Positions 1-39,001 of a stretch of DNA of 39,001 bases are shown piece by piece. Position 1 is the first letter of the stretch. Every line of letters begins with the position of its first letter. The translations under genes and the position numbers were made by a program. Below the pieces are notes generated by a model. The model did no database searches. It saw only the letters and a list, made by a program, of their open reading frames with translations, and had not been told where the DNA came from. Source of the stretch: a virus; IMG/VR virus record IMGVR_UViG_3300009506_000138, positions 1 through 39,001 of that record. One strand, given 5' to 3'.

Positions 1-13
1 TGCAGGGGAGTTC

Positions 14-3000
14 ATGCAAAGACAGGGAAAGTCAGGAAGGCTTCAATATATAGATGTTCCTATAGATATTGCTAATAAATATGCAGTTAGTCCAATACAG
101 GAAGGACGGGCAGAGGAATATTTCTTTCCTCAATTAAGGTCACAGGTTCCTTTATTAAAAGAAACTAAGTTATTGCCTGCTGCTAAAGAACAGAAGAGAC
201 TTCCAGCACAGACTCAGAAGGCTTTGCCCATGACTGCTGCTGAGAAGCAGAGTAGAAGATATAAACTTAATCAAGATAGAATTGATAAGAGAGCAAGAGA
301 ACTTTATGATGAGTTGTTAGCAAAAGGAGAAGAAGGCTCAAAGAAAAGTCAGAAGAAAATCTCAGAGTTTATTCAGGGACAGAATCTTCCTACGCTAGAA
401 TCCCTGTATGAAAGAGTTAATGCAGGAGATGAACTTGCTGTGCAGATGATACAGGAAGGACTATATTCAGGTTCTCCTGAGTCTTTCATTGAAGGTTTTA
501 GGACACAGGCAGCAAAAGAACTCAAGATTCCTTATGATGTTAATAAACTCAAGAATAGATGGACTTATGTAGAGGGTTCCTTTGGTCCAGAGGCCCAGGC
601 ACAAAAGGGGGAGTTAGTACCAAGAGAATATGGTCAGAATCAACCAGTACCAGAAAGACAGATGAATGTATTCAGAAGTCCATCTGGTAAGATTCTGATG
701 GATAATGAAATTGGAGTTCGTAAGAGTAGAAAGAGAAGTAAGAAGTTTCCATTTGGTTATGAGACAGAATTTTATGACCCCAAAACTGGAGAGACATTAA
801 CCCCTGCTCCTGAGTTAATGAGAAGTACACTTGAAACTGAGGGACAGTATAAACAGAGAGTTTATGGTATTCCAGAAGTACCTGTAGTAGAAGGTGCGGT
901 AACTAGAGAACCTAGACTACAGCCTGGAGTTACACATGAACGTGGTACAGAAACTCTACCTCCAGGTGCTAGACAACTTCCTGGTGGTGAAACTATGGTA
1001 TCTGCTGGAGAAGCAGTATCTCCTAAACGTCCAGAAAAGCCCGAAGTTGTATATCATGGAACTCCTAATATAGATATAAAAAAACCAAAAGCATTTTCCT
1101 TTTTTACTACAGATAAATCTGATGCTGACTTATATCAAGCTAAAAATGTTAGTTCTCCTACAGATGTAACAAGTAAACAAATGAAGGGAAAAACATTTAA
1201 AGCAGAAGTAAACATTAAAAATCCCTATAAAACTACTATATTTGATGCAAATAATATAGTATCTAATCCAAAAGAAATAAAAAAATTACAGGACGCTGGA
1301 TATGATGGAATTATTGCTTGGTTAGATAAATCATATATAGGGGATAAATCACAGTATTTAGAATATGTTCCATTTAATGATTCACAAATAAAGGTATTAG
1401 AGGTTACATCTGGACCTACTTCAAAATCTTTTATTCCAGAGAGACCTAATGTAGTAGAAGTACAGCCAGTTAAGTTTGAAACTGCTGCGGATACAGCAGA
1501 AGCAAAGATTAGAGAATGGGTTCCTAAAGCTAAAAGACTGAATAGAAAAGAACGTAAAATAGCTAGAAAGAAATTTAGAGCAGAGCAAGCTGCTGGTGGT
1601 GAAGCAGCAGAGCAAGAAGCTATGGAAAAAGGAAAGCCTGCTTCTAAAATTCTAAGAGCCATTAAAAGAGGATTTAGGGGAAGGATGCCAAGACCTACTA
1701 TTGAACCTCCTAATCTTAATAATAAAGAGTGGGAATCTTTATCTGCTAAGATAATTAAGGAATATCCTAAAGATGTATTTGCTAGAAGTACAGCACAGGA
1801 AGCTCTTGATACTATTAGAATAAGAAAAGAAATCCCTGCTCCCTATGACTTAGGACTATTAGAGCCTATTCTTGGTACAGAAACAGTTGTTAAGTTGGCA
1901 AACGAGGCTTATAGAGCAAAGATTTATAATAGTGCAGACTATCTAAGATTAGTTAGGGATGGACTTAAATCTACTTTTGGATATGATATACAAGCTGCTA
2001 GAGCATTAAGAGCCATAATGTTTAGGCATCCAATAATATATTCTCAAGCAGTAGGCATTAATGCTAAATCTTATATTTTAGAGTTAGCTAATGCAGTCTC
2101 TACAAAGAGCAATTATCTTACATTTCTTAGTAATAATTATTCAAACAGACTTTCTAAAGAAATGAAATCAAGACCTAGTTGGGAATTTGGAAAAGAAATA
2201 GGAGTTAATTATCTCAATGAAACTCCCTGGGTTGGAGGAAAAGAGGGACGGCTTGAGCAGTATGGTCAATTTCCAGAAGCATTAGATAAACTTGCTACTT
2301 CTGAAATTGCTAAAAATAATGCTCCTAAACTTGCTAAAGTAGTAAAGGGTTGGAGTACATGGCTTAAAGCCTCAGAAAAAGGAGCTAATCTTGGTATTGA
2401 TTTTGCTCTACAGAAATTAGTAGAACAAGCACAGAAGAAAGGAGATATGCTTGTAAAGAGAGGGTTATCTCCAGAAAAGATTAATAAATATTATAAAAAT
2501 AGAGCAAAAGTTATTAATGAATTTACTAAAAGAGTAACTGCTAAAAATCCTAAGTGGAGACAAATACAAAATGCAGCTAACTGGATATTCTTTTCACCAT
2601 CATACACTGTGTCTAGACCTATGGGGACTTTTAGAAGTATTGCTAATCTATTTTTAAATCCACACGATAGAACCTATGCTATGCAACTTACTCTTAGTAA
2701 TATAGCTAGTATAGCTGCAATAGGAAGTATCTTTGCAGCAGTAGGACATAAATGGAAGATGCAAAATCCTACTGAGGAGCCTCTTATAGATGGTACTAAT
2801 AATCCTACAGATGCTATGTGGGGCAAAGGAAGAGTAGGAAACCACGTATTTGATGTTACTTTTGGAGAAGCTTCTTATTATAGGTTATTGGCGAGAATAG
2901 GCATTAGTGCTTACTATTATGCAACAGAAAAAACTGGAATATCTGATAGACGGACGTCTGTTATGGGCAGACCTTTAGCTCCTGCTGGAGAAGAGTTTAT

Positions 3001-3745
3001 GAATTATCTTAACTCTAGAGAAACTGTAATTTTAGGAGCAGCAAAAACTATGCTAACTGGAAAGGATTGGTTAGGAAGGCCCATAGAAAGAAAGAATGAG
3101 TTACTACAATTAATTCCTTTTGAAACAGTTCTATCTATAATAGAAGCAGGACAGGCAGATGGATTATGGGAGTCCATGGCAGAAGGAGACTATAGTGAGG
3201 CTAGTAAAGATGCTTTAGCTGCTGCTGGAATAGCTCTGGCTGGATTCTCAAGTGTAGGAACTGCTTCATATCCTGTTCCTGCGGCTGCTACTAGGTCAAG
3301 CTATCAAGATATAATAGCAATGGAAGCACATGATAGGCAGTGGGATGAATTAACTCCTATAGAGCAGAAGAAGTTGCAGCTTAAGCACAGAAAAGAGTTT
3401 AAAAACTTTGAGTCATTGATTGCCAAAGAAAGAGTAAAGAATCCTATTAATAGAGAAAAAATTATAGCAGAAGAGAAAGCAGCAGGAGATAGGATTCGTA
3501 GTCAGCTTCTTCCAGTAGTAAGGGCTAAGTTAGAAGAAGTTCCTCTTAATATAAGTAGGAGACCTAAAGACTTTTATCTTAATGATGAGCGTAATAATAG
3601 ATATGAACGGTTGATAGTTGAATATCTGAATGAAAGACTTCCCAAGACTAGAAGTGAAAATGTTAATGTGCTTAAAAGCATTGTTACTTCTGCTAAGACT
3701 AAGGCGTGGCTACAATTGAAGAAAGAAATGAGTGCAGAGAAATGA
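14..3745 (+). CDS. Large multidomain (polyvalent-type) virion-associated protein with ADP-ribosyltransferase-like domain
   Basis: 1243 residues. Residues about 343-467 look like an ART-PolyVal (ADP-ribosyltransferase) domain: YHGTPN near the start, FFTTDKSDADLY about 20 residues later, then NPYKT and a C-terminal AGYDGIIAW followed by PFNDSQIKVL. The N-terminal third is charged and Gln/Lys-rich. The C-terminal half is helical, with hydrophobic stretches near residues 893-912 and 1064-1084 that could insert into membranes. Large proteins of this build in tailed phages are usually packaged in the virion and ejected with the DNA, or act as polyvalent effectors. That role is inferred here, not shown. 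It is followed at once by a membrane-peptide gene and an antisense HNH gene, so it probably closes the structural operon. The stop overlaps a new ATG (ATGA, 3742-3745). The ATG at 14 follows GGGGAG at the window edge, so it is probably the true start. Confidence 0.75.
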   Translation: MQRQGKSGRLQYIDVPIDIANKYAVSPIQEGRAEEYFFPQLRSQVPLLKETKLLPAAKEQKRLPAQTQKALPMTAAEKQSRRYKLNQDRIDKRARELYDELLAKGEEGSKKSQKKISEFIQGQNLPTLESLYERVNAGDELAVQMIQEGLYSGSPESFIEGFRTQAAKELKIPYDVNKLKNRWTYVEGSFGPEAQAQKGELVPREYGQNQPVPERQMNVFRSPSGKILMDNEIGVRKSRKRSKKFPFGYETEFYDPKTGETLTPAPELMRSTLETEGQYKQRVYGIPEVPVVEGAVTREPRLQPGVTHERGTETLPPGARQLPGGETMVSAGEAVSPKRPEKPEVVYHGTPNIDIKKPKAFSFFTTDKSDADLYQAKNVSSPTDVTSKQMKGKTFKAEVNIKNPYKTTIFDANNIVSNPKEIKKLQDAGYDGIIAWLDKSYIGDKSQYLEYVPFNDSQIKVLEVTSGPTSKSFIPERPNVVEVQPVKFETAADTAEAKIREWVPKAKRLNRKERKIARKKFRAEQAAGGEAAEQEAMEKGKPASKILRAIKRGFRGRMPRPTIEPPNLNNKEWESLSAKIIKEYPKDVFARSTAQEALDTIRIRKEIPAPYDLGLLEPILGTETVVKLANEAYRAKIYNSADYLRLVRDGLKSTFGYDIQAARALRAIMFRHPIIYSQAVGINAKSYILELANAVSTKSNYLTFLSNNYSNRLSKEMKSRPSWEFGKEIGVNYLNETPWVGGKEGRLEQYGQFPEALDKLATSEIAKNNAPKLAKVVKGWSTWLKASEKGANLGIDFALQKLVEQAQKKGDMLVKRGLSPEKINKYYKNRAKVINEFTKRVTAKNPKWRQIQNAANWIFFSPSYTVSRPMGTFRSIANLFLNPHDRTYAMQLTLSNIASIAAIGSIFAAVGHKWKMQNPTEEPLIDGTNNPTDAMWGKGRVGNHVFDVTFGEASYYRLLARIGISAYYYATEKTGISDRRTSVMGRPLAPAGEEFMNYLNSRETVILGAAKTMLTGKDWLGRPIERKNELLQLIPFETVLSIIEAGQADGLWESMAEGDYSEASKDALAAAGIALAGFSSVGTASYPVPAAATRSSYQDIIAMEAHDRQWDELTPIEQKKLQLKHRKEFKNFESLIAKERVKNPINREKIIAEEKAAGDRIRSQLLPVVRAKLEEVPLNISRRPKDFYLNDERNNRYERLIVEYLNERLPKTRSENVNVLKSIVTSAKTKAWLQLKKEMSAEK

Positions 3746-3754
3746 CAGATGAAG

Positions 3755-4264
3755 TTAAAAAGTTTTACTCCAATTACGTTTAGTTACAATATAATGAATT
3801 GCTGTTTGATGTACTCCATACTTTTCTCCTAATTCTTTTTGAGTATAATTTTTTGTTTTATATAAATTTCTAATTTCTATAACTTGTGACTCAGTTAATT
3901 TAGAAAGGTTACATCTGTTTCCATGATTTTTTAAACCTTGAGCTGTTCCATGTCTAACAGCATCTTTTTGATTTTGACTTTTAGTTCCCCATCTTAAGTT
4001 ATAAAGATGGTCATTAAAATTATCTCCATCAATATGACAAGCTTCCATATTTTCTGGACATGGACCAATGTAAGTTTCAAGTATTAGACGACTTAATTTC
4101 CTGGTGTACTTTTTATTGTTTTTACATAATGAAACTGACATATATTTACTTTTATCTCCAGAGGGAGAAGGTTTTAAAATCTTTTTAGAATAAGAACTAT
4201 AAACTTTTCCATCTATACTTATTGAATACATAGGAAAATTTTTTATTGTCTTGAAGGAATCCAT
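3755..4264 (-). CDS. HNH homing endonuclease (NUMOD4 + HNH_3 type)
   Basis: Free-standing homing endonuclease of about 169 residues. The N-terminus matches NUMOD4 (FKTIKNFPMYSISIDGKVYS), the middle is the HNH core (CHIDGDNFNDHLYNLRWGT, then QNQKDAVRHG), and the C-terminus has a helix-turn-helix-like segment (YTQKELGEKYGVHQTAIHYI) for DNA binding. I chose the ATG at 4264, not a start further upstream, because a GGAG lies 7 nt before it. The gene is antisense to its neighbours and starts 4 nt from the divergent ATG at 4268, so it looks like an insertion at the start of the small membrane-protein gene. Family assignment is firm; the target site is not visible from this sequence. Confidence 0.88.
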   Translation of the reverse strand: MDSFKTIKNFPMYSISIDGKVYSSYSKKILKPSPSGDKSKYMSVSLCKNNKKYTRKLSRLILETYIGPCPENMEACHIDGDNFNDHLYNLRWGTKSQNQKDAVRHGTAQGLKNHGNRCNLSKLTESQVIEIRNLYKTKNYTQKELGEKYGVHQTAIHYIVTKRNWSKTF

Positions 4265-4267
4265 AAA

Positions 4268-4426
4268 ATGTCTCCAGAAGAAAGGGATGCTAAGATAACT
4301 GAGATGCACACAGACTTAAAGTGGATAAAGTCCTGGGCAGAGGAGCATAAAAAAACTCACTCTAATTATCTATTCTACTTTATTACACTTGTGGCTGGAA
4401 TTATTATTACTTGGTTTAAAAAATAG
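4268..4426 (+). CDS. Small tail-anchored membrane protein, XhlA/holin-like
   Basis: 52 residues: an amphipathic, charged N-terminal helix (ITEMHTDLKWIKSWAEEHKK) and one C-terminal membrane segment (about residues 36-50) ending in KK. This is the layout of XhlA-type haemolysin/holin accessory proteins of phages, which sit in the inner membrane and assist endolysin release; function is inferred from layout and from the motif DLKWIKSWAEEH. No strong ribosome binding site lies directly before the ATG, which is shared back-to-back with the HNH gene start at 4264. The native upstream region may have been altered by that insertion. Confidence 0.6.
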   Translation: MSPEERDAKITEMHTDLKWIKSWAEEHKKTHSNYLFYFITLVAGIIITWFKK

Positions 4427-4481
4427 AGCTATGGGACTCCATTCCCATGCCCTACTAATGAGGAGAAAAGAGGGAAAGATT

Positions 4482-5213
4482 TTAATCTTCAAAGTAATCT
4501 ATTATACGTCCTACTTTCTGATACCCTAACATTTCAAAATCTCGCTGTCCTCTAGAAACAACATATCCATTTAAATCAATAGCAACTAATTCTCCTGCAA
4601 TCATAGCTATTATTCTAATATCTATAACTCCACCTCCATCATGTACCCACTCCACTACTTCTCCAGGCTTAAACTCCATCTTCTTAGATTCTTCTATCTT
4701 AGATTTTGCTTTTAATTCCTTCCACTGATTAAGAAGAGTTACTAGTCTATTATGCATTTCAATAGCATTTTCTAGTGTTTCTTCGCTTGTAAAATGTTTC
4801 CATTCATCACAACAATGTCCATCACACTCTTTCCTTAGAGGACAATCTCCATTACCAAGGTGTCTTTGACACAAGGCACAATAATCTGCATGAGTACCTA
4901 CTTTATCCTCAAAATCAGCCTCTCTAAAAGAATCCCAATTAACTACAATCTGTCTCCAGTGTGTAATAGATGATAATAGTGCAGACATATCACTTCTTCC
5001 AGCAGCTAACTTAACTGCCTCTTTATCTAGCCAGGGACTTTGAGGTAGCCACTCTCTTAGGAACTTATCTGCTTCCTCTTTAGTATGCCACCATCCTCTA
5101 TTATACATATCCTTAGTGTTTCCTTCTGTAGCTCCATAATGTATCGTTCCGTCATGCCACACATAATATCCATTTCCTATTGAAATCCAATCTACTACTG
5201 TAATAGTTTTCAT
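4482..5213 (-). CDS. Hypothetical phage protein with Cys-rich centre
   Basis: 243 residues, not recognised as a whole. The middle has a compact cysteine cluster (CALCQRHLGNGDCPLRKEC, then HCCDEW) that could bind zinc. The C-terminal 60 residues begin with FKPGEVVEWVHDGG and resemble a small beta-rich module that I also see in other proteins of this block. It is the last gene of the leftward operon, 2 nt after the phosphoesterase gene, so the two are probably co-translated. Confidence 0.6.
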   Translation of the reverse strand: MKTITVVDWISIGNGYYVWHDGTIHYGATEGNTKDMYNRGWWHTKEEADKFLREWLPQSPWLDKEAVKLAAGRSDMSALLSSITHWRQIVVNWDSFREADFEDKVGTHADYCALCQRHLGNGDCPLRKECDGHCCDEWKHFTSEETLENAIEMHNRLVTLLNQWKELKAKSKIEESKKMEFKPGEVVEWVHDGGGVIDIRIIAMIAGELVAIDLNGYVVSRGQRDFEMLGYQKVGRIIDYFED

Positions 5214-5215
5214 AA

Positions 5216-5902
5216 CTAATCCTCCGAATAATATTTTTCACCTTTGCTAATTGGCATAATTTCGTGGAAAGGAAGTCCATCAATTACAGCACCACACCCA
5301 CAAATAGGTCTTTCTACTGTATCCTTACCATAGGCAAATTGCCATGCTTTCTCACTGATACCACAACCTACGTCCATTGCAAAGAATCTTCTGAACTTAT
5401 TAACACTCCACTTAATTCCTGCTCTAGTATGGCAATGTCCTATTACTACTGAACACTTAATCTTATTCATTAAAGTCCATGCTGGATGAACTCCACTGCA
5501 TCCATTACCATGTCTATAATGTACCTCATCAATCTCAAAACTAAAGTCCCACTCCCATCCTGGTGTTCCCCACAACTCACCATAAGACTTGAGAATAAAC
5601 TCTGGAATATTGACAGTCTTGGCTAGTCTGGCAGGACGCTCATCGTGATTACCTATACATATCTTAGCTTTAGGAAATGCTTTATACCATTCTTTAACTC
5701 CTTTCTTTGCTAATTCATACTCATCTTTTGGTCCTGGACAGTTAGGTTCTTTAACCCAGGAACTAATGGCGTGCCAATCTACTACGTCACCAATGAAGAT
5801 TACTTGATTACATCTGTACTTCTTCTTTATATCCTTACAGAACTCAAGATACTTGGGACGAGTAGCTGGTAGATGTATGTCTCCAATAGTTAGTACCCTC
5901 AT
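5216..5902 (-). CDS. Calcineurin-like metallophosphoesterase
   Basis: 228 residues with the ordered metal-binding motifs of the calcineurin-like family: GDIHLP near residue 7 (D-x-H), GDVVDWHAIS (GDxxD), GNHDE (GNHD) and GHCHT (GHxH). These ligate two metal ions that hydrolyse phosphoesters. Phage members act on nucleic acid ends or nucleotides, and the substrate here is unknown. It sits in the nucleotide-metabolism end of the leftward operon, next to DUF4406-like and MazZ-like genes, which favours a nucleotide or DNA-repair role. Confidence 0.85.
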   Translation of the reverse strand: MRVLTIGDIHLPATRPKYLEFCKDIKKKYRCNQVIFIGDVVDWHAISSWVKEPNCPGPKDEYELAKKGVKEWYKAFPKAKICIGNHDERPARLAKTVNIPEFILKSYGELWGTPGWEWDFSFEIDEVHYRHGNGCSGVHPAWTLMNKIKCSVVIGHCHTRAGIKWSVNKFRRFFAMDVGCGISEKAWQFAYGKDTVERPICGCGAVIDGLPFHEIMPISKGEKYYSED

Positions 5903-5917
5903 AGTTTCTCCCTTCTA

Positions 5918-6319
5918 TTAGACATCTTCTAATACAATCTTCTCAAACAATACACTAGGATGCTTATCTCCAGCCAATAGTCTTGCATAAGAAATCATCT
6001 CTCTTCTAAAGTCTGAGCCTAAGAGTGCTTGAAATAGAATACGCTCTGCTTCATTTAACACTGCTTGGTCCATCTCTATTCTTACATGGTAATGATTAGG
6101 AGTAGTGGATTTAGTTATCTTGAATCCAATAACTTTAAACAATCTATCAAATAATTCAAATCTTTGCTTAAACTCTACTAGTTCTTCCTCTGAATCTAAG
6201 TCAATCTGTACTGTAAATTCATTAGGATAAACTACTCCTCTACCTTTGGATTTTGAGGCATTGTCTGCCATTTCATCCAAATATTTCAACATTTCTTCTT
6301 TAGGTTTCTTAATGTGCAT
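5918..6319 (-). CDS. Hypothetical protein
   Basis: 133 residues, unrecognised. It has alternating charged and hydrophobic stretches (FTVQIDLDSEEELVEF; YHVRIEMDQAVLNEAERI) that suggest a small alpha/beta fold without cysteine clusters or membrane segments. Its start touches the stop of the upstream DUF4406-like gene (shared base at 6319), indicating translational coupling. Confidence 0.55.
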   Translation of the reverse strand: MHIKKPKEEMLKYLDEMADNASKSKGRGVVYPNEFTVQIDLDSEEELVEFKQRFELFDRLFKVIGFKITKSTTPNHYHVRIEMDQAVLNEAERILFQALLGSDFRREMISYARLLAGDKHPSVLFEKIVLEDV

Positions 6320-6747
6320 TATCTATTCTCCTTATAATACTTCTTAGTTTGTTCTATTATATCCAGGAATCTCTTACGTATCCTACCATAGTTCATCCTA
6401 CTAACATCATCCATTATCTCAAACATAGGTAGTCCAATCTTAGAGGCTTCTGCTCTTTCCTTTTCACAACCTCCTGATTCATCCCATCTAAGAAATATCC
6501 AGCCATGACATTCATCTACAATCTTTAAATCTGCCCATAGAATATTCTCTACTGATAATTTCTTGGCATTATAAAGTAATTGTAATACTATATCAGACTC
6601 AGCAGGAACATAAAAGTTTATCTCTGGAAATAGAGTACGAAGTTTAGTGACAGCCTTGATTGCTTTTTCACAATTTCCAGCCATATCTCCTGTAGTTCCA
6701 AGAATCGGGTGGCTGATGTATATTGTAGGTTTATTGAAAATACTCAT
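6319..6747 (-). CDS. DUF4406 / nucleoside 2-deoxyribosyltransferase-like protein
   Basis: About 142 residues from ATG 6747, chosen because a GGAG lies 8 nt upstream and the ATG overlaps the previous stop (ATGA, 6744-6747). Motifs are ISHPILGTTGD near the N-terminus, VPAESDIVLQ, LWADLKIVDECHGWIFL and a C-terminal GCEKERAEASKIGLPMFEI. These match the nucleoside 2-deoxyribosyltransferase-like fold (first strand YISxP, conserved E in the exxxA-x-x-GxP end). The family swaps or hydrolyses bases on nucleosides or senses nucleotides; the exact reaction cannot be read from sequence alone. Confidence 0.7.
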   Translation of the reverse strand: MSIFNKPTIYISHPILGTTGDMAGNCEKAIKAVTKLRTLFPEINFYVPAESDIVLQLLYNAKKLSVENILWADLKIVDECHGWIFLRWDESGGCEKERAEASKIGLPMFEIMDDVSRMNYGRIRKRFLDIIEQTKKYYKENR

Positions 6748-7166
6748 TCTGGTTTCTCCAAATATGGTGGAACACAATTAGGATACTTATCAATTATTTC
6801 TCCTGCTTTAGTATTAAGTTCTTCTACTTTATTCTCATAACGTATAGGTCTATCATCAATCCAGTTTCCTTGTAACATACTATCTCTAAGTACAACCAAA
6901 CAGGCTATAGCTTTTGTTACGTGGTGAACACCTGAATCAGTATCTATATCCTCACCTTCCCAGAACTGTAAGTTCAAGTGACGGAATACTGCGTCTATAT
7001 ATGTTGATGCTCTGACTCCTATTGCTCTATAATTATGAGAACCATACTTTCTTGCACCTTCCAACATAGCTAATCCTAGTTCAGCCAGTACAGGCACAGG
7101 AATATTGTGGAAAGGTACTTTACGAATACCACAACTGTCTTTAGGATTAGACTGCTTTTGTGTCAT
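6744..7166 (-). CDS. MazZ-like dATP/dGTP diphosphohydrolase family (DUF5664)
   Basis: 140 residues. It begins NPKDSCGIRKVPFHNIPVPVLAELGLAMLEGARKYG and continues with TYIDAVFRHLNLQFWEGEDIDTDSGVHH and AIACLVVLRDSM. This is the signature of the phage dATP/dGTP pyrophosphohydrolase N-terminal family (DUF5664), with the helix-borne acidic residues (EGARKYG, FWEGED.D) that bind metal and nucleotide. Such enzymes trim the purine dNTP pool. MazZ relatives serve 2-aminoadenine phages, but most carriers of this domain do not have Z-DNA, and no PurZ is visible here. It overlaps both neighbours by 4 nt. Confidence 0.8.
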   Translation of the reverse strand: MTQKQSNPKDSCGIRKVPFHNIPVPVLAELGLAMLEGARKYGSHNYRAIGVRASTYIDAVFRHLNLQFWEGEDIDTDSGVHHVTKAIACLVVLRDSMLQGNWIDDRPIRYENKVEELNTKAGEIIDKYPNCVPPYLEKPE

Positions 7167-7360
7167 TTATCATTCCTTTCAGATATAATTGTAGTATCTA
7201 CTGCTTGGAACTGTGTCTCATAAAGAGTAAGGCAGTCCAGACATAGAAATTCTATTGAAATATACTCACTAGGATGAAATCCATTATGGATTAGTCTAGT
7301 CTTTAAATCTATAACATTATCTCCATCACACTTAGGGCAGTAATATGTTTCTGGACTCAT
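7163..7360 (-). CDS. Small zinc-ribbon protein
   Basis: 65 residues with two CxxC knuckles, CPKCDGD at residue 8 and CLDCL near residue 40, separated by a basic loop; this spacing fits a zinc ribbon. It ends with a tail lacking other motifs. It has a good ribosome binding site (GGAG, 6 nt upstream) that lies inside the preceding small membrane-peptide gene. The function is unknown; zinc ribbons in phages often contact nucleic acid or host RNA polymerase. Confidence 0.6.
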   Translation of the reverse strand: MSPETYYCPKCDGDNVIDLKTRLIHNGFHPSEYISIEFLCLDCLTLYETQFQAVDTTIISERNDK

Positions 7361-7361
7361 A

Positions 7362-7463
7362 TTATTCTCCTAATACTTTTATAAATAGTGCAATCATTCC
7401 ACCAATCAACAGAGTAGTTAAAGTTAGTAAAACTGCTCCCACACAAAATCTGATTAGATTCAT
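7362..7463 (-). CDS. Tiny single-span membrane peptide
   Basis: 33 residues, almost all one membrane helix (CVGAVLLTLTTLLIGGMIAL) with a short basic/acidic tail. A GGGGAT-type ribosome binding site lies 4-5 nt before the ATG, and the stop sits 1 nt from the next gene's start. It is one of several tiny membrane peptides in this block. No family was recognised. Confidence 0.5.
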   Translation of the reverse strand: MNLIRFCVGAVLLTLTTLLIGGMIALFIKVLGE

Positions 7464-7464
7464 T

Positions 7465-7689
7465 TTATCCCCTTCCAATTACTTTATATGGCCTACCATT
7501 CTTAGTAAGAGCTACTTTAACTACTGTTTCATTGCTCTCTTTGTCATCTCTTGCTTCTGCCCTACTTCCTACTGCTCCGGCAGTTTTTAGTAGTCCATAG
7601 TCTAAAGTTGAAATAAAGTATCCCTTATTCATTGCATACATTCCACTCTTCTTATCTCTAAATACCCAACCATGTCTTTTAGTTTTCAT
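7465..7689 (-). CDS. Hypothetical small protein
   Basis: 74 residues from ATG 7689, chosen over an ATG 15 nt upstream because AGGA lies 7 nt before it. It opens with a basic, aromatic part (KTKRHGWVFRDKKSGMYAM) and ends with NGRPYKVIGRG. No family was recognised, and there are no cysteines or membrane span. Confidence 0.5.
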   Translation of the reverse strand: MKTKRHGWVFRDKKSGMYAMNKGYFISTLDYGLLKTAGAVGSRAEARDDKESNETVVKVALTKNGRPYKVIGRG

Positions 7690-7783
7690 TTCTTTTCCTT
7701 TCATAACTTTTATATACTATTCTTTTAAATCCTAAACATATCATTATACTGAGTATAAAAATTAAACCCACTATTATTTTCAC
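7679..7783 (-). CDS. Tiny membrane peptide with GTG start
   Basis: 34 residues beginning with GTG: one membrane helix (IIVGLIFILSIMICLGF) followed by a very basic tail (KRIVYKSYERKRNEN). An AAGGAGA ribosome binding site lies 5 nt before the GTG, and the GTG overlaps the stop of the upstream gene (GTGA). The 3' end overlaps the next gene by 11 nt. Confidence 0.45.
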   Translation of the reverse strand: MKIIVGLIFILSIMICLGFKRIVYKSYERKRNEN

Positions 7784-7926
7784 TTCTTTCTCCTTTTCTG
7801 TTCTAACTTTAGTTTCTTCTGAACTGCATTAATTATCTTTAGTGCATCCTTTAATCCATAAGCAGCTACATATATGTCATAACATCTATCAACTGCTTCA
7901 CTTACTTCTAACTTTGTTTTCTTCAT
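7780..7926 (-). CDS. Small basic helical protein
   Basis: 48 residues, Lys-rich and predicted helical (VSEAVDRCYDIYVAAYGLKD; ending KKLKLEQKRRKK). The start has an AGAAGGAGA-type ribosome binding site. Its 5' end overlaps the upstream 55-residue gene by 29 nt and its stop overlaps the GTG start of the next gene. Unrecognised. Confidence 0.45.
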   Translation of the reverse strand: MKKTKLEVSEAVDRCYDIYVAAYGLKDALKIINAVQKKLKLEQKRRKK

Positions 7927-8065
7927 ATATTTCTCCTTCTGCTTCTCTGACTACTTTAAACTTACCCTCTATAAATACTGCTATCATTCCTTTAGGCAAG
8001 TATGATTGTAGTGCTGCTTTATATCTAGCATATTCTAATAGTTCTTGTGATGTTAATACTTTCAT
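7898..8065 (-). CDS. Small hypothetical protein
   Basis: 55 residues: a helix (SQELLEYARYKAALQSYLP) then a beta-like stretch (GMIAVFIEGKFKVVREAEGE). The ribosome binding site GAGG lies about 8 nt before the ATG, and the ATG overlaps the stop of the upstream 26-residue peptide (ATGA). Unrecognised. Confidence 0.5.
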   Translation of the reverse strand: MKVLTSQELLEYARYKAALQSYLPKGMIAVFIEGKFKVVREAEGEIYEENKVRSK

Positions 8066-8142
8066 CTAAAAAACCTCACTAACTTAACAATCCACACTAA
8101 GTAAAGATACCAGAATAGAAATGGAAATAGTATATCTATCAT
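8062..8142 (-). CDS. Very short aromatic membrane peptide
   Basis: 26 residues, nearly all hydrophobic/aromatic (DILFPFLFWYLYLVWIVKLV) with a basic end. GGGGAG lies 5 nt before the ATG and the stop overlaps the next start (ATGA), which is what makes it credible despite its length. Possible small membrane-active peptide; function unknown. Confidence 0.4.
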   Translation of the reverse strand: MIDILFPFLFWYLYLVWIVKLVRFFR

Positions 8143-8143
8143 T

Positions 8144-8473
8144 TTACTCCCCTATAACAATTAAGTTCTTAGAATCCTTTATGTGTTGATAACTGATTGC
8201 TCCGGCATGAAACGAAGTTATTGGAATTACCTCTGGATAATGTGTATTTTTATCTATTGTATAGATGAACATAAATCCGGTGCTTTTATCATATACATAA
8301 ATTGCATTGTTTGTTAAGTCAACTGCTTTATACTCATATTTTGTTAGATTATGATTAGAGTATTTTGGAACATATCTAGTTGCCGCTGTACATACTAGTG
8401 CAGTAGATATAGCAGAAGATATAACTATAAAAATCATTGTAATAAGGATTAATCTTCTTATATTACTATTCAT
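8144..8473 (-). CDS. Membrane-anchored hypothetical protein
   Basis: 109 residues. One N-terminal membrane segment (about residues 8-29, LILITMIFIVISSAISTALV) after a short basic start suggests an N-in anchor or uncleaved signal. The rest is a small soluble domain rich in Tyr and Ile (YEYKAVDLTNNAIYVYDKST). It overlaps the zinc-finger gene upstream by 4 nt. Unrecognised. Confidence 0.55.
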   Translation of the reverse strand: MNSNIRRLILITMIFIVISSAISTALVCTAATRYVPKYSNHNLTKYEYKAVDLTNNAIYVYDKSTGFMFIYTIDKNTHYPEVIPITSFHAGAISYQHIKDSKNLIVIGE

Positions 8474-8652
8474 ATTCTTCTCCCTGTACCATTACATACT
8501 AGACAAACAGTTCGTATCCACTTATCTTGTTCTTTATTATAATCATCATGGTATCCTTTACCCTGACATACGCTACAGACATTGAAGATAGTATCATAGT
8601 TCCTATCATATTTGGCCTTGTCTGTAGGCCATTTCATTCTTTCATTAATCAT
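8470..8652 (-). CDS. DnaJ-type zinc-finger small protein
   Basis: 60 residues with two CxxCxGxG-like repeats: CSVCQGKGY and CLVCNGTGRR. This is the cysteine-rich element of DnaJ/Hsp40, here without a J domain, so it is a stand-alone zinc knuckle pair rather than a co-chaperone. Overlaps both neighbours by 4 nt. Partner unknown. Confidence 0.65.
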   Translation of the reverse strand: MINERMKWPTDKAKYDRNYDTIFNVCSVCQGKGYHDDYNKEQDKWIRTVCLVCNGTGRRI

Positions 8653-8843
8653 AAGTAATCCTCCTTATCCCCTGGAAATAAATCATTCAATGTCCACATC
8701 AATTCAATTACTTGATTCTTTGGAATAGTATCTATATAACCTACTCCGTCATTTACTGCGATAGTTCCATCATCAAACACACATATATAATCTAAGTCTA
8801 ATATTTTCTTTGGAATATTTTCTAATTCTTCAAATTCTTTCAT
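8649..8843 (-). CDS. Small acidic hypothetical protein
   Basis: 64 residues, acidic, with a beta-like centre (YICVFDDGTIAVNDGVGYID) and a Trp/Leu-rich end. The start has a GGAG ribosome binding site. Unrecognised. It is the first gene after the hairpin at 8865-8896. Confidence 0.5.
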   Translation of the reverse strand: MKEFEELENIPKKILDLDYICVFDDGTIAVNDGVGYIDTIPKNQVIELMWTLNDLFPGDKEDYL

Positions 8844-8864
8844 GTCTAATCTCCTAAAAGTAAT

Positions 8865-8896
8865 GGGAGAGGAGGAGATTGACCGCCCCCTCTCCC
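8865..8896 (-). terminator. Hairpin between genes, possible attenuator/terminator
   Basis: An 8-bp perfect GC-rich stem (GGGAGAGG at 8865-8872 pairs with CCTCTCCC at 8889-8896) sits in the only gap of this stretch, between the lipoprotein gene and the next gene leftward. On the minus strand the stem is followed by an AT stretch with TTTT, not a strong U-tract, so read-through is likely. Confidence 0.45.
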
Positions 8897-8920
8897 TAAT
8901 GAAAGGAGGTAATGAAATGT

Positions 8921-9373
8921 TTAAGCCGTAGTTGCGGTCTCTAGTTCACTAATTCTTTTCTTATCAGACGGTCTAGGAATAAGATAAGCCCCTAACGCTA
9001 GACTTGGTACTGCTGCAAATAACAAACTAAGTGGTCCAGTAGGAGAGAATAATGTATCTCTCAATTCTTCTGCTGAACTGATATTAGTTTCCATTGCATT
9101 TCTCAAGTAAGCAAAGCGTAGCTTATCATCTTCCAACTTACGTGCCAGCCTTACTTGTTCAGTCTGATGCACATACATCATCTCTCTTTGTATCCTCTTA
9201 GCGTCCCAGAGAGAAGTGTAAGGAAGGTACAGGTGAGGATTAGAGTCAGAGTATTCTATTGCTGCCTCATCTATATGTGCTGGAGTAAGACCATCCATCC
9301 AGGCAGAACAACCTAATACAGTTACCAATACAATTGAACACATTAATACTAATAGTTTCTGATACCATCTCAT
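8921..9373 (-). CDS. Lipoprotein with C-terminal membrane segment, candidate unimolecular spanin
   Basis: 150 residues. The N-terminus is a lipoprotein signal: basic start, hydrophobic stretch and lipobox VLGC with the lipidated Cys at residue 22. The middle (about 50-105) is helical and charged. Residues 113-133 (PLSLLFAAVPSLALGAYLIP) form a second hydrophobic span followed by a basic tail PSDKKRISEL. A lipid anchor at one end and a membrane helix at the other is the plan of unimolecular spanins such as T1 gp11, which link outer and inner membranes at lysis. The odd point is its place among replication genes, away from the holin-like gene. A lipoprotein of other function is possible. Confidence 0.5.
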   Translation of the reverse strand: MRWYQKLLVLMCSIVLVTVLGCSAWMDGLTPAHIDEAAIEYSDSNPHLYLPYTSLWDAKRIQREMMYVHQTEQVRLARKLEDDKLRFAYLRNAMETNISSAEELRDTLFSPTGPLSLLFAAVPSLALGAYLIPRPSDKKRISELETATTA

Positions 9374-9774
9374 TTTAAATCCTCCAACTTATCTTTATAC
9401 TTTTCTATTAACTCTTCTAGTTCCCAATGGAACCATCTTTTGTTTTGATGTTCAAGTAAACAAAGAACATCTAATACCTGTTTACCATATTTATCTACAA
9501 GAAACTTTGCATAAGAAGCATTACGCTCACCGCCTCTGTTACAATTTCTACATTGAAGGTGTACGTTCCACTCATGATACCTTGTAGAGTTAATTCCTCT
9601 ACGAATGTAATGCCCTGCATCTCCATCTGTCCAATGAATTAATAATCCACAAGTACAACAAGTTCCATATCCTTCTTCATTAGAGTCTCTTCTTCTTATG
9701 TACTCAGAAAATATCTTATCTGCTCTTTTCTTTAAGGAACTTATCTTAGGTTTCTTTTTAGATTTTCCTGACAT
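9370..9774 (-). CDS. NinG/Rap-like recombination nuclease
   Basis: 134 residues. After a basic N-terminus (KSKKKPKISSLKKRADKIF) come CCTCGLLI, then GDAGHYIRRG, TRYHEWNVHLQCRNCNRG and a helical end. This order (CxxC, GHYIxR, NxxxQCxxCN) is the HNH-related signature of the lambda NinG (Rap) family, which resolves or processes branched recombination intermediates. Its place between the lipoprotein and the primase fits a replication/recombination role. The length is shorter than lambda NinG, lacking some N-terminal sequence. Family call is firm. Confidence 0.82.
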   Translation of the reverse strand: MSGKSKKKPKISSLKKRADKIFSEYIRRRDSNEEGYGTCCTCGLLIHWTDGDAGHYIRRGINSTRYHEWNVHLQCRNCNRGGERNASYAKFLVDKYGKQVLDVLCLLEHQNKRWFHWELEELIEKYKDKLEDLK

Positions 9775-9778
9775 ATTA

Positions 9779-9997
9779 TTACCTTATAATTAATCTTCCT
9801 CTATCATCTAATTCTAATCCAGAACTATTTTCAATTCCTGTACATCTATGTGCTGTTCCACCTGAATCAAACCAAAGTAAATTCCACTGTTCTCCATTAA
9901 GTTCTGTTCCTGTTAAATATATAGTTTCTCCTCTCCTAACTAAACCTAATGTTAGTGTTTGTTCTTTTGAATTTCCATCATTAATTTCAAATTTCAT
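9779..9997 (-). CDS. Hypothetical small beta-rich protein
   Basis: 72 residues, predicted mainly beta (TLTLGLVRRGETIYLTGTEL; QWNLLWFDSGGTAHRC). Overlaps the 3' end of the primase gene by 11 nt. Unrecognised. Confidence 0.5.
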   Translation of the reverse strand: MKFEINDGNSKEQTLTLGLVRRGETIYLTGTELNGEQWNLLWFDSGGTAHRCTGIENSSGLELDDRGRLIIR

Positions 9998-10841
9998 TTT
10001 TATTTCCTAATAAATCAATGGTTTTATTTTTTCCGTATTTCATATAGTAAGCCCTGAGGTCTTTAACTCCTATTGGTATCCCTACTATTCTATACTTAAT
10101 CTTAGCCATCTCACATAACTCTGCCATTGTCCTCATGCAATCAAACCCTGCTTGATTGTTGTCAGGAACTAATATAGGAGACTGTACTCCCAATTTCCAG
10201 TTAAATTCCTCATCTATATAGTCCAAACATTCCCTATGTCCTACTTGAGCAGAAGGTAATCCAATACCAAAATAACCACACTCACTAGCTACTATAGCAT
10301 CACTAACTCCTTCAACTACAAGTGGACAGAGATTGTAGGAATCTTGTGGAATGAACAAGCCTAACTGACTTCCCTGTACTGAATACTTCTTACCTTCCAG
10401 GTCTCTCAATTGTATCCCTACTATCTGGTTGTGTCTATCTCTCATAGGTACGGAGTACATATCAAAATCAGTCCAGCCAAAGCAGTATTCCCATATCGTA
10501 CTAGGAGACACTCCCCACTGACCAGCTATCTCAAGAGACTTTCTAAACTTCATATCTCCCAAGAGATACTTCTGTTGAAGTGCATCCCAATCTATACTGT
10601 TAGGTTTTATATTTTCCATAGGTTCATAGTTCCTGACTAAATCTAATACATCTTCTGGTGGTATGTTTCCATTGGCACCACAGGCCCAGCACTTCCATCT
10701 TCCTCTACGTTTACCTTGCTTTTCAATCTTGAGATTAGGAGTATCTGTATCATTATGGAAAGGACAGAAGGCTGAGACATATCTATTAGTTTCTCCTTTA
10801 GAATATATCCGTAGTTCCGTTGGGTCTAGTATTGGAATCAT
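9987..10841 (-). CDS. DNA primase (CHC2-type zinc finger plus Toprim)
   Basis: 284 residues. Zinc ligands of the DnaG-type finger are C26 and H29 (CPFH) with C51 and C54 (CWAC). A Toprim domain follows, with E177 in VVEGVSDAI and D227 in VPDNNQAG, the acidic residues that hold metal for primer synthesis. The segment between finger and Toprim (about 70-135) is short compared with bacterial DnaG, as in compact phage primases. There is no fused helicase; the DnaB-type helicase is the adjoining upstream gene, whose stop shares a base with this start, so both are made together. Confidence 0.85.
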   Translation of the reverse strand: MIPILDPTELRIYSKGETNRYVSAFCPFHNDTDTPNLKIEKQGKRRGRWKCWACGANGNIPPEDVLDLVRNYEPMENIKPNSIDWDALQQKYLLGDMKFRKSLEIAGQWGVSPSTIWEYCFGWTDFDMYSVPMRDRHNQIVGIQLRDLEGKKYSVQGSQLGLFIPQDSYNLCPLVVEGVSDAIVASECGYFGIGLPSAQVGHRECLDYIDEEFNWKLGVQSPILVPDNNQAGFDCMRTMAELCEMAKIKYRIVGIPIGVKDLRAYYMKYGKNKTIDLLGNKNEI

Positions 10842-11764
10842 TAAACACCCAAGTCTGAATTAAAGTCATAGTTCTCATCTACCCACTTCATACTATAGCC
10901 ATGAAACTTACAATGAACTGAACCTGTCATTCCATTTCTATTCTTAGCTACTATAATTTCTGCATCCTCTGACCTTTGCTGAAATAAATCTATCTCATCT
11001 AACCTAGATTCAAAGTATTCAGGACGGTGAAGTAAGAGAATAATATCACTGTCATTAATGATGAATCCACTATCTCTGATGTCAGTCATGCTTGGCCTAT
11101 TCTCATTAACGTGTTTCACATCTCCTACTTCCTTCTTTAATTGTGCAAAGATTACAATAGGTACATCAAACTGTAAGCAGAGCTTATGCAACGTACCTGT
11201 CAATGCTTTAACTCTTAGAGTTTCACTCTCAGTCTTGAATCCATAGTTCACAATCTGAACGTAATCAATAAAGAATAATCTGCATCCATACTGATTATAG
11301 TATTTTTCAATAGCTAACTCTAAAGAATTTTCAGGAGCATCATCTTTCTTACGTATCCAAGACGGGTACATGGTATCAGATTCGTGGTCTATTACTATGT
11401 CATTTAACTTCTCTATTGCTTTACTTGCTTTATTCAAATCTCTTAAATCCTGGGGAGACAACTCACCCAATACCTTATTATGATAGTTAATGTCTGCAAA
11501 GTTACACACCAATCTATCATACATTAAATCTGTACCCATCTCTAGACTAAACATTGCTACAGGAACTTCTCTTGCTCCAGCTATTGCCAAGTCTGCCATG
11601 AAAGAACTCTTACCTATTCCAGATACTCCAGCTACAGTAACTAGATGAGAAGGACGTAAACCTAGAATAGTTTGGTCAAGTTTCTCAAAGCCAGTACGTA
11701 TTCCAAATTTTTGTGGTTCATTCATTGTTTTCTCCACGCTCTCACCGTTAGGCCGGATAATCAT
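10841..11764 (-). CDS. DnaB-like replicative helicase (RecA-fold domain)
   Basis: 307 residues containing only the ATPase half of DnaB. Walker A is GVSGIGKS (residues 46-53), motif SLEMG at about 73-77, Walker B FFIDYVQIV with D167, the sensor segment FAQLKKEV, and RDSGFIINDSDIILLLHR. It would unwind DNA 5'-3' ahead of the fork as a hexamer and work with the adjacent primase. The usual N-terminal DnaB domain is absent. The ATG at 11764 has GAGG 6 nt upstream; an internal in-frame ATG at 11725 also has GGAG 6 nt upstream, so a shorter form beginning MNEPQ is possible. Confidence 0.88.
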   Translation of the reverse strand: MIIRPNGESVEKTMNEPQKFGIRTGFEKLDQTILGLRPSHLVTVAGVSGIGKSSFMADLAIAGAREVPVAMFSLEMGTDLMYDRLVCNFADINYHNKVLGELSPQDLRDLNKASKAIEKLNDIVIDHESDTMYPSWIRKKDDAPENSLELAIEKYYNQYGCRLFFIDYVQIVNYGFKTESETLRVKALTGTLHKLCLQFDVPIVIFAQLKKEVGDVKHVNENRPSMTDIRDSGFIINDSDIILLLHRPEYFESRLDEIDLFQQRSEDAEIIVAKNRNGMTGSVHCKFHGYSMKWVDENYDFNSDLGV

Positions 11765-11765
11765 G

Positions 11766-12092
11766 TTATACCTCAGTTATTTTTATATTAACCGGAGTCA
11801 GTGTTGCACGGCTGAATAGTTTATCCTGTATCTCTTGCAATGTAAATTTATGCCCATCAAGTAGCTTTGGGTCATCATATCTATTTCCAGTTCTTATGTC
11901 AATTAAACAAAACTTACCAAAACCTACTTGAGCTAATAGATAATAATCTCCACAGCTATCTTTGAACATTTTTCCTGTTTTATACATAGGATTCTCTAGT
12001 TGTTTCAATCTATTTTTTAATTGACCCAGACGAAATTCTAATTCACTAATCTTTGTCTGTACATTCTTTATTTCAGTCATATCTTTAATCAT
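11766..12092 (-). CDS. Coiled-coil plus small beta module protein
   Basis: 108 residues. An N-terminal coiled coil (about residues 5-33, VQTKISELEFRLGQLKNRLK) is followed by a compact module: YKTGKMFKDSCGDYYLLAQV, then FCLIDIRTGNRYDDP. The same module order appears in the protein encoded at 13081-13377, so the two look like paralogues. Function unknown. It lies 1 nt upstream of the helicase start. Confidence 0.6.
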   Translation of the reverse strand: MIKDMTEIKNVQTKISELEFRLGQLKNRLKQLENPMYKTGKMFKDSCGDYYLLAQVGFGKFCLIDIRTGNRYDDPKLLDGHKFTLQEIQDKLFSRATLTPVNIKITEV

Positions 12093-12094
12093 AA

Positions 12095-12367
12095 TTATAC
12101 TCCAATATCGTCTGCTGGTTCATCCTCTACTTGCTCTACACCACTCTTCTTAAACTTAAAAGCTAACGCTTCCTGTACTGCTTGAACTGTGTTAAGCATC
12201 TCAGTTACAGAAGAGAAGTAGAATGTTTGATTTACCCAATTACCTTTCTTATCCTTATAGGATTTACTCATTGAGAAAGAAGTCTGAGTACCATATTTCT
12301 CAGATTCTCTTTGCCACGCTGCTATTTCAATACTACCAAACTTTGTTTTCCACACTGGAGTTGCCAT
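12095..12367 (-). CDS. Conserved small protein, possible ssDNA-binding (PC4-like) fold
   Basis: 90 residues: WKTKFGSIEIAAWQ, then SFSMSKSYKDKKGNWVNQTF and a helix (EMLNTVQAVQEALAF). The pattern of an ia-x-W strand, an SxSKSYKDKxGxW strand pair and a final helix resembles short bacterial and phage proteins with a PC4-like fold that binds single-stranded DNA. The acidic tail (VEDEPADDIG) is like those of ssDNA-binding proteins. Position directly upstream of the helicase/primase pair supports this, but the call is inference. Confidence 0.5.
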   Translation of the reverse strand: MATPVWKTKFGSIEIAAWQRESEKYGTQTSFSMSKSYKDKKGNWVNQTFYFSSVTEMLNTVQAVQEALAFKFKKSGVEQVEDEPADDIGV

Positions 12368-12371
12368 TATA

Positions 12372-12842
12372 TTATCCTTTCAAATCTTCTACTATTTTAT
12401 CTACACTTGCCATCTTCTTAGGATATGCATACTTACCCACCTGTGCGTGTACCCAATCTCTTACTCTAACTCTAAGCTTATCATCTTCTATTACTCCAAG
12501 TATCTCTGCTACTGCATCCAATACTTTCTTCTCTTCAAGCTGGGGAGCAGGGGGAGATGCAGGTTTAGCTTCTTTCTTTACAGGTTTCTTTGTAGGCTTA
12601 GGTGCTTCTGCTGCTGTCAATACTTCTGCCTGACCATACACCCACAAGGTAAGACTCTCTGCTGTTTCTTTAATTCTTTTGGTAACATTGGTCAGAGTAA
12701 ATTCATCTAGTCCCGATGCTCCAAGACCCATCACAATTTGAGTAGCATGAGACAAGGCATTTTGTGCTACAATCATTGCCTGTTTCTTCTTCTCATACAT
12801 CTGGTCTGTTGGTTTCATTTCACTGAACTCTTTCCATGCCAT
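12372..12842 (-). CDS. Hypothetical two-part protein with Pro/Lys/Ala linker
   Basis: 156 residues. The N-terminal helical part (residues 1-75) resembles phage proteins with a KKxAMIVAQNALSHA helix followed by TAESLTLWVYG. A low-complexity linker (about 80-103, APKPTKKPVKKEAKPASPPAP) joins it to a C-terminal helical part. The function is unknown; the linker suggests two tethered domains. Neighbours are DNA-replication genes. Confidence 0.55.
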   Translation of the reverse strand: MAWKEFSEMKPTDQMYEKKKQAMIVAQNALSHATQIVMGLGASGLDEFTLTNVTKRIKETAESLTLWVYGQAEVLTAAEAPKPTKKPVKKEAKPASPPAPQLEEKKVLDAVAEILGVIEDDKLRVRVRDWVHAQVGKYAYPKKMASVDKIVEDLKG

Positions 12843-13063
12843 TATTCTACCCTTTCAATTACTTTATTAATTGCTTCAACTAACTCCTTTGCTTCTTTGT
12901 AATTTAGAATAACAAAATGATATTTTTCTGTATTCTCTTCATCTATATAGTGAGATACTATATCTTTTGAAACTCCAATGCCTAAAAGATTTACACTATT
13001 AGTTCTTTCAAATACAAGTACATCATCTCTCATTCCAACATGAAATCTTAATTCATCTGACAT
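12842..13063 (-). CDS. Hypothetical small protein
   Basis: 73 residues, alpha/beta, ending in an amphipathic helix (YKEAKELVEAINKVIERVE). Good AAGG-type ribosome binding site. Overlaps the following gene by one base. Unrecognised. Confidence 0.5.
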   Translation of the reverse strand: MSDELRFHVGMRDDVLVFERTNSVNLLGIGVSKDIVSHYIDEENTEKYHFVILNYKEAKELVEAINKVIERVE

Positions 13064-13080
13064 CTTACTTTCCTTTCAAA

Positions 13081-13377
13081 TTATTTTTCTACTAATTCAA
13101 AGTCACCATCTTCAGTTAACTTATTAAGTTCTTCTTGAGTTACTTCTAAAAAATCTTCTACCTCAATTGGGTCTCCCCATCTACCTCCATCATTTATATT
13201 TACTAGCATAGCATACTCATTACCATTCATAAAAAATCCAGTTAAAATATATCTCCCTCCATCTTCTTCATCAAAAAATGTTCCAGGTCTATAAATTTTA
13301 TTTTGTCTTAGCTTCAATGCTTCTTTAATTTCTTCTACTGTATAATATTTATCTTCAATTTTAATTTTGTTTTTCAT
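13081..13377 (-). CDS. Small protein with repeated beta module (paralogue of 11766-12092)
   Basis: 98 residues from ATG 13377, chosen because AGGAG lies 7 nt upstream and the ATG overlaps the upstream stop (ATGA). After a helix (YTVEEIKEALKLRQ) comes IYRPGTFFDEEDGGRYILTG, then EYAMLVNINDGGRWGDPIEV. This parallels YKTGKMF..DYYLLAQV..CLIDIRTGNRYDDP in the 11766-12092 protein: same order, same GxRWxDP end. Function unknown. Confidence 0.55.
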   Translation of the reverse strand: MKNKIKIEDKYYTVEEIKEALKLRQNKIYRPGTFFDEEDGGRYILTGFFMNGNEYAMLVNINDGGRWGDPIEVEDFLEVTQEELNKLTEDGDFELVEK

Positions 13378-14210
13378 TTCTTTTCTCCTAAATAATATGG
13401 ACAAACTGATTTAGATTTACAATAGTTACAGAACTTAGCCTCACTCTTCACCACCTTATACTTATTCTTACTGTTCTTTGGATTGGCTTGTTCCTTCTTA
13501 ATCCACTTCTCACAAGCTTCCTTAGTCTGCTCTACTTTAGATGGAGTCTTATTAGTATTCTTATATACTTCCCACCTAATTCCTTTCTGCTCATCTGAAC
13601 ATTCTGTATGAGCGTTCATTGCATGATAGTGAAGTTGGTCCTCTATATACTGCTGTTGTTCTTCAAAGCTCCACACTGGTAATTCTATTACTTCCATTCC
13701 ACACTTAGGATAACCTTTGTAATTAGTGTGTCTATCATCAAAGTCTCTATACCATACATCAATAAGTATTCTATTAACTTCCTCTCCACGCTTACGTCTT
13801 TGCCATACATAGATATTGCCCTGCTTAGTCCACTCATCTAACTTATATTGAGGACCATATACTTTAGTCTGCTTTACATCTAAGATATAATCATCTATCT
13901 TATTGTCTGCCTTACCTACCAAAGTAATCCCAGGAAACTCATCTTCTAATTTTACTTCTGCCTCATCATCATCATCTGCAAATATCTCATACCTATCGTG
14001 TAAAGCATTGCCTTGTGTAGATTTAAGGAAGTCAGAATAATCTACTACAATATCATCCCACTTCTCTATATAGAGAGTACGAATAAGTGCTTCCTTAATT
14101 AAATCAGTAACACTCATCCTATTAATATCAGGTCTCTTAGGTTCTTTAAAGTTACCACGAATAACTCTCAATACTCTTTCAGGTAAATTGTGTTTGTTAG
14201 TATACTTCAT
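13374..14210 (-). CDS. PD-(D/E)XK nuclease, RecB/Cas4-exonuclease-like
   Basis: 278 residues. The nuclease core reads QGNALHDRYE (H71, E75), GKADNKI with D102, and YILDVKQTK with D111 and K113, the metal and catalytic residues of the PD-(D/E)XK fold. The C-terminus has a cysteine cluster FCNYCKSKSVCPYY. In RecB/Cas4-type enzymes three C-terminal cysteines plus one N-terminal cysteine hold an iron-sulfur cluster, but no N-terminal cysteine is seen here, so the cluster may be incomplete or hold zinc. It probably resects DNA ends for recombination. No CRISPR array is near, so Cas4 is not claimed. Confidence 0.78.
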   Translation of the reverse strand: MKYTNKHNLPERVLRVIRGNFKEPKRPDINRMSVTDLIKEALIRTLYIEKWDDIVVDYSDFLKSTQGNALHDRYEIFADDDDEAEVKLEDEFPGITLVGKADNKIDDYILDVKQTKVYGPQYKLDEWTKQGNIYVWQRRKRGEEVNRILIDVWYRDFDDRHTNYKGYPKCGMEVIELPVWSFEEQQQYIEDQLHYHAMNAHTECSDEQKGIRWEVYKNTNKTPSKVEQTKEACEKWIKKEQANPKNSKNKYKVVKSEAKFCNYCKSKSVCPYYLGEKK

Positions 14211-14212
14211 AC

Positions 14213-14542
14213 CTATTCTCCATTCTTAATCTCTTCTATTTTAGCAAGAAACTTTTGTCTTACTTCTTCTAACTGTGCTTCCATCTTAGGGTCAGTTTCA
14301 AATGGTTCATCCAATCCTGCCTCAAATCCTGCAAGCATCATCTTGTTGCCCATGTATGCAGCTAATGCACCCACTTCTGCTAATCCTAATACTTCTGCCA
14401 TCTGTAACTCTTGACTAATTCTAAGCTGTGTTTCTTTCCAATGCTTCTTTGTTGCAGTATAATAATCTCTCAAGTCCTGACCCTGCTGATTCATCTTGTG
14501 ATTCAATACTGCAATACGGCTGTCTCTTTCTTTTTCAGTCAT
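14213..14542 (-). CDS. Hypothetical helical protein
   Basis: 109 residues from ATG 14542 (GAGG 8 nt upstream; an in-frame ATG 33 nt earlier lacks one). Almost entirely helical with charged ends and a central Ala/Gly/Met-rich stretch (MAEVLGLAEVGALAAYMGNK) that is amphipathic rather than a clear membrane span. It directly precedes the RecB/Cas4-like nuclease gene. Unrecognised. Confidence 0.5.
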   Translation of the reverse strand: MTEKERDSRIAVLNHKMNQQGQDLRDYYTATKKHWKETQLRISQELQMAEVLGLAEVGALAAYMGNKMMLAGFEAGLDEPFETDPKMEAQLEEVRQKFLAKIEEIKNGE

Positions 14543-14567
14543 AATTAATTCCTCTCTATAATATATA

Positions 14568-14996
14568 CTATTCATATTCTCTTAAGTATTCAATAGACTT
14601 AACTGCCTTGTTTAAATTATACTCAATCTTTCCTAAAAAAGTATTGCAAGACTTGCACAGTAATCCTCTAACTTCTCCTGTCTCATGGTTGTGGTCAACA
14701 CAAAGATGATACTTAAATTCATCTTCATTTTTTCCACAAATCTTACAAGAGTAATCTTGACTTTCTAATAAACTATTATATTCTTCTACAGTAATTCCAT
14801 ACTTTCTTTTATAGTCAGATTTTCTTTGATAAGATACGTTCTTTAATGCTTGGCACTTCTTACATTCCTTTGCTTGATACTTTCCACATATCCTAAAATC
14901 TTTTTCCTTTCTCAAGACTCTTCCGCACGTTTTACAAATTTTTAAAGTTTGTTCTTCCATATCTATATATACGCCGTAGCTCCGGCATTTGTTCAT
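14568..14996 (-). CDS. Recombination endonuclease VII-like (HNH)
   Basis: Up to 142 residues. Two CxxC pairs near the N-terminus (CKTCGRVL and CKKCQAL) precede YGITVEEYNSLLESQ, CKICG, LCVDHNHETGEVRGLLC and CNTFLG. This is the endonuclease VII family (T4 gp49 type), which cuts Holliday junctions and other branched DNA. DHNHETG holds the catalytic His. Neither the first ATG (14996) nor the internal ATG at 14960 has a good ribosome binding site, so the start is uncertain. The second copy at 15275-15658 is a divergent paralogue. Confidence 0.82.
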   Translation of the reverse strand: MNKCRSYGVYIDMEEQTLKICKTCGRVLRKEKDFRICGKYQAKECKKCQALKNVSYQRKSDYKRKYGITVEEYNSLLESQDYSCKICGKNEDEFKYHLCVDHNHETGEVRGLLCKSCNTFLGKIEYNLNKAVKSIEYLREYE

Positions 14997-15274
14997 TACT
15001 TTTCAGATTTTCCTTGACACAATCTCCTTGACACTTACCTTACAATCATAGTGAGGTCTCCTTTCAAGAACAATTTTACTTTTTCATCTACCACTATTGG
15101 TATATATAATTGGTACTACTCCTTTTGATGTCACTACCTAAAATTTCTTGGCTCATAAGTTTCTATCCTGGCAGGACTTAGAAGAAAGTTGAAATATTTT
15201 GTAAATTCTTGCGAACAAATTTCATTTTCATTCGTATAGATATATAGTTTTATATAGTGATGAATGAAATATGT
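14997..15274. other. Noncoding gap with repeats and dyads between two endonuclease VII genes
   Basis: No credible gene in 278 nt. It holds a tandem CCTTGACAC pair (15010-15035), a direct repeat ATTGGTA-TATATA-ATTGGTA (15096-15115, period 13), the bipartite motif at 15211-15239, an inverted repeat TTTCATTC/GAATGAAA (15226-15233 and 15262-15269) around it, and a 7-bp hairpin TTTACTT/AAGTAAA (15274-15297) across the stop codon of the rightward neighbour. The pattern suggests a regulatory or DNA-binding region. Confidence 0.5.
15211..15239 (+). promoter_or_regulatory. Bipartite motif copy A (GCGAACAAA-N13-CGTATAG)
   Basis: GCGAACAAA at 15211-15219 and CGTATAG at 15233-15239, 13 nt apart. The same pair occurs at 25843-25872 (plus) and 25622-25651 (minus) with 14 nt. 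Read as a promoter it points into the 3' end of the minus-strand endonuclease VII gene, so it would make an antisense RNA ending near the hairpin at 15274-15297; it might instead be a binding site. Confidence 0.5.
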
Positions 15275-15658
15275 TTACTTATATTTTTCTAAGTAAATTA
15301 ATATTTTATCTAATCTTTTCTCCGTCCATCCGAGCTTTAAGTTGCACCCATTACACAACAATCCTCTCCATTTTCCTGTTTCATGGTTATGGTCTAACGC
15401 CATCTTCTTCTTCAAACTTTTTTCTTCTTTGCCACAGATAGCACAACAACCACCTTGTTCATTAAACTTATTAGCTCTATATTTATTGGCTCCCTTTCCA
15501 CGTACTTTATCTAAATCATATTTTCTTGGATGCTGTTTTACATATTCTTTATGGCAATCCTTGCACCATGCTTCATAATCCCAACTTCCATCACCATAGT
15601 TTACTGCCCTAAAATTACTCTTAGGTTTGTTCTTTTTACATTTACTACATCTTTTCAT
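15275..15658 (-). CDS. Endonuclease VII-like HNH protein, second copy
   Basis: 127 residues: N-terminal zinc knuckles CSKCKKNKPKSNF and CKDCHKEY, then CCAICGKEE, MALDHNHETGKWRGLLC and CNLKLG. Same family and motif order as the 14568-14996 protein but with little identity outside the core, so it is a divergent paralogue or a separately acquired gene. Either Holliday-junction resolution or homing activity is possible. Its start is overlapped by the preceding Lys-rich gene (14 nt). Confidence 0.8.
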   Translation of the reverse strand: MKRCSKCKKNKPKSNFRAVNYGDGSWDYEAWCKDCHKEYVKQHPRKYDLDKVRGKGANKYRANKFNEQGGCCAICGKEEKSLKKKMALDHNHETGKWRGLLCNGCNLKLGWTEKRLDKILIYLEKYK

Positions 15659-15800
15659 TTTTCAATATCTCTTTATACTTCTTTCTTGCTCTCCTTGCGG
15701 CTTCCTTGCCCTTTGCTGATTGTCTATATTTCTTCTTAGCTGCTTTTCCAAGAGAGGATTTATTCCATTTCTTCTGATACTTTAATTTATGTTTATTCAT
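15645..15800 (-). CDS. Small Lys/Arg-rich protein
   Basis: 51 residues, about 45% Lys+Arg, with two related segments (SLGKAAKKKYRQ and AKGKEAARRARKKYKE). AAGGAAAAGGA lies directly upstream of the ATG. It overlaps the upstream gene by 4 nt and the endonuclease VII copy by 14 nt. Such basic repeats are often found next to endonuclease VII/HNH zinc knuckles, so it may bind DNA with its neighbour; this is inference. Confidence 0.5.
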   Translation of the reverse strand: MNKHKLKYQKKWNKSSLGKAAKKKYRQSAKGKEAARRARKKYKEILKNEKM

Positions 15801-16168
15801 TCCTTTTCCTTGACATCTGACTTTTCTAAAGTATCAATATACTTTGTGACTTCTTGCTCATGCTTGGTTCTCAACTCTTGTGATTCTTTAATAAGATTCT
15901 CACATTCTTCTCTCAGTTTATTCCTTGCCTGTTTGAGTTCGTGCATCTCTTTGTGTAATTCCACCATTGTTCTCTTCATATCAATTGCTGATTCCATTCT
16001 ATCTGCTACCACCTGTGCCTCTTCAATAAGACTCATCAGTGGTGCAAAGTTATATGTCTTAAATAAATCCCGCATCTCCTCTAAGATAGTACACATAATC
16101 CTATTAGGATGTGAATAAACTTTACGAGGAAGTTCCTCATCTATTCTTTTCTGTACTTGACTATCCAT
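15797..16168 (-). CDS. Coiled-coil hypothetical protein
   Basis: 123 residues. The C-terminal two thirds are a long coiled coil (about residues 60-115, rich in E, K, L). The N-terminal part contains PRKVYSHPNRIMCTILEEM. No enzyme motif. Overlaps both neighbours by a few bases. Unrecognised. Confidence 0.55.
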   Translation of the reverse strand: MDSQVQKRIDEELPRKVYSHPNRIMCTILEEMRDLFKTYNFAPLMSLIEEAQVVADRMESAIDMKRTMVELHKEMHELKQARNKLREECENLIKESQELRTKHEQEVTKYIDTLEKSDVKEKE

Positions 16169-16628
16169 TATCTTTCTCCTTCTTTAATGCTTTTCTAAAT
16201 TCTTTTATAGAAGCTCTACGATTAGGAAAGTCTGGAAAGAATATCTTGGAAGTTCTAACAGTGAGATGATTTACTTTTGTGGGTAACCAATAGTCAAAAC
16301 ATATTTCTCCTATTTGTATAATCCATTCTGGTTTTACATAACATATTAGTATCTTATTAGTATTTCCATTAGCATAAACTCTTGCTCCTTCATAATCTAA
16401 GAATCCATGCCATCCAGCATCACCAATATAGCTACTATATTTCTCTCTTTCTACATAACTTGAATCTTGTATTGTATTTGCTTTATATCTTGTATAATCC
16501 CATATTGGAGAACCAAATCTCCTGCCGAATTTATCAGCAACTTTATATACTTTTATATATCCTTTCTTAGTAAGAGAATCTATTATTTGTTTCTTTTTTA
16601 CTTCACCAACTGCACTACCTAAACACAT
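16161..16628 (-). CDS. Hypothetical protein
   Basis: 155 residues from ATG 16628, chosen because GGAGGT lies 7 nt upstream. It mixes helices with aromatic beta stretches (KILICYVKPEWIIQIGEICF; GWHGFLDYEGARVYAN). The MCLGS start contains a Cys but no signal peptide. Unrecognised. Confidence 0.5.
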   Translation of the reverse strand: MCLGSAVGEVKKKQIIDSLTKKGYIKVYKVADKFGRRFGSPIWDYTRYKANTIQDSSYVEREKYSSYIGDAGWHGFLDYEGARVYANGNTNKILICYVKPEWIIQIGEICFDYWLPTKVNHLTVRTSKIFFPDFPNRRASIKEFRKALKKEKDNG

Positions 16629-16629
16629 C

Positions 16630-16698
16630 TTATTTACCTCCACAAAATAAATAGAATCCAATTACAATTACTATCAATAACACTAACCATCCAGACAT
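16630..16698 (-). CDS. 22-residue membrane peptide
   Basis: Reads MSGWLVLLIVIVIGFYLFCG plus GK: a single membrane span and nothing else. GAGG lies about 8 nt before the ATG, and the ribosome binding site of the next gene lies inside it. Short, so only moderately supported. Confidence 0.35.
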   Translation of the reverse strand: MSGWLVLLIVIVIGFYLFCGGK

Positions 16699-16701
16699 AA
16701 T

Positions 16702-16857
16702 TTAATCCTCATAATCAAAGCCAGGATATTCTATATATCCACATTCTATACATTCCGCTGCATCAAATTCTATAGGACAACACGCTCCATCATATAGAAT
16801 GGTGTCTATTACTTTTATCACTCCCCCACAATCAGGACATTCTTTAGGTGGTTTCAT
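16702..16857 (-). CDS. Small zinc-ribbon protein
   Basis: 51 residues from ATG 16857 (AGGAG 7 nt upstream). Cysteines CPDCGG, ACCPIE and CIECGY give two CxxC knuckles plus an extra CC, fitting a zinc ribbon. Unknown partner; resembles other single-ribbon phage proteins in the window. Confidence 0.55.
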   Translation of the reverse strand: MKPPKECPDCGGVIKVIDTILYDGACCPIEFDAAECIECGYIEYPGFDYED

Positions 16858-16858
16858 A

Positions 16859-17086
16859 TTAAAACTCCTGATGTTTATGACCATCAAATATTGAATAATT
16901 TACTTTACCTTCTGGTGATATAACTCCAGCCTCAATTAATCTCTTAGCCATTCTACCATACATTCCTTGTAATTGCCACGCGATACCACTCTTAATAAGC
17001 TCTGCAATTAACTCTACTGACTCCAACTCTGTTAGATTGCCCATCTCAAACTCAACTATCTTTGCTGCTACTCTTGGATTTATCAT
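16859..17086 (-). CDS. Conserved small phage protein (DUF7417-like)
   Basis: 75 residues. The core IVEFEMGNLTELESVELIAELIKSGIAWQLQGMYGRMAKRLIEAG is the characteristic LTExExVELxxxLIxxGxAWxLQGxYGRxAxxLI pattern of a widespread small phage protein family. Its biochemical role is not known. The family appears in early or replication regions of many tailed phages, matching its place here. Confidence 0.7.
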   Translation of the reverse strand: MINPRVAAKIVEFEMGNLTELESVELIAELIKSGIAWQLQGMYGRMAKRLIEAGVISPEGKVNYSIFDGHKHQEF

Positions 17087-17539
17087 TTAGTTCTCCTCTA
17101 CAAAGTCTAATGCTTTCTTCCACAACTTTAACTTCATTATCTTCTTACAAGCTTTTTGGTGGGCACCATTAAAATAATCCTGTGAATCTTCTAGTATTAC
17201 TTTTATTATATCCTTCAATGCTTCTTTTTGTTTATTTTCAAGAAGAAATTTAATGGCGAATTTATTGGCATGATATTCTGTCATGGTATATTTACTTGAG
17301 ATATGAGTTCCTAGCTCATGGGCATATTCCATACATTTACATCCTTTTTTATAACAAAGTGCATGGCCTACTTCATGGGCCAATGTTGCTAATTTTACAT
17401 CTTCTGAAAGGTCTTTATTAATCTCTATTCTACAGTAAAAAGTGCTAAATTTTGGAAAAAATGCTCCATGTTCATACCTCCATTTATTCACATAATTTAT
17501 TGGATATGGACTAAGTTTCTCTAATTCTTTTAGATTCAT
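17087..17539 (-). CDS. Zincin-type metalloprotease (HExxH), IrrE/ImmA-like
   Basis: 150 residues from ATG 17539, which has AAGGAG 10 nt upstream; a longer reading from 17566 has no ribosome binding site. LATLAHEVGHALCY gives the zinc motif HEVGH, and the downstream EYHANKFAIKFLL provides the third ligand (E) as in M78/ImmA-like peptidases. A Cys pair (KGCKC) follows the motif. ImmA-like proteases cleave repressors. Here a host or phage target is possible, but no partner repressor is recognised. Confidence 0.7.
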   Translation of the reverse strand: MNLKELEKLSPYPINYVNKWRYEHGAFFPKFSTFYCRIEINKDLSEDVKLATLAHEVGHALCYKKGCKCMEYAHELGTHISSKYTMTEYHANKFAIKFLLENKQKEALKDIIKVILEDSQDYFNGAHQKACKKIMKLKLWKKALDFVEEN

Positions 17540-17633
17540 CTTTGACAAACTCCTTAAACATTTCATCAAATTGTTTAGCTTCTTTATCAGTCAGTCTATT
17601 ATTCTTCTGGTTGTTCTTTTTGTGTTTCTTCAT
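17511..17633 (-). CDS. Short basic/acidic helical protein
   Basis: 40 residues: basic start (KKHKKNNQKNNR) and helical acidic end (FDEMFKEFVKDESKRI). A very strong AAGGAGGAG lies just before the ATG. It overlaps the upstream gene by 35 nt and the metalloprotease start by 29 nt, and contains the latter's ribosome binding site. Small but well supported by the start signal. Confidence 0.5.
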   Translation of the reverse strand: MKKHKKNNQKNNRLTDKEAKQFDEMFKEFVKDESKRIRET

Positions 17634-17814
17634 ACTCCTCCTTCCAAAAATAAAGAAGAGACATCATGCAGGATATTATTAATCTTACTTCATGTATATC
17701 ACAACTTTCATAATGTTCTCTGACAATATCATCAAACTTATCTACATCTGCTGACATTTCATTAAGTAATTGTGTAATTCCTGATATTATTATTGGATTA
17801 GTTACTGTAAACAT
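17599..17814 (-). CDS. Hypothetical small helical protein
   Basis: 71 residues: helices including VDKFDDIVREHYESCDIHEV and a hydrophobic VRLIISCMMSLLYFW that could be a buried helix or weak membrane segment, then an acidic tail. Unrecognised. Confidence 0.5.
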   Translation of the reverse strand: MFTVTNPIIISGITQLLNEMSADVDKFDDIVREHYESCDIHEVRLIISCMMSLLYFWKEEYEETQKEQPEE

Positions 17815-17815
17815 T

Positions 17816-18337
17816 TTAATTCTCCCATAAATATAATTGTTTATCTACTACATCTTCATACGATACTGGTTTAATTCCTGCTTTTCTTATTATATCACAC
17901 CAAAGAATAGCTTGATATTCAGCAGGAAACATTCCTAACTCTCTTGCTTTATCTTTTATGTCATTAGTAATAAACCTCCTTCTCTTTGGTGTTAGATTCT
18001 TTATGTTATATGCCTTACATATCCATGTATCAACCGTAACTGCGGTCAAGTCTCCCTTTAGATTCTCAGAGAAAGCAAATACCTTATCTCCTGATAATGG
18101 TTCTCTATCTAACGCACGCTGTACATTAGCTTTCTGAGTCTCCATTATACCATACCAATTAACTTTGCCTCTCTTATAGCTATGGTATATTCTTACTGCA
18201 CATCTCCAGTTCTCTTTTATTCTCTTTCTTGGAGAAGTAGCTGCAAGTATATCTATAAATAATGGAGCATCCTCTCCAAATAGTTTATAGATAAGTATCC
18301 TACTTCTTTGATACCAATGCTTTTCTTTTAGATTCAT
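17816..18337 (-). CDS. Conserved phage protein, HhH-GPD glycosylase-like pattern (DUF7178-like)
   Basis: 173 residues: LAATSPRKRIKENW, LSGDKVFAFSENLKGDLTAVTVDTWICKA and FPAEYQAILW. The order loop-SG-x-KV, NL-x-GD, then AVTVDTW recalls the hairpin and catalytic-Asp region of HhH-GPD base-excision glycosylases (LPGVGxKTA..VDTH), without the lysine of the bifunctional enzymes in the usual place. It is clearly a conserved phage family; enzyme activity is a guess. Confidence 0.6.
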   Translation of the reverse strand: MNLKEKHWYQRSRILIYKLFGEDAPLFIDILAATSPRKRIKENWRCAVRIYHSYKRGKVNWYGIMETQKANVQRALDREPLSGDKVFAFSENLKGDLTAVTVDTWICKAYNIKNLTPKRRRFITNDIKDKARELGMFPAEYQAILWCDIIRKAGIKPVSYEDVVDKQLYLWEN

Positions 18338-18546
18338 TACTTCACCTTAGTAATATAACCATCTTTTACAGTACATTGTGCATACCACCTGTGAGGCTCA
18401 GGATAATGCGGCCCTTCAATAAATACTGTACCATCTTTAGGTTCATTACCACCAAAAGGACCGGGCTGATAGTAGCTAACCTTTTCACCGTTATTTACTG
18501 CCTCTTTTAATGCTTTTTTACTCTTAAAGTTTCTGTTTGTGTACAT
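18337..18546 (-). CDS. Conserved small phage protein
   Basis: 69 residues from ATG 18546 (GAGGAG 6 nt upstream); the reading frame is open further upstream but lies over the neighbouring gene. MYTNRNFKSKKALKEAV and VSYYQPGPFGGNEPKDGTV then GPHYPEPHRWYA form a pattern I recognise from many unrelated phages, but its function is unknown. No membrane span remains once the right start is used. Confidence 0.7.
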   Translation of the reverse strand: MYTNRNFKSKKALKEAVNNGEKVSYYQPGPFGGNEPKDGTVFIEGPHYPEPHRWYAQCTVKDGYITKVK

Positions 18547-18559
18547 CTTATTCTCCTCA

Positions 18560-18928
18560 TTAATAGTTGCCATTCTTCCAAGCATATTTTCTATCCAATC
18601 CAAAATCAGAAGGATAAGAAGTAGGAAGATATTTAGTATATTTCTTTCCATTTGAATCTACATGAATTGGAATTGGGGCTATGCGATGTTTAGCTTCACC
18701 TTTGTATTGTTCATCCATCCCTATTAAAGCTACGCATACAGAATTATTGGTGTATAATTTTACTAACATAAAATTCTTAACAACTCCATCAAAAAATGCA
18801 GGATATATTTCTCCAATATAAAATATCTTTTCTTCATTCTTTTCTTTCTCTTTAACTAACCTTGCTTTCTCATCCTGCAATCTTGCAATATCAACATCAC
18901 ACTGACTAATTCTTTCATTGTAATCCAT
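18560..18928 (-). CDS. Coiled-coil plus beta-domain hypothetical protein
   Basis: 122 residues. The first 35 residues form a coiled coil (DVDIARLQDEKARLVKEKEK). The rest is beta-rich (IFYIGEIYPAFFDGVVKNFM; SVCVALIGMDEQYKGEAKHR). The coiled coil followed by Y-x-x-G and a strand recalls the 11766-12092 protein, but the match is weaker. Unrecognised. Confidence 0.5.
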   Translation of the reverse strand: MDYNERISQCDVDIARLQDEKARLVKEKEKNEEKIFYIGEIYPAFFDGVVKNFMLVKLYTNNSVCVALIGMDEQYKGEAKHRIAPIPIHVDSNGKKYTKYLPTSYPSDFGLDRKYAWKNGNY

Positions 18929-18929
18929 C

Positions 18930-19112
18930 TTAATTTCCTTTCAATTGTTTATTCTCTTGACATTTAGCAAACAACTCTACATCTTCCAGACACTTAAATC
19001 TTTTCTCAAATGGATGCTTAACACCATTGTCTGTAACAAACCAACCTCCGTTGTCTATTATTAGAATCATTCCCCTGTTTGCAAGTCTTTCTCTTATATT
19101 AAATGTTCTCAT
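18930..19112 (-). CDS. Small hypothetical protein
   Basis: 60 residues: short alpha/beta protein (RGMILIIDNGGWFVTDNGVK, then KCLEDVELFAKCQ). The start overlaps a tiny upstream peptide by ATGA. Unrecognised. Confidence 0.5.
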   Translation of the reverse strand: MRTFNIRERLANRGMILIIDNGGWFVTDNGVKHPFEKRFKCLEDVELFAKCQENKQLKGN

Positions 19113-19165
19113 TTATCTCTTATCTCCAGCTGTTCTTGAGTAAGTTTTAAATCATCATTAAACAT
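19109..19165 (-). CDS. 18-residue peptide, possible leader ORF
   Basis: MFNDDLKLTQEQLEIRDK with AAGGAG 7 nt upstream, stop overlapping the next start (ATGA) and start overlapping the end of the kinase-like gene. Signals are good but the product is very short; it may serve mainly to couple translation. Confidence 0.35.
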   Translation of the reverse strand: MFNDDLKLTQEQLEIRDK

Positions 19166-19784
19166 AGTCTTTCTCCTTCTTTTTTCCATATATTAATTCA
19201 TATAGTTCATCATTACATTTATAAGACTCATTAATGAAGTGTTTTCCACAATCCAATACTACAGGATTATTATTCAATACTCCCCAATTTCCATCGTGTA
19301 AATCCATACTTCCTTCCATTTCTATTTCTTCTAAATTATCTAATAGTTTCCTGTAATACTCTTTATGTTTTTCTAATTTTAATCCTCTTGCAATAATGGG
19401 TACTTCCTCTGTTAAATATCCCCATACTGTTGCTTTTACTTCTTTTAACTGCTCAAGACAATTAGCATGGCGATACTTACAAGATTTACCATCAAAGAAT
19501 TCTAAGATATTTTTACTTTTTATGTAGTGTAAGTTTACTCCAGAAACAGGACATTTAAAAGAATACGGATTAATCATAATACTTCCAATTATTTCTATTT
19601 CAATTATCTCAGACAGCACTTTAGGTGCAAGATTATGTTTATTTAACCATCCTTGTATTTTAGCGGATTGCTCTACTTCACCATAATCTAAAAATGTTTT
19701 CCATCCAGTTTTATCTCCATTACTAAAATAAACTGATTCTATTCCTTTACCAGTTATTCCAGAATGATGTAATGAAGTAGTCAT
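19158..19784 (-). CDS. Kinase-like protein (protein kinase / APH fold motifs)
   Basis: 208 residues. The C-terminal half has MDLHDGNWGVLNNNPVVLDC: D161, H163, N166 and D178 match the catalytic loop (HGDLHxGN) and the metal-binding D of the DFG-type motif (here LDCG) of the protein-kinase/aminoglycoside-phosphotransferase fold. Near the N-terminus GWKTF (K29) could be the ATP-binding lysine, followed by a helix with E36/E38, then HNLAPKVL as in the kinase N-lobe. CPVSG and KSCKYRHANC add cysteines. It is small for the fold and no substrate is visible. A phosphotransferase acting on host proteins or small molecules is possible. Confidence 0.55.
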   Translation of the reverse strand: MTTSLHHSGITGKGIESVYFSNGDKTGWKTFLDYGEVEQSAKIQGWLNKHNLAPKVLSEIIEIEIIGSIMINPYSFKCPVSGVNLHYIKSKNILEFFDGKSCKYRHANCLEQLKEVKATVWGYLTEEVPIIARGLKLEKHKEYYRKLLDNLEEIEMEGSMDLHDGNWGVLNNNPVVLDCGKHFINESYKCNDELYELIYGKKKEKDYV

Positions 19785-19787
19785 AAT

Positions 19788-20183
19788 TTAATCCTCAATT
19801 AAGTTCTGAAAACCATTTTGACATAAAAAACATTCAACTGCTTCTGAAAAAGATATATTACAATCATCATGCCATTTATTAATATGGTAATACTTCACTA
19901 CTTTACAATCTTTTAAAACTATATCATCATCAGGATTTATAACTTCATGTTCTGCAATAAACACTATAACAGGAATTGGATATATTGCTTTACATAAATG
20001 TTCAAACATTAATCTTTGGCCTGTTGGTAGTTCTTTTCCTTTTGTTTTTACTTCTCCAAATATAAATAACTTACCATTAACTTCCATCATATAATCAATA
20101 TCAGTACAATCCTTGTTTTTATATTTTAATCCATTAAAATCTATCAACTGTTTGGCTCTTTCTCTATTGTAAAAGGCAGACAT
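19788..20183 (-). CDS. PD-(D/E)XK (VRR-NUC-like) nuclease domain protein
   Basis: 131 residues. TDIDYMMEVNGKLFIFGEVKTKGKELPTGQ gives the motif D...E-x-K followed by a Gln in GQRLMFEHL, the arrangement of small restriction/Holliday-resolvase-like nucleases. The N-terminal RERAKQLIDF helix fits the fold's first helix. It could process phage or host DNA. Next to the kinase-like gene. Confidence 0.6.
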   Translation of the reverse strand: MSAFYNRERAKQLIDFNGLKYKNKDCTDIDYMMEVNGKLFIFGEVKTKGKELPTGQRLMFEHLCKAIYPIPVIVFIAEHEVINPDDDIVLKDCKVVKYYHINKWHDDCNISFSEAVECFLCQNGFQNLIED

Positions 20184-20234
20184 AATTTAATCCTTACCAA
20201 ATAAACTCAAAATGGAAACAAAGAATTGATACTG

Positions 20235-20546
20235 TTAAAGCTTTCCCTCCCATGTAATTGTTCGCTTGTTTTCTTTCTCAAATGGATTGCTTTGCTCCAG
20301 AGTATATAACAACTCTGCTGTTCGTCTAATGCTTTCTACAATAAACTCCAACTGTTTGCCATGTACAGTACACAAAAAAGCTGGAGTATAATTACTATCG
20401 CCATCTTCAAAATAAGAATCAGTTGTTTTCTTTAATTCTTTTATCTTGCTGAGAAAATGACTTCTCAATACGTGCTTTAATTCATTGTAATCCAGCTTTG
20501 CTTCACCAAAGCTTAAATCGCATTTAGTAACATCGCCTAAACTCAT
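20235..20546 (-). CDS. Hypothetical helical protein
   Basis: 103 residues from ATG 20546, chosen because GGAG lies 8 nt upstream; residues before it belong to the frame but not to the likely protein. Helical, with ELKHVLRSHFLSKIKELKK and a second helix VESIRRTAELLYTLEQ. Unrecognised. Confidence 0.5.
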   Translation of the reverse strand: MSLGDVTKCDLSFGEAKLDYNELKHVLRSHFLSKIKELKKTTDSYFEDGDSNYTPAFLCTVHGKQLEFIVESIRRTAELLYTLEQSNPFEKENKRTITWEGKL

Positions 20547-20559
20547 AATTAATTCTCCA

Positions 20560-20643
20560 TCAACAAAGTGATATATAAGCCAATATACTGACAATTAGTA
20601 TATTATATAAATCTGAATCAATTTTGTTTAGTAGTGTTTTCAT
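20560..20643 (-). CDS. 27-residue membrane peptide
   Basis: Short peptide with one hydrophobic stretch (LYNILIVSILAYISLC). AAGGA lies 9 nt upstream and the ATG overlaps the stop of the upstream gene (ATGA). One of the group of tiny membrane peptides. Confidence 0.35.
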   Translation of the reverse strand: MKTLLNKIDSDLYNILIVSILAYISLC

Positions 20644-20831
20644 AGTCTTATATCCTTTAGTTGTTTGAATGTTTCTTTATTTGCAGCAATCTGCTTGATT
20701 GCATTTATTCTTTGTAGGTTTATTTGTCTTGGATTGCGATTGCGTACAATCTTGCGTGATTGTATTCTTATAGTCCGTTCAGGGAACGGCTCTTCAACAC
20801 CAGTAAATAGTCTATACTTACGTATTCTCAT
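20640..20831 (-). CDS. Small Arg-rich protein
   Basis: 63 residues, strongly basic (TIRIQSRKIVRNRNPRQINL), probably nucleic-acid binding. Starts with ATGA overlap of the upstream gene and ends with ATGA overlap of the downstream peptide. Unrecognised. Confidence 0.5.
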   Translation of the reverse strand: MRIRKYRLFTGVEEPFPERTIRIQSRKIVRNRNPRQINLQRINAIKQIAANKETFKQLKDIRL

Positions 20832-20986
20832 ATCTTGTTCCCGAATAGTTTATCAAAGTTAGATAGATTGTACTCTCTTTGCTGTCTGATATGTTTCTTA
20901 TGTTGTTTGTTTGTTCGTCTCTGCTTTTTAAGTGCAATAGACTCACGTTCTGCCTGTTTGTCAAAATCATCAATTTCTCTTAGCAT
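20828..20986 (-). CDS. Small basic protein
   Basis: 52 residues: an acidic start (REIDDFDKQAERES) and a basic middle (KKQRRTNKQHKKHIRQQRE). AGGGA lies 6 nt before the ATG. ATGA overlap with the downstream gene. Unrecognised. Confidence 0.5.
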   Translation of the reverse strand: MLREIDDFDKQAERESIALKKQRRTNKQHKKHIRQQREYNLSNFDKLFGNKI

Positions 20987-20995
20987 ATTGTATCC

Positions 20996-21142
20996 CTATA
21001 GTTTAACAGTAGAATGTTTTTCCTTTTTTGGTAAATAGTTGTTATATCGTTTTGGATTATAACAACCATTGTACTCCGTCAATTCTCTAACAGTATTGAC
21101 TATTTGCTTTAATTGGATTATTGTTTGTTTTGGTTTATTCAT
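20996..21142 (-). CDS. Small hypothetical protein
   Basis: 48 residues, basic, with an N-terminal helix (TIIQLKQIVNTVRELTEY). GAGG lies 5 nt before the ATG. The ATG also overlaps the -10 box of a predicted promoter (21141-21169), so its message must come from an upstream promoter. Confidence 0.45.
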   Translation of the reverse strand: MNKPKQTIIQLKQIVNTVRELTEYNGCYNPKRYNNYLPKKEKHSTVKL

Positions 21143-21169
21143 TGTATCCTCTTGTCAATAGATTGTCAA
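21141..21169 (-). promoter_or_regulatory. Sigma70-type promoter
   Basis: On the minus strand: TTGACA (complement of 21164-21169), exactly 17 nt spacer, TACAAT (complement of 21141-21146). Strong by sequence, but the -10 overlaps the ATG at 21142, so transcripts would start inside that gene and serve the genes further left. Confidence 0.5.
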
Positions 21170-21174
21170 TAATT

Positions 21175-21204
21175 CTGGACTATCCTATATAAGCAATAGT
21201 CCAG
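21175..21204 (-). terminator. 9-bp hairpin after the first leftward gene
   Basis: CTGGACTAT (21175-21183) pairs perfectly with ATAGTCCAG (21196-21204), just after the stop of the gene at 21221-21487. No U-tract follows, so termination may be partial; it lies immediately upstream of the promoter at 21141-21169. A 7-bp dyad CAAGCTG/CAGCTTG (21214-21230) is centred on the stop codon itself. Confidence 0.45.
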
Positions 21205-21220
21205 TATTACGGACAAGCTG

Positions 21221-21487
21221 TTACAGCTTGATACCACTACTTGCAATCTTTTTGCCCGTTCGTAGATTTTGTATTGCTGTTTCTGCTGCTGTCAGTATTG
21301 CTTGTTCGGCTATTTCAATCTGCTCGTTCGTCCATTGGAATTTTGAGCCGTAGCAATTGCCAAATACCCGTATTCCAGCAAGGGCCTTATTCAACCTCGC
21401 ACAGGCAAAAACCTTCACGTTTTGCTCGGCATTGTCTGACAGCTTAACTTTGCGTTCTCTTGTGATTTTGGTCTCATTCTTACTCAT
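21221..21487 (-). CDS. Hypothetical protein, first gene after the strong promoter
   Basis: 88 residues from ATG 21487 (AAGGA 7 nt upstream). Basic N-terminus (KNETKITRERKVKLSD), then a helical part (ACARLNKALAGIRVF and WTNEQIEIAEQAILTAAETA). It lies behind the best sigma70 promoter of the window (21579-21607), so it is probably expressed early and strongly, as host-takeover proteins often are. Family not recognised. Confidence 0.55.
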   Translation of the reverse strand: MSKNETKITRERKVKLSDNAEQNVKVFACARLNKALAGIRVFGNCYGSKFQWTNEQIEIAEQAILTAAETAIQNLRTGKKIASSGIKL

Positions 21488-21578
21488 AGTCTTTCCTTCC
21501 ATTAATAAGGTTACAATATCAACTTGTCAAGCGGGCTTGTCCGTGCCCGTCTCTGGCAATCCTTGCCCAACTGTGTAA

Positions 21579-21607
21579 AGTATAGCATATAAAGGATACA
21601 ATGTCAA
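21579..21607 (-). promoter_or_regulatory. Strong sigma70-type early promoter
   Basis: On the minus strand: TTGACA (complement of 21602-21607), 17-nt spacer, TATACT (complement of 21579-21584). Consensus -35 and 5 of 6 at -10. Expected start near 21572, giving a leader of about 85 nt that holds two small stems (CGGGC/GCCCG and GGCAA/TTGCC) before the gene at 21487. Confidence 0.8.
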
Positions 21608-21639
21608 GTAGGCAAACAAGATTTTTGAAAAAATTGTGC

Positions 21640-21684
21640 TTGACAACCAACTGTCTAAATGTCCTTGACAGCAAACTTCTCTAA
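21640..21684 (+). repeat. Two copies of a 20-base TTGACA-N4-AC-TCTCTAA motif
   Basis: TTGACAACCAACTGTCTAA at 21640-21658 and TTGACAGCAAACTTCTCTAA at 21665-21684. Two more copies on the opposite strand lie at 25710-25770. No -10 box follows at a usable distance, so operator or iteron sites are more likely than plain promoters. Confidence 0.55.
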
Positions 21685-22010
21685 TGGGATTCTGGCACGG
21701 TATTTGCTATGGCAGATTGTATCAATTATAGCAATTAGAATGAGTATGCGGAACGCATTAGATATAGTCTATATTGTACTTATATAGATAATAGTAGAAT
21801 TGATTTATAGAATAGTAGAATCAATTGTATTGGATATGGGTATTGTATGATATAGTGGGATAAAATTACCTATAGTGGATATGATGATTATGTGGTTTAG
21901 TGGGTATTGTGTTGAATATAACAATCTTCACTAACATTACCAATTATGATAATTCTATGAGATTTTCTTATAGTATGATATGTAATGATTATATCAATTA
22001 GCTCTTGAGT

Positions 22011-22097
22011 GCCCATCATGGGCTTTGCCTACTGGTATACTGACCATCAATTGACTACATTTGTAGTCATGTATGGTATTATCTTCTACAATTGTAG
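22011..22097. repeat. Cluster of three perfect dyads
   Basis: GCCCATCATGGGC (22011-22023), GACTAC-ATTT-GTAGTC (22053-22068, extended by ACCAT at 22043-22047 and ATGGT at 22073-22077), and the palindrome CTACAATTGTAG (22086-22097). Spacing of 30-40 nt suggests protein-binding sites or cruciform-forming elements. Confidence 0.5.
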
Positions 22098-22135
22098 TAG
22101 TTTGTAGCTATTGTCTCGTGTATGCCCGTGCGTGT

Positions 22136-22192
22136 GGGGGGAGGTAGGGGGAATATAAATAAAGGAAGTAGGGGAGGTTACTATTCACCTCC
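22136..22192 (+). other. G-rich tract with hairpin
   Basis: Runs GGGGGG (22136-22141), GG, GGGGG (22147-22151), GG and GGGG (22171-22174) could form a two-layer G-quadruplex. The last run is part of a 6-bp hairpin GGAGGT/ACCTCC (22173-22178 and 22187-22192). Confidence 0.4.
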
Positions 22193-22220
22193 ACCTAAGA
22201 CCAAAATATTCCTAAATAGT

Positions 22221-22322
22221 TTATGAATAAGAACTTAAGAGCAGCATAACTACTATAGCAAATAGTAATACATATAACCAAAATATTACATCATATCTCT
22301 CATTTTTATTCCAAAAACGCAT
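22221..22322 (-). CDS. 33-residue membrane peptide
   Basis: Basic N-terminus (MRFWNKNERYD) followed by one membrane helix (VIFWLYVLLFAIVVMLLL). The ribosome binding site is weak (GGA 12 nt upstream), so the call is tentative; the composition matches the other tiny membrane peptides of this block. Confidence 0.35.
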   Translation of the reverse strand: MRFWNKNERYDVIFWLYVLLFAIVVMLLLSSYS

Positions 22323-22430
22323 ATTTTTATTTTTCCAAAATAGTATATATAATCAAGTTATCGGACTTACTTTAGGAGTCCCAATAAATCAAAAAATTTG
22401 AAATATATTTTTTCTCAAATTAATTTCAGA

Positions 22431-22532
22431 CTATCTCCAAACATAGGGTACAGTTATAGAAAATCTAAGCCAAGGCATCTCCTTTCCCTGGTCTTTCTTT
22501 TTTGATTTTTTCTTTTTACTTTTTAATTTCAT
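22431..22532 (-). CDS. Small Lys-rich peptide
   Basis: 33 residues, extremely basic start (KLKSKKKKSKKKDQGK) then a hydrophobic end. AAGGAA lies 5 nt before the ATG and the ATG overlaps the stop of the upstream gene (TAATG). Unrecognised. Confidence 0.45.
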   Translation of the reverse strand: MKLKSKKKKSKKKDQGKEMPWLRFSITVPYVWR

Positions 22533-22708
22533 TATTCTTCCTTTCCACATTCCTTACATATCTTTGTCCATTCAGCAGGATTGGTGGCTATAACAATTCC
22601 AACCAATACAGGAGAATTATTAGAAGTAATCTTTTCTACCACATAGCTATTATTAGACTGAATGTGCCTAAGAATATCTCCACGCTTAACATTATTAAAA
22701 TTAATCAT
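22532..22708 (-). CDS. Small beta-rich protein with C-terminal CxxC
   Basis: 58 residues from ATG 22708 (GGAGGT 4 nt upstream). FNNVKRGDILRHIQSNNSYV, then PVLVGIVIATNPAEWTKICKECG. The start NxVKxGDIL with later strands recalls small SH3-like modules. It may belong with the other short beta modules of this block. Overlaps its upstream neighbour by 8 nt. Confidence 0.5.
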   Translation of the reverse strand: MINFNNVKRGDILRHIQSNNSYVVEKITSNNSPVLVGIVIATNPAEWTKICKECGKEE

Positions 22709-22916
22709 TATTACCTCCAAATCCAAACTTTGTTAATGGAGTATTACTTAATTCTATATCATAAAAATACTTCTCAACAGGCTGTCCATCTGGACCCTGA
22801 TAACTAACTAGATACTTAGTATCCTTTGGTCCTATAAGTATATTTACTACCATACCCACAATACCACAGCAATCTATCATTACCATGTCTTTAATCTGAA
22901 ATGTGAACTTTCTCAT
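22701..22916 (-). CDS. Small beta-barrel-like hypothetical protein
   Basis: 71 residues: FTFQIKDMVMIDCCGIVGMV, then KYLVSYQGPDGQPVEKYFYD. Beta-rich SH3-like pattern (xxGDxVxxxxCxGxVxxI) typical of small phage or ribosome-associated modules. ATGA overlap with the upstream gene. Function unknown. Confidence 0.5.
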   Translation of the reverse strand: MRKFTFQIKDMVMIDCCGIVGMVVNILIGPKDTKYLVSYQGPDGQPVEKYFYDIELSNTPLTKFGFGGNND

Positions 22917-23071
22917 TTTATCTCCTTGTACAAGTTATATTTACCTTCTTTGACTTCCTGCATCTTCTTAGTCCAATATATCTTCTCTAATACTTCTTTG
23001 GCTTCTCTACACCTAATGGCTTTCTTGACTGCCAACTGTACAATTTCTTTATTTCTCATTGATTTCTTCAT
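22913..23071 (-). CDS. Small basic helical protein
   Basis: 52 residues from ATG 23071, which has a strong GGAGGA 8 nt upstream; an internal ATG at 23059 has none. Lys/Glu-rich helix (EIVQLAVKKAIRCREAKEVL). It overlaps the end of the HNH gene by 23 nt, so the HNH gene seems to have been fitted tightly between it and the polymerase gene. Unrecognised. Confidence 0.5.
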   Translation of the reverse strand: MKKSMRNKEIVQLAVKKAIRCREAKEVLEKIYWTKKMQEVKEGKYNLYKEIK

Positions 23072-23648
23072 AATATAAATCCTCCACATCAAATCCTGGT
23101 CTATATAATATTTTCTTAATATGTTCTAAAAATTCATCATAAGATAAATTTAATTTCATTTTATTACATTTTCCACAACAAGCTGCAACATTATCTATAG
23201 TGTAACCTTTGTTGTTATCAATTCTATCTATTCCATTATAAATATAATCTCCATTAAATTTAGGATTACTTTTCTTTATTGATTGTTTAGGGGATACTCC
23301 ACATAAATAACATCTCTTACTAGTAATTTCTTTAAATTGTTTCTTAGTTAATTTCCAACAGATTTTTCTAATTTTAGCTTGATATTTATATTTAGAATAA
23401 ATTTTATTTAAAGCTGCTTCTCCTTTAGATAGGCTCATTCTTTTTCTAGTAGAATCTTTAAAGTAACAACCACAGCTTTTTGTGCTTCCATTCTTTAAAC
23501 TTTTTCCTAGTATAATCTTCTCTTTTCCACAATCACATTTACATAACCATAAAGAATCTGCACCATATTTCTGTTTTCTTGAACCTGCGTCTGCAATTAC
23601 CACAAGTCGTCCAAATCTTTTTTCCAATAATTTTAATTTTCTAGCCAT
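23049..23648 (-). CDS. HNH endonuclease with N-terminal zinc domain
   Basis: 199 residues. The N-terminal part KRFGRLVVIADA, WLCKCDCGKEK and GSTKSCGC is a zinc-binding DNA-recognition domain common in free-standing phage HNH endonucleases. The HNH core is CYLCGVSP, IYNGIDRIDNNKGYTIDNVAACC and CNKMK. It lies directly after the polymerase gene, overlapping its last 8 nt, a frequent site for homing nucleases, which often target polymerase genes. A divergent paralogue is at 32680-33231. Confidence 0.85.
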   Translation of the reverse strand: MARKLKLLEKRFGRLVVIADAGSRKQKYGADSLWLCKCDCGKEKIILGKSLKNGSTKSCGCYFKDSTRKRMSLSKGEAALNKIYSKYKYQAKIRKICWKLTKKQFKEITSKRCYLCGVSPKQSIKKSNPKFNGDYIYNGIDRIDNNKGYTIDNVAACCGKCNKMKLNLSYDEFLEHIKKILYRPGFDVEDLYYEEINEK

Positions 23649-25473
23649 AGTTTTCTACCACCGTTACTTCAACAATACAAGGAACGCTTAGAGAAACACA
23701 ACCTTCCATAATAGTCTTTAACTCTTTGGCAAATGCCTCACAATGCTTCTCTGGAACCTCAAACACCAACTCATCGTGTACCATAAGAATAACAAAACCG
23801 CCATATTTTGACAGTATCTTCCTAGCCTGTATCCCTGCTATCTTGGCTTGGTCTGCACTAAACCCCTGTATCTGGAAATTAGCTGCCTGACGCTCCATCT
23901 TCATCCGTTTCCATTTGTTAGCATATTTGCTATATTCAGGGAATCTTCTTCTTCTGCCCATCAGAGTAGTTACATATTTCTGTCTAGCTAGCAGTTTCTT
24001 GACTCGCTCCTTCCAAAGAGGAACCTCTGGATAAAGAGCATCAAACTCATCTAACCACCTTTGGGCCTCTTCTACCGGTACTGCATTGTCCGCAGCTATT
24101 CGTCTTGCTGTTGCTCCATAGACAATTGGGAAGTTAATTCCGTTCTTGGCTTGATGTCTCTTTTGTTTGTATTTTTTAACAATTTCCTCATGTTCTGGAG
24201 TTCCGTCTGTAAGCTCCAAATCTGTTGCCTCAATCTCAAACACTCTAGTAGCAGTAAGCAAGTGCAAATCAAAGTCCCGATTAAAAGCGTTACGCATATT
24301 GCTATCATGGGAAACCTCCGCTAAATTTCTAAGTTCTTGTCCCGAATAATCGGCTTTTATCAATAAGTGCCGAGGTTTTGGGATAAATATCTCTCTATAA
24401 TTAAATTCTATGGGTTCTTTCTTTGGATTAGGAAGTTGCTGTAAATTAGGGTCAGAGCATGACAATCTACCAGTTGTTACCAATCCGTAGGATGGACGTA
24501 TTCTACCATCTGAGCCAATAAACTTCTCGGCTGGAGCAAGGAAAGACGTATAAAGCTTGGTCATTTTCTTGTACTTGAGAAGAAGATTAAAGAAGGGATG
24601 AGGAGTTTCCTCTCTCATTCTCTTTATCTGCTTGCTGTCCAGCATAGGATTACCTGTCTTATTATTGTATTCTACATTAGCCCCCAAAGACTCAATATAA
24701 GGAGCAAGCTGTTTACCACTTCTAAAGTTTATCGGACTATCATACTGCTTCTGTCCAAATAAATCAACTGTTATCTGATGTTCCTTGCCAAATACTTCCA
24801 ACATCTCACTTTCAATATGAATAAGTATGTCTGCACACTCATGCTTAAATGCCTCCACTTTAACTAAATCTACCAATACCCCATTCATCTCCATATCAGC
24901 CAGTACAAGCTGGAAGGGCATCTCAATCTCTTGTGCCACATAGAGCAGATTCTCCTTCTCAAGCTGCACCATCTCATGTTTCCACAACTGATAGGTCCAG
25001 ATTGCATCATTCATGGCATAGTCATAGAACTCCTCACTGTGTACATTTGCACTCACTTCGTCATATCTGTGTACATATTGGCACGGAATCCCTAACCACT
25101 CAATAGCTAGAGTCTTTAGGGAGTAGGCTCGTTTTGCTAACCTGTTCTCATCACACAACTTAGCACCTACCAGAGTACAAAATATGGACTCAGGCTCGGT
25201 ATCACAGAACTTCCTCAGACATTTAAGGTCAAATACAGCATTATGGAATAACCAGAGTCCAGACTGTACTTCCTCTGCCAGCAGTTTAAGCAATTCAGGA
25301 TTTGCCGTATAACACGCCTGAGAGCCTCTACAAAGGCTAAACCCTACAAACTCCATGCTCAGATACTCTAAACCCGTAGTTTCAAAGTCTAGAGCCGTTA
25401 CAGGGCTTTTATTGGAATCCAACCAGAGTCTAAATTCCTCAACTGTTGTAAGTATCTTCTTCGTAATCATCAT
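23641..25473 (-). CDS. polA: Family A DNA polymerase with 3'-5' exonuclease
   Basis: 610 residues, replicative PolA-type enzyme without a 5'-3' nuclease. The proofreading domain has D29 and E31 (LDFETTG), D82 (HNAVFD) and YAMND (D156). The polymerase domain has motif A ADYSGQELR (D375), motif B R439, K443 and NFPIVYG, and motif C MVHDE (H566, D567, E568). It would copy the phage genome with the primase and helicase of the same operon. Odd: there are four residues between K443 and F448, where E. coli Pol I has three, so the fingers helix has one extra residue. The start follows a weak GAAGA and overlaps the small zinc-ribbon gene by 35 nt. Confidence 0.92.
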   Translation of the reverse strand: MMITKKILTTVEEFRLWLDSNKSPVTALDFETTGLEYLSMEFVGFSLCRGSQACYTANPELLKLLAEEVQSGLWLFHNAVFDLKCLRKFCDTEPESIFCTLVGAKLCDENRLAKRAYSLKTLAIEWLGIPCQYVHRYDEVSANVHSEEFYDYAMNDAIWTYQLWKHEMVQLEKENLLYVAQEIEMPFQLVLADMEMNGVLVDLVKVEAFKHECADILIHIESEMLEVFGKEHQITVDLFGQKQYDSPINFRSGKQLAPYIESLGANVEYNNKTGNPMLDSKQIKRMREETPHPFFNLLLKYKKMTKLYTSFLAPAEKFIGSDGRIRPSYGLVTTGRLSCSDPNLQQLPNPKKEPIEFNYREIFIPKPRHLLIKADYSGQELRNLAEVSHDSNMRNAFNRDFDLHLLTATRVFEIEATDLELTDGTPEHEEIVKKYKQKRHQAKNGINFPIVYGATARRIAADNAVPVEEAQRWLDEFDALYPEVPLWKERVKKLLARQKYVTTLMGRRRRFPEYSKYANKWKRMKMERQAANFQIQGFSADQAKIAGIQARKILSKYGGFVILMVHDELVFEVPEKHCEAFAKELKTIMEGCVSLSVPCIVEVTVVENYG

Positions 25474-25588
25474 AAGAATCTTCTACAGGATAATAAGGTT
25501 CATCCTCATATTCCAATCTAAAGCAGGAATCACACATTGTCCTGCCCTGTGGGGCGATGTCTCCACAAAACTTACATCTACTTATCAT
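25439..25588 (-). CDS. Small zinc-ribbon protein at head of polymerase operon
   Basis: 49 residues: CKFCGDIAP and CDSCFRL give two CxxC knuckles, followed by an acidic Tyr-rich tail (EYEDEPYYPVEDSYDDYEED). ATG 25588 has AAAGGG 7 nt upstream. It overlaps the polymerase start by 35 nt, so it may couple polymerase translation. It is the first gene behind motif copy C (25622-25651). Confidence 0.55.
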   Translation of the reverse strand: MISRCKFCGDIAPQGRTMCDSCFRLEYEDEPYYPVEDSYDDYEEDTYNS

Positions 25589-25621
25589 TATCATTCCCTT
25601 TCATAATCATGTTTTTATTAT

Positions 25622-25651
25622 CTATACGTCATGGGTTCGGGGTTTGTTCGC
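25622..25651 (-). promoter_or_regulatory. Bipartite promoter-like motif copy C
   Basis: On the minus strand GCGAACAAA (complement of 25643-25651), 14 nt, CGTATAG (complement of 25622-25628). It faces leftward, about 35 nt before the zinc-ribbon/polymerase start. Distance between GAACAA and TATAGA is 17 nt, the normal -35/-10 spacing. Confidence 0.55.
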
Positions 25652-25709
25652 TTCTTGACCAAAAATTTTTGAAGAATGTTCTTGACTCCAACCCTTCAAA
25701 ATGACCAAG

Positions 25710-25772
25710 TTAGAGAGGTAGCTTGTCAAGATTGGGTCCGATAATGAGTCTTAGAGAGGTATGTTGTCAAGA
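25710..25772 (-). repeat. Two direct copies of the 20-base TTGACA motif
   Basis: 22-nt direct repeats at 25710-25731 and 25751-25772, identical at 20 of 22 positions and 41 nt apart (about four helical turns). On the minus strand both read TTGACA-N4-ACCTCTCTAA, matching the copies at 21640-21684. They lie between the two divergent promoter-like motifs, a natural operator position. Half-sites TCTTGAC on the plus strand (25653-25659, 25680-25686) face them. Confidence 0.6.
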
Positions 25773-25842
25773 AGAATTTGCTTATTGTAAGTTATTATTA
25801 TATAACTATTTATAAAATATTTTATTTTTTTCAGATTTTTAT

Positions 25843-25872
25843 GCGAACAAATCGGGTGTTTCATTCGTATAG
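25843..25872 (+). promoter_or_regulatory. Bipartite promoter-like motif copy B, rightward
   Basis: GCGAACAAA at 25843-25851, 14 nt, CGTATAG at 25866-25872. It faces the packaging and head genes. If it is a promoter, the transcript would begin near 25880 and open with the hairpin array at 25894-26084. Confidence 0.55.
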
Positions 25873-25893
25873 CTATATGTAGCTTTTATTTTT

Positions 25894-26084
25894 GGCTATG
25901 GATAGCCAGTGGCTAGGAGAGCCACCTAGGGCTAACGCTAACTTACTGATAGTTCCTTGGTACTAAGGAAAGATAAGTAGATTAATAACTATGAGTAGCG
26001 TTACCAAAGCCTCTGGCTAACAAACGCTCAGATAAGCTATCTGTAGCGTACCAATGCTGAAAGCTCAGAAACGCTAAAGATAAG
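25894..26084 (+). ncRNA. Leader with five hairpins and repeated AGATAAG, unknown structured RNA or packaging site
   Basis: Hairpins in order: GGCTA/TAGCC (25894-25907); GTGGCT/AGCCAC (25909-25925); TTCCTT/AAGGAA (25953-25970); a two-level stem AGCGTT/AACGCT (25997-26002 and 26023-26028) with inner AGCC/GGCT; and a similar two-level stem TAGCGT/ACGCTA (26044-26049 and 26071-26076) with inner GCT/AGC. The last three are each followed within 0-1 nt by AGATAAG (25971, 26030, 26078). The last two are 41-nt units (25996-26036, 26044-26084) with conserved outer stem and ACCAA but changed, still-pairing inner stems. This suggests selection on structure. Antitermination RNA (as in HK022 put) or a terminase recognition site are the options I consider; neither is shown. 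Confidence 0.5.
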
Positions 26085-26130
26085 TAGCTTGTGGGATTCT
26101 ATACTTTAGTGTTTTACTTGGAGCAGAAAA

Positions 26131-26322
26131 ATGTGTAAAAAAGTTTGTAAGAATTGTAAAAAAGAATTGCCAGTAGAAAAATTTTACAGAAGAGATGATA
26201 GAGATAGTTTCTACGCCTGGTGTTCAGATTGTATGATTTCAGGAGGAAGAGAAGTGGATTATCCCCCTAAAAAAGAACATGGCAGTGGTAGAATTTACGT
26301 TAGTCTTGGGGAATTAGATTAA
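26131..26322 (+). CDS. Small zinc-knuckle protein (endonuclease VII N-terminal-like)
   Basis: 63 residues: CKNCKKELPVEKF and CSDCM with an aromatic link (YAWC). The pattern equals the N-terminal zinc knuckles of the two endonuclease VII proteins of this window (CSKCKKNKP..WCKDC), but without the HNH half. GGAG lies 7 nt before the ATG. First gene of the rightward block. Confidence 0.6.
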   Translation: MCKKVCKNCKKELPVEKFYRRDDRDSFYAWCSDCMISGGREVDYPPKKEHGSGRIYVSLGELD

Positions 26323-26375
26323 ATTCTTGGTGTTTAACACAAGATAATCAAGATATTCCTCACCCAGCACGCTTT

Positions 26376-26966
26376 ATGGCTACTAAGAAAAGAACAATTA
26401 AGAAGTTTGAAATCCAGAAACGCAGTGATATTTCTGCTGATTTACTTCCCGTAGTGCAGAATCTCACGGCCCAGGGATACACCTTAGCTGATGTGGGTAT
26501 TCTGTTAGGCTTTGCTGGCAAAGACCCCGAAGGCTGGTTGAAGAGGCTTGAGGCCAAGTTTCCCACGCTGGCAGAGGCTATCCAGGCCGGAAAGAGCATG
26601 GGCGACATTGAGTTGGTCAAGACCGCTTTTGAGCAGGCTCTTGGGCATTGGGTGGACGGTGGTGAGGAAATCCGCTACAAAGCAATCCAAGACCCCCAGA
26701 ACCCCACTAAGGTCAAGTGGATTCAGTCAGCCAAGAAGAAACTTCCTGCTAAATTTATCCCTGGAAATGGGAAATTATTGTTCCAACTGCTCTGTTCTAG
26801 GTTACCAGAATACTTCTCAGATACCAGAAGAGTAGAAATTGATAAGAAAGTGCTGGAATTGAAGGGCAATGTCAAGGATGAGATACTTGGATTTGCGGGT
26901 GCGTTAGCCGCAGCAGTAGAAAATAAGGAAATTGAGTGTAAATTTGTGGAGAAAGAAAATGAATGA
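26376..26966 (+). CDS. terS: Small terminase subunit
   Basis: 196 residues. An N-terminal helix-turn-helix region (GYTLADVGILLGFAGKDPEGWLKRLEAK) is followed by a long helix (FPTLAEAIQAGKSMGDIELVKTAFEQALG) and a C-terminal part ending in acidic helices. This is the usual plan of small terminases, which bind the packaging site and deliver DNA to the large subunit; the large-subunit gene is two genes downstream. Two oddities: no ribosome binding site in the 20 nt before the ATG, and residues about 28-115 are encoded by clearly GC-richer DNA (57-58% over 26521-26640) than the surroundings (about 35-43%). Confidence 0.75.
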   Translation: MATKKRTIKKFEIQKRSDISADLLPVVQNLTAQGYTLADVGILLGFAGKDPEGWLKRLEAKFPTLAEAIQAGKSMGDIELVKTAFEQALGHWVDGGEEIRYKAIQDPQNPTKVKWIQSAKKKLPAKFIPGNGKLLFQLLCSRLPEYFSDTRRVEIDKKVLELKGNVKDEILGFAGALAAAVENKEIECKFVEKENE

Positions 26967-27138
26967 GGATAGTTCTTATTGGGGATTACCAACATATAAT
27001 GGAACTCCTATAACTGAACTTACTTATGAGCAATTTTTGAATATGTTGGACAGGTTGTTGATTGAGGATGAGGATTTTAAATGGTTTAAGAAAGAAATAT
27101 GTCCAATATTAAATAAGTTTTTTCAAAGAGACAGATGA
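26959..27138 (+). CDS. Small hypothetical protein between terminase genes
   Basis: 59 residues from ATG 26959 (GGAG 7 nt upstream), overlapping the small-terminase end by 8 nt and the large-terminase start by 4 nt. Aromatic and acidic (SSYWGLPTYNGTPITELTYE), C-terminal helix FKWFKKEICPILNKFF. Probably packaging-related by position; unrecognised. Confidence 0.5.
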   Translation: MNEDSSYWGLPTYNGTPITELTYEQFLNMLDRLLIEDEDFKWFKKEICPILNKFFQRDR

Positions 27139-29123
27139 TAATTAAACCTTTTGATAATGCGGAAGATTTTTTTAAGCAAATTCCTCTGGAAATAGGGGAA
27201 AATCTAAAGTTTAGAATTAAATTACATGAGTTACTTACTGGAAATTTAAAAGGTCAAGAAATATTTCTACAATTGTGCAGAGATTATCTGCCAATTTGGT
27301 TTAATACTGTGGCCTGGACACTTAATCCACAGAAAAAAGCAGGAGAACGTAACCGTCCATTTATTTTAAGGCCAGCACAGGTTCCTGCGGTTCTGACTTT
27401 AGATGATTGTTTGGATATAGGTAAAGATGTTGGTATAAATAAAACTCGTAAGCAGGGTGCATCTGAGTTATGTTGTAAAATATTTACAGCAAAGTGTCTA
27501 TTAGAGCCAGATGCCCACTTTATTTTGGGTTCTCGTAAGAAAGAGTTAGTTGATAACTTTGGAGACCCATATACGCTCTTTGCAAAAGTTGATAATGTTA
27601 TGGAGTGCCTTCCTACTTGGTGGAAGATTCGTAGTGGATATGACCCGAATAAGAACCGTAAGGATATGAACATCATAATTCCAGAAACAGGTTCTTCAAT
27701 GACAGGGGAAACCACAAATGAATCATTCTCTGCTGGAAGTCGTGCCACTGGTCTATTGTTAGACGAGTTTGGGCGTGTAGATTATACTATAGCAGAAGCA
27801 ATTGAGGGGTCAGTTCACGATGTCTGTAATTGCATTATTTATAGTTCTACTCATTGGTTGGGTGTTAATCACACCTTCAATAAAGTCATTCACAAACCTA
27901 CTACAGAGCTTGTATCGCTGCTTTGGTATGACAATCCAGAGGAAAGAGCAGGACTATATGAGACACCAAAACCAGGACAGATTGAGATAATAGATTGGGA
28001 TTATTACAGAGATAAGTTTCACTCATTGGCAGATGAGAATGTGGTTATTCTTTCTTGTATTGAAGAGTTTGACCCTAATAGTGATAAGATTCAATTTGTA
28101 GCAGATGGATTATTGAATTATCCGTCTCCTTACCGTTCTCCATTTTTTGATTATGAGAACTACAAACGTCTTGGTAATAGAAGGGACTTTATCTGTAACG
28201 TCTGTGCTGTACCTCATGGTGCTTCTGATGCCCCATTTGACCAAGTAATGCTAGAAGCTATCAGGAAAAAAGATATTCGTCCTCCAGACTTTAGAGGAGA
28301 GCTATTCTTTTCTGATAATCCAATGGAAGGTGAGGTTGAGGTTTATTGGGATTATGGTCAGAGGAGGTTGGAGTGGTGGGGAGAACTTCCCTTTAGGAGA
28401 CCTAATCAGAGACACAATTATATCTTTGGTGTTGACCCTTCCTATGGATTAGGTTCAGCTAACTCTGCTATTATGATAACAGATGTGAATACTGGAGAAC
28501 AGGTTGGGTCATGGGCAGATTCAAATACCAAGCCAGAGGAATTAGCAGATATTTCAGTTGCTCTTGCTTCCTGGGTTGGTGGAGTAGATTGGCCTTTTAT
28601 TATTTGGGAAAGCAACGCTGGTTGTGGACAGAATTTTGGTAATAGACTTGATTATTGGGGTTATCCTAATAGATATACCCAGCGTAGAGAGGACTCCAAG
28701 ACTAGAAAGAAAGTTAAGAAATGGGGTTGGGCCTCTAATCCCAATTCAAAAGAAAAGCTTCTTAGTGAACTTGCGGTAGCTTTATCTGCTGGATTGACTA
28801 CTAAGAAAAAATCAGTATCAGAATGGAGATGTCTAATAATCCATGATGAAGAATTATTGGATGAGTTAGCAGATTATGTATTCAATGAAAAAGGTAAGGG
28901 AATTGTTGCTTCCTCTAAGGCAGACCTCTCCACTGGAGCAGCAGAGCGTCACGGTGACAGGGGTATCGCAATGGGACTGTGTGTTCTTGGTATGAAAGAA
29001 CAGATTGAGGGAAGTGTTCCTTCTCCTAACAGGATTCCCAAAGGAAGTTTTGAATATTATAGACAGCAATACGAAGAACAGAAACAAAGAGAAAAGAAGG
29101 ATAGTAAAAGATTCTTATTTTAG
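27135..29123 (+). CDS. terL: Large terminase subunit
   Basis: 662 residues. ATPase domain: the KTRKQGAS region (about 103-110) stands where terminases have their Walker A-type loop, and Walker B is TGLLLDEFGRV with D210 and E211. Nuclease domain (RNase H fold): D434 in FGVDPSYG, E492 in IIWESNAG and D608 in ERHGDRGIA, the three acidic residues expected for the metal site. It pumps DNA into the prohead and cuts the concatemer. ATG overlaps the previous stop (ATGA). Highly confident by motif order and context. Confidence 0.9.
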   Translation: MIIKPFDNAEDFFKQIPLEIGENLKFRIKLHELLTGNLKGQEIFLQLCRDYLPIWFNTVAWTLNPQKKAGERNRPFILRPAQVPAVLTLDDCLDIGKDVGINKTRKQGASELCCKIFTAKCLLEPDAHFILGSRKKELVDNFGDPYTLFAKVDNVMECLPTWWKIRSGYDPNKNRKDMNIIIPETGSSMTGETTNESFSAGSRATGLLLDEFGRVDYTIAEAIEGSVHDVCNCIIYSSTHWLGVNHTFNKVIHKPTTELVSLLWYDNPEERAGLYETPKPGQIEIIDWDYYRDKFHSLADENVVILSCIEEFDPNSDKIQFVADGLLNYPSPYRSPFFDYENYKRLGNRRDFICNVCAVPHGASDAPFDQVMLEAIRKKDIRPPDFRGELFFSDNPMEGEVEVYWDYGQRRLEWWGELPFRRPNQRHNYIFGVDPSYGLGSANSAIMITDVNTGEQVGSWADSNTKPEELADISVALASWVGGVDWPFIIWESNAGCGQNFGNRLDYWGYPNRYTQRREDSKTRKKVKKWGWASNPNSKEKLLSELAVALSAGLTTKKKSVSEWRCLIIHDEELLDELADYVFNEKGKGIVASSKADLSTGAAERHGDRGIAMGLCVLGMKEQIEGSVPSPNRIPKGSFEYYRQQYEEQKQREKKDSKRFLF

Positions 29124-29131
29124 AGTAAATC

Positions 29132-29917
29132 ATGGCAAAGAAACAACATCAACTTTATGAGACAGATAAAAAGACTCCTTTTCCTCTTAGATTACAGCGT
29201 CTTTGTAAGTTATGGCAGAAGAAGAATGAGGTAGTTTTAAAAAATGAGATGAAGCTTCTGAGACTGTGGGCCAGTGGTTTCTTTGACAGTCAGTACGCAA
29301 GAGAACATCTTGTTAATATTCTTGATAGGGGAGTGTTTACTATTGTTCCTTATCTGGTAGAAGGAAATCCTAAAGTAGATGTCACTACTCTAGTAACTAA
29401 CTATCGTCCCTGGGCCTATACAACTAAACTAGCATTGAATTATCTTATTGAAAAGAAGATGAATCTTGCTGAGAATGTGTTTATTCCAGTAGCTATTAAT
29501 TCAATGTTTGGTGCTGGTATTACTAGAGTATTTACAGAGTATGATAGAAATATTAACTTTGATAATGAAGTAATCAAGAGTGGGCATCCTACAATAAAAG
29601 TAATCCATGACTCTGATTACATTGGAGACCCTATTGGCAAGACTAGAAGTGATTTTATCTTTGAGGGAGATGTTTATAGACTTCCTACCGAGTATGCAAA
29701 AGAGTTATTCAAGGGCAAGGATAAGCACGGTAATCAGATAGCAGATTATATTGAACCTGACTGTAAGTTAGCAAGCGATTTCTCTCCTGAGAATCTTACT
29801 AATCCTGACTTCAATCTTGGAAAGTACGCTATCAGAGATTATACAACCTTCATAGACCTTTATCTGTACGATGAAAATGTTACAATCACCATAATGCCAG
29901 AGGGACGTAGAAGTTGA
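29132..29917 (+). CDS. Portal protein, N-terminal part (frameshifted)
   Basis: 261 residues ending in a premature TGA at 29915-29917. Content (TTLVTNYRPWAYTTKLALNYL, AVINSMFGAGITRVF, TIKVIHDSDYIGDP) is portal-like and the homologous sequence continues in the next reading frame. The frame is lost at a GGG run (29902-29904): removing one G would read MPE-DVEVEEDG and join the two halves into a portal of about 590 residues. Either an assembly/sequencing indel or a real frameshift. The portal forms the DNA-entry ring of the head. Confidence 0.7.
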   Translation: MAKKQHQLYETDKKTPFPLRLQRLCKLWQKKNEVVLKNEMKLLRLWASGFFDSQYAREHLVNILDRGVFTIVPYLVEGNPKVDVTTLVTNYRPWAYTTKLALNYLIEKKMNLAENVFIPVAINSMFGAGITRVFTEYDRNINFDNEVIKSGHPTIKVIHDSDYIGDPIGKTRSDFIFEGDVYRLPTEYAKELFKGKDKHGNQIADYIEPDCKLASDFSPENLTNPDFNLGKYAIRDYTTFIDLYLYDENVTITIMPEGRRS

Positions 29918-30899
29918 AGAGGATGGTCCTAAAGAATCTCCTTATGATTATCTTGGATATAAATTCTTTCCTAACTGTTCTGTGCCTATTCCTCCTGCTT
30001 GGTTCTGGCATGACCAAGATGTGTCAATTAATATTGTAGCTAAGAACGCAAGAGAGCAGGCCGAATCTCAGAAAGACCTTATTCTTGCTGACCCAACAAA
30101 TAAAGAACTTGCTAAGTCAGTGACTAATGCTAAGAATATGGACGTTCTTGTAGTCAAAGACCCCAAAGAAGGAGTCCAGAAAATATCAGTTGGTGGAATG
30201 AATACAGAAGCTTTACCTTATATGGACTTTGTGGAAGCTCTGTTTAATAAGAGTGGTGGAACTCCTGATATTATGCGGGGTACAGATAATTCTGCTCCTA
30301 CACTTGGTCAGGAGAGAATGATATTCCAGAACGCTAGTAGAATTGTTGAGAATATGCACACCCGCTATGAGAACTTTATGACTTCGGTTATTCGTAAGTT
30401 AGCATGGCGTGTCTGGACAGACCCAACTATTTATATTCCAGTGATTAAGACCGTACCTGGACTTGGTGAGTTACCAGAAGTATTCTCCCAGGCTGATAAG
30501 GTAGGGGACTTCTATGATTTTACTTTTGACATTGTGCCATACAGTACACAAAAGATGAGTCCAGAAATGAAGTATCAGCGTATGTTACAGTATGCTACAC
30601 AATGGATATTACCTTCATTGCCTCTGGCACAAAGTCAAGGTGCAGAGTTTGATATACCGTTAGCAACAGAGTTGATGGGTCAGTGGTTAGGATTTGATAA
30701 TTTCTCACAGTTATATAATACTGGTATTCCCAAACCAACAGATATGGTTCCATATAGTATGCAACCAAACAAGCAAAAAAAGAATAAAGCTCCAGGTATG
30801 TTATCAGATGCCTTTGGAGCAACTATGGCTAGCCGTGAAGCTAACAGCCAGAGACAAGAGCAACTTGTAGAAACAAAGGAGACTGAAAATGCGGTCTGA
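29904..30899 (+). CDS. Portal protein, C-terminal part (frameshifted)
   Basis: Continuation of the portal in the other frame: DVEVEEDGPKESPYDYLGY, then SVPIPPAWFW, and the typical NKSGGTPDIMRGTDNSAPTL with GQERMI, a long helix and a C-terminal Lys-rich tail. There is no good independent start: a GTG at 29982 has no clear ribosome binding site, so this part is likely made only as part of a full portal. The open frame reaches back to 29895. Overlaps the protease start by 11 nt. Confidence 0.7.
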   Translation, partial: DVEVEEDGPKESPYDYLGYKFFPNCSVPIPPAWFWHDQDVSINIVAKNAREQAESQKDLILADPTNKELAKSVTNAKNMDVLVVKDPKEGVQKISVGGMNTEALPYMDFVEALFNKSGGTPDIMRGTDNSAPTLGQERMIFQNASRIVENMHTRYENFMTSVIRKLAWRVWTDPTIYIPVIKTVPGLGELPEVFSQADKVGDFYDFTFDIVPYSTQKMSPEMKYQRMLQYATQWILPSLPLAQSQGAEFDIPLATELMGQWLGFDNFSQLYNTGIPKPTDMVPYSMQPNKQKKNKAPGMLSDAFGATMASREANSQRQEQLVETKETENAV

Positions 30900-31719
30900 A
30901 CCGAGTCCAGGAAGTCCTAATTGGACTATTGTATTTTTTAGTGTTATTGTTATTCTTGCAGCAATAGTGTTGCCTATTACACTAGCACCAACGCCTAAAC
31001 CAATAGCTATTATAGAACCAACAGTTATGAGTGAAGCACCAAAGGTTATTGACGGTGTAGTTCATGTGATGTGTCCAGGCTGGCAGGGCAGTGGATTTGC
31101 TGTTGGTGAGCATCTTATTGTTACGGCTAGACACGTTGTTGAAGGTGTAGAAGATTTTGTTATTACTACAAATGATGGACATCAACTCCATGCTACTAGA
31201 GCAATGTCAATGAAGAAGTATGATGTTGGTTTTATCTATGTGGATGATTTGACTTGTATTAAAGAAAAATGTGAGAAGGATGGGTTTGTTCTTGGTAAGC
31301 ACGAAGTTCATCTTAAAGCACTTGAGTTAGGCAGTATCAAAGACTGTAAGCTGGGACAGGAAGTATTTGCAATAGGAAGTCCTTATGGTAAAGTTAATTT
31401 TAATAATCTTACTTCTGGTATCATATCTGCTTTACAGAAAGATTGGAACAATATTGACCCAGGCCATGATTACGGGTGGACAATCACTTGGGTTACTACA
31501 GCAGTGGGACATCCAGGCAATAGCGGTTGCCCTATATTTACGCTTGATGGGAAGGTCAGGGGTATTCTTGTTGGTGGCTTTAGCCCAGTTCTTATTTGTG
31601 CTATGCCTATGGACTTATTTTCAGAGGACTTGCCAGAAATAGAAAGAATGTTTTTGAGTGGAAAATACCAAGTAGAGAAAGAAGTTAATAATGCTTATGG
31701 GGTGTACAGATGCCATTGA
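30889..31719 (+). CDS. Membrane-anchored trypsin-like serine protease
   Basis: 276 residues. N-terminal membrane span (residues 13-33) followed by a HtrA/trypsin-type domain with the catalytic triad H82 (VTARHVV), D112 (KYDVGFIY) and S212 (GHPGNSGCP). AIGSPYG and GKVRGILVGG are further typical elements. AAAGGAG lies 7 nt before the ATG. Its place between portal and scaffold/capsid genes is where many phages keep the head maturation protease, but the membrane anchor and the trypsin-like fold are unusual for that role; it might instead act on envelope or host proteins. No PDZ domain is seen. Confidence 0.78.
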   Translation: MRSEPSPGSPNWTIVFFSVIVILAAIVLPITLAPTPKPIAIIEPTVMSEAPKVIDGVVHVMCPGWQGSGFAVGEHLIVTARHVVEGVEDFVITTNDGHQLHATRAMSMKKYDVGFIYVDDLTCIKEKCEKDGFVLGKHEVHLKALELGSIKDCKLGQEVFAIGSPYGKVNFNNLTSGIISALQKDWNNIDPGHDYGWTITWVTTAVGHPGNSGCPIFTLDGKVRGILVGGFSPVLICAMPMDLFSEDLPEIERMFLSGKYQVEKEVNNAYGVYRCH

Positions 31720-31862
31720 CAAGAAAAGGTAAAAAGATTAAAGCAGAAATGATTGCTGAGTATGGTGCTAAGAAGGGTGAAGAGGTTTTTTATGCCTCTG
31801 AAAATAAAGGCACAATAAAGGGAGTTCATAAAGGAAAGAAATTACATAGGAAAAAGAAATAA
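31710..31862 (+). CDS. Small basic protein downstream of portal
   Basis: 50 residues: PLTRKGKKIKAEMIAEYGAK, then FYASENKGTIKGV and a Lys/Arg-rich end. Similar short MPLxKGKKI proteins are common in phage head operons, with unknown function. Starts inside the protease gene end (10 nt) and its stop shares a base with the next ATG. Confidence 0.6.
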   Translation: MPLTRKGKKIKAEMIAEYGAKKGEEVFYASENKGTIKGVHKGKKLHRKKK

Positions 31863-32173
31863 TGTTAAAAAGAAAGAAAAAATTTGACCCCGAAGGTTCT
31901 GATTATGATTATGAATCTGCCAAAGAAGCTGGTCTTGGGCCAGATAAAACAGGACATTGGGCCAGTAGGTCTCCAAAGACGGGACAAATCCTCAAAGGAA
32001 GAAAACACCCCACCTACTACAAAACAGTAAAGGGAGAAGAAGAAGCTGGTTATCAGATTTCTAAAGGAGGTCATGGTAAGTATTATTCGTATAAGGAAGG
32101 GTATCACCAACCAAGTAAAACAGATAAGATTATTTTATCTGTATTAAAAAAATTAAGAAGAAAAAAGAAATGA
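31862..32173 (+). CDS. Conserved phage protein (GHWxSR / HPTY pattern)
   Basis: 103 residues: FDPEGSDYDYESAKEAGLGP, GHWASRSPKTGQILKGRKHP and GKYYSYKEGY, then a basic tail. The order DYDYxxAxxxG, GHWxSRxPxTGxxLKGxxHPT is a recurring phage pattern; I do not know its function. It lies in the head gene cluster. Confidence 0.65.
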   Translation: MLKRKKKFDPEGSDYDYESAKEAGLGPDKTGHWASRSPKTGQILKGRKHPTYYKTVKGEEEAGYQISKGGHGKYYSYKEGYHQPSKTDKIILSVLKKLRRKKK

Positions 32174-32226
32174 TAGATGATAGAGAAGATGAATTTGAGT
32201 TTTGGGTTGAGGACTATATAGACTAA
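32170..32226 (+). CDS. 18-residue acidic peptide
   Basis: MIDDREDEFEFWVEDYID, starting with an ATGA overlap. The upstream purine-rich stretch is only a weak ribosome binding site. May not be translated. Confidence 0.25.
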   Translation: MIDDREDEFEFWVEDYID

Positions 32227-32255
32227 TATGGATTGCCTAATAGTGAGGAAAACTA

Positions 32256-32492
32256 ATGCCATTAAAACGTAAAGTAAAAAAGAGCAAAGATGTTGACTAT
32301 CCTAAAAATTATGCTCCAATTTCTACAGTTAAGCCTAAAGGCAAACTTAGACGAAGAATTAATGAATTAATTCATGGAGAAAAAACGTATCTTCCAAGAA
32401 CTCCTGCTTTAAAAAAAGAACAAGAGATGTTAAGTAAAGAAGCAAGAGAGCTTAGAAAAATGCAAAGAAAGGTATATGGAAATAAAAAATAA
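32256..32492 (+). CDS. Small basic hypothetical protein
   Basis: 78 residues, Lys/Arg-rich (PLKRKVKKSKDVDYPKNY; KGKLRRRINELIHGEKTYL; C-terminal helix KKEQEMLSKEARELRKMQRK). GAGG 7 nt upstream. Could bind DNA in the head. Unrecognised. Confidence 0.55.
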   Translation: MPLKRKVKKSKDVDYPKNYAPISTVKPKGKLRRRINELIHGEKTYLPRTPALKKEQEMLSKEARELRKMQRKVYGNKK

Positions 32493-32701
32493 TGGATTAC
32501 CTAGCTGGCTTACTTGAGTTAGTTGGACTTGTTATTATTGGCAACAAGAGTAGGTTGGGTTTTCTTGTCAATATGTTAGGAAATCTGCTATGGACTTTTG
32601 TAGCAATTCGTACACATTTATATGGACTTTTACTTGTAGTTATCCCAGCATTTTTTATAAACCTTAGAAATTTTATAAAATGGCGAAAAGCAAAGACTTA
32701 A
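32492..32701 (+). CDS. Small multi-span membrane protein, PnuC-like fragment
   Basis: 69 residues with about three hydrophobic segments (LAGLLELVGLVIIG; GFLVNMLGNLLWTFVAI; YGLLLVVIPAFFINLRNFI). GNLLWTF and FINLRNFIKWRK resemble the membrane core of PnuC-type nicotinamide riboside transporters, here cut to one repeat. The transport role is inferred weakly. It lies upstream of an HNH gene, which it overlaps by 22 nt. Confidence 0.5.
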   Translation: MDYLAGLLELVGLVIIGNKSRLGFLVNMLGNLLWTFVAIRTHLYGLLLVVIPAFFINLRNFIKWRKAKT

Positions 32702-33231
32702 CAAATAAAAGATTTGGTAAATTGGTTGCCTTAAAAATTTCTTATACACATAAAAAACACGGAAATTTTTGGCTATGTAAATGTGATTGTGGGAATACTT
32801 GTACAGTTGTTGCGGCCCATTTATTAGGAAAAAAGAAATCAACAAAAAGTTGTGGCTGTTTACATAAATTTAAAAAGGGAGAAGGTTCTTGTAATAACTT
32901 ATATCTTTTATATAAGAGGTCTGCAAAAGAAAGAAATTATGAATTTAATTTAACTAAAGACCAGTTTAAAAAATTAACAAAAGGAACTTGTTTTTATTGT
33001 GGAGAAGAGCCTTCACAAGAACATGGAAAACATTTAAAAACCAATGGAATTTATGTATATAATGGAATTGATAGAATTAATAATTCAATAGGATATACGT
33101 TAGATAACTGTGTTACATGCTGCTGGGACTGTAATAAGTTGAAAAAGGCGTATGATTTTTCTTGGTTTATAAATCAAGTAAATAAGATTCATTCATATTT
33201 AAACTCGCAACTGGTGGAAGTGGAGACATGA
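32680..33231 (+). CDS. HNH endonuclease with N-terminal zinc domain, second copy
   Basis: 183 residues: NKRFGKLVALKIS, WLCKCDCGNTC, STKSCGCL, then CFYCGEEP, VYNGIDRINNSIGYTLDNCV and CCWDCNKLK. Same architecture as the 23049-23648 protein, so the two are paralogous homing endonucleases at different sites. No ribosome binding site is seen before ATG 32680. Its presence within the head operon suggests a second target in this region. Confidence 0.82.
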   Translation: MAKSKDLTNKRFGKLVALKISYTHKKHGNFWLCKCDCGNTCTVVAAHLLGKKKSTKSCGCLHKFKKGEGSCNNLYLLYKRSAKERNYEFNLTKDQFKKLTKGTCFYCGEEPSQEHGKHLKTNGIYVYNGIDRINNSIGYTLDNCVTCCWDCNKLKKAYDFSWFINQVNKIHSYLNSQLVEVET

Positions 33232-33476
33232 AAATTCGTAAGAAATGGGGAGACCCAATTGATGTAGAATGGAAGGATGCCATTGAACTTCTTGGATGGA
33301 AATCCCATGAAGATGCAATTAGTGAAGATAAGGAAGTCTCATGTTTTACTAGAGGTTGGTTTGTGGGTCAGACAGATGAATATGTAATCATATCTCATAC
33401 TAGAGGATATGTAAAAGAAGAAGATGTTACAGGGGTAATCAAGGTTCCCCTCAAGTGGATTAAGGTGATACAATGA
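33228..33476 (+). CDS. Conserved small phage protein
   Basis: 82 residues: IDVEWKDAIELLGWKSHEDA, then CFTRGWFVGQTDEYVIISHT and IKVPLKWIKVIQ. I recognise the WxDAxxxxGW..GWxxGQxxxxVxISxT pattern from phage early/structural clusters; function unknown. GGAG 2 nt from the ATG plus ATGA overlap. Confidence 0.55.
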   Translation: MKIRKKWGDPIDVEWKDAIELLGWKSHEDAISEDKEVSCFTRGWFVGQTDEYVIISHTRGYVKEEDVTGVIKVPLKWIKVIQ

Positions 33477-33850
33477 CAGCAGCACTAACTGTATTTGATA
33501 GAGTAGAACTTACTGGTCTTGGACAGGATGATGTCTTTCAACATCTAGGAACTGACGGAACTACCCCTACGGCTTTTAGCGGTAAGCAGTACCGAACTTT
33601 GGCTACTGCCAATACTGCGGAAGCTTTAGATACAGGTGATGTTGCTACAGTTACTCACATCATAATCAGAGCAATTGATTATGACCTGGATATTGACTTA
33701 GACTATGTATCTGCTTTTGATGCTGACCTTACTGTAAAGGCTGGAGAGCAAGCAGCGTCAATCCCTAATCCTGCTGGGACTGTGTACGTTAAGAATAATG
33801 GCACAGATGAAACTCCTGCGTATGAATACGAAGTTATAGGCACAACTTAA
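33473..33850 (+). CDS. Beta-rich hypothetical virion-type protein
   Basis: 125 residues, Thr/Ala/Asp-rich, beta-like, no membrane or cysteine motifs (FDRVELTGLGQDDVFQHLG; VTHIIIRAIDYDLDIDLDYV). Strong AAGGTGAT ribosome binding site. Position in the head operon fits a small structural protein; not recognised. Confidence 0.5.
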   Translation: MTAALTVFDRVELTGLGQDDVFQHLGTDGTTPTAFSGKQYRTLATANTAEALDTGDVATVTHIIIRAIDYDLDIDLDYVSAFDADLTVKAGEQAASIPNPAGTVYVKNNGTDETPAYEYEVIGTT

Positions 33851-33868
33851 TTTATTTGGAGATAGAAA

Positions 33869-34015
33869 ATGTTAGAAGATTGGAAACCAAAAGATGTAGA
33901 TGAACTTAGTGATGAAGAAGTATTGTTTTGGGCCACTAAAGTTCAGGAACATGAGCAAGCTAAACAGATGCGTATTCAATTAAAGAACTACATTGACTTG
34001 CAGAATACTGTCTAA
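33869..34015 (+). CDS. Small acidic helical protein
   Basis: 48 residues (WKPKDVDELSDEEVLFWATK, then EHEQAKQMRIQLKNYI), GGAG 7 nt upstream. Helical; typical small phage head-region protein of unknown function. Confidence 0.5.
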   Translation: MLEDWKPKDVDELSDEEVLFWATKVQEHEQAKQMRIQLKNYIDLQNTV

Positions 34016-34032
34016 GACCATTAAGTTAGGGG

Positions 34033-34392
34033 GTGATTAATATTCCTTCTTATGTAGCCAAATGCGATTCTTGTGGTGCAGTATTTCCATACTTCTCTAC
34101 TATATCAGAGAGATGGGAACTTGTTCCTTGCGAATGTGGTGCTATGGCAACCAGGAACGTAGAAGAGGAATTAGCTTCTGTTAAAATAAGTCCTAAGTGG
34201 ATTACTGATAATGAGCGGTGGTCAGTTGCAATGGGAGTTCCCAGAAGTCAGGTAGCAGAGTTCCGCAAGAGATTTCCAAAGAGTACCTATGATGATAGTG
34301 GTAGATTATTAATCAAGAATCGTAAAGATAAATTACGTCAGGCCAATGAGCGTGGATTTGTAGAATTAGATAATAATCATATCGGGAGATAG
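34033..34392 (+). CDS. Zinc-ribbon protein (FmdB-like N-terminus), unusual start
   Basis: 119 residues. CDSCGAVFPYFS and CECGAMATR form a zinc ribbon, then WSVAMGVPRSQVAEFRKRFP, KSTYDDSGRLLIKNRKDKL and EL. This is a common phage protein in capsid operons; role unknown. The start is odd: the GTG at 34033 lies inside AGGGGGTGAT, itself a near-perfect ribosome binding site, while the first in-frame codon at a suitable distance is ATT at 34042. So translation may begin at ATT. Confidence 0.6.
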   Translation: MINIPSYVAKCDSCGAVFPYFSTISERWELVPCECGAMATRNVEEELASVKISPKWITDNERWSVAMGVPRSQVAEFRKRFPKSTYDDSGRLLIKNRKDKLRQANERGFVELDNNHIGR

Positions 34393-34395
34393 AAA

Positions 34396-34713
34396 ATGGA
34401 TGAATCAAGATGTATAATTTGTGAAGCATACTTTAGACCTCAAGCAATGGTGGGTGACAAGTGTAAGCCCTGTGCTGCTCTTTATCCTAAAGCCAGAAGT
34501 AAAGAAGAGGCTAGAATAAACTTTAAACCTAGAGCCAAGACTCTTTCTGATGTAACAGTTAGAGAGATGATTTATGAGGTTCTTGAAGAAGCTGGAATAA
34601 AGAGATTTGAATGTGAACATTGTCAGACTCTTTTCTTCAAGACTTCTCCAGCACAGAAGCAGTGTAAGGCTTGTGCGGATAAGGGAACTAAGGCTGAGAA
34701 GGAGACTAAATGA
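34396..34713 (+). CDS. Double zinc-ribbon hypothetical protein
   Basis: 105 residues with four CxxC pairs: CIICEAYF, CKPCAALY, CEHCQTLF and CKACADK, so two zinc ribbons, joined by a basic helix. GGAG before ATG. It overlaps the scaffold-like gene by 4 nt. Function unknown; may regulate or stabilise head genes' products. Confidence 0.55.
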   Translation: MDESRCIICEAYFRPQAMVGDKCKPCAALYPKARSKEEARINFKPRAKTLSDVTVREMIYEVLEEAGIKRFECEHCQTLFFKTSPAQKQCKACADKGTKAEKETK

Positions 34714-35567
34714 TGGCAGACGAGATAGAAAATGTTGTAGTAGAGCCAGAGGTTGTAGAAGAAACTCCAACAGTAGAAGAAGAACAGGAACCTGAGAGTA
34801 GAGAATCAGTAATATCCAAGATTGGCAGCAAGATTAAGCAGTTTGTTACTGGTGAAGATGATACTCCCGGTGATGTTATTCCTTCTGACTTTGAAGAGGC
34901 TGCTAGAAATGCTGGTTGGAGTGATGAAGATATAGTGGATTTTGCATCAGAGTATTCTGATGAAGAACTTCAAGAAATGATTACTGCTTTGAATGGTGAG
35001 GACACTGGAATTGAGCCAGATGTTGACTCGGATAAGGTTGTTGAACCTAAACCCAAAGAGAAGCAGGATACCAATAGTCAGGAAGATGATGCTCTACAGA
35101 AAGCTTTAGCTCGTATAGAGGCACTTGAGAAAGCTCAAGCAAAGACCTCAGAAGTAGATGAGCAGGAGGCTTTTCAAGGGCGAATACAGTCAGCTTCACA
35201 GTTGTTTGATAAGTTGGGTGAGAAGGAAATGCCCATACTTGGAAAGACTGAGAGTATTCCCAGATTTCCAGATGGAAGACCTATACCAACAAGTCCTGTG
35301 ATGAAGGCTAGGAGTGAGATTTTTAATCTTGCAGAAGTTTTGTATGGGCAAGGGATGGACTTTGATGATGCAATGTCAATTTCTCTAAATGCCTATAAAG
35401 GTAAGAATCTTGCTGCTGATGTAAAAAGGGAGTTTATAAAGGATTTGAAGAAACACGAAACTAAGTTGGGTGGAAAGAGAACTACACATGAGTCTAATAA
35501 TGTAGCTCTTAGTGGGCCTGATGTAATTCGTGAAGTGGCAAGGAGAGCCGGTAAAGAGATTCTATAA
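34710..35567 (+). CDS. Scaffold-like acidic protein
   Basis: 285 residues, strongly acidic in the first 130 (VVEPEVVEETPTVEEEQEPE), helical in the centre (LQKALARIEALEKAQAKTSE) and basic near the C-terminus (KDLKKHETKLGGKRTTHESN). Acidic coiled-coil proteins directly upstream of the major capsid gene are usually internal scaffolds that guide shell assembly and leave or are cleaved. Position and composition are the only evidence. The start may be ATG 34710 or 34713. Confidence 0.65.
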   Translation: MMADEIENVVVEPEVVEETPTVEEEQEPESRESVISKIGSKIKQFVTGEDDTPGDVIPSDFEEAARNAGWSDEDIVDFASEYSDEELQEMITALNGEDTGIEPDVDSDKVVEPKPKEKQDTNSQEDDALQKALARIEALEKAQAKTSEVDEQEAFQGRIQSASQLFDKLGEKEMPILGKTESIPRFPDGRPIPTSPVMKARSEIFNLAEVLYGQGMDFDDAMSISLNAYKGKNLAADVKREFIKDLKKHETKLGGKRTTHESNNVALSGPDVIREVARRAGKEIL

Positions 35568-35590
35568 ACAATTAATAAGGGAAAGATAAA

Positions 35591-36685
35591 ATGGCAACTG
35601 ATTTTAGTTTAGCTACAGATATTTGGAACGCAACGCTTCAAAATATCGTAACTCGTATGCCTGCCCTTGCAACCTTTGCTTATACCAAATATACGTGGTA
35701 TAATATGTTTTTCCAGAACTCGCATAAGGTTAAGGGTGGTGACTCTCTTGAAGGTCATATCACGCTGGATAGTGAGGGCAATGCTCGTCTGGTTGGTATT
35801 TGGGACCAGGATACTCTTGAGAAGAAGAATATCCAGAGGAAATATACTGCGAATTGGCGTCAGGCCAAAGGCGGTATGTTGTGGAACTTGATGGAGACTT
35901 CTATCAATAGTGGTGCTGAGAAGATTTATGATGTCCTTGAGTCTCAGTATAAGTCAGCAATTAAGGATATTATAGAGACTGTGTATCTTAGTCTGCTCAC
36001 TGGTCCTACTAGTGCTACTGATGATACGAGTCCTAACTCTGTCAATACTTGGTTGAGAGTTGGTACTGCTAGCTCCACTGGTGGATGGACAGGTTATCAG
36101 TCACGTTATAATGATGGTAGCACTCCTGGTACTGCTTATGATACGGCTGGTTTGACTTCTAGTGCATCTGTTAATACTGGTTGGGCAAGTTACTATGCTG
36201 ACCATCTTGGTAACATAGATGAGTCCTTGCTGTCTCTGTTGGATGATGCTGTACGTAAGCTTGGTTTCCAGGCACCTACTGTTCCTATGACCATTGGACA
36301 GGAGAACGGTCTGGTGAACTTCTCCATGTACACTAGCAACAACGTAATTAAGAAACTCAATCAGTTCTATGCAAAGGCTGATGATAATCTTGGTTACAAT
36401 AGAAACAGCCATTGGGGTACGCCTACGTTTATGAGTATTCCGTTTGCCTACTGTGACATTCTGGATACTGCTCGTACATCTCTGTATGGTACGGACCCGA
36501 TTTTTGGTCTTAACCATGATATGATTTATCCTGTCATTCATAGTGATTGGAACTTCAAAGAGATACAGACGCAAGACCCGAACCGTGCTATTGTGTTGCA
36601 GAAGCTCATCTATCTGCGTTATCAGATGTGGTGTGAGAACCCCCGGTTCGCAGGATTCCTTGTTAGCCAGCATCCGAGTTCGTAA
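35591..36685 (+). CDS. Major capsid protein candidate
   Basis: 364 residues. It lies after the scaffold-like gene and has a richer, more even codon use than its neighbours, as for an abundant protein. The N-terminus LATDIWNATLQNIVTRMPAL and the region HKVKGGDSLEGHI look like a capsid N-arm and E-loop. Later segments include DHLGNIDESLLSLLDDAVRK and a C-terminal beta part. This fits an HK97-fold capsid protein (P22-related lineage) by position and length; no single diagnostic motif is visible. No protease cleavage site can be read. Confidence 0.72.
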   Translation: MATDFSLATDIWNATLQNIVTRMPALATFAYTKYTWYNMFFQNSHKVKGGDSLEGHITLDSEGNARLVGIWDQDTLEKKNIQRKYTANWRQAKGGMLWNLMETSINSGAEKIYDVLESQYKSAIKDIIETVYLSLLTGPTSATDDTSPNSVNTWLRVGTASSTGGWTGYQSRYNDGSTPGTAYDTAGLTSSASVNTGWASYYADHLGNIDESLLSLLDDAVRKLGFQAPTVPMTIGQENGLVNFSMYTSNNVIKKLNQFYAKADDNLGYNRNSHWGTPTFMSIPFAYCDILDTARTSLYGTDPIFGLNHDMIYPVIHSDWNFKEIQTQDPNRAIVLQKLIYLRYQMWCENPRFAGFLVSQHPSS

Positions 36686-36721
36686 TTGAATATGTAAATC
36701 TTCTTATAGAAAGGATATAAA

Positions 36722-37528
36722 ATGCCGGGTTATTACAAAATGCACCTGGACGAAACTCTTAAGAAAGGTATCTACGATGGTCAGGTACAGAATTTGAGTT
36801 TCTTGTCCAAGGTTAGTACAACTAAAGACCCTCTGTTTGATTGTGGTGACACTGTGGTTCTGCCCGATGGTAGAGAGTTCCGTTATGCTCTTTCCACTGG
36901 TTCAAACACTCTGAATCCCGCTTTGGCTTGTAACTTTACCGATACTGGCTATACTAGCTATACCGCCTTTACTACGGCTGCTTCTGTTGGTGATGCTGAG
37001 ATTACGGTTCCTGCCGCAACTCATGCCGCACTTACTAAGGATGCTTTGGCTGGTGGTTATATCGTAGTCTTTAACGGCTCAGGCAGTAATGATGTTACTT
37101 ATGGTATTGTTGGTAATGGTGCTGCTTCGGCCAATGCTGCATTTACCGTTAAGCTTGATATGCCTGTTGCAGTAGCTATTGTTGCTAGCACTTCGGCTTG
37201 TGAAACTTACAAGAATCCTTGGAGTGCGATTGACCAAGCTAACTCTGTGGTTCTTCCTAGATGTGGTGTTCCTGTGGTAAGCGTTAGTGCTGCTGCTAAT
37301 TACTTCTGGGTACAGACAAAGGGAATTAAATTTGTCAATCCTCAGTCTGGTGTTGGTAATGATAATGGTGGCCTTATGACTTACTGGCGTCACGATGGTA
37401 GTATGCAGAAGGGTGAAACTGCAATTGCAGTTACAACTGCTACGAATGATACTATACAGCCTGCTGCTATAGTTATATCTGGCAGTGCTGCCGGTAATGG
37501 GCCGCTTGTTAATCTGTTAGGTTACTAA
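36722..37528 (+). CDS. Second virion protein (decoration or minor capsid candidate)
   Basis: 268 residues, Ala/Gly/Thr/Val-rich and beta-like, directly after the capsid candidate with AAAGGAT before ATG and similarly rich codon use. It contains PLFDCGDTVVLPDGREFRYA, DAEITVPAATHAALTKDAL and YFWVQTKGIKFVNP. The composition and place suggest a capsid-decorating or minor head protein; the exact role is not known. Confidence 0.6.
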   Translation: MPGYYKMHLDETLKKGIYDGQVQNLSFLSKVSTTKDPLFDCGDTVVLPDGREFRYALSTGSNTLNPALACNFTDTGYTSYTAFTTAASVGDAEITVPAATHAALTKDALAGGYIVVFNGSGSNDVTYGIVGNGAASANAAFTVKLDMPVAVAIVASTSACETYKNPWSAIDQANSVVLPRCGVPVVSVSAAANYFWVQTKGIKFVNPQSGVGNDNGGLMTYWRHDGSMQKGETAIAVTTATNDTIQPAAIVISGSAAGNGPLVNLLGY

Positions 37529-37544
37529 TAGAAAGGGACAGAAA

Positions 37545-37724
37545 ATGAAGATGGAAGAAGCTCTTAATTTGTTGGAGCAAGTTTGTGCAGGATATAGAGG
37601 TACGTTACAAGAACACCAAGCTTTGCAAACTGCATTGCAGACTGTAAAGACTAAGTGTTCTGAAAAGCCTGTAAGTTCTGAAAAGCCTGTAAAGAAGGGA
37701 AAGGTAGATAAGACAGAAAATTAA
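37545..37724 (+). CDS. Small helical protein with SEKPV repeat
   Basis: 59 residues: helix EEALNLLEQVCAGYRGTLQE, then CSEKPVSSEKPVKKGKVDK. AAAGGG ribosome binding site 8 nt upstream. The C-terminus holds the 18-nt tandem repeat at 37657-37692, and the stop lies inside the hairpin at 37712-37740. Unrecognised. Confidence 0.55.
   Translation: MKMEEALNLLEQVCAGYRGTLQEHQALQTALQTVKTKCSEKPVSSEKPVKKGKVDKTEN
37657..37692 (+). repeat. Perfect 18-nt tandem repeat (two units)
   Basis: GTTCTGAAAAGCCTGTAA at 37657-37674 and again at 37675-37692, within a coding frame, adding six residues (SEKPV plus one). Likely a recent slippage duplication. Confidence 0.8.
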
Positions 37725-37777
37725 AATTTCATTTTCTGTCTCCTGAGAGGGGTGGGACATCTGTTCCACCCTATCTC
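37712..37777 (+). terminator. Tandem hairpins after the capsid genes
   Basis: First stem of 10 bp: GACAGAAAAT (37712-37721) with ATTTTCTGTC (37731-37740). Second: GGGTGGGA (37750-37757) with TTCCACCC (37764-37771), with GAGA/TCTC outside (37745-37748 and 37774-37777). Short AT stretch after. Likely partial terminator or mRNA stabiliser separating highly expressed capsid genes from the next genes. Confidence 0.55.
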
Positions 37778-37793
37778 AATTTAGGAATTAACA

Positions 37794-38012
37794 ATGCCTG
37801 AAAAGTATATTCAATCTGTGATATTACGTATGGACAATCTGCCTGAATCTGAGGTCACTTTATTTAATGATGATGATTGTGATAAAGAGTATGAGTTTGA
37901 AGGCAAGGTTCAACTTGTGCAGATAGTCAAATCAGTACAGAACGCAGTCCACAATAGACATGATTATGTATTTAAGATTATATCTATTGATAAAATAGAG
38001 GAGCAAGAATAA
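37794..38012 (+). CDS. Hypothetical small protein
   Basis: 72 residues, acidic, with a helical centre (VQLVQIVKSVQNAVHNR). The start has no clear strong ribosome binding site (GGAATTAACA before ATG). Its stop overlaps the next ATG. Unrecognised. Confidence 0.45.
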   Translation: MPEKYIQSVILRMDNLPESEVTLFNDDDCDKEYEFEGKVQLVQIVKSVQNAVHNRHDYVFKIISIDKIEEQE

Positions 38013-38794
38013 TGAGTCGTATGACCTTATCATATTCAGACCTGTACACTCAGGTTAGTAATTTCTTAGGAATAACTGACTATGGTACTGCTCCCACTGG
38101 TACTGATTTAACCAAGTGTCAGGACATTGTTACTAGAGGAATACGTCAATTTCTATATCCATTGGATATGAAATATGGTACTCCTCACTATTGGTCTTTC
38201 CTTAATCAATACTGGTCTTTTAGTACGGTATCTGGTCAATGGAAATACACACTTCCTATTGACTTTTCTGATTTAGTAGAGGGCTTTGATTTTGAGAGTG
38301 ATGAAGGCTTACCAGCTTTGAAGAAGAGTGACGGTCAGCAAATCATCCACATGAAGAGTATTACTGCCTACACAGGATGGCCTCAGTATTATGCTGTTGT
38401 TCCTTCTAAGTACAGTGTAGATTTAGGAACTACTTATGAATTGTGGCTTTATCCAACTCCAGGTCAAGCTTATACCTTCTCTACTTTTTATAGAATTGAC
38501 CCTGTAAAGCTTTCAGCAACTACTGAGTTAGTGGTTGGTGGTATTAGTGCAACTGAGGCTATACTTGAATCATGTCTTGCTGTAGCAGAACATGAGTCAG
38601 ATGATAATTCTACTACACACCACCAGACTAAAGCAGAGGAGCTTATCCAGAAGTTGATAAGATTTGACAGTGGTAAAACTACCACTGAAAAGATTGGTAA
38701 TCTGTATCAGGATAGATTTCCTGAGCCAGATGAGCGTACACTGTTTCTGAGGGATATAGACCTCACGACTCAAATATACGCTGATGAACGCTGA
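38012..38794 (+). CDS. Head-tail connector/adaptor-type protein
   Basis: 260 residues. Starts LSYSDLYTQVSNFLGITDYG, then KCQDIVTRGIRQFLYPLDMK, WSFLNQYWSFSTVSGQWKYT and LPIDFSDLVEGF. This opening (DLYxxVxxFLG, IxxGxRxFLYP, WSFL, YxLPxDF) is characteristic of phage connector or neck proteins that sit between portal and tail. Its place after the capsid genes agrees. GAGG 8 nt before ATG. Confidence 0.68.
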   Translation: MSRMTLSYSDLYTQVSNFLGITDYGTAPTGTDLTKCQDIVTRGIRQFLYPLDMKYGTPHYWSFLNQYWSFSTVSGQWKYTLPIDFSDLVEGFDFESDEGLPALKKSDGQQIIHMKSITAYTGWPQYYAVVPSKYSVDLGTTYELWLYPTPGQAYTFSTFYRIDPVKLSATTELVVGGISATEAILESCLAVAEHESDDNSTTHHQTKAEELIQKLIRFDSGKTTTEKIGNLYQDRFPEPDERTLFLRDIDLTTQIYADER

Positions 38795-38845
38795 GTTCAC
38801 GGATGAAGAATGTAAAAATTTAATTCCTCAAAGAAAGGGAATAAG

Positions 38846-39001
38846 ATGTCTGTTGCTAATTTTTTTAATACAGAAGGTAGAGCATACAACCTTCGTACTG
38901 TAAACCTGACCACTGCTAGTGGGGATATTACCTATACGGCTAAAACTGGAAGGGCTGCGGATAACTTTGTATGCGATAGATTTATTAGAGTAACTACTAC
39001 T
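38846..39001 (+). CDS. Partial virion-type protein running off the window
   Basis: Only 52 residues are visible: SVANFFNTEGRAYNLRTVNL, then TASGDITYTAKTGRAADNFV. AAAGGG lies 7 nt before the ATG. Thr/Asn-rich beta-like start, as in tail or decoration proteins; the rest lies beyond 39001. Confidence 0.5.
   Translation, partial: MSVANFFNTEGRAYNLRTVNLTTASGDITYTAKTGRAADNFVCDRFIRVTTT

Follow-up and report, generated by a model that had tools for sequence, protein, structure and literature searches.

In phages related to the one described here, the untranslated leader ahead of the terminase genes carries a small hairpin unit whose structure is kept by compensatory changes. The DNA analysed, called the window, is the stretch of 39,001 nucleotides at positions 1 to 39,001 of IMG/VR record IMGVR_UViG_3300009506_000138. 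Its own structured leader (25880..26130, plus strand), with the divergent promoter region on one side and the first of the rightward genes on the other, holds three hairpins, each with the heptamer AGATAAG behind it. Judged by their geometry, place, strand and tail, these units are likely, though unproven, members of the same family. Our tentative reading is that the window shows how a single lineage has shaped a more general phage leader RNA, the transcribed units of which would act in cis on the transcription machinery in the manner of put or nut sites. The original prediction had proposed that the rightward terminase transcript begins with a structured leader undergoing structure-preserving change, and structure rather than sequence is indeed what the relatives conserve.

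The intergenic region of the window (25474-26130) separates a leftward DNA polymerase gene (23641..25473, minus strand; phrog_17, E 4e-113) from a rightward series of an HNH-like ORF, the small terminase gene (TerS), the large terminase gene (TerL) and the portal gene. The first gene after the leader is a 63-aa zinc-ribbon, HNH/endonuclease VII-like ORF (26131..26322, plus strand) that is conserved in relatives. TerS (26376..26966, plus strand) is homologous to ORFs of L003 and L128-L132, and the member of the TerS family in G007 matches phrog_309, terminase small subunit. TerL (27135..29123, plus strand; phrog_2) has relatives at 55-74% identity. No ORF of 60 aa begins inside the leader (25880-26130), and no terminator-like site was found there.

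Hairpin 1 is a simple stem, TTCCTT/AAGGAA (25953-25970), without a triloop and possibly extended by CTTACT/AGTAG; AGATAAG follows directly from 25971 (feature 25953..25977, plus strand). Unit 2 (25997-26028) reads AGCGT-TACCAA-AGCC-TCT-GGCT-AACAA-ACGCT, and after a 1-nt spacer, C, the heptamer starts at 26030 (25997..26036, plus strand). Unit 3 (26044-26076) reads TAGCGT-ACCAAT-GCT-GAA-AGC-TCAGAA-ACGCTA, and AGATAAG starts at 26078 after the 1-nt spacer A (26044..26084, plus strand). Units 2 and 3 have unlike inner stems, and pairing is preserved in each (AGCC/GGCT and GCT/AGC). The 12-mer AAAGATAAGTAG is present in two copies, at 25969-25980 and 26076-26087. On the 5' side of the leader, two neighbouring simple hairpins, GGCTAT/ATAGCC and GTGGCT/AGCCAC (25894..25925, plus strand), lack the AGATAAG tail. 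The sequence thus agrees with what had been predicted: three hairpins with AGATAAG within 0-1 nt of each, and two 41-nt units with paired but differing inner stems.

In the whole window AGATAAG occurs 20 times against 12.4 expected, which is a mild enrichment only. The arrangement itself was rare in shuffled sequence of the same composition, a control that had been proposed with the prediction. When the 657-nt intergenic region was shuffled with its dinucleotide content kept, 3 of 1500 sequences had some heptamer in three copies, every copy immediately after a hairpin. At least two units of such geometry, scoring as high, were given by 3 of 1500 shuffles of the same region, a figure that is somewhat flattered because the unit-geometry score was devised after the window and the relatives had been viewed. 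A chance origin of the hairpins was ruled out by the shuffles together with the covariation in relatives.

RNA folding, another check proposed earlier, gave a divided result. The 251-nt leader folded more stably than its shuffles (z -2.77; 2 of 200), and that part of the expectation stood. The three hairpins themselves were not all recovered: the free global fold was better by 7.4 kcal/mol than the fold in which they were enforced and had units 2 and 3 replaced by competing pairings. With a maximum pairing span of 50 nt the three hairpins had probabilities above 0.9; this was not reproduced when the span was 60 nt and the folded segment differed slightly. Competing long-range pairs, and a hairpin in which the 3' arm of unit 2 pairs with the 5' arm of unit 3, were predicted to be as strong or stronger unless pairing is local. 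AGATAAG can also pair with upstream sequence in the predicted folds of the window. The window hairpins are therefore unproven by energy prediction alone, and covariation in the relatives is the stronger evidence.

The relatives comprise more than 80 IMG/VR contigs obtained by profile searches with TerL and TerS alignments. Among cultured phages no DNA relative of the intergenic region was found, and homologs were limited to distant TerL and polymerase proteins; the TerL query found no relatives among prokaryote genomes. Many of the contigs keep the order of a leftward polymerase gene, an intergenic leader and rightward TerS-TerL, and in several of them the small HNH-like ORF precedes TerS. Their leaders contain a recurring unit whose outer stem has 5-7 bp, followed by a roughly symmetric internal loop of about 6+6 nt, an inner stem of 3 bp and a 3-nt loop. 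Examples are AGTGCC-TTGATA-AAC-AAA-GTT-ATATAT-GGCACT in L139, AGTGTC-TTAATA-AGC-AGA-GCT-ATATAT-GACACT in L145, AACACTC-AATTA-AGC-GAA-GCT-AATAA-GAGTGTT in L167 and AACGCCT-TAATAA-GGC-AAA-GCC-AATAAT-AGGCGTT in L170. A descriptor scan placed the unit before TerS, or before the ORF upstream of TerS, in most near relatives. The covariance search upstream of related terminase genes that had been suggested for the original motif was carried out with a model, R1, which found the unit upstream of TerS at about 20 loci of related contigs.

Covariation was measured in an alignment of 12 relatives that had been built without knowledge of the structure. There 92.5% of cells were paired and 7 of 9 pairs were changed on both sides, whereas controls with slid partners were only 23-40% paired. 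The covariation score was 0.539 against 0.212 in shuffles and was reached by none of 500 shuffles; row L140 is off by one column, which weakens the count rather than helping it. In a set of 28 units, the alignment of which was fitted to the model and contains four antisense readings, 54 double-changed cells were counted (0 of 500 shuffles). Among 29 hand-delimited units there were 15 distinct outer stems, and all 145 pairs were Watson-Crick with no G-U. Two MAFFT alignments, A6 and A8, in which members stood out of place, did not enter the counts. The relatives thus show covariation in excess of shuffles and slid controls, as is generally expected of a structured RNA. Over all of IMG/VR a degenerate pattern of the unit matched contigs of this family only, and in 84,980 species genomes it had zero matches; in the searched records the unit was absent away from operon leaders. 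Some subclades carry further leader structures. In L132, L148, L151 and L158 one or two extra hairpins with the loop AGGGA or AAGGA (ATGTTACAGGGATGTAACAT and similar) occur just before the unit. In L139, L140, L145, L154, L155 and L159 a conserved AAAAGATA(A)CG, a hairpin with a CTAATCATAGCC-type loop and a small hairpin, GCTAAAGC, are found upstream of it.

R1, which was trained on the relatives, scored nothing significant on the window units (best 12.7 bits, E 2, on the wrong strand), so the link between the window and the family rests on geometry, place, orientation and tail. The window units agree with the family in the order of outer stem, symmetric loop, inner stem and triloop, in position and in strand, and the geometry of unit 3, 6-6-3-3-3-6-6, is exactly the consensus of the relatives' units. 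The usual tail behind the hairpin in relatives is AA(A/G)TATAA(T/G), with the variants AAATATAATA, AAGTATAAGTA, ATATATAAG and GTATATAAG; the window has AAGATAAGTAG and AGATAAGCTA. The first of these is close to AAGTATAAGTA of L235, and in L165 and L167 a simple hairpin followed by an exact AGATAAG shares the leader with a family unit. AGATAAG is probably this lineage's form of a general A/U-rich tail. The three window hairpins could instead have arisen independently in this lineage and do no more than stand where relatives have the family unit. The missing R1 score would agree with that, as would the different internal loops (ACCAAU/UCAGAA in the window against UUAAUA/AUAUAU in relatives). We regard it as improbable in view of the exact geometry, place and strand of unit 3, the tail shared nearly with L235 and the mixed leaders of L165 and L167. 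A blind scan of IMG/VR for triple AGATAAG returned, among the matches listed, mostly unrelated repeats and none resembling the leader.

A second unit-bearing place was located with R1 in the full records G004, G005, G006, G007, G008 and G012, in tandem in G006 and G012. It is the head of another, non-packaging operon of small genes, 8-10 kb away. In G005 the model matched the antisense reading, and the sense triloop of that unit is UUU. G007 (46.6 kb) has exactly two copies of the promoter-like sequence CCCCCAATT(A/C)TGGGGTATATATAGAGGGG, one ahead of the rightward structural genes and one ahead of a leftward operon, and a unit follows each. Because the unit also heads the second operon and follows both promoter-like sites of G007, an element of the transcript is favoured over a cos or pac site. 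The parallel first drawn with cos/pac recognition arrays is accordingly disfavoured, as units before a non-packaging operon do not mark a single packaging site. In the window no second-locus unit was found. Two candidate places for a second leader were rejected: the surroundings of the copy of motif B at 15.2 kb show no structure (z +1.8), and the partial TTAGAGAGGTANNTTGTCAAG copy at 21664 has no units.

The promoter-like sequence adjacent to the leader in the family, TATAGAGGGG, is different from motif B of the window, TGCGAACAAA-N11-TTCATTCGTATA (25842..25871, plus strand). The latter, a possible promoter or operator just upstream of the leader, sits rightly placed for the start of the rightward transcript, and a similar copy occurs at 15210-15245. 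Read by eye, a sequence like motif B is present on the other strand and points towards the polymerase gene in the more distant relatives L193, L197, L201, L202 and L205. At 25842-25878 and 15210-15245 the window has the motif TGCGAAC...ATTCGTATA, which looks like an ECF-type GAAC/CGTA promoter or else an operator with partial symmetry. The direct repeat TTAGAGAGGTANNTTGTCAAG (25710..25730 and 25751..25771, plus strand) is possibly the counterpart of the TATAGAGGGG site of relatives, or an operator over a leftward -35. A partial third copy (21664-21684, minus strand) precedes a leftward gene and a strong sigma-70-like site; all three copies have a chance expectation of 0.02. Promoter-like sequences of T7-like look, CCCCC...TATATAGAGGGG (or ACTATAGAGGGAGACC), occur in L148, L154, L155, L156, L193, L197, L201, L202 and L205 and at 3210 and 11894 of G007. 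A T7-like RNA polymerase was sought in 17 records and none was found, with T7 itself detected as a working control; such an enzyme was therefore rejected as the reader of the TATAGAGGGG site, and a host-type polymerase is probably used.

In the family, one to three units lie in an operon's 5' untranslated leader and have the same orientation as the genes, with a purine-rich A/U tail after each hairpin. Under the put/nut-like reading, the leader would be transcribed, the units in the nascent RNA would act in cis on the transcription complex, and polymerase entering the long operons would be modified, for example to become resistant to pausing or termination. The sense orientation of the unit, its location after the promoter-like site and before the first gene, and its conserved internal loop all suit a hairpin formed in nascent RNA; the missing T7-like polymerase in 17 records fits the use of a host-type polymerase. 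Several results point the other way. The late operon of the window has 8 intrinsic terminators against 8.0 expected, so read-through of intrinsic terminators is not visibly needed there. The absence of G-U among 145 pairs is unusual for an RNA helix, and competing folds exist. In one 19-kb stretch of G007, terminator-like matches numbered 31 against 13.7 by chance, several of them inside genes and most of them weak. In our assessment put/nut-like action would rank first, with protection or processing of mRNA and binding of a protein as close rivals.

Protection of the 5' end of mRNA from RNases, or processing by RNase III or RNase E at sites like those of T7, is a possible though somewhat unlikely function. 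The units lie in the 5' untranslated region, often just before the first ribosome-binding site (in L132, L151 and L158 the hairpin is followed by TATATAGGAGACAG...ATG), and their number varies from one to three. A protective stem, however, would need no conserved internal loop, triloop or tail. RNase III acts on about two turns of duplex, for which the inner stem of 3 bp is short. The RNase III sites of T7 are likewise irregular hairpins with internal loops in untranslated regions of phage mRNA, but they have longer duplexes on either side of the loop, whereas the family unit has its 3-bp inner stem, a leader position only and a conserved tail.

More doubtful is a site for a phage RNA-binding protein that would regulate the translation or transcript fate of both operons as the operator of an RNA regulon. 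The conserved internal loop and apical triloop recall protein-bound phage hairpins such as boxB, a like unit is present at two operons, and a candidate partner could be the conserved 63-aa zinc-ribbon ORF that comes first behind the leader in the window as well as in several relatives. Yet the distance from unit to first start codon varies widely, the nearest annotated gene lying for example between 56 and about 450 nt away, no candidate protein was seen to co-occur strictly with the unit, and several unit-bearing loci have no detectable HNH-like ORF.

A DNA element (a cruciform or single-strand hairpin serving as an N4-like promoter, a replication origin, or a terminase cos/pac array) would suit the exclusively Watson-Crick stems, since missing G-U pairs keep a DNA hairpin possible, the several inner hairpins of the stable C(GNA)G type and the adjoining terminase genes, but it is very unlikely given the unit at the head of a non-packaging operon, the constant sense placement 3' of the promoter-like site and 5' of the start codon, the lack of a T7-type RNA polymerase in 17 records, and arms that vary freely yet stay complementary, which disfavours a double-stranded operator and excludes a conserved double-strand palindrome.

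The put/nut-like reading can be set beside known leader RNAs. A put RNA binds the beta' zinc-binding domain of RNA polymerase and so suppresses pausing and termination, and a lambda-type nut site combines boxA, a neighbouring boxB hairpin and an N-type protein. Lambda nut sites and rrn boxB-boxA leaders resemble the family in having a hairpin together with a short, linear, conserved motif towards the 5' end of the operon transcript; the family tail, AGAUAAG or AAGUAUAAU, is not boxA, and the unit has an internal loop and triloop in contrast to a GNRA-like pentaloop. The two put sites of HK022 are cis-acting hairpins in the leaders of two operons, each downstream of a phage promoter, so the earlier parallel with them is fair functionally; their internal non-canonical pairs matter, and no dedicated protein is necessary (PMC9378689). 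Like putL and putR, the units are leader hairpins at two operons in the relatives, with one locus found in the window. Unlike the put sites, which are about 70 nt of two stem-loops in a V with an RNA triplex at early operons, the family has repeated single units of 33 nt with a symmetric loop, triloop and A/U tail, and one place is the terminase operon. R1 gave no significant match in HK022 (12.9 bits, E 1.9), and no similarity to putL or putR in sequence or structure was found. The cabRNA of staphylococcal phages is also a structured RNA from the terminase region (PMC10686824), but it is part of the coding sequence of terS-terL and conserves neither sequence nor shape, whereas the family unit is a non-coding leader with covariation.

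It had been stated that no described element of such form was known. In agreement, Rfam 15 gave no family above the gathering cut-off, a relaxed search of the window leader gave a chance match only, and no such element was met in the limited open-access literature searched. The motif is new, and it is a known sort of thing, a phage cis-acting leader RNA. It is rather unlikely that it founds a new structural class, in which a protein-independent leader RNA built from a modular, tandem-repeatable hairpin would modify RNA polymerase and serve the two main operons in a widespread family of phages that are uncultivated. Very few phage RNAs are known that influence transcription in cis while still part of the nascent chain. 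The covarying hairpin described here, found at two operons across a whole phage family in which no T7-type polymerase was detected, is a compact and testable candidate, and the sequence model of the unit lets others locate the element elsewhere.

Several coding features were also observed. The portal gene of the window is split across two frames (29132-29917 and 29910-30899, with the break at about 29.9 kb); in L003 and L004 it is a single ORF of 588 aa, and the split is an assembly error or a real frameshift. TerL is intact in the window, and in several relatives it is broken by about 0.2-0.7 kb at one shared site (query residue about 300-314), namely at 1418-1644 in L128, 2861-3389 in L129, 402-1080 in L125 and 13858-14039 in L155/G007. 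The L129 insert matched no intron family in Rfam. A rightward ORF of 1243 aa at the start of the contig (14-3745) has a weak match, below the cut-off, to the ADP-ribosyltransferase domain of polyvalent proteins. The early region of G007 encodes a protein of 527 aa (5422-7005, minus strand) with no PHROG or PDB match, which is a candidate for a function in transcription or replication.
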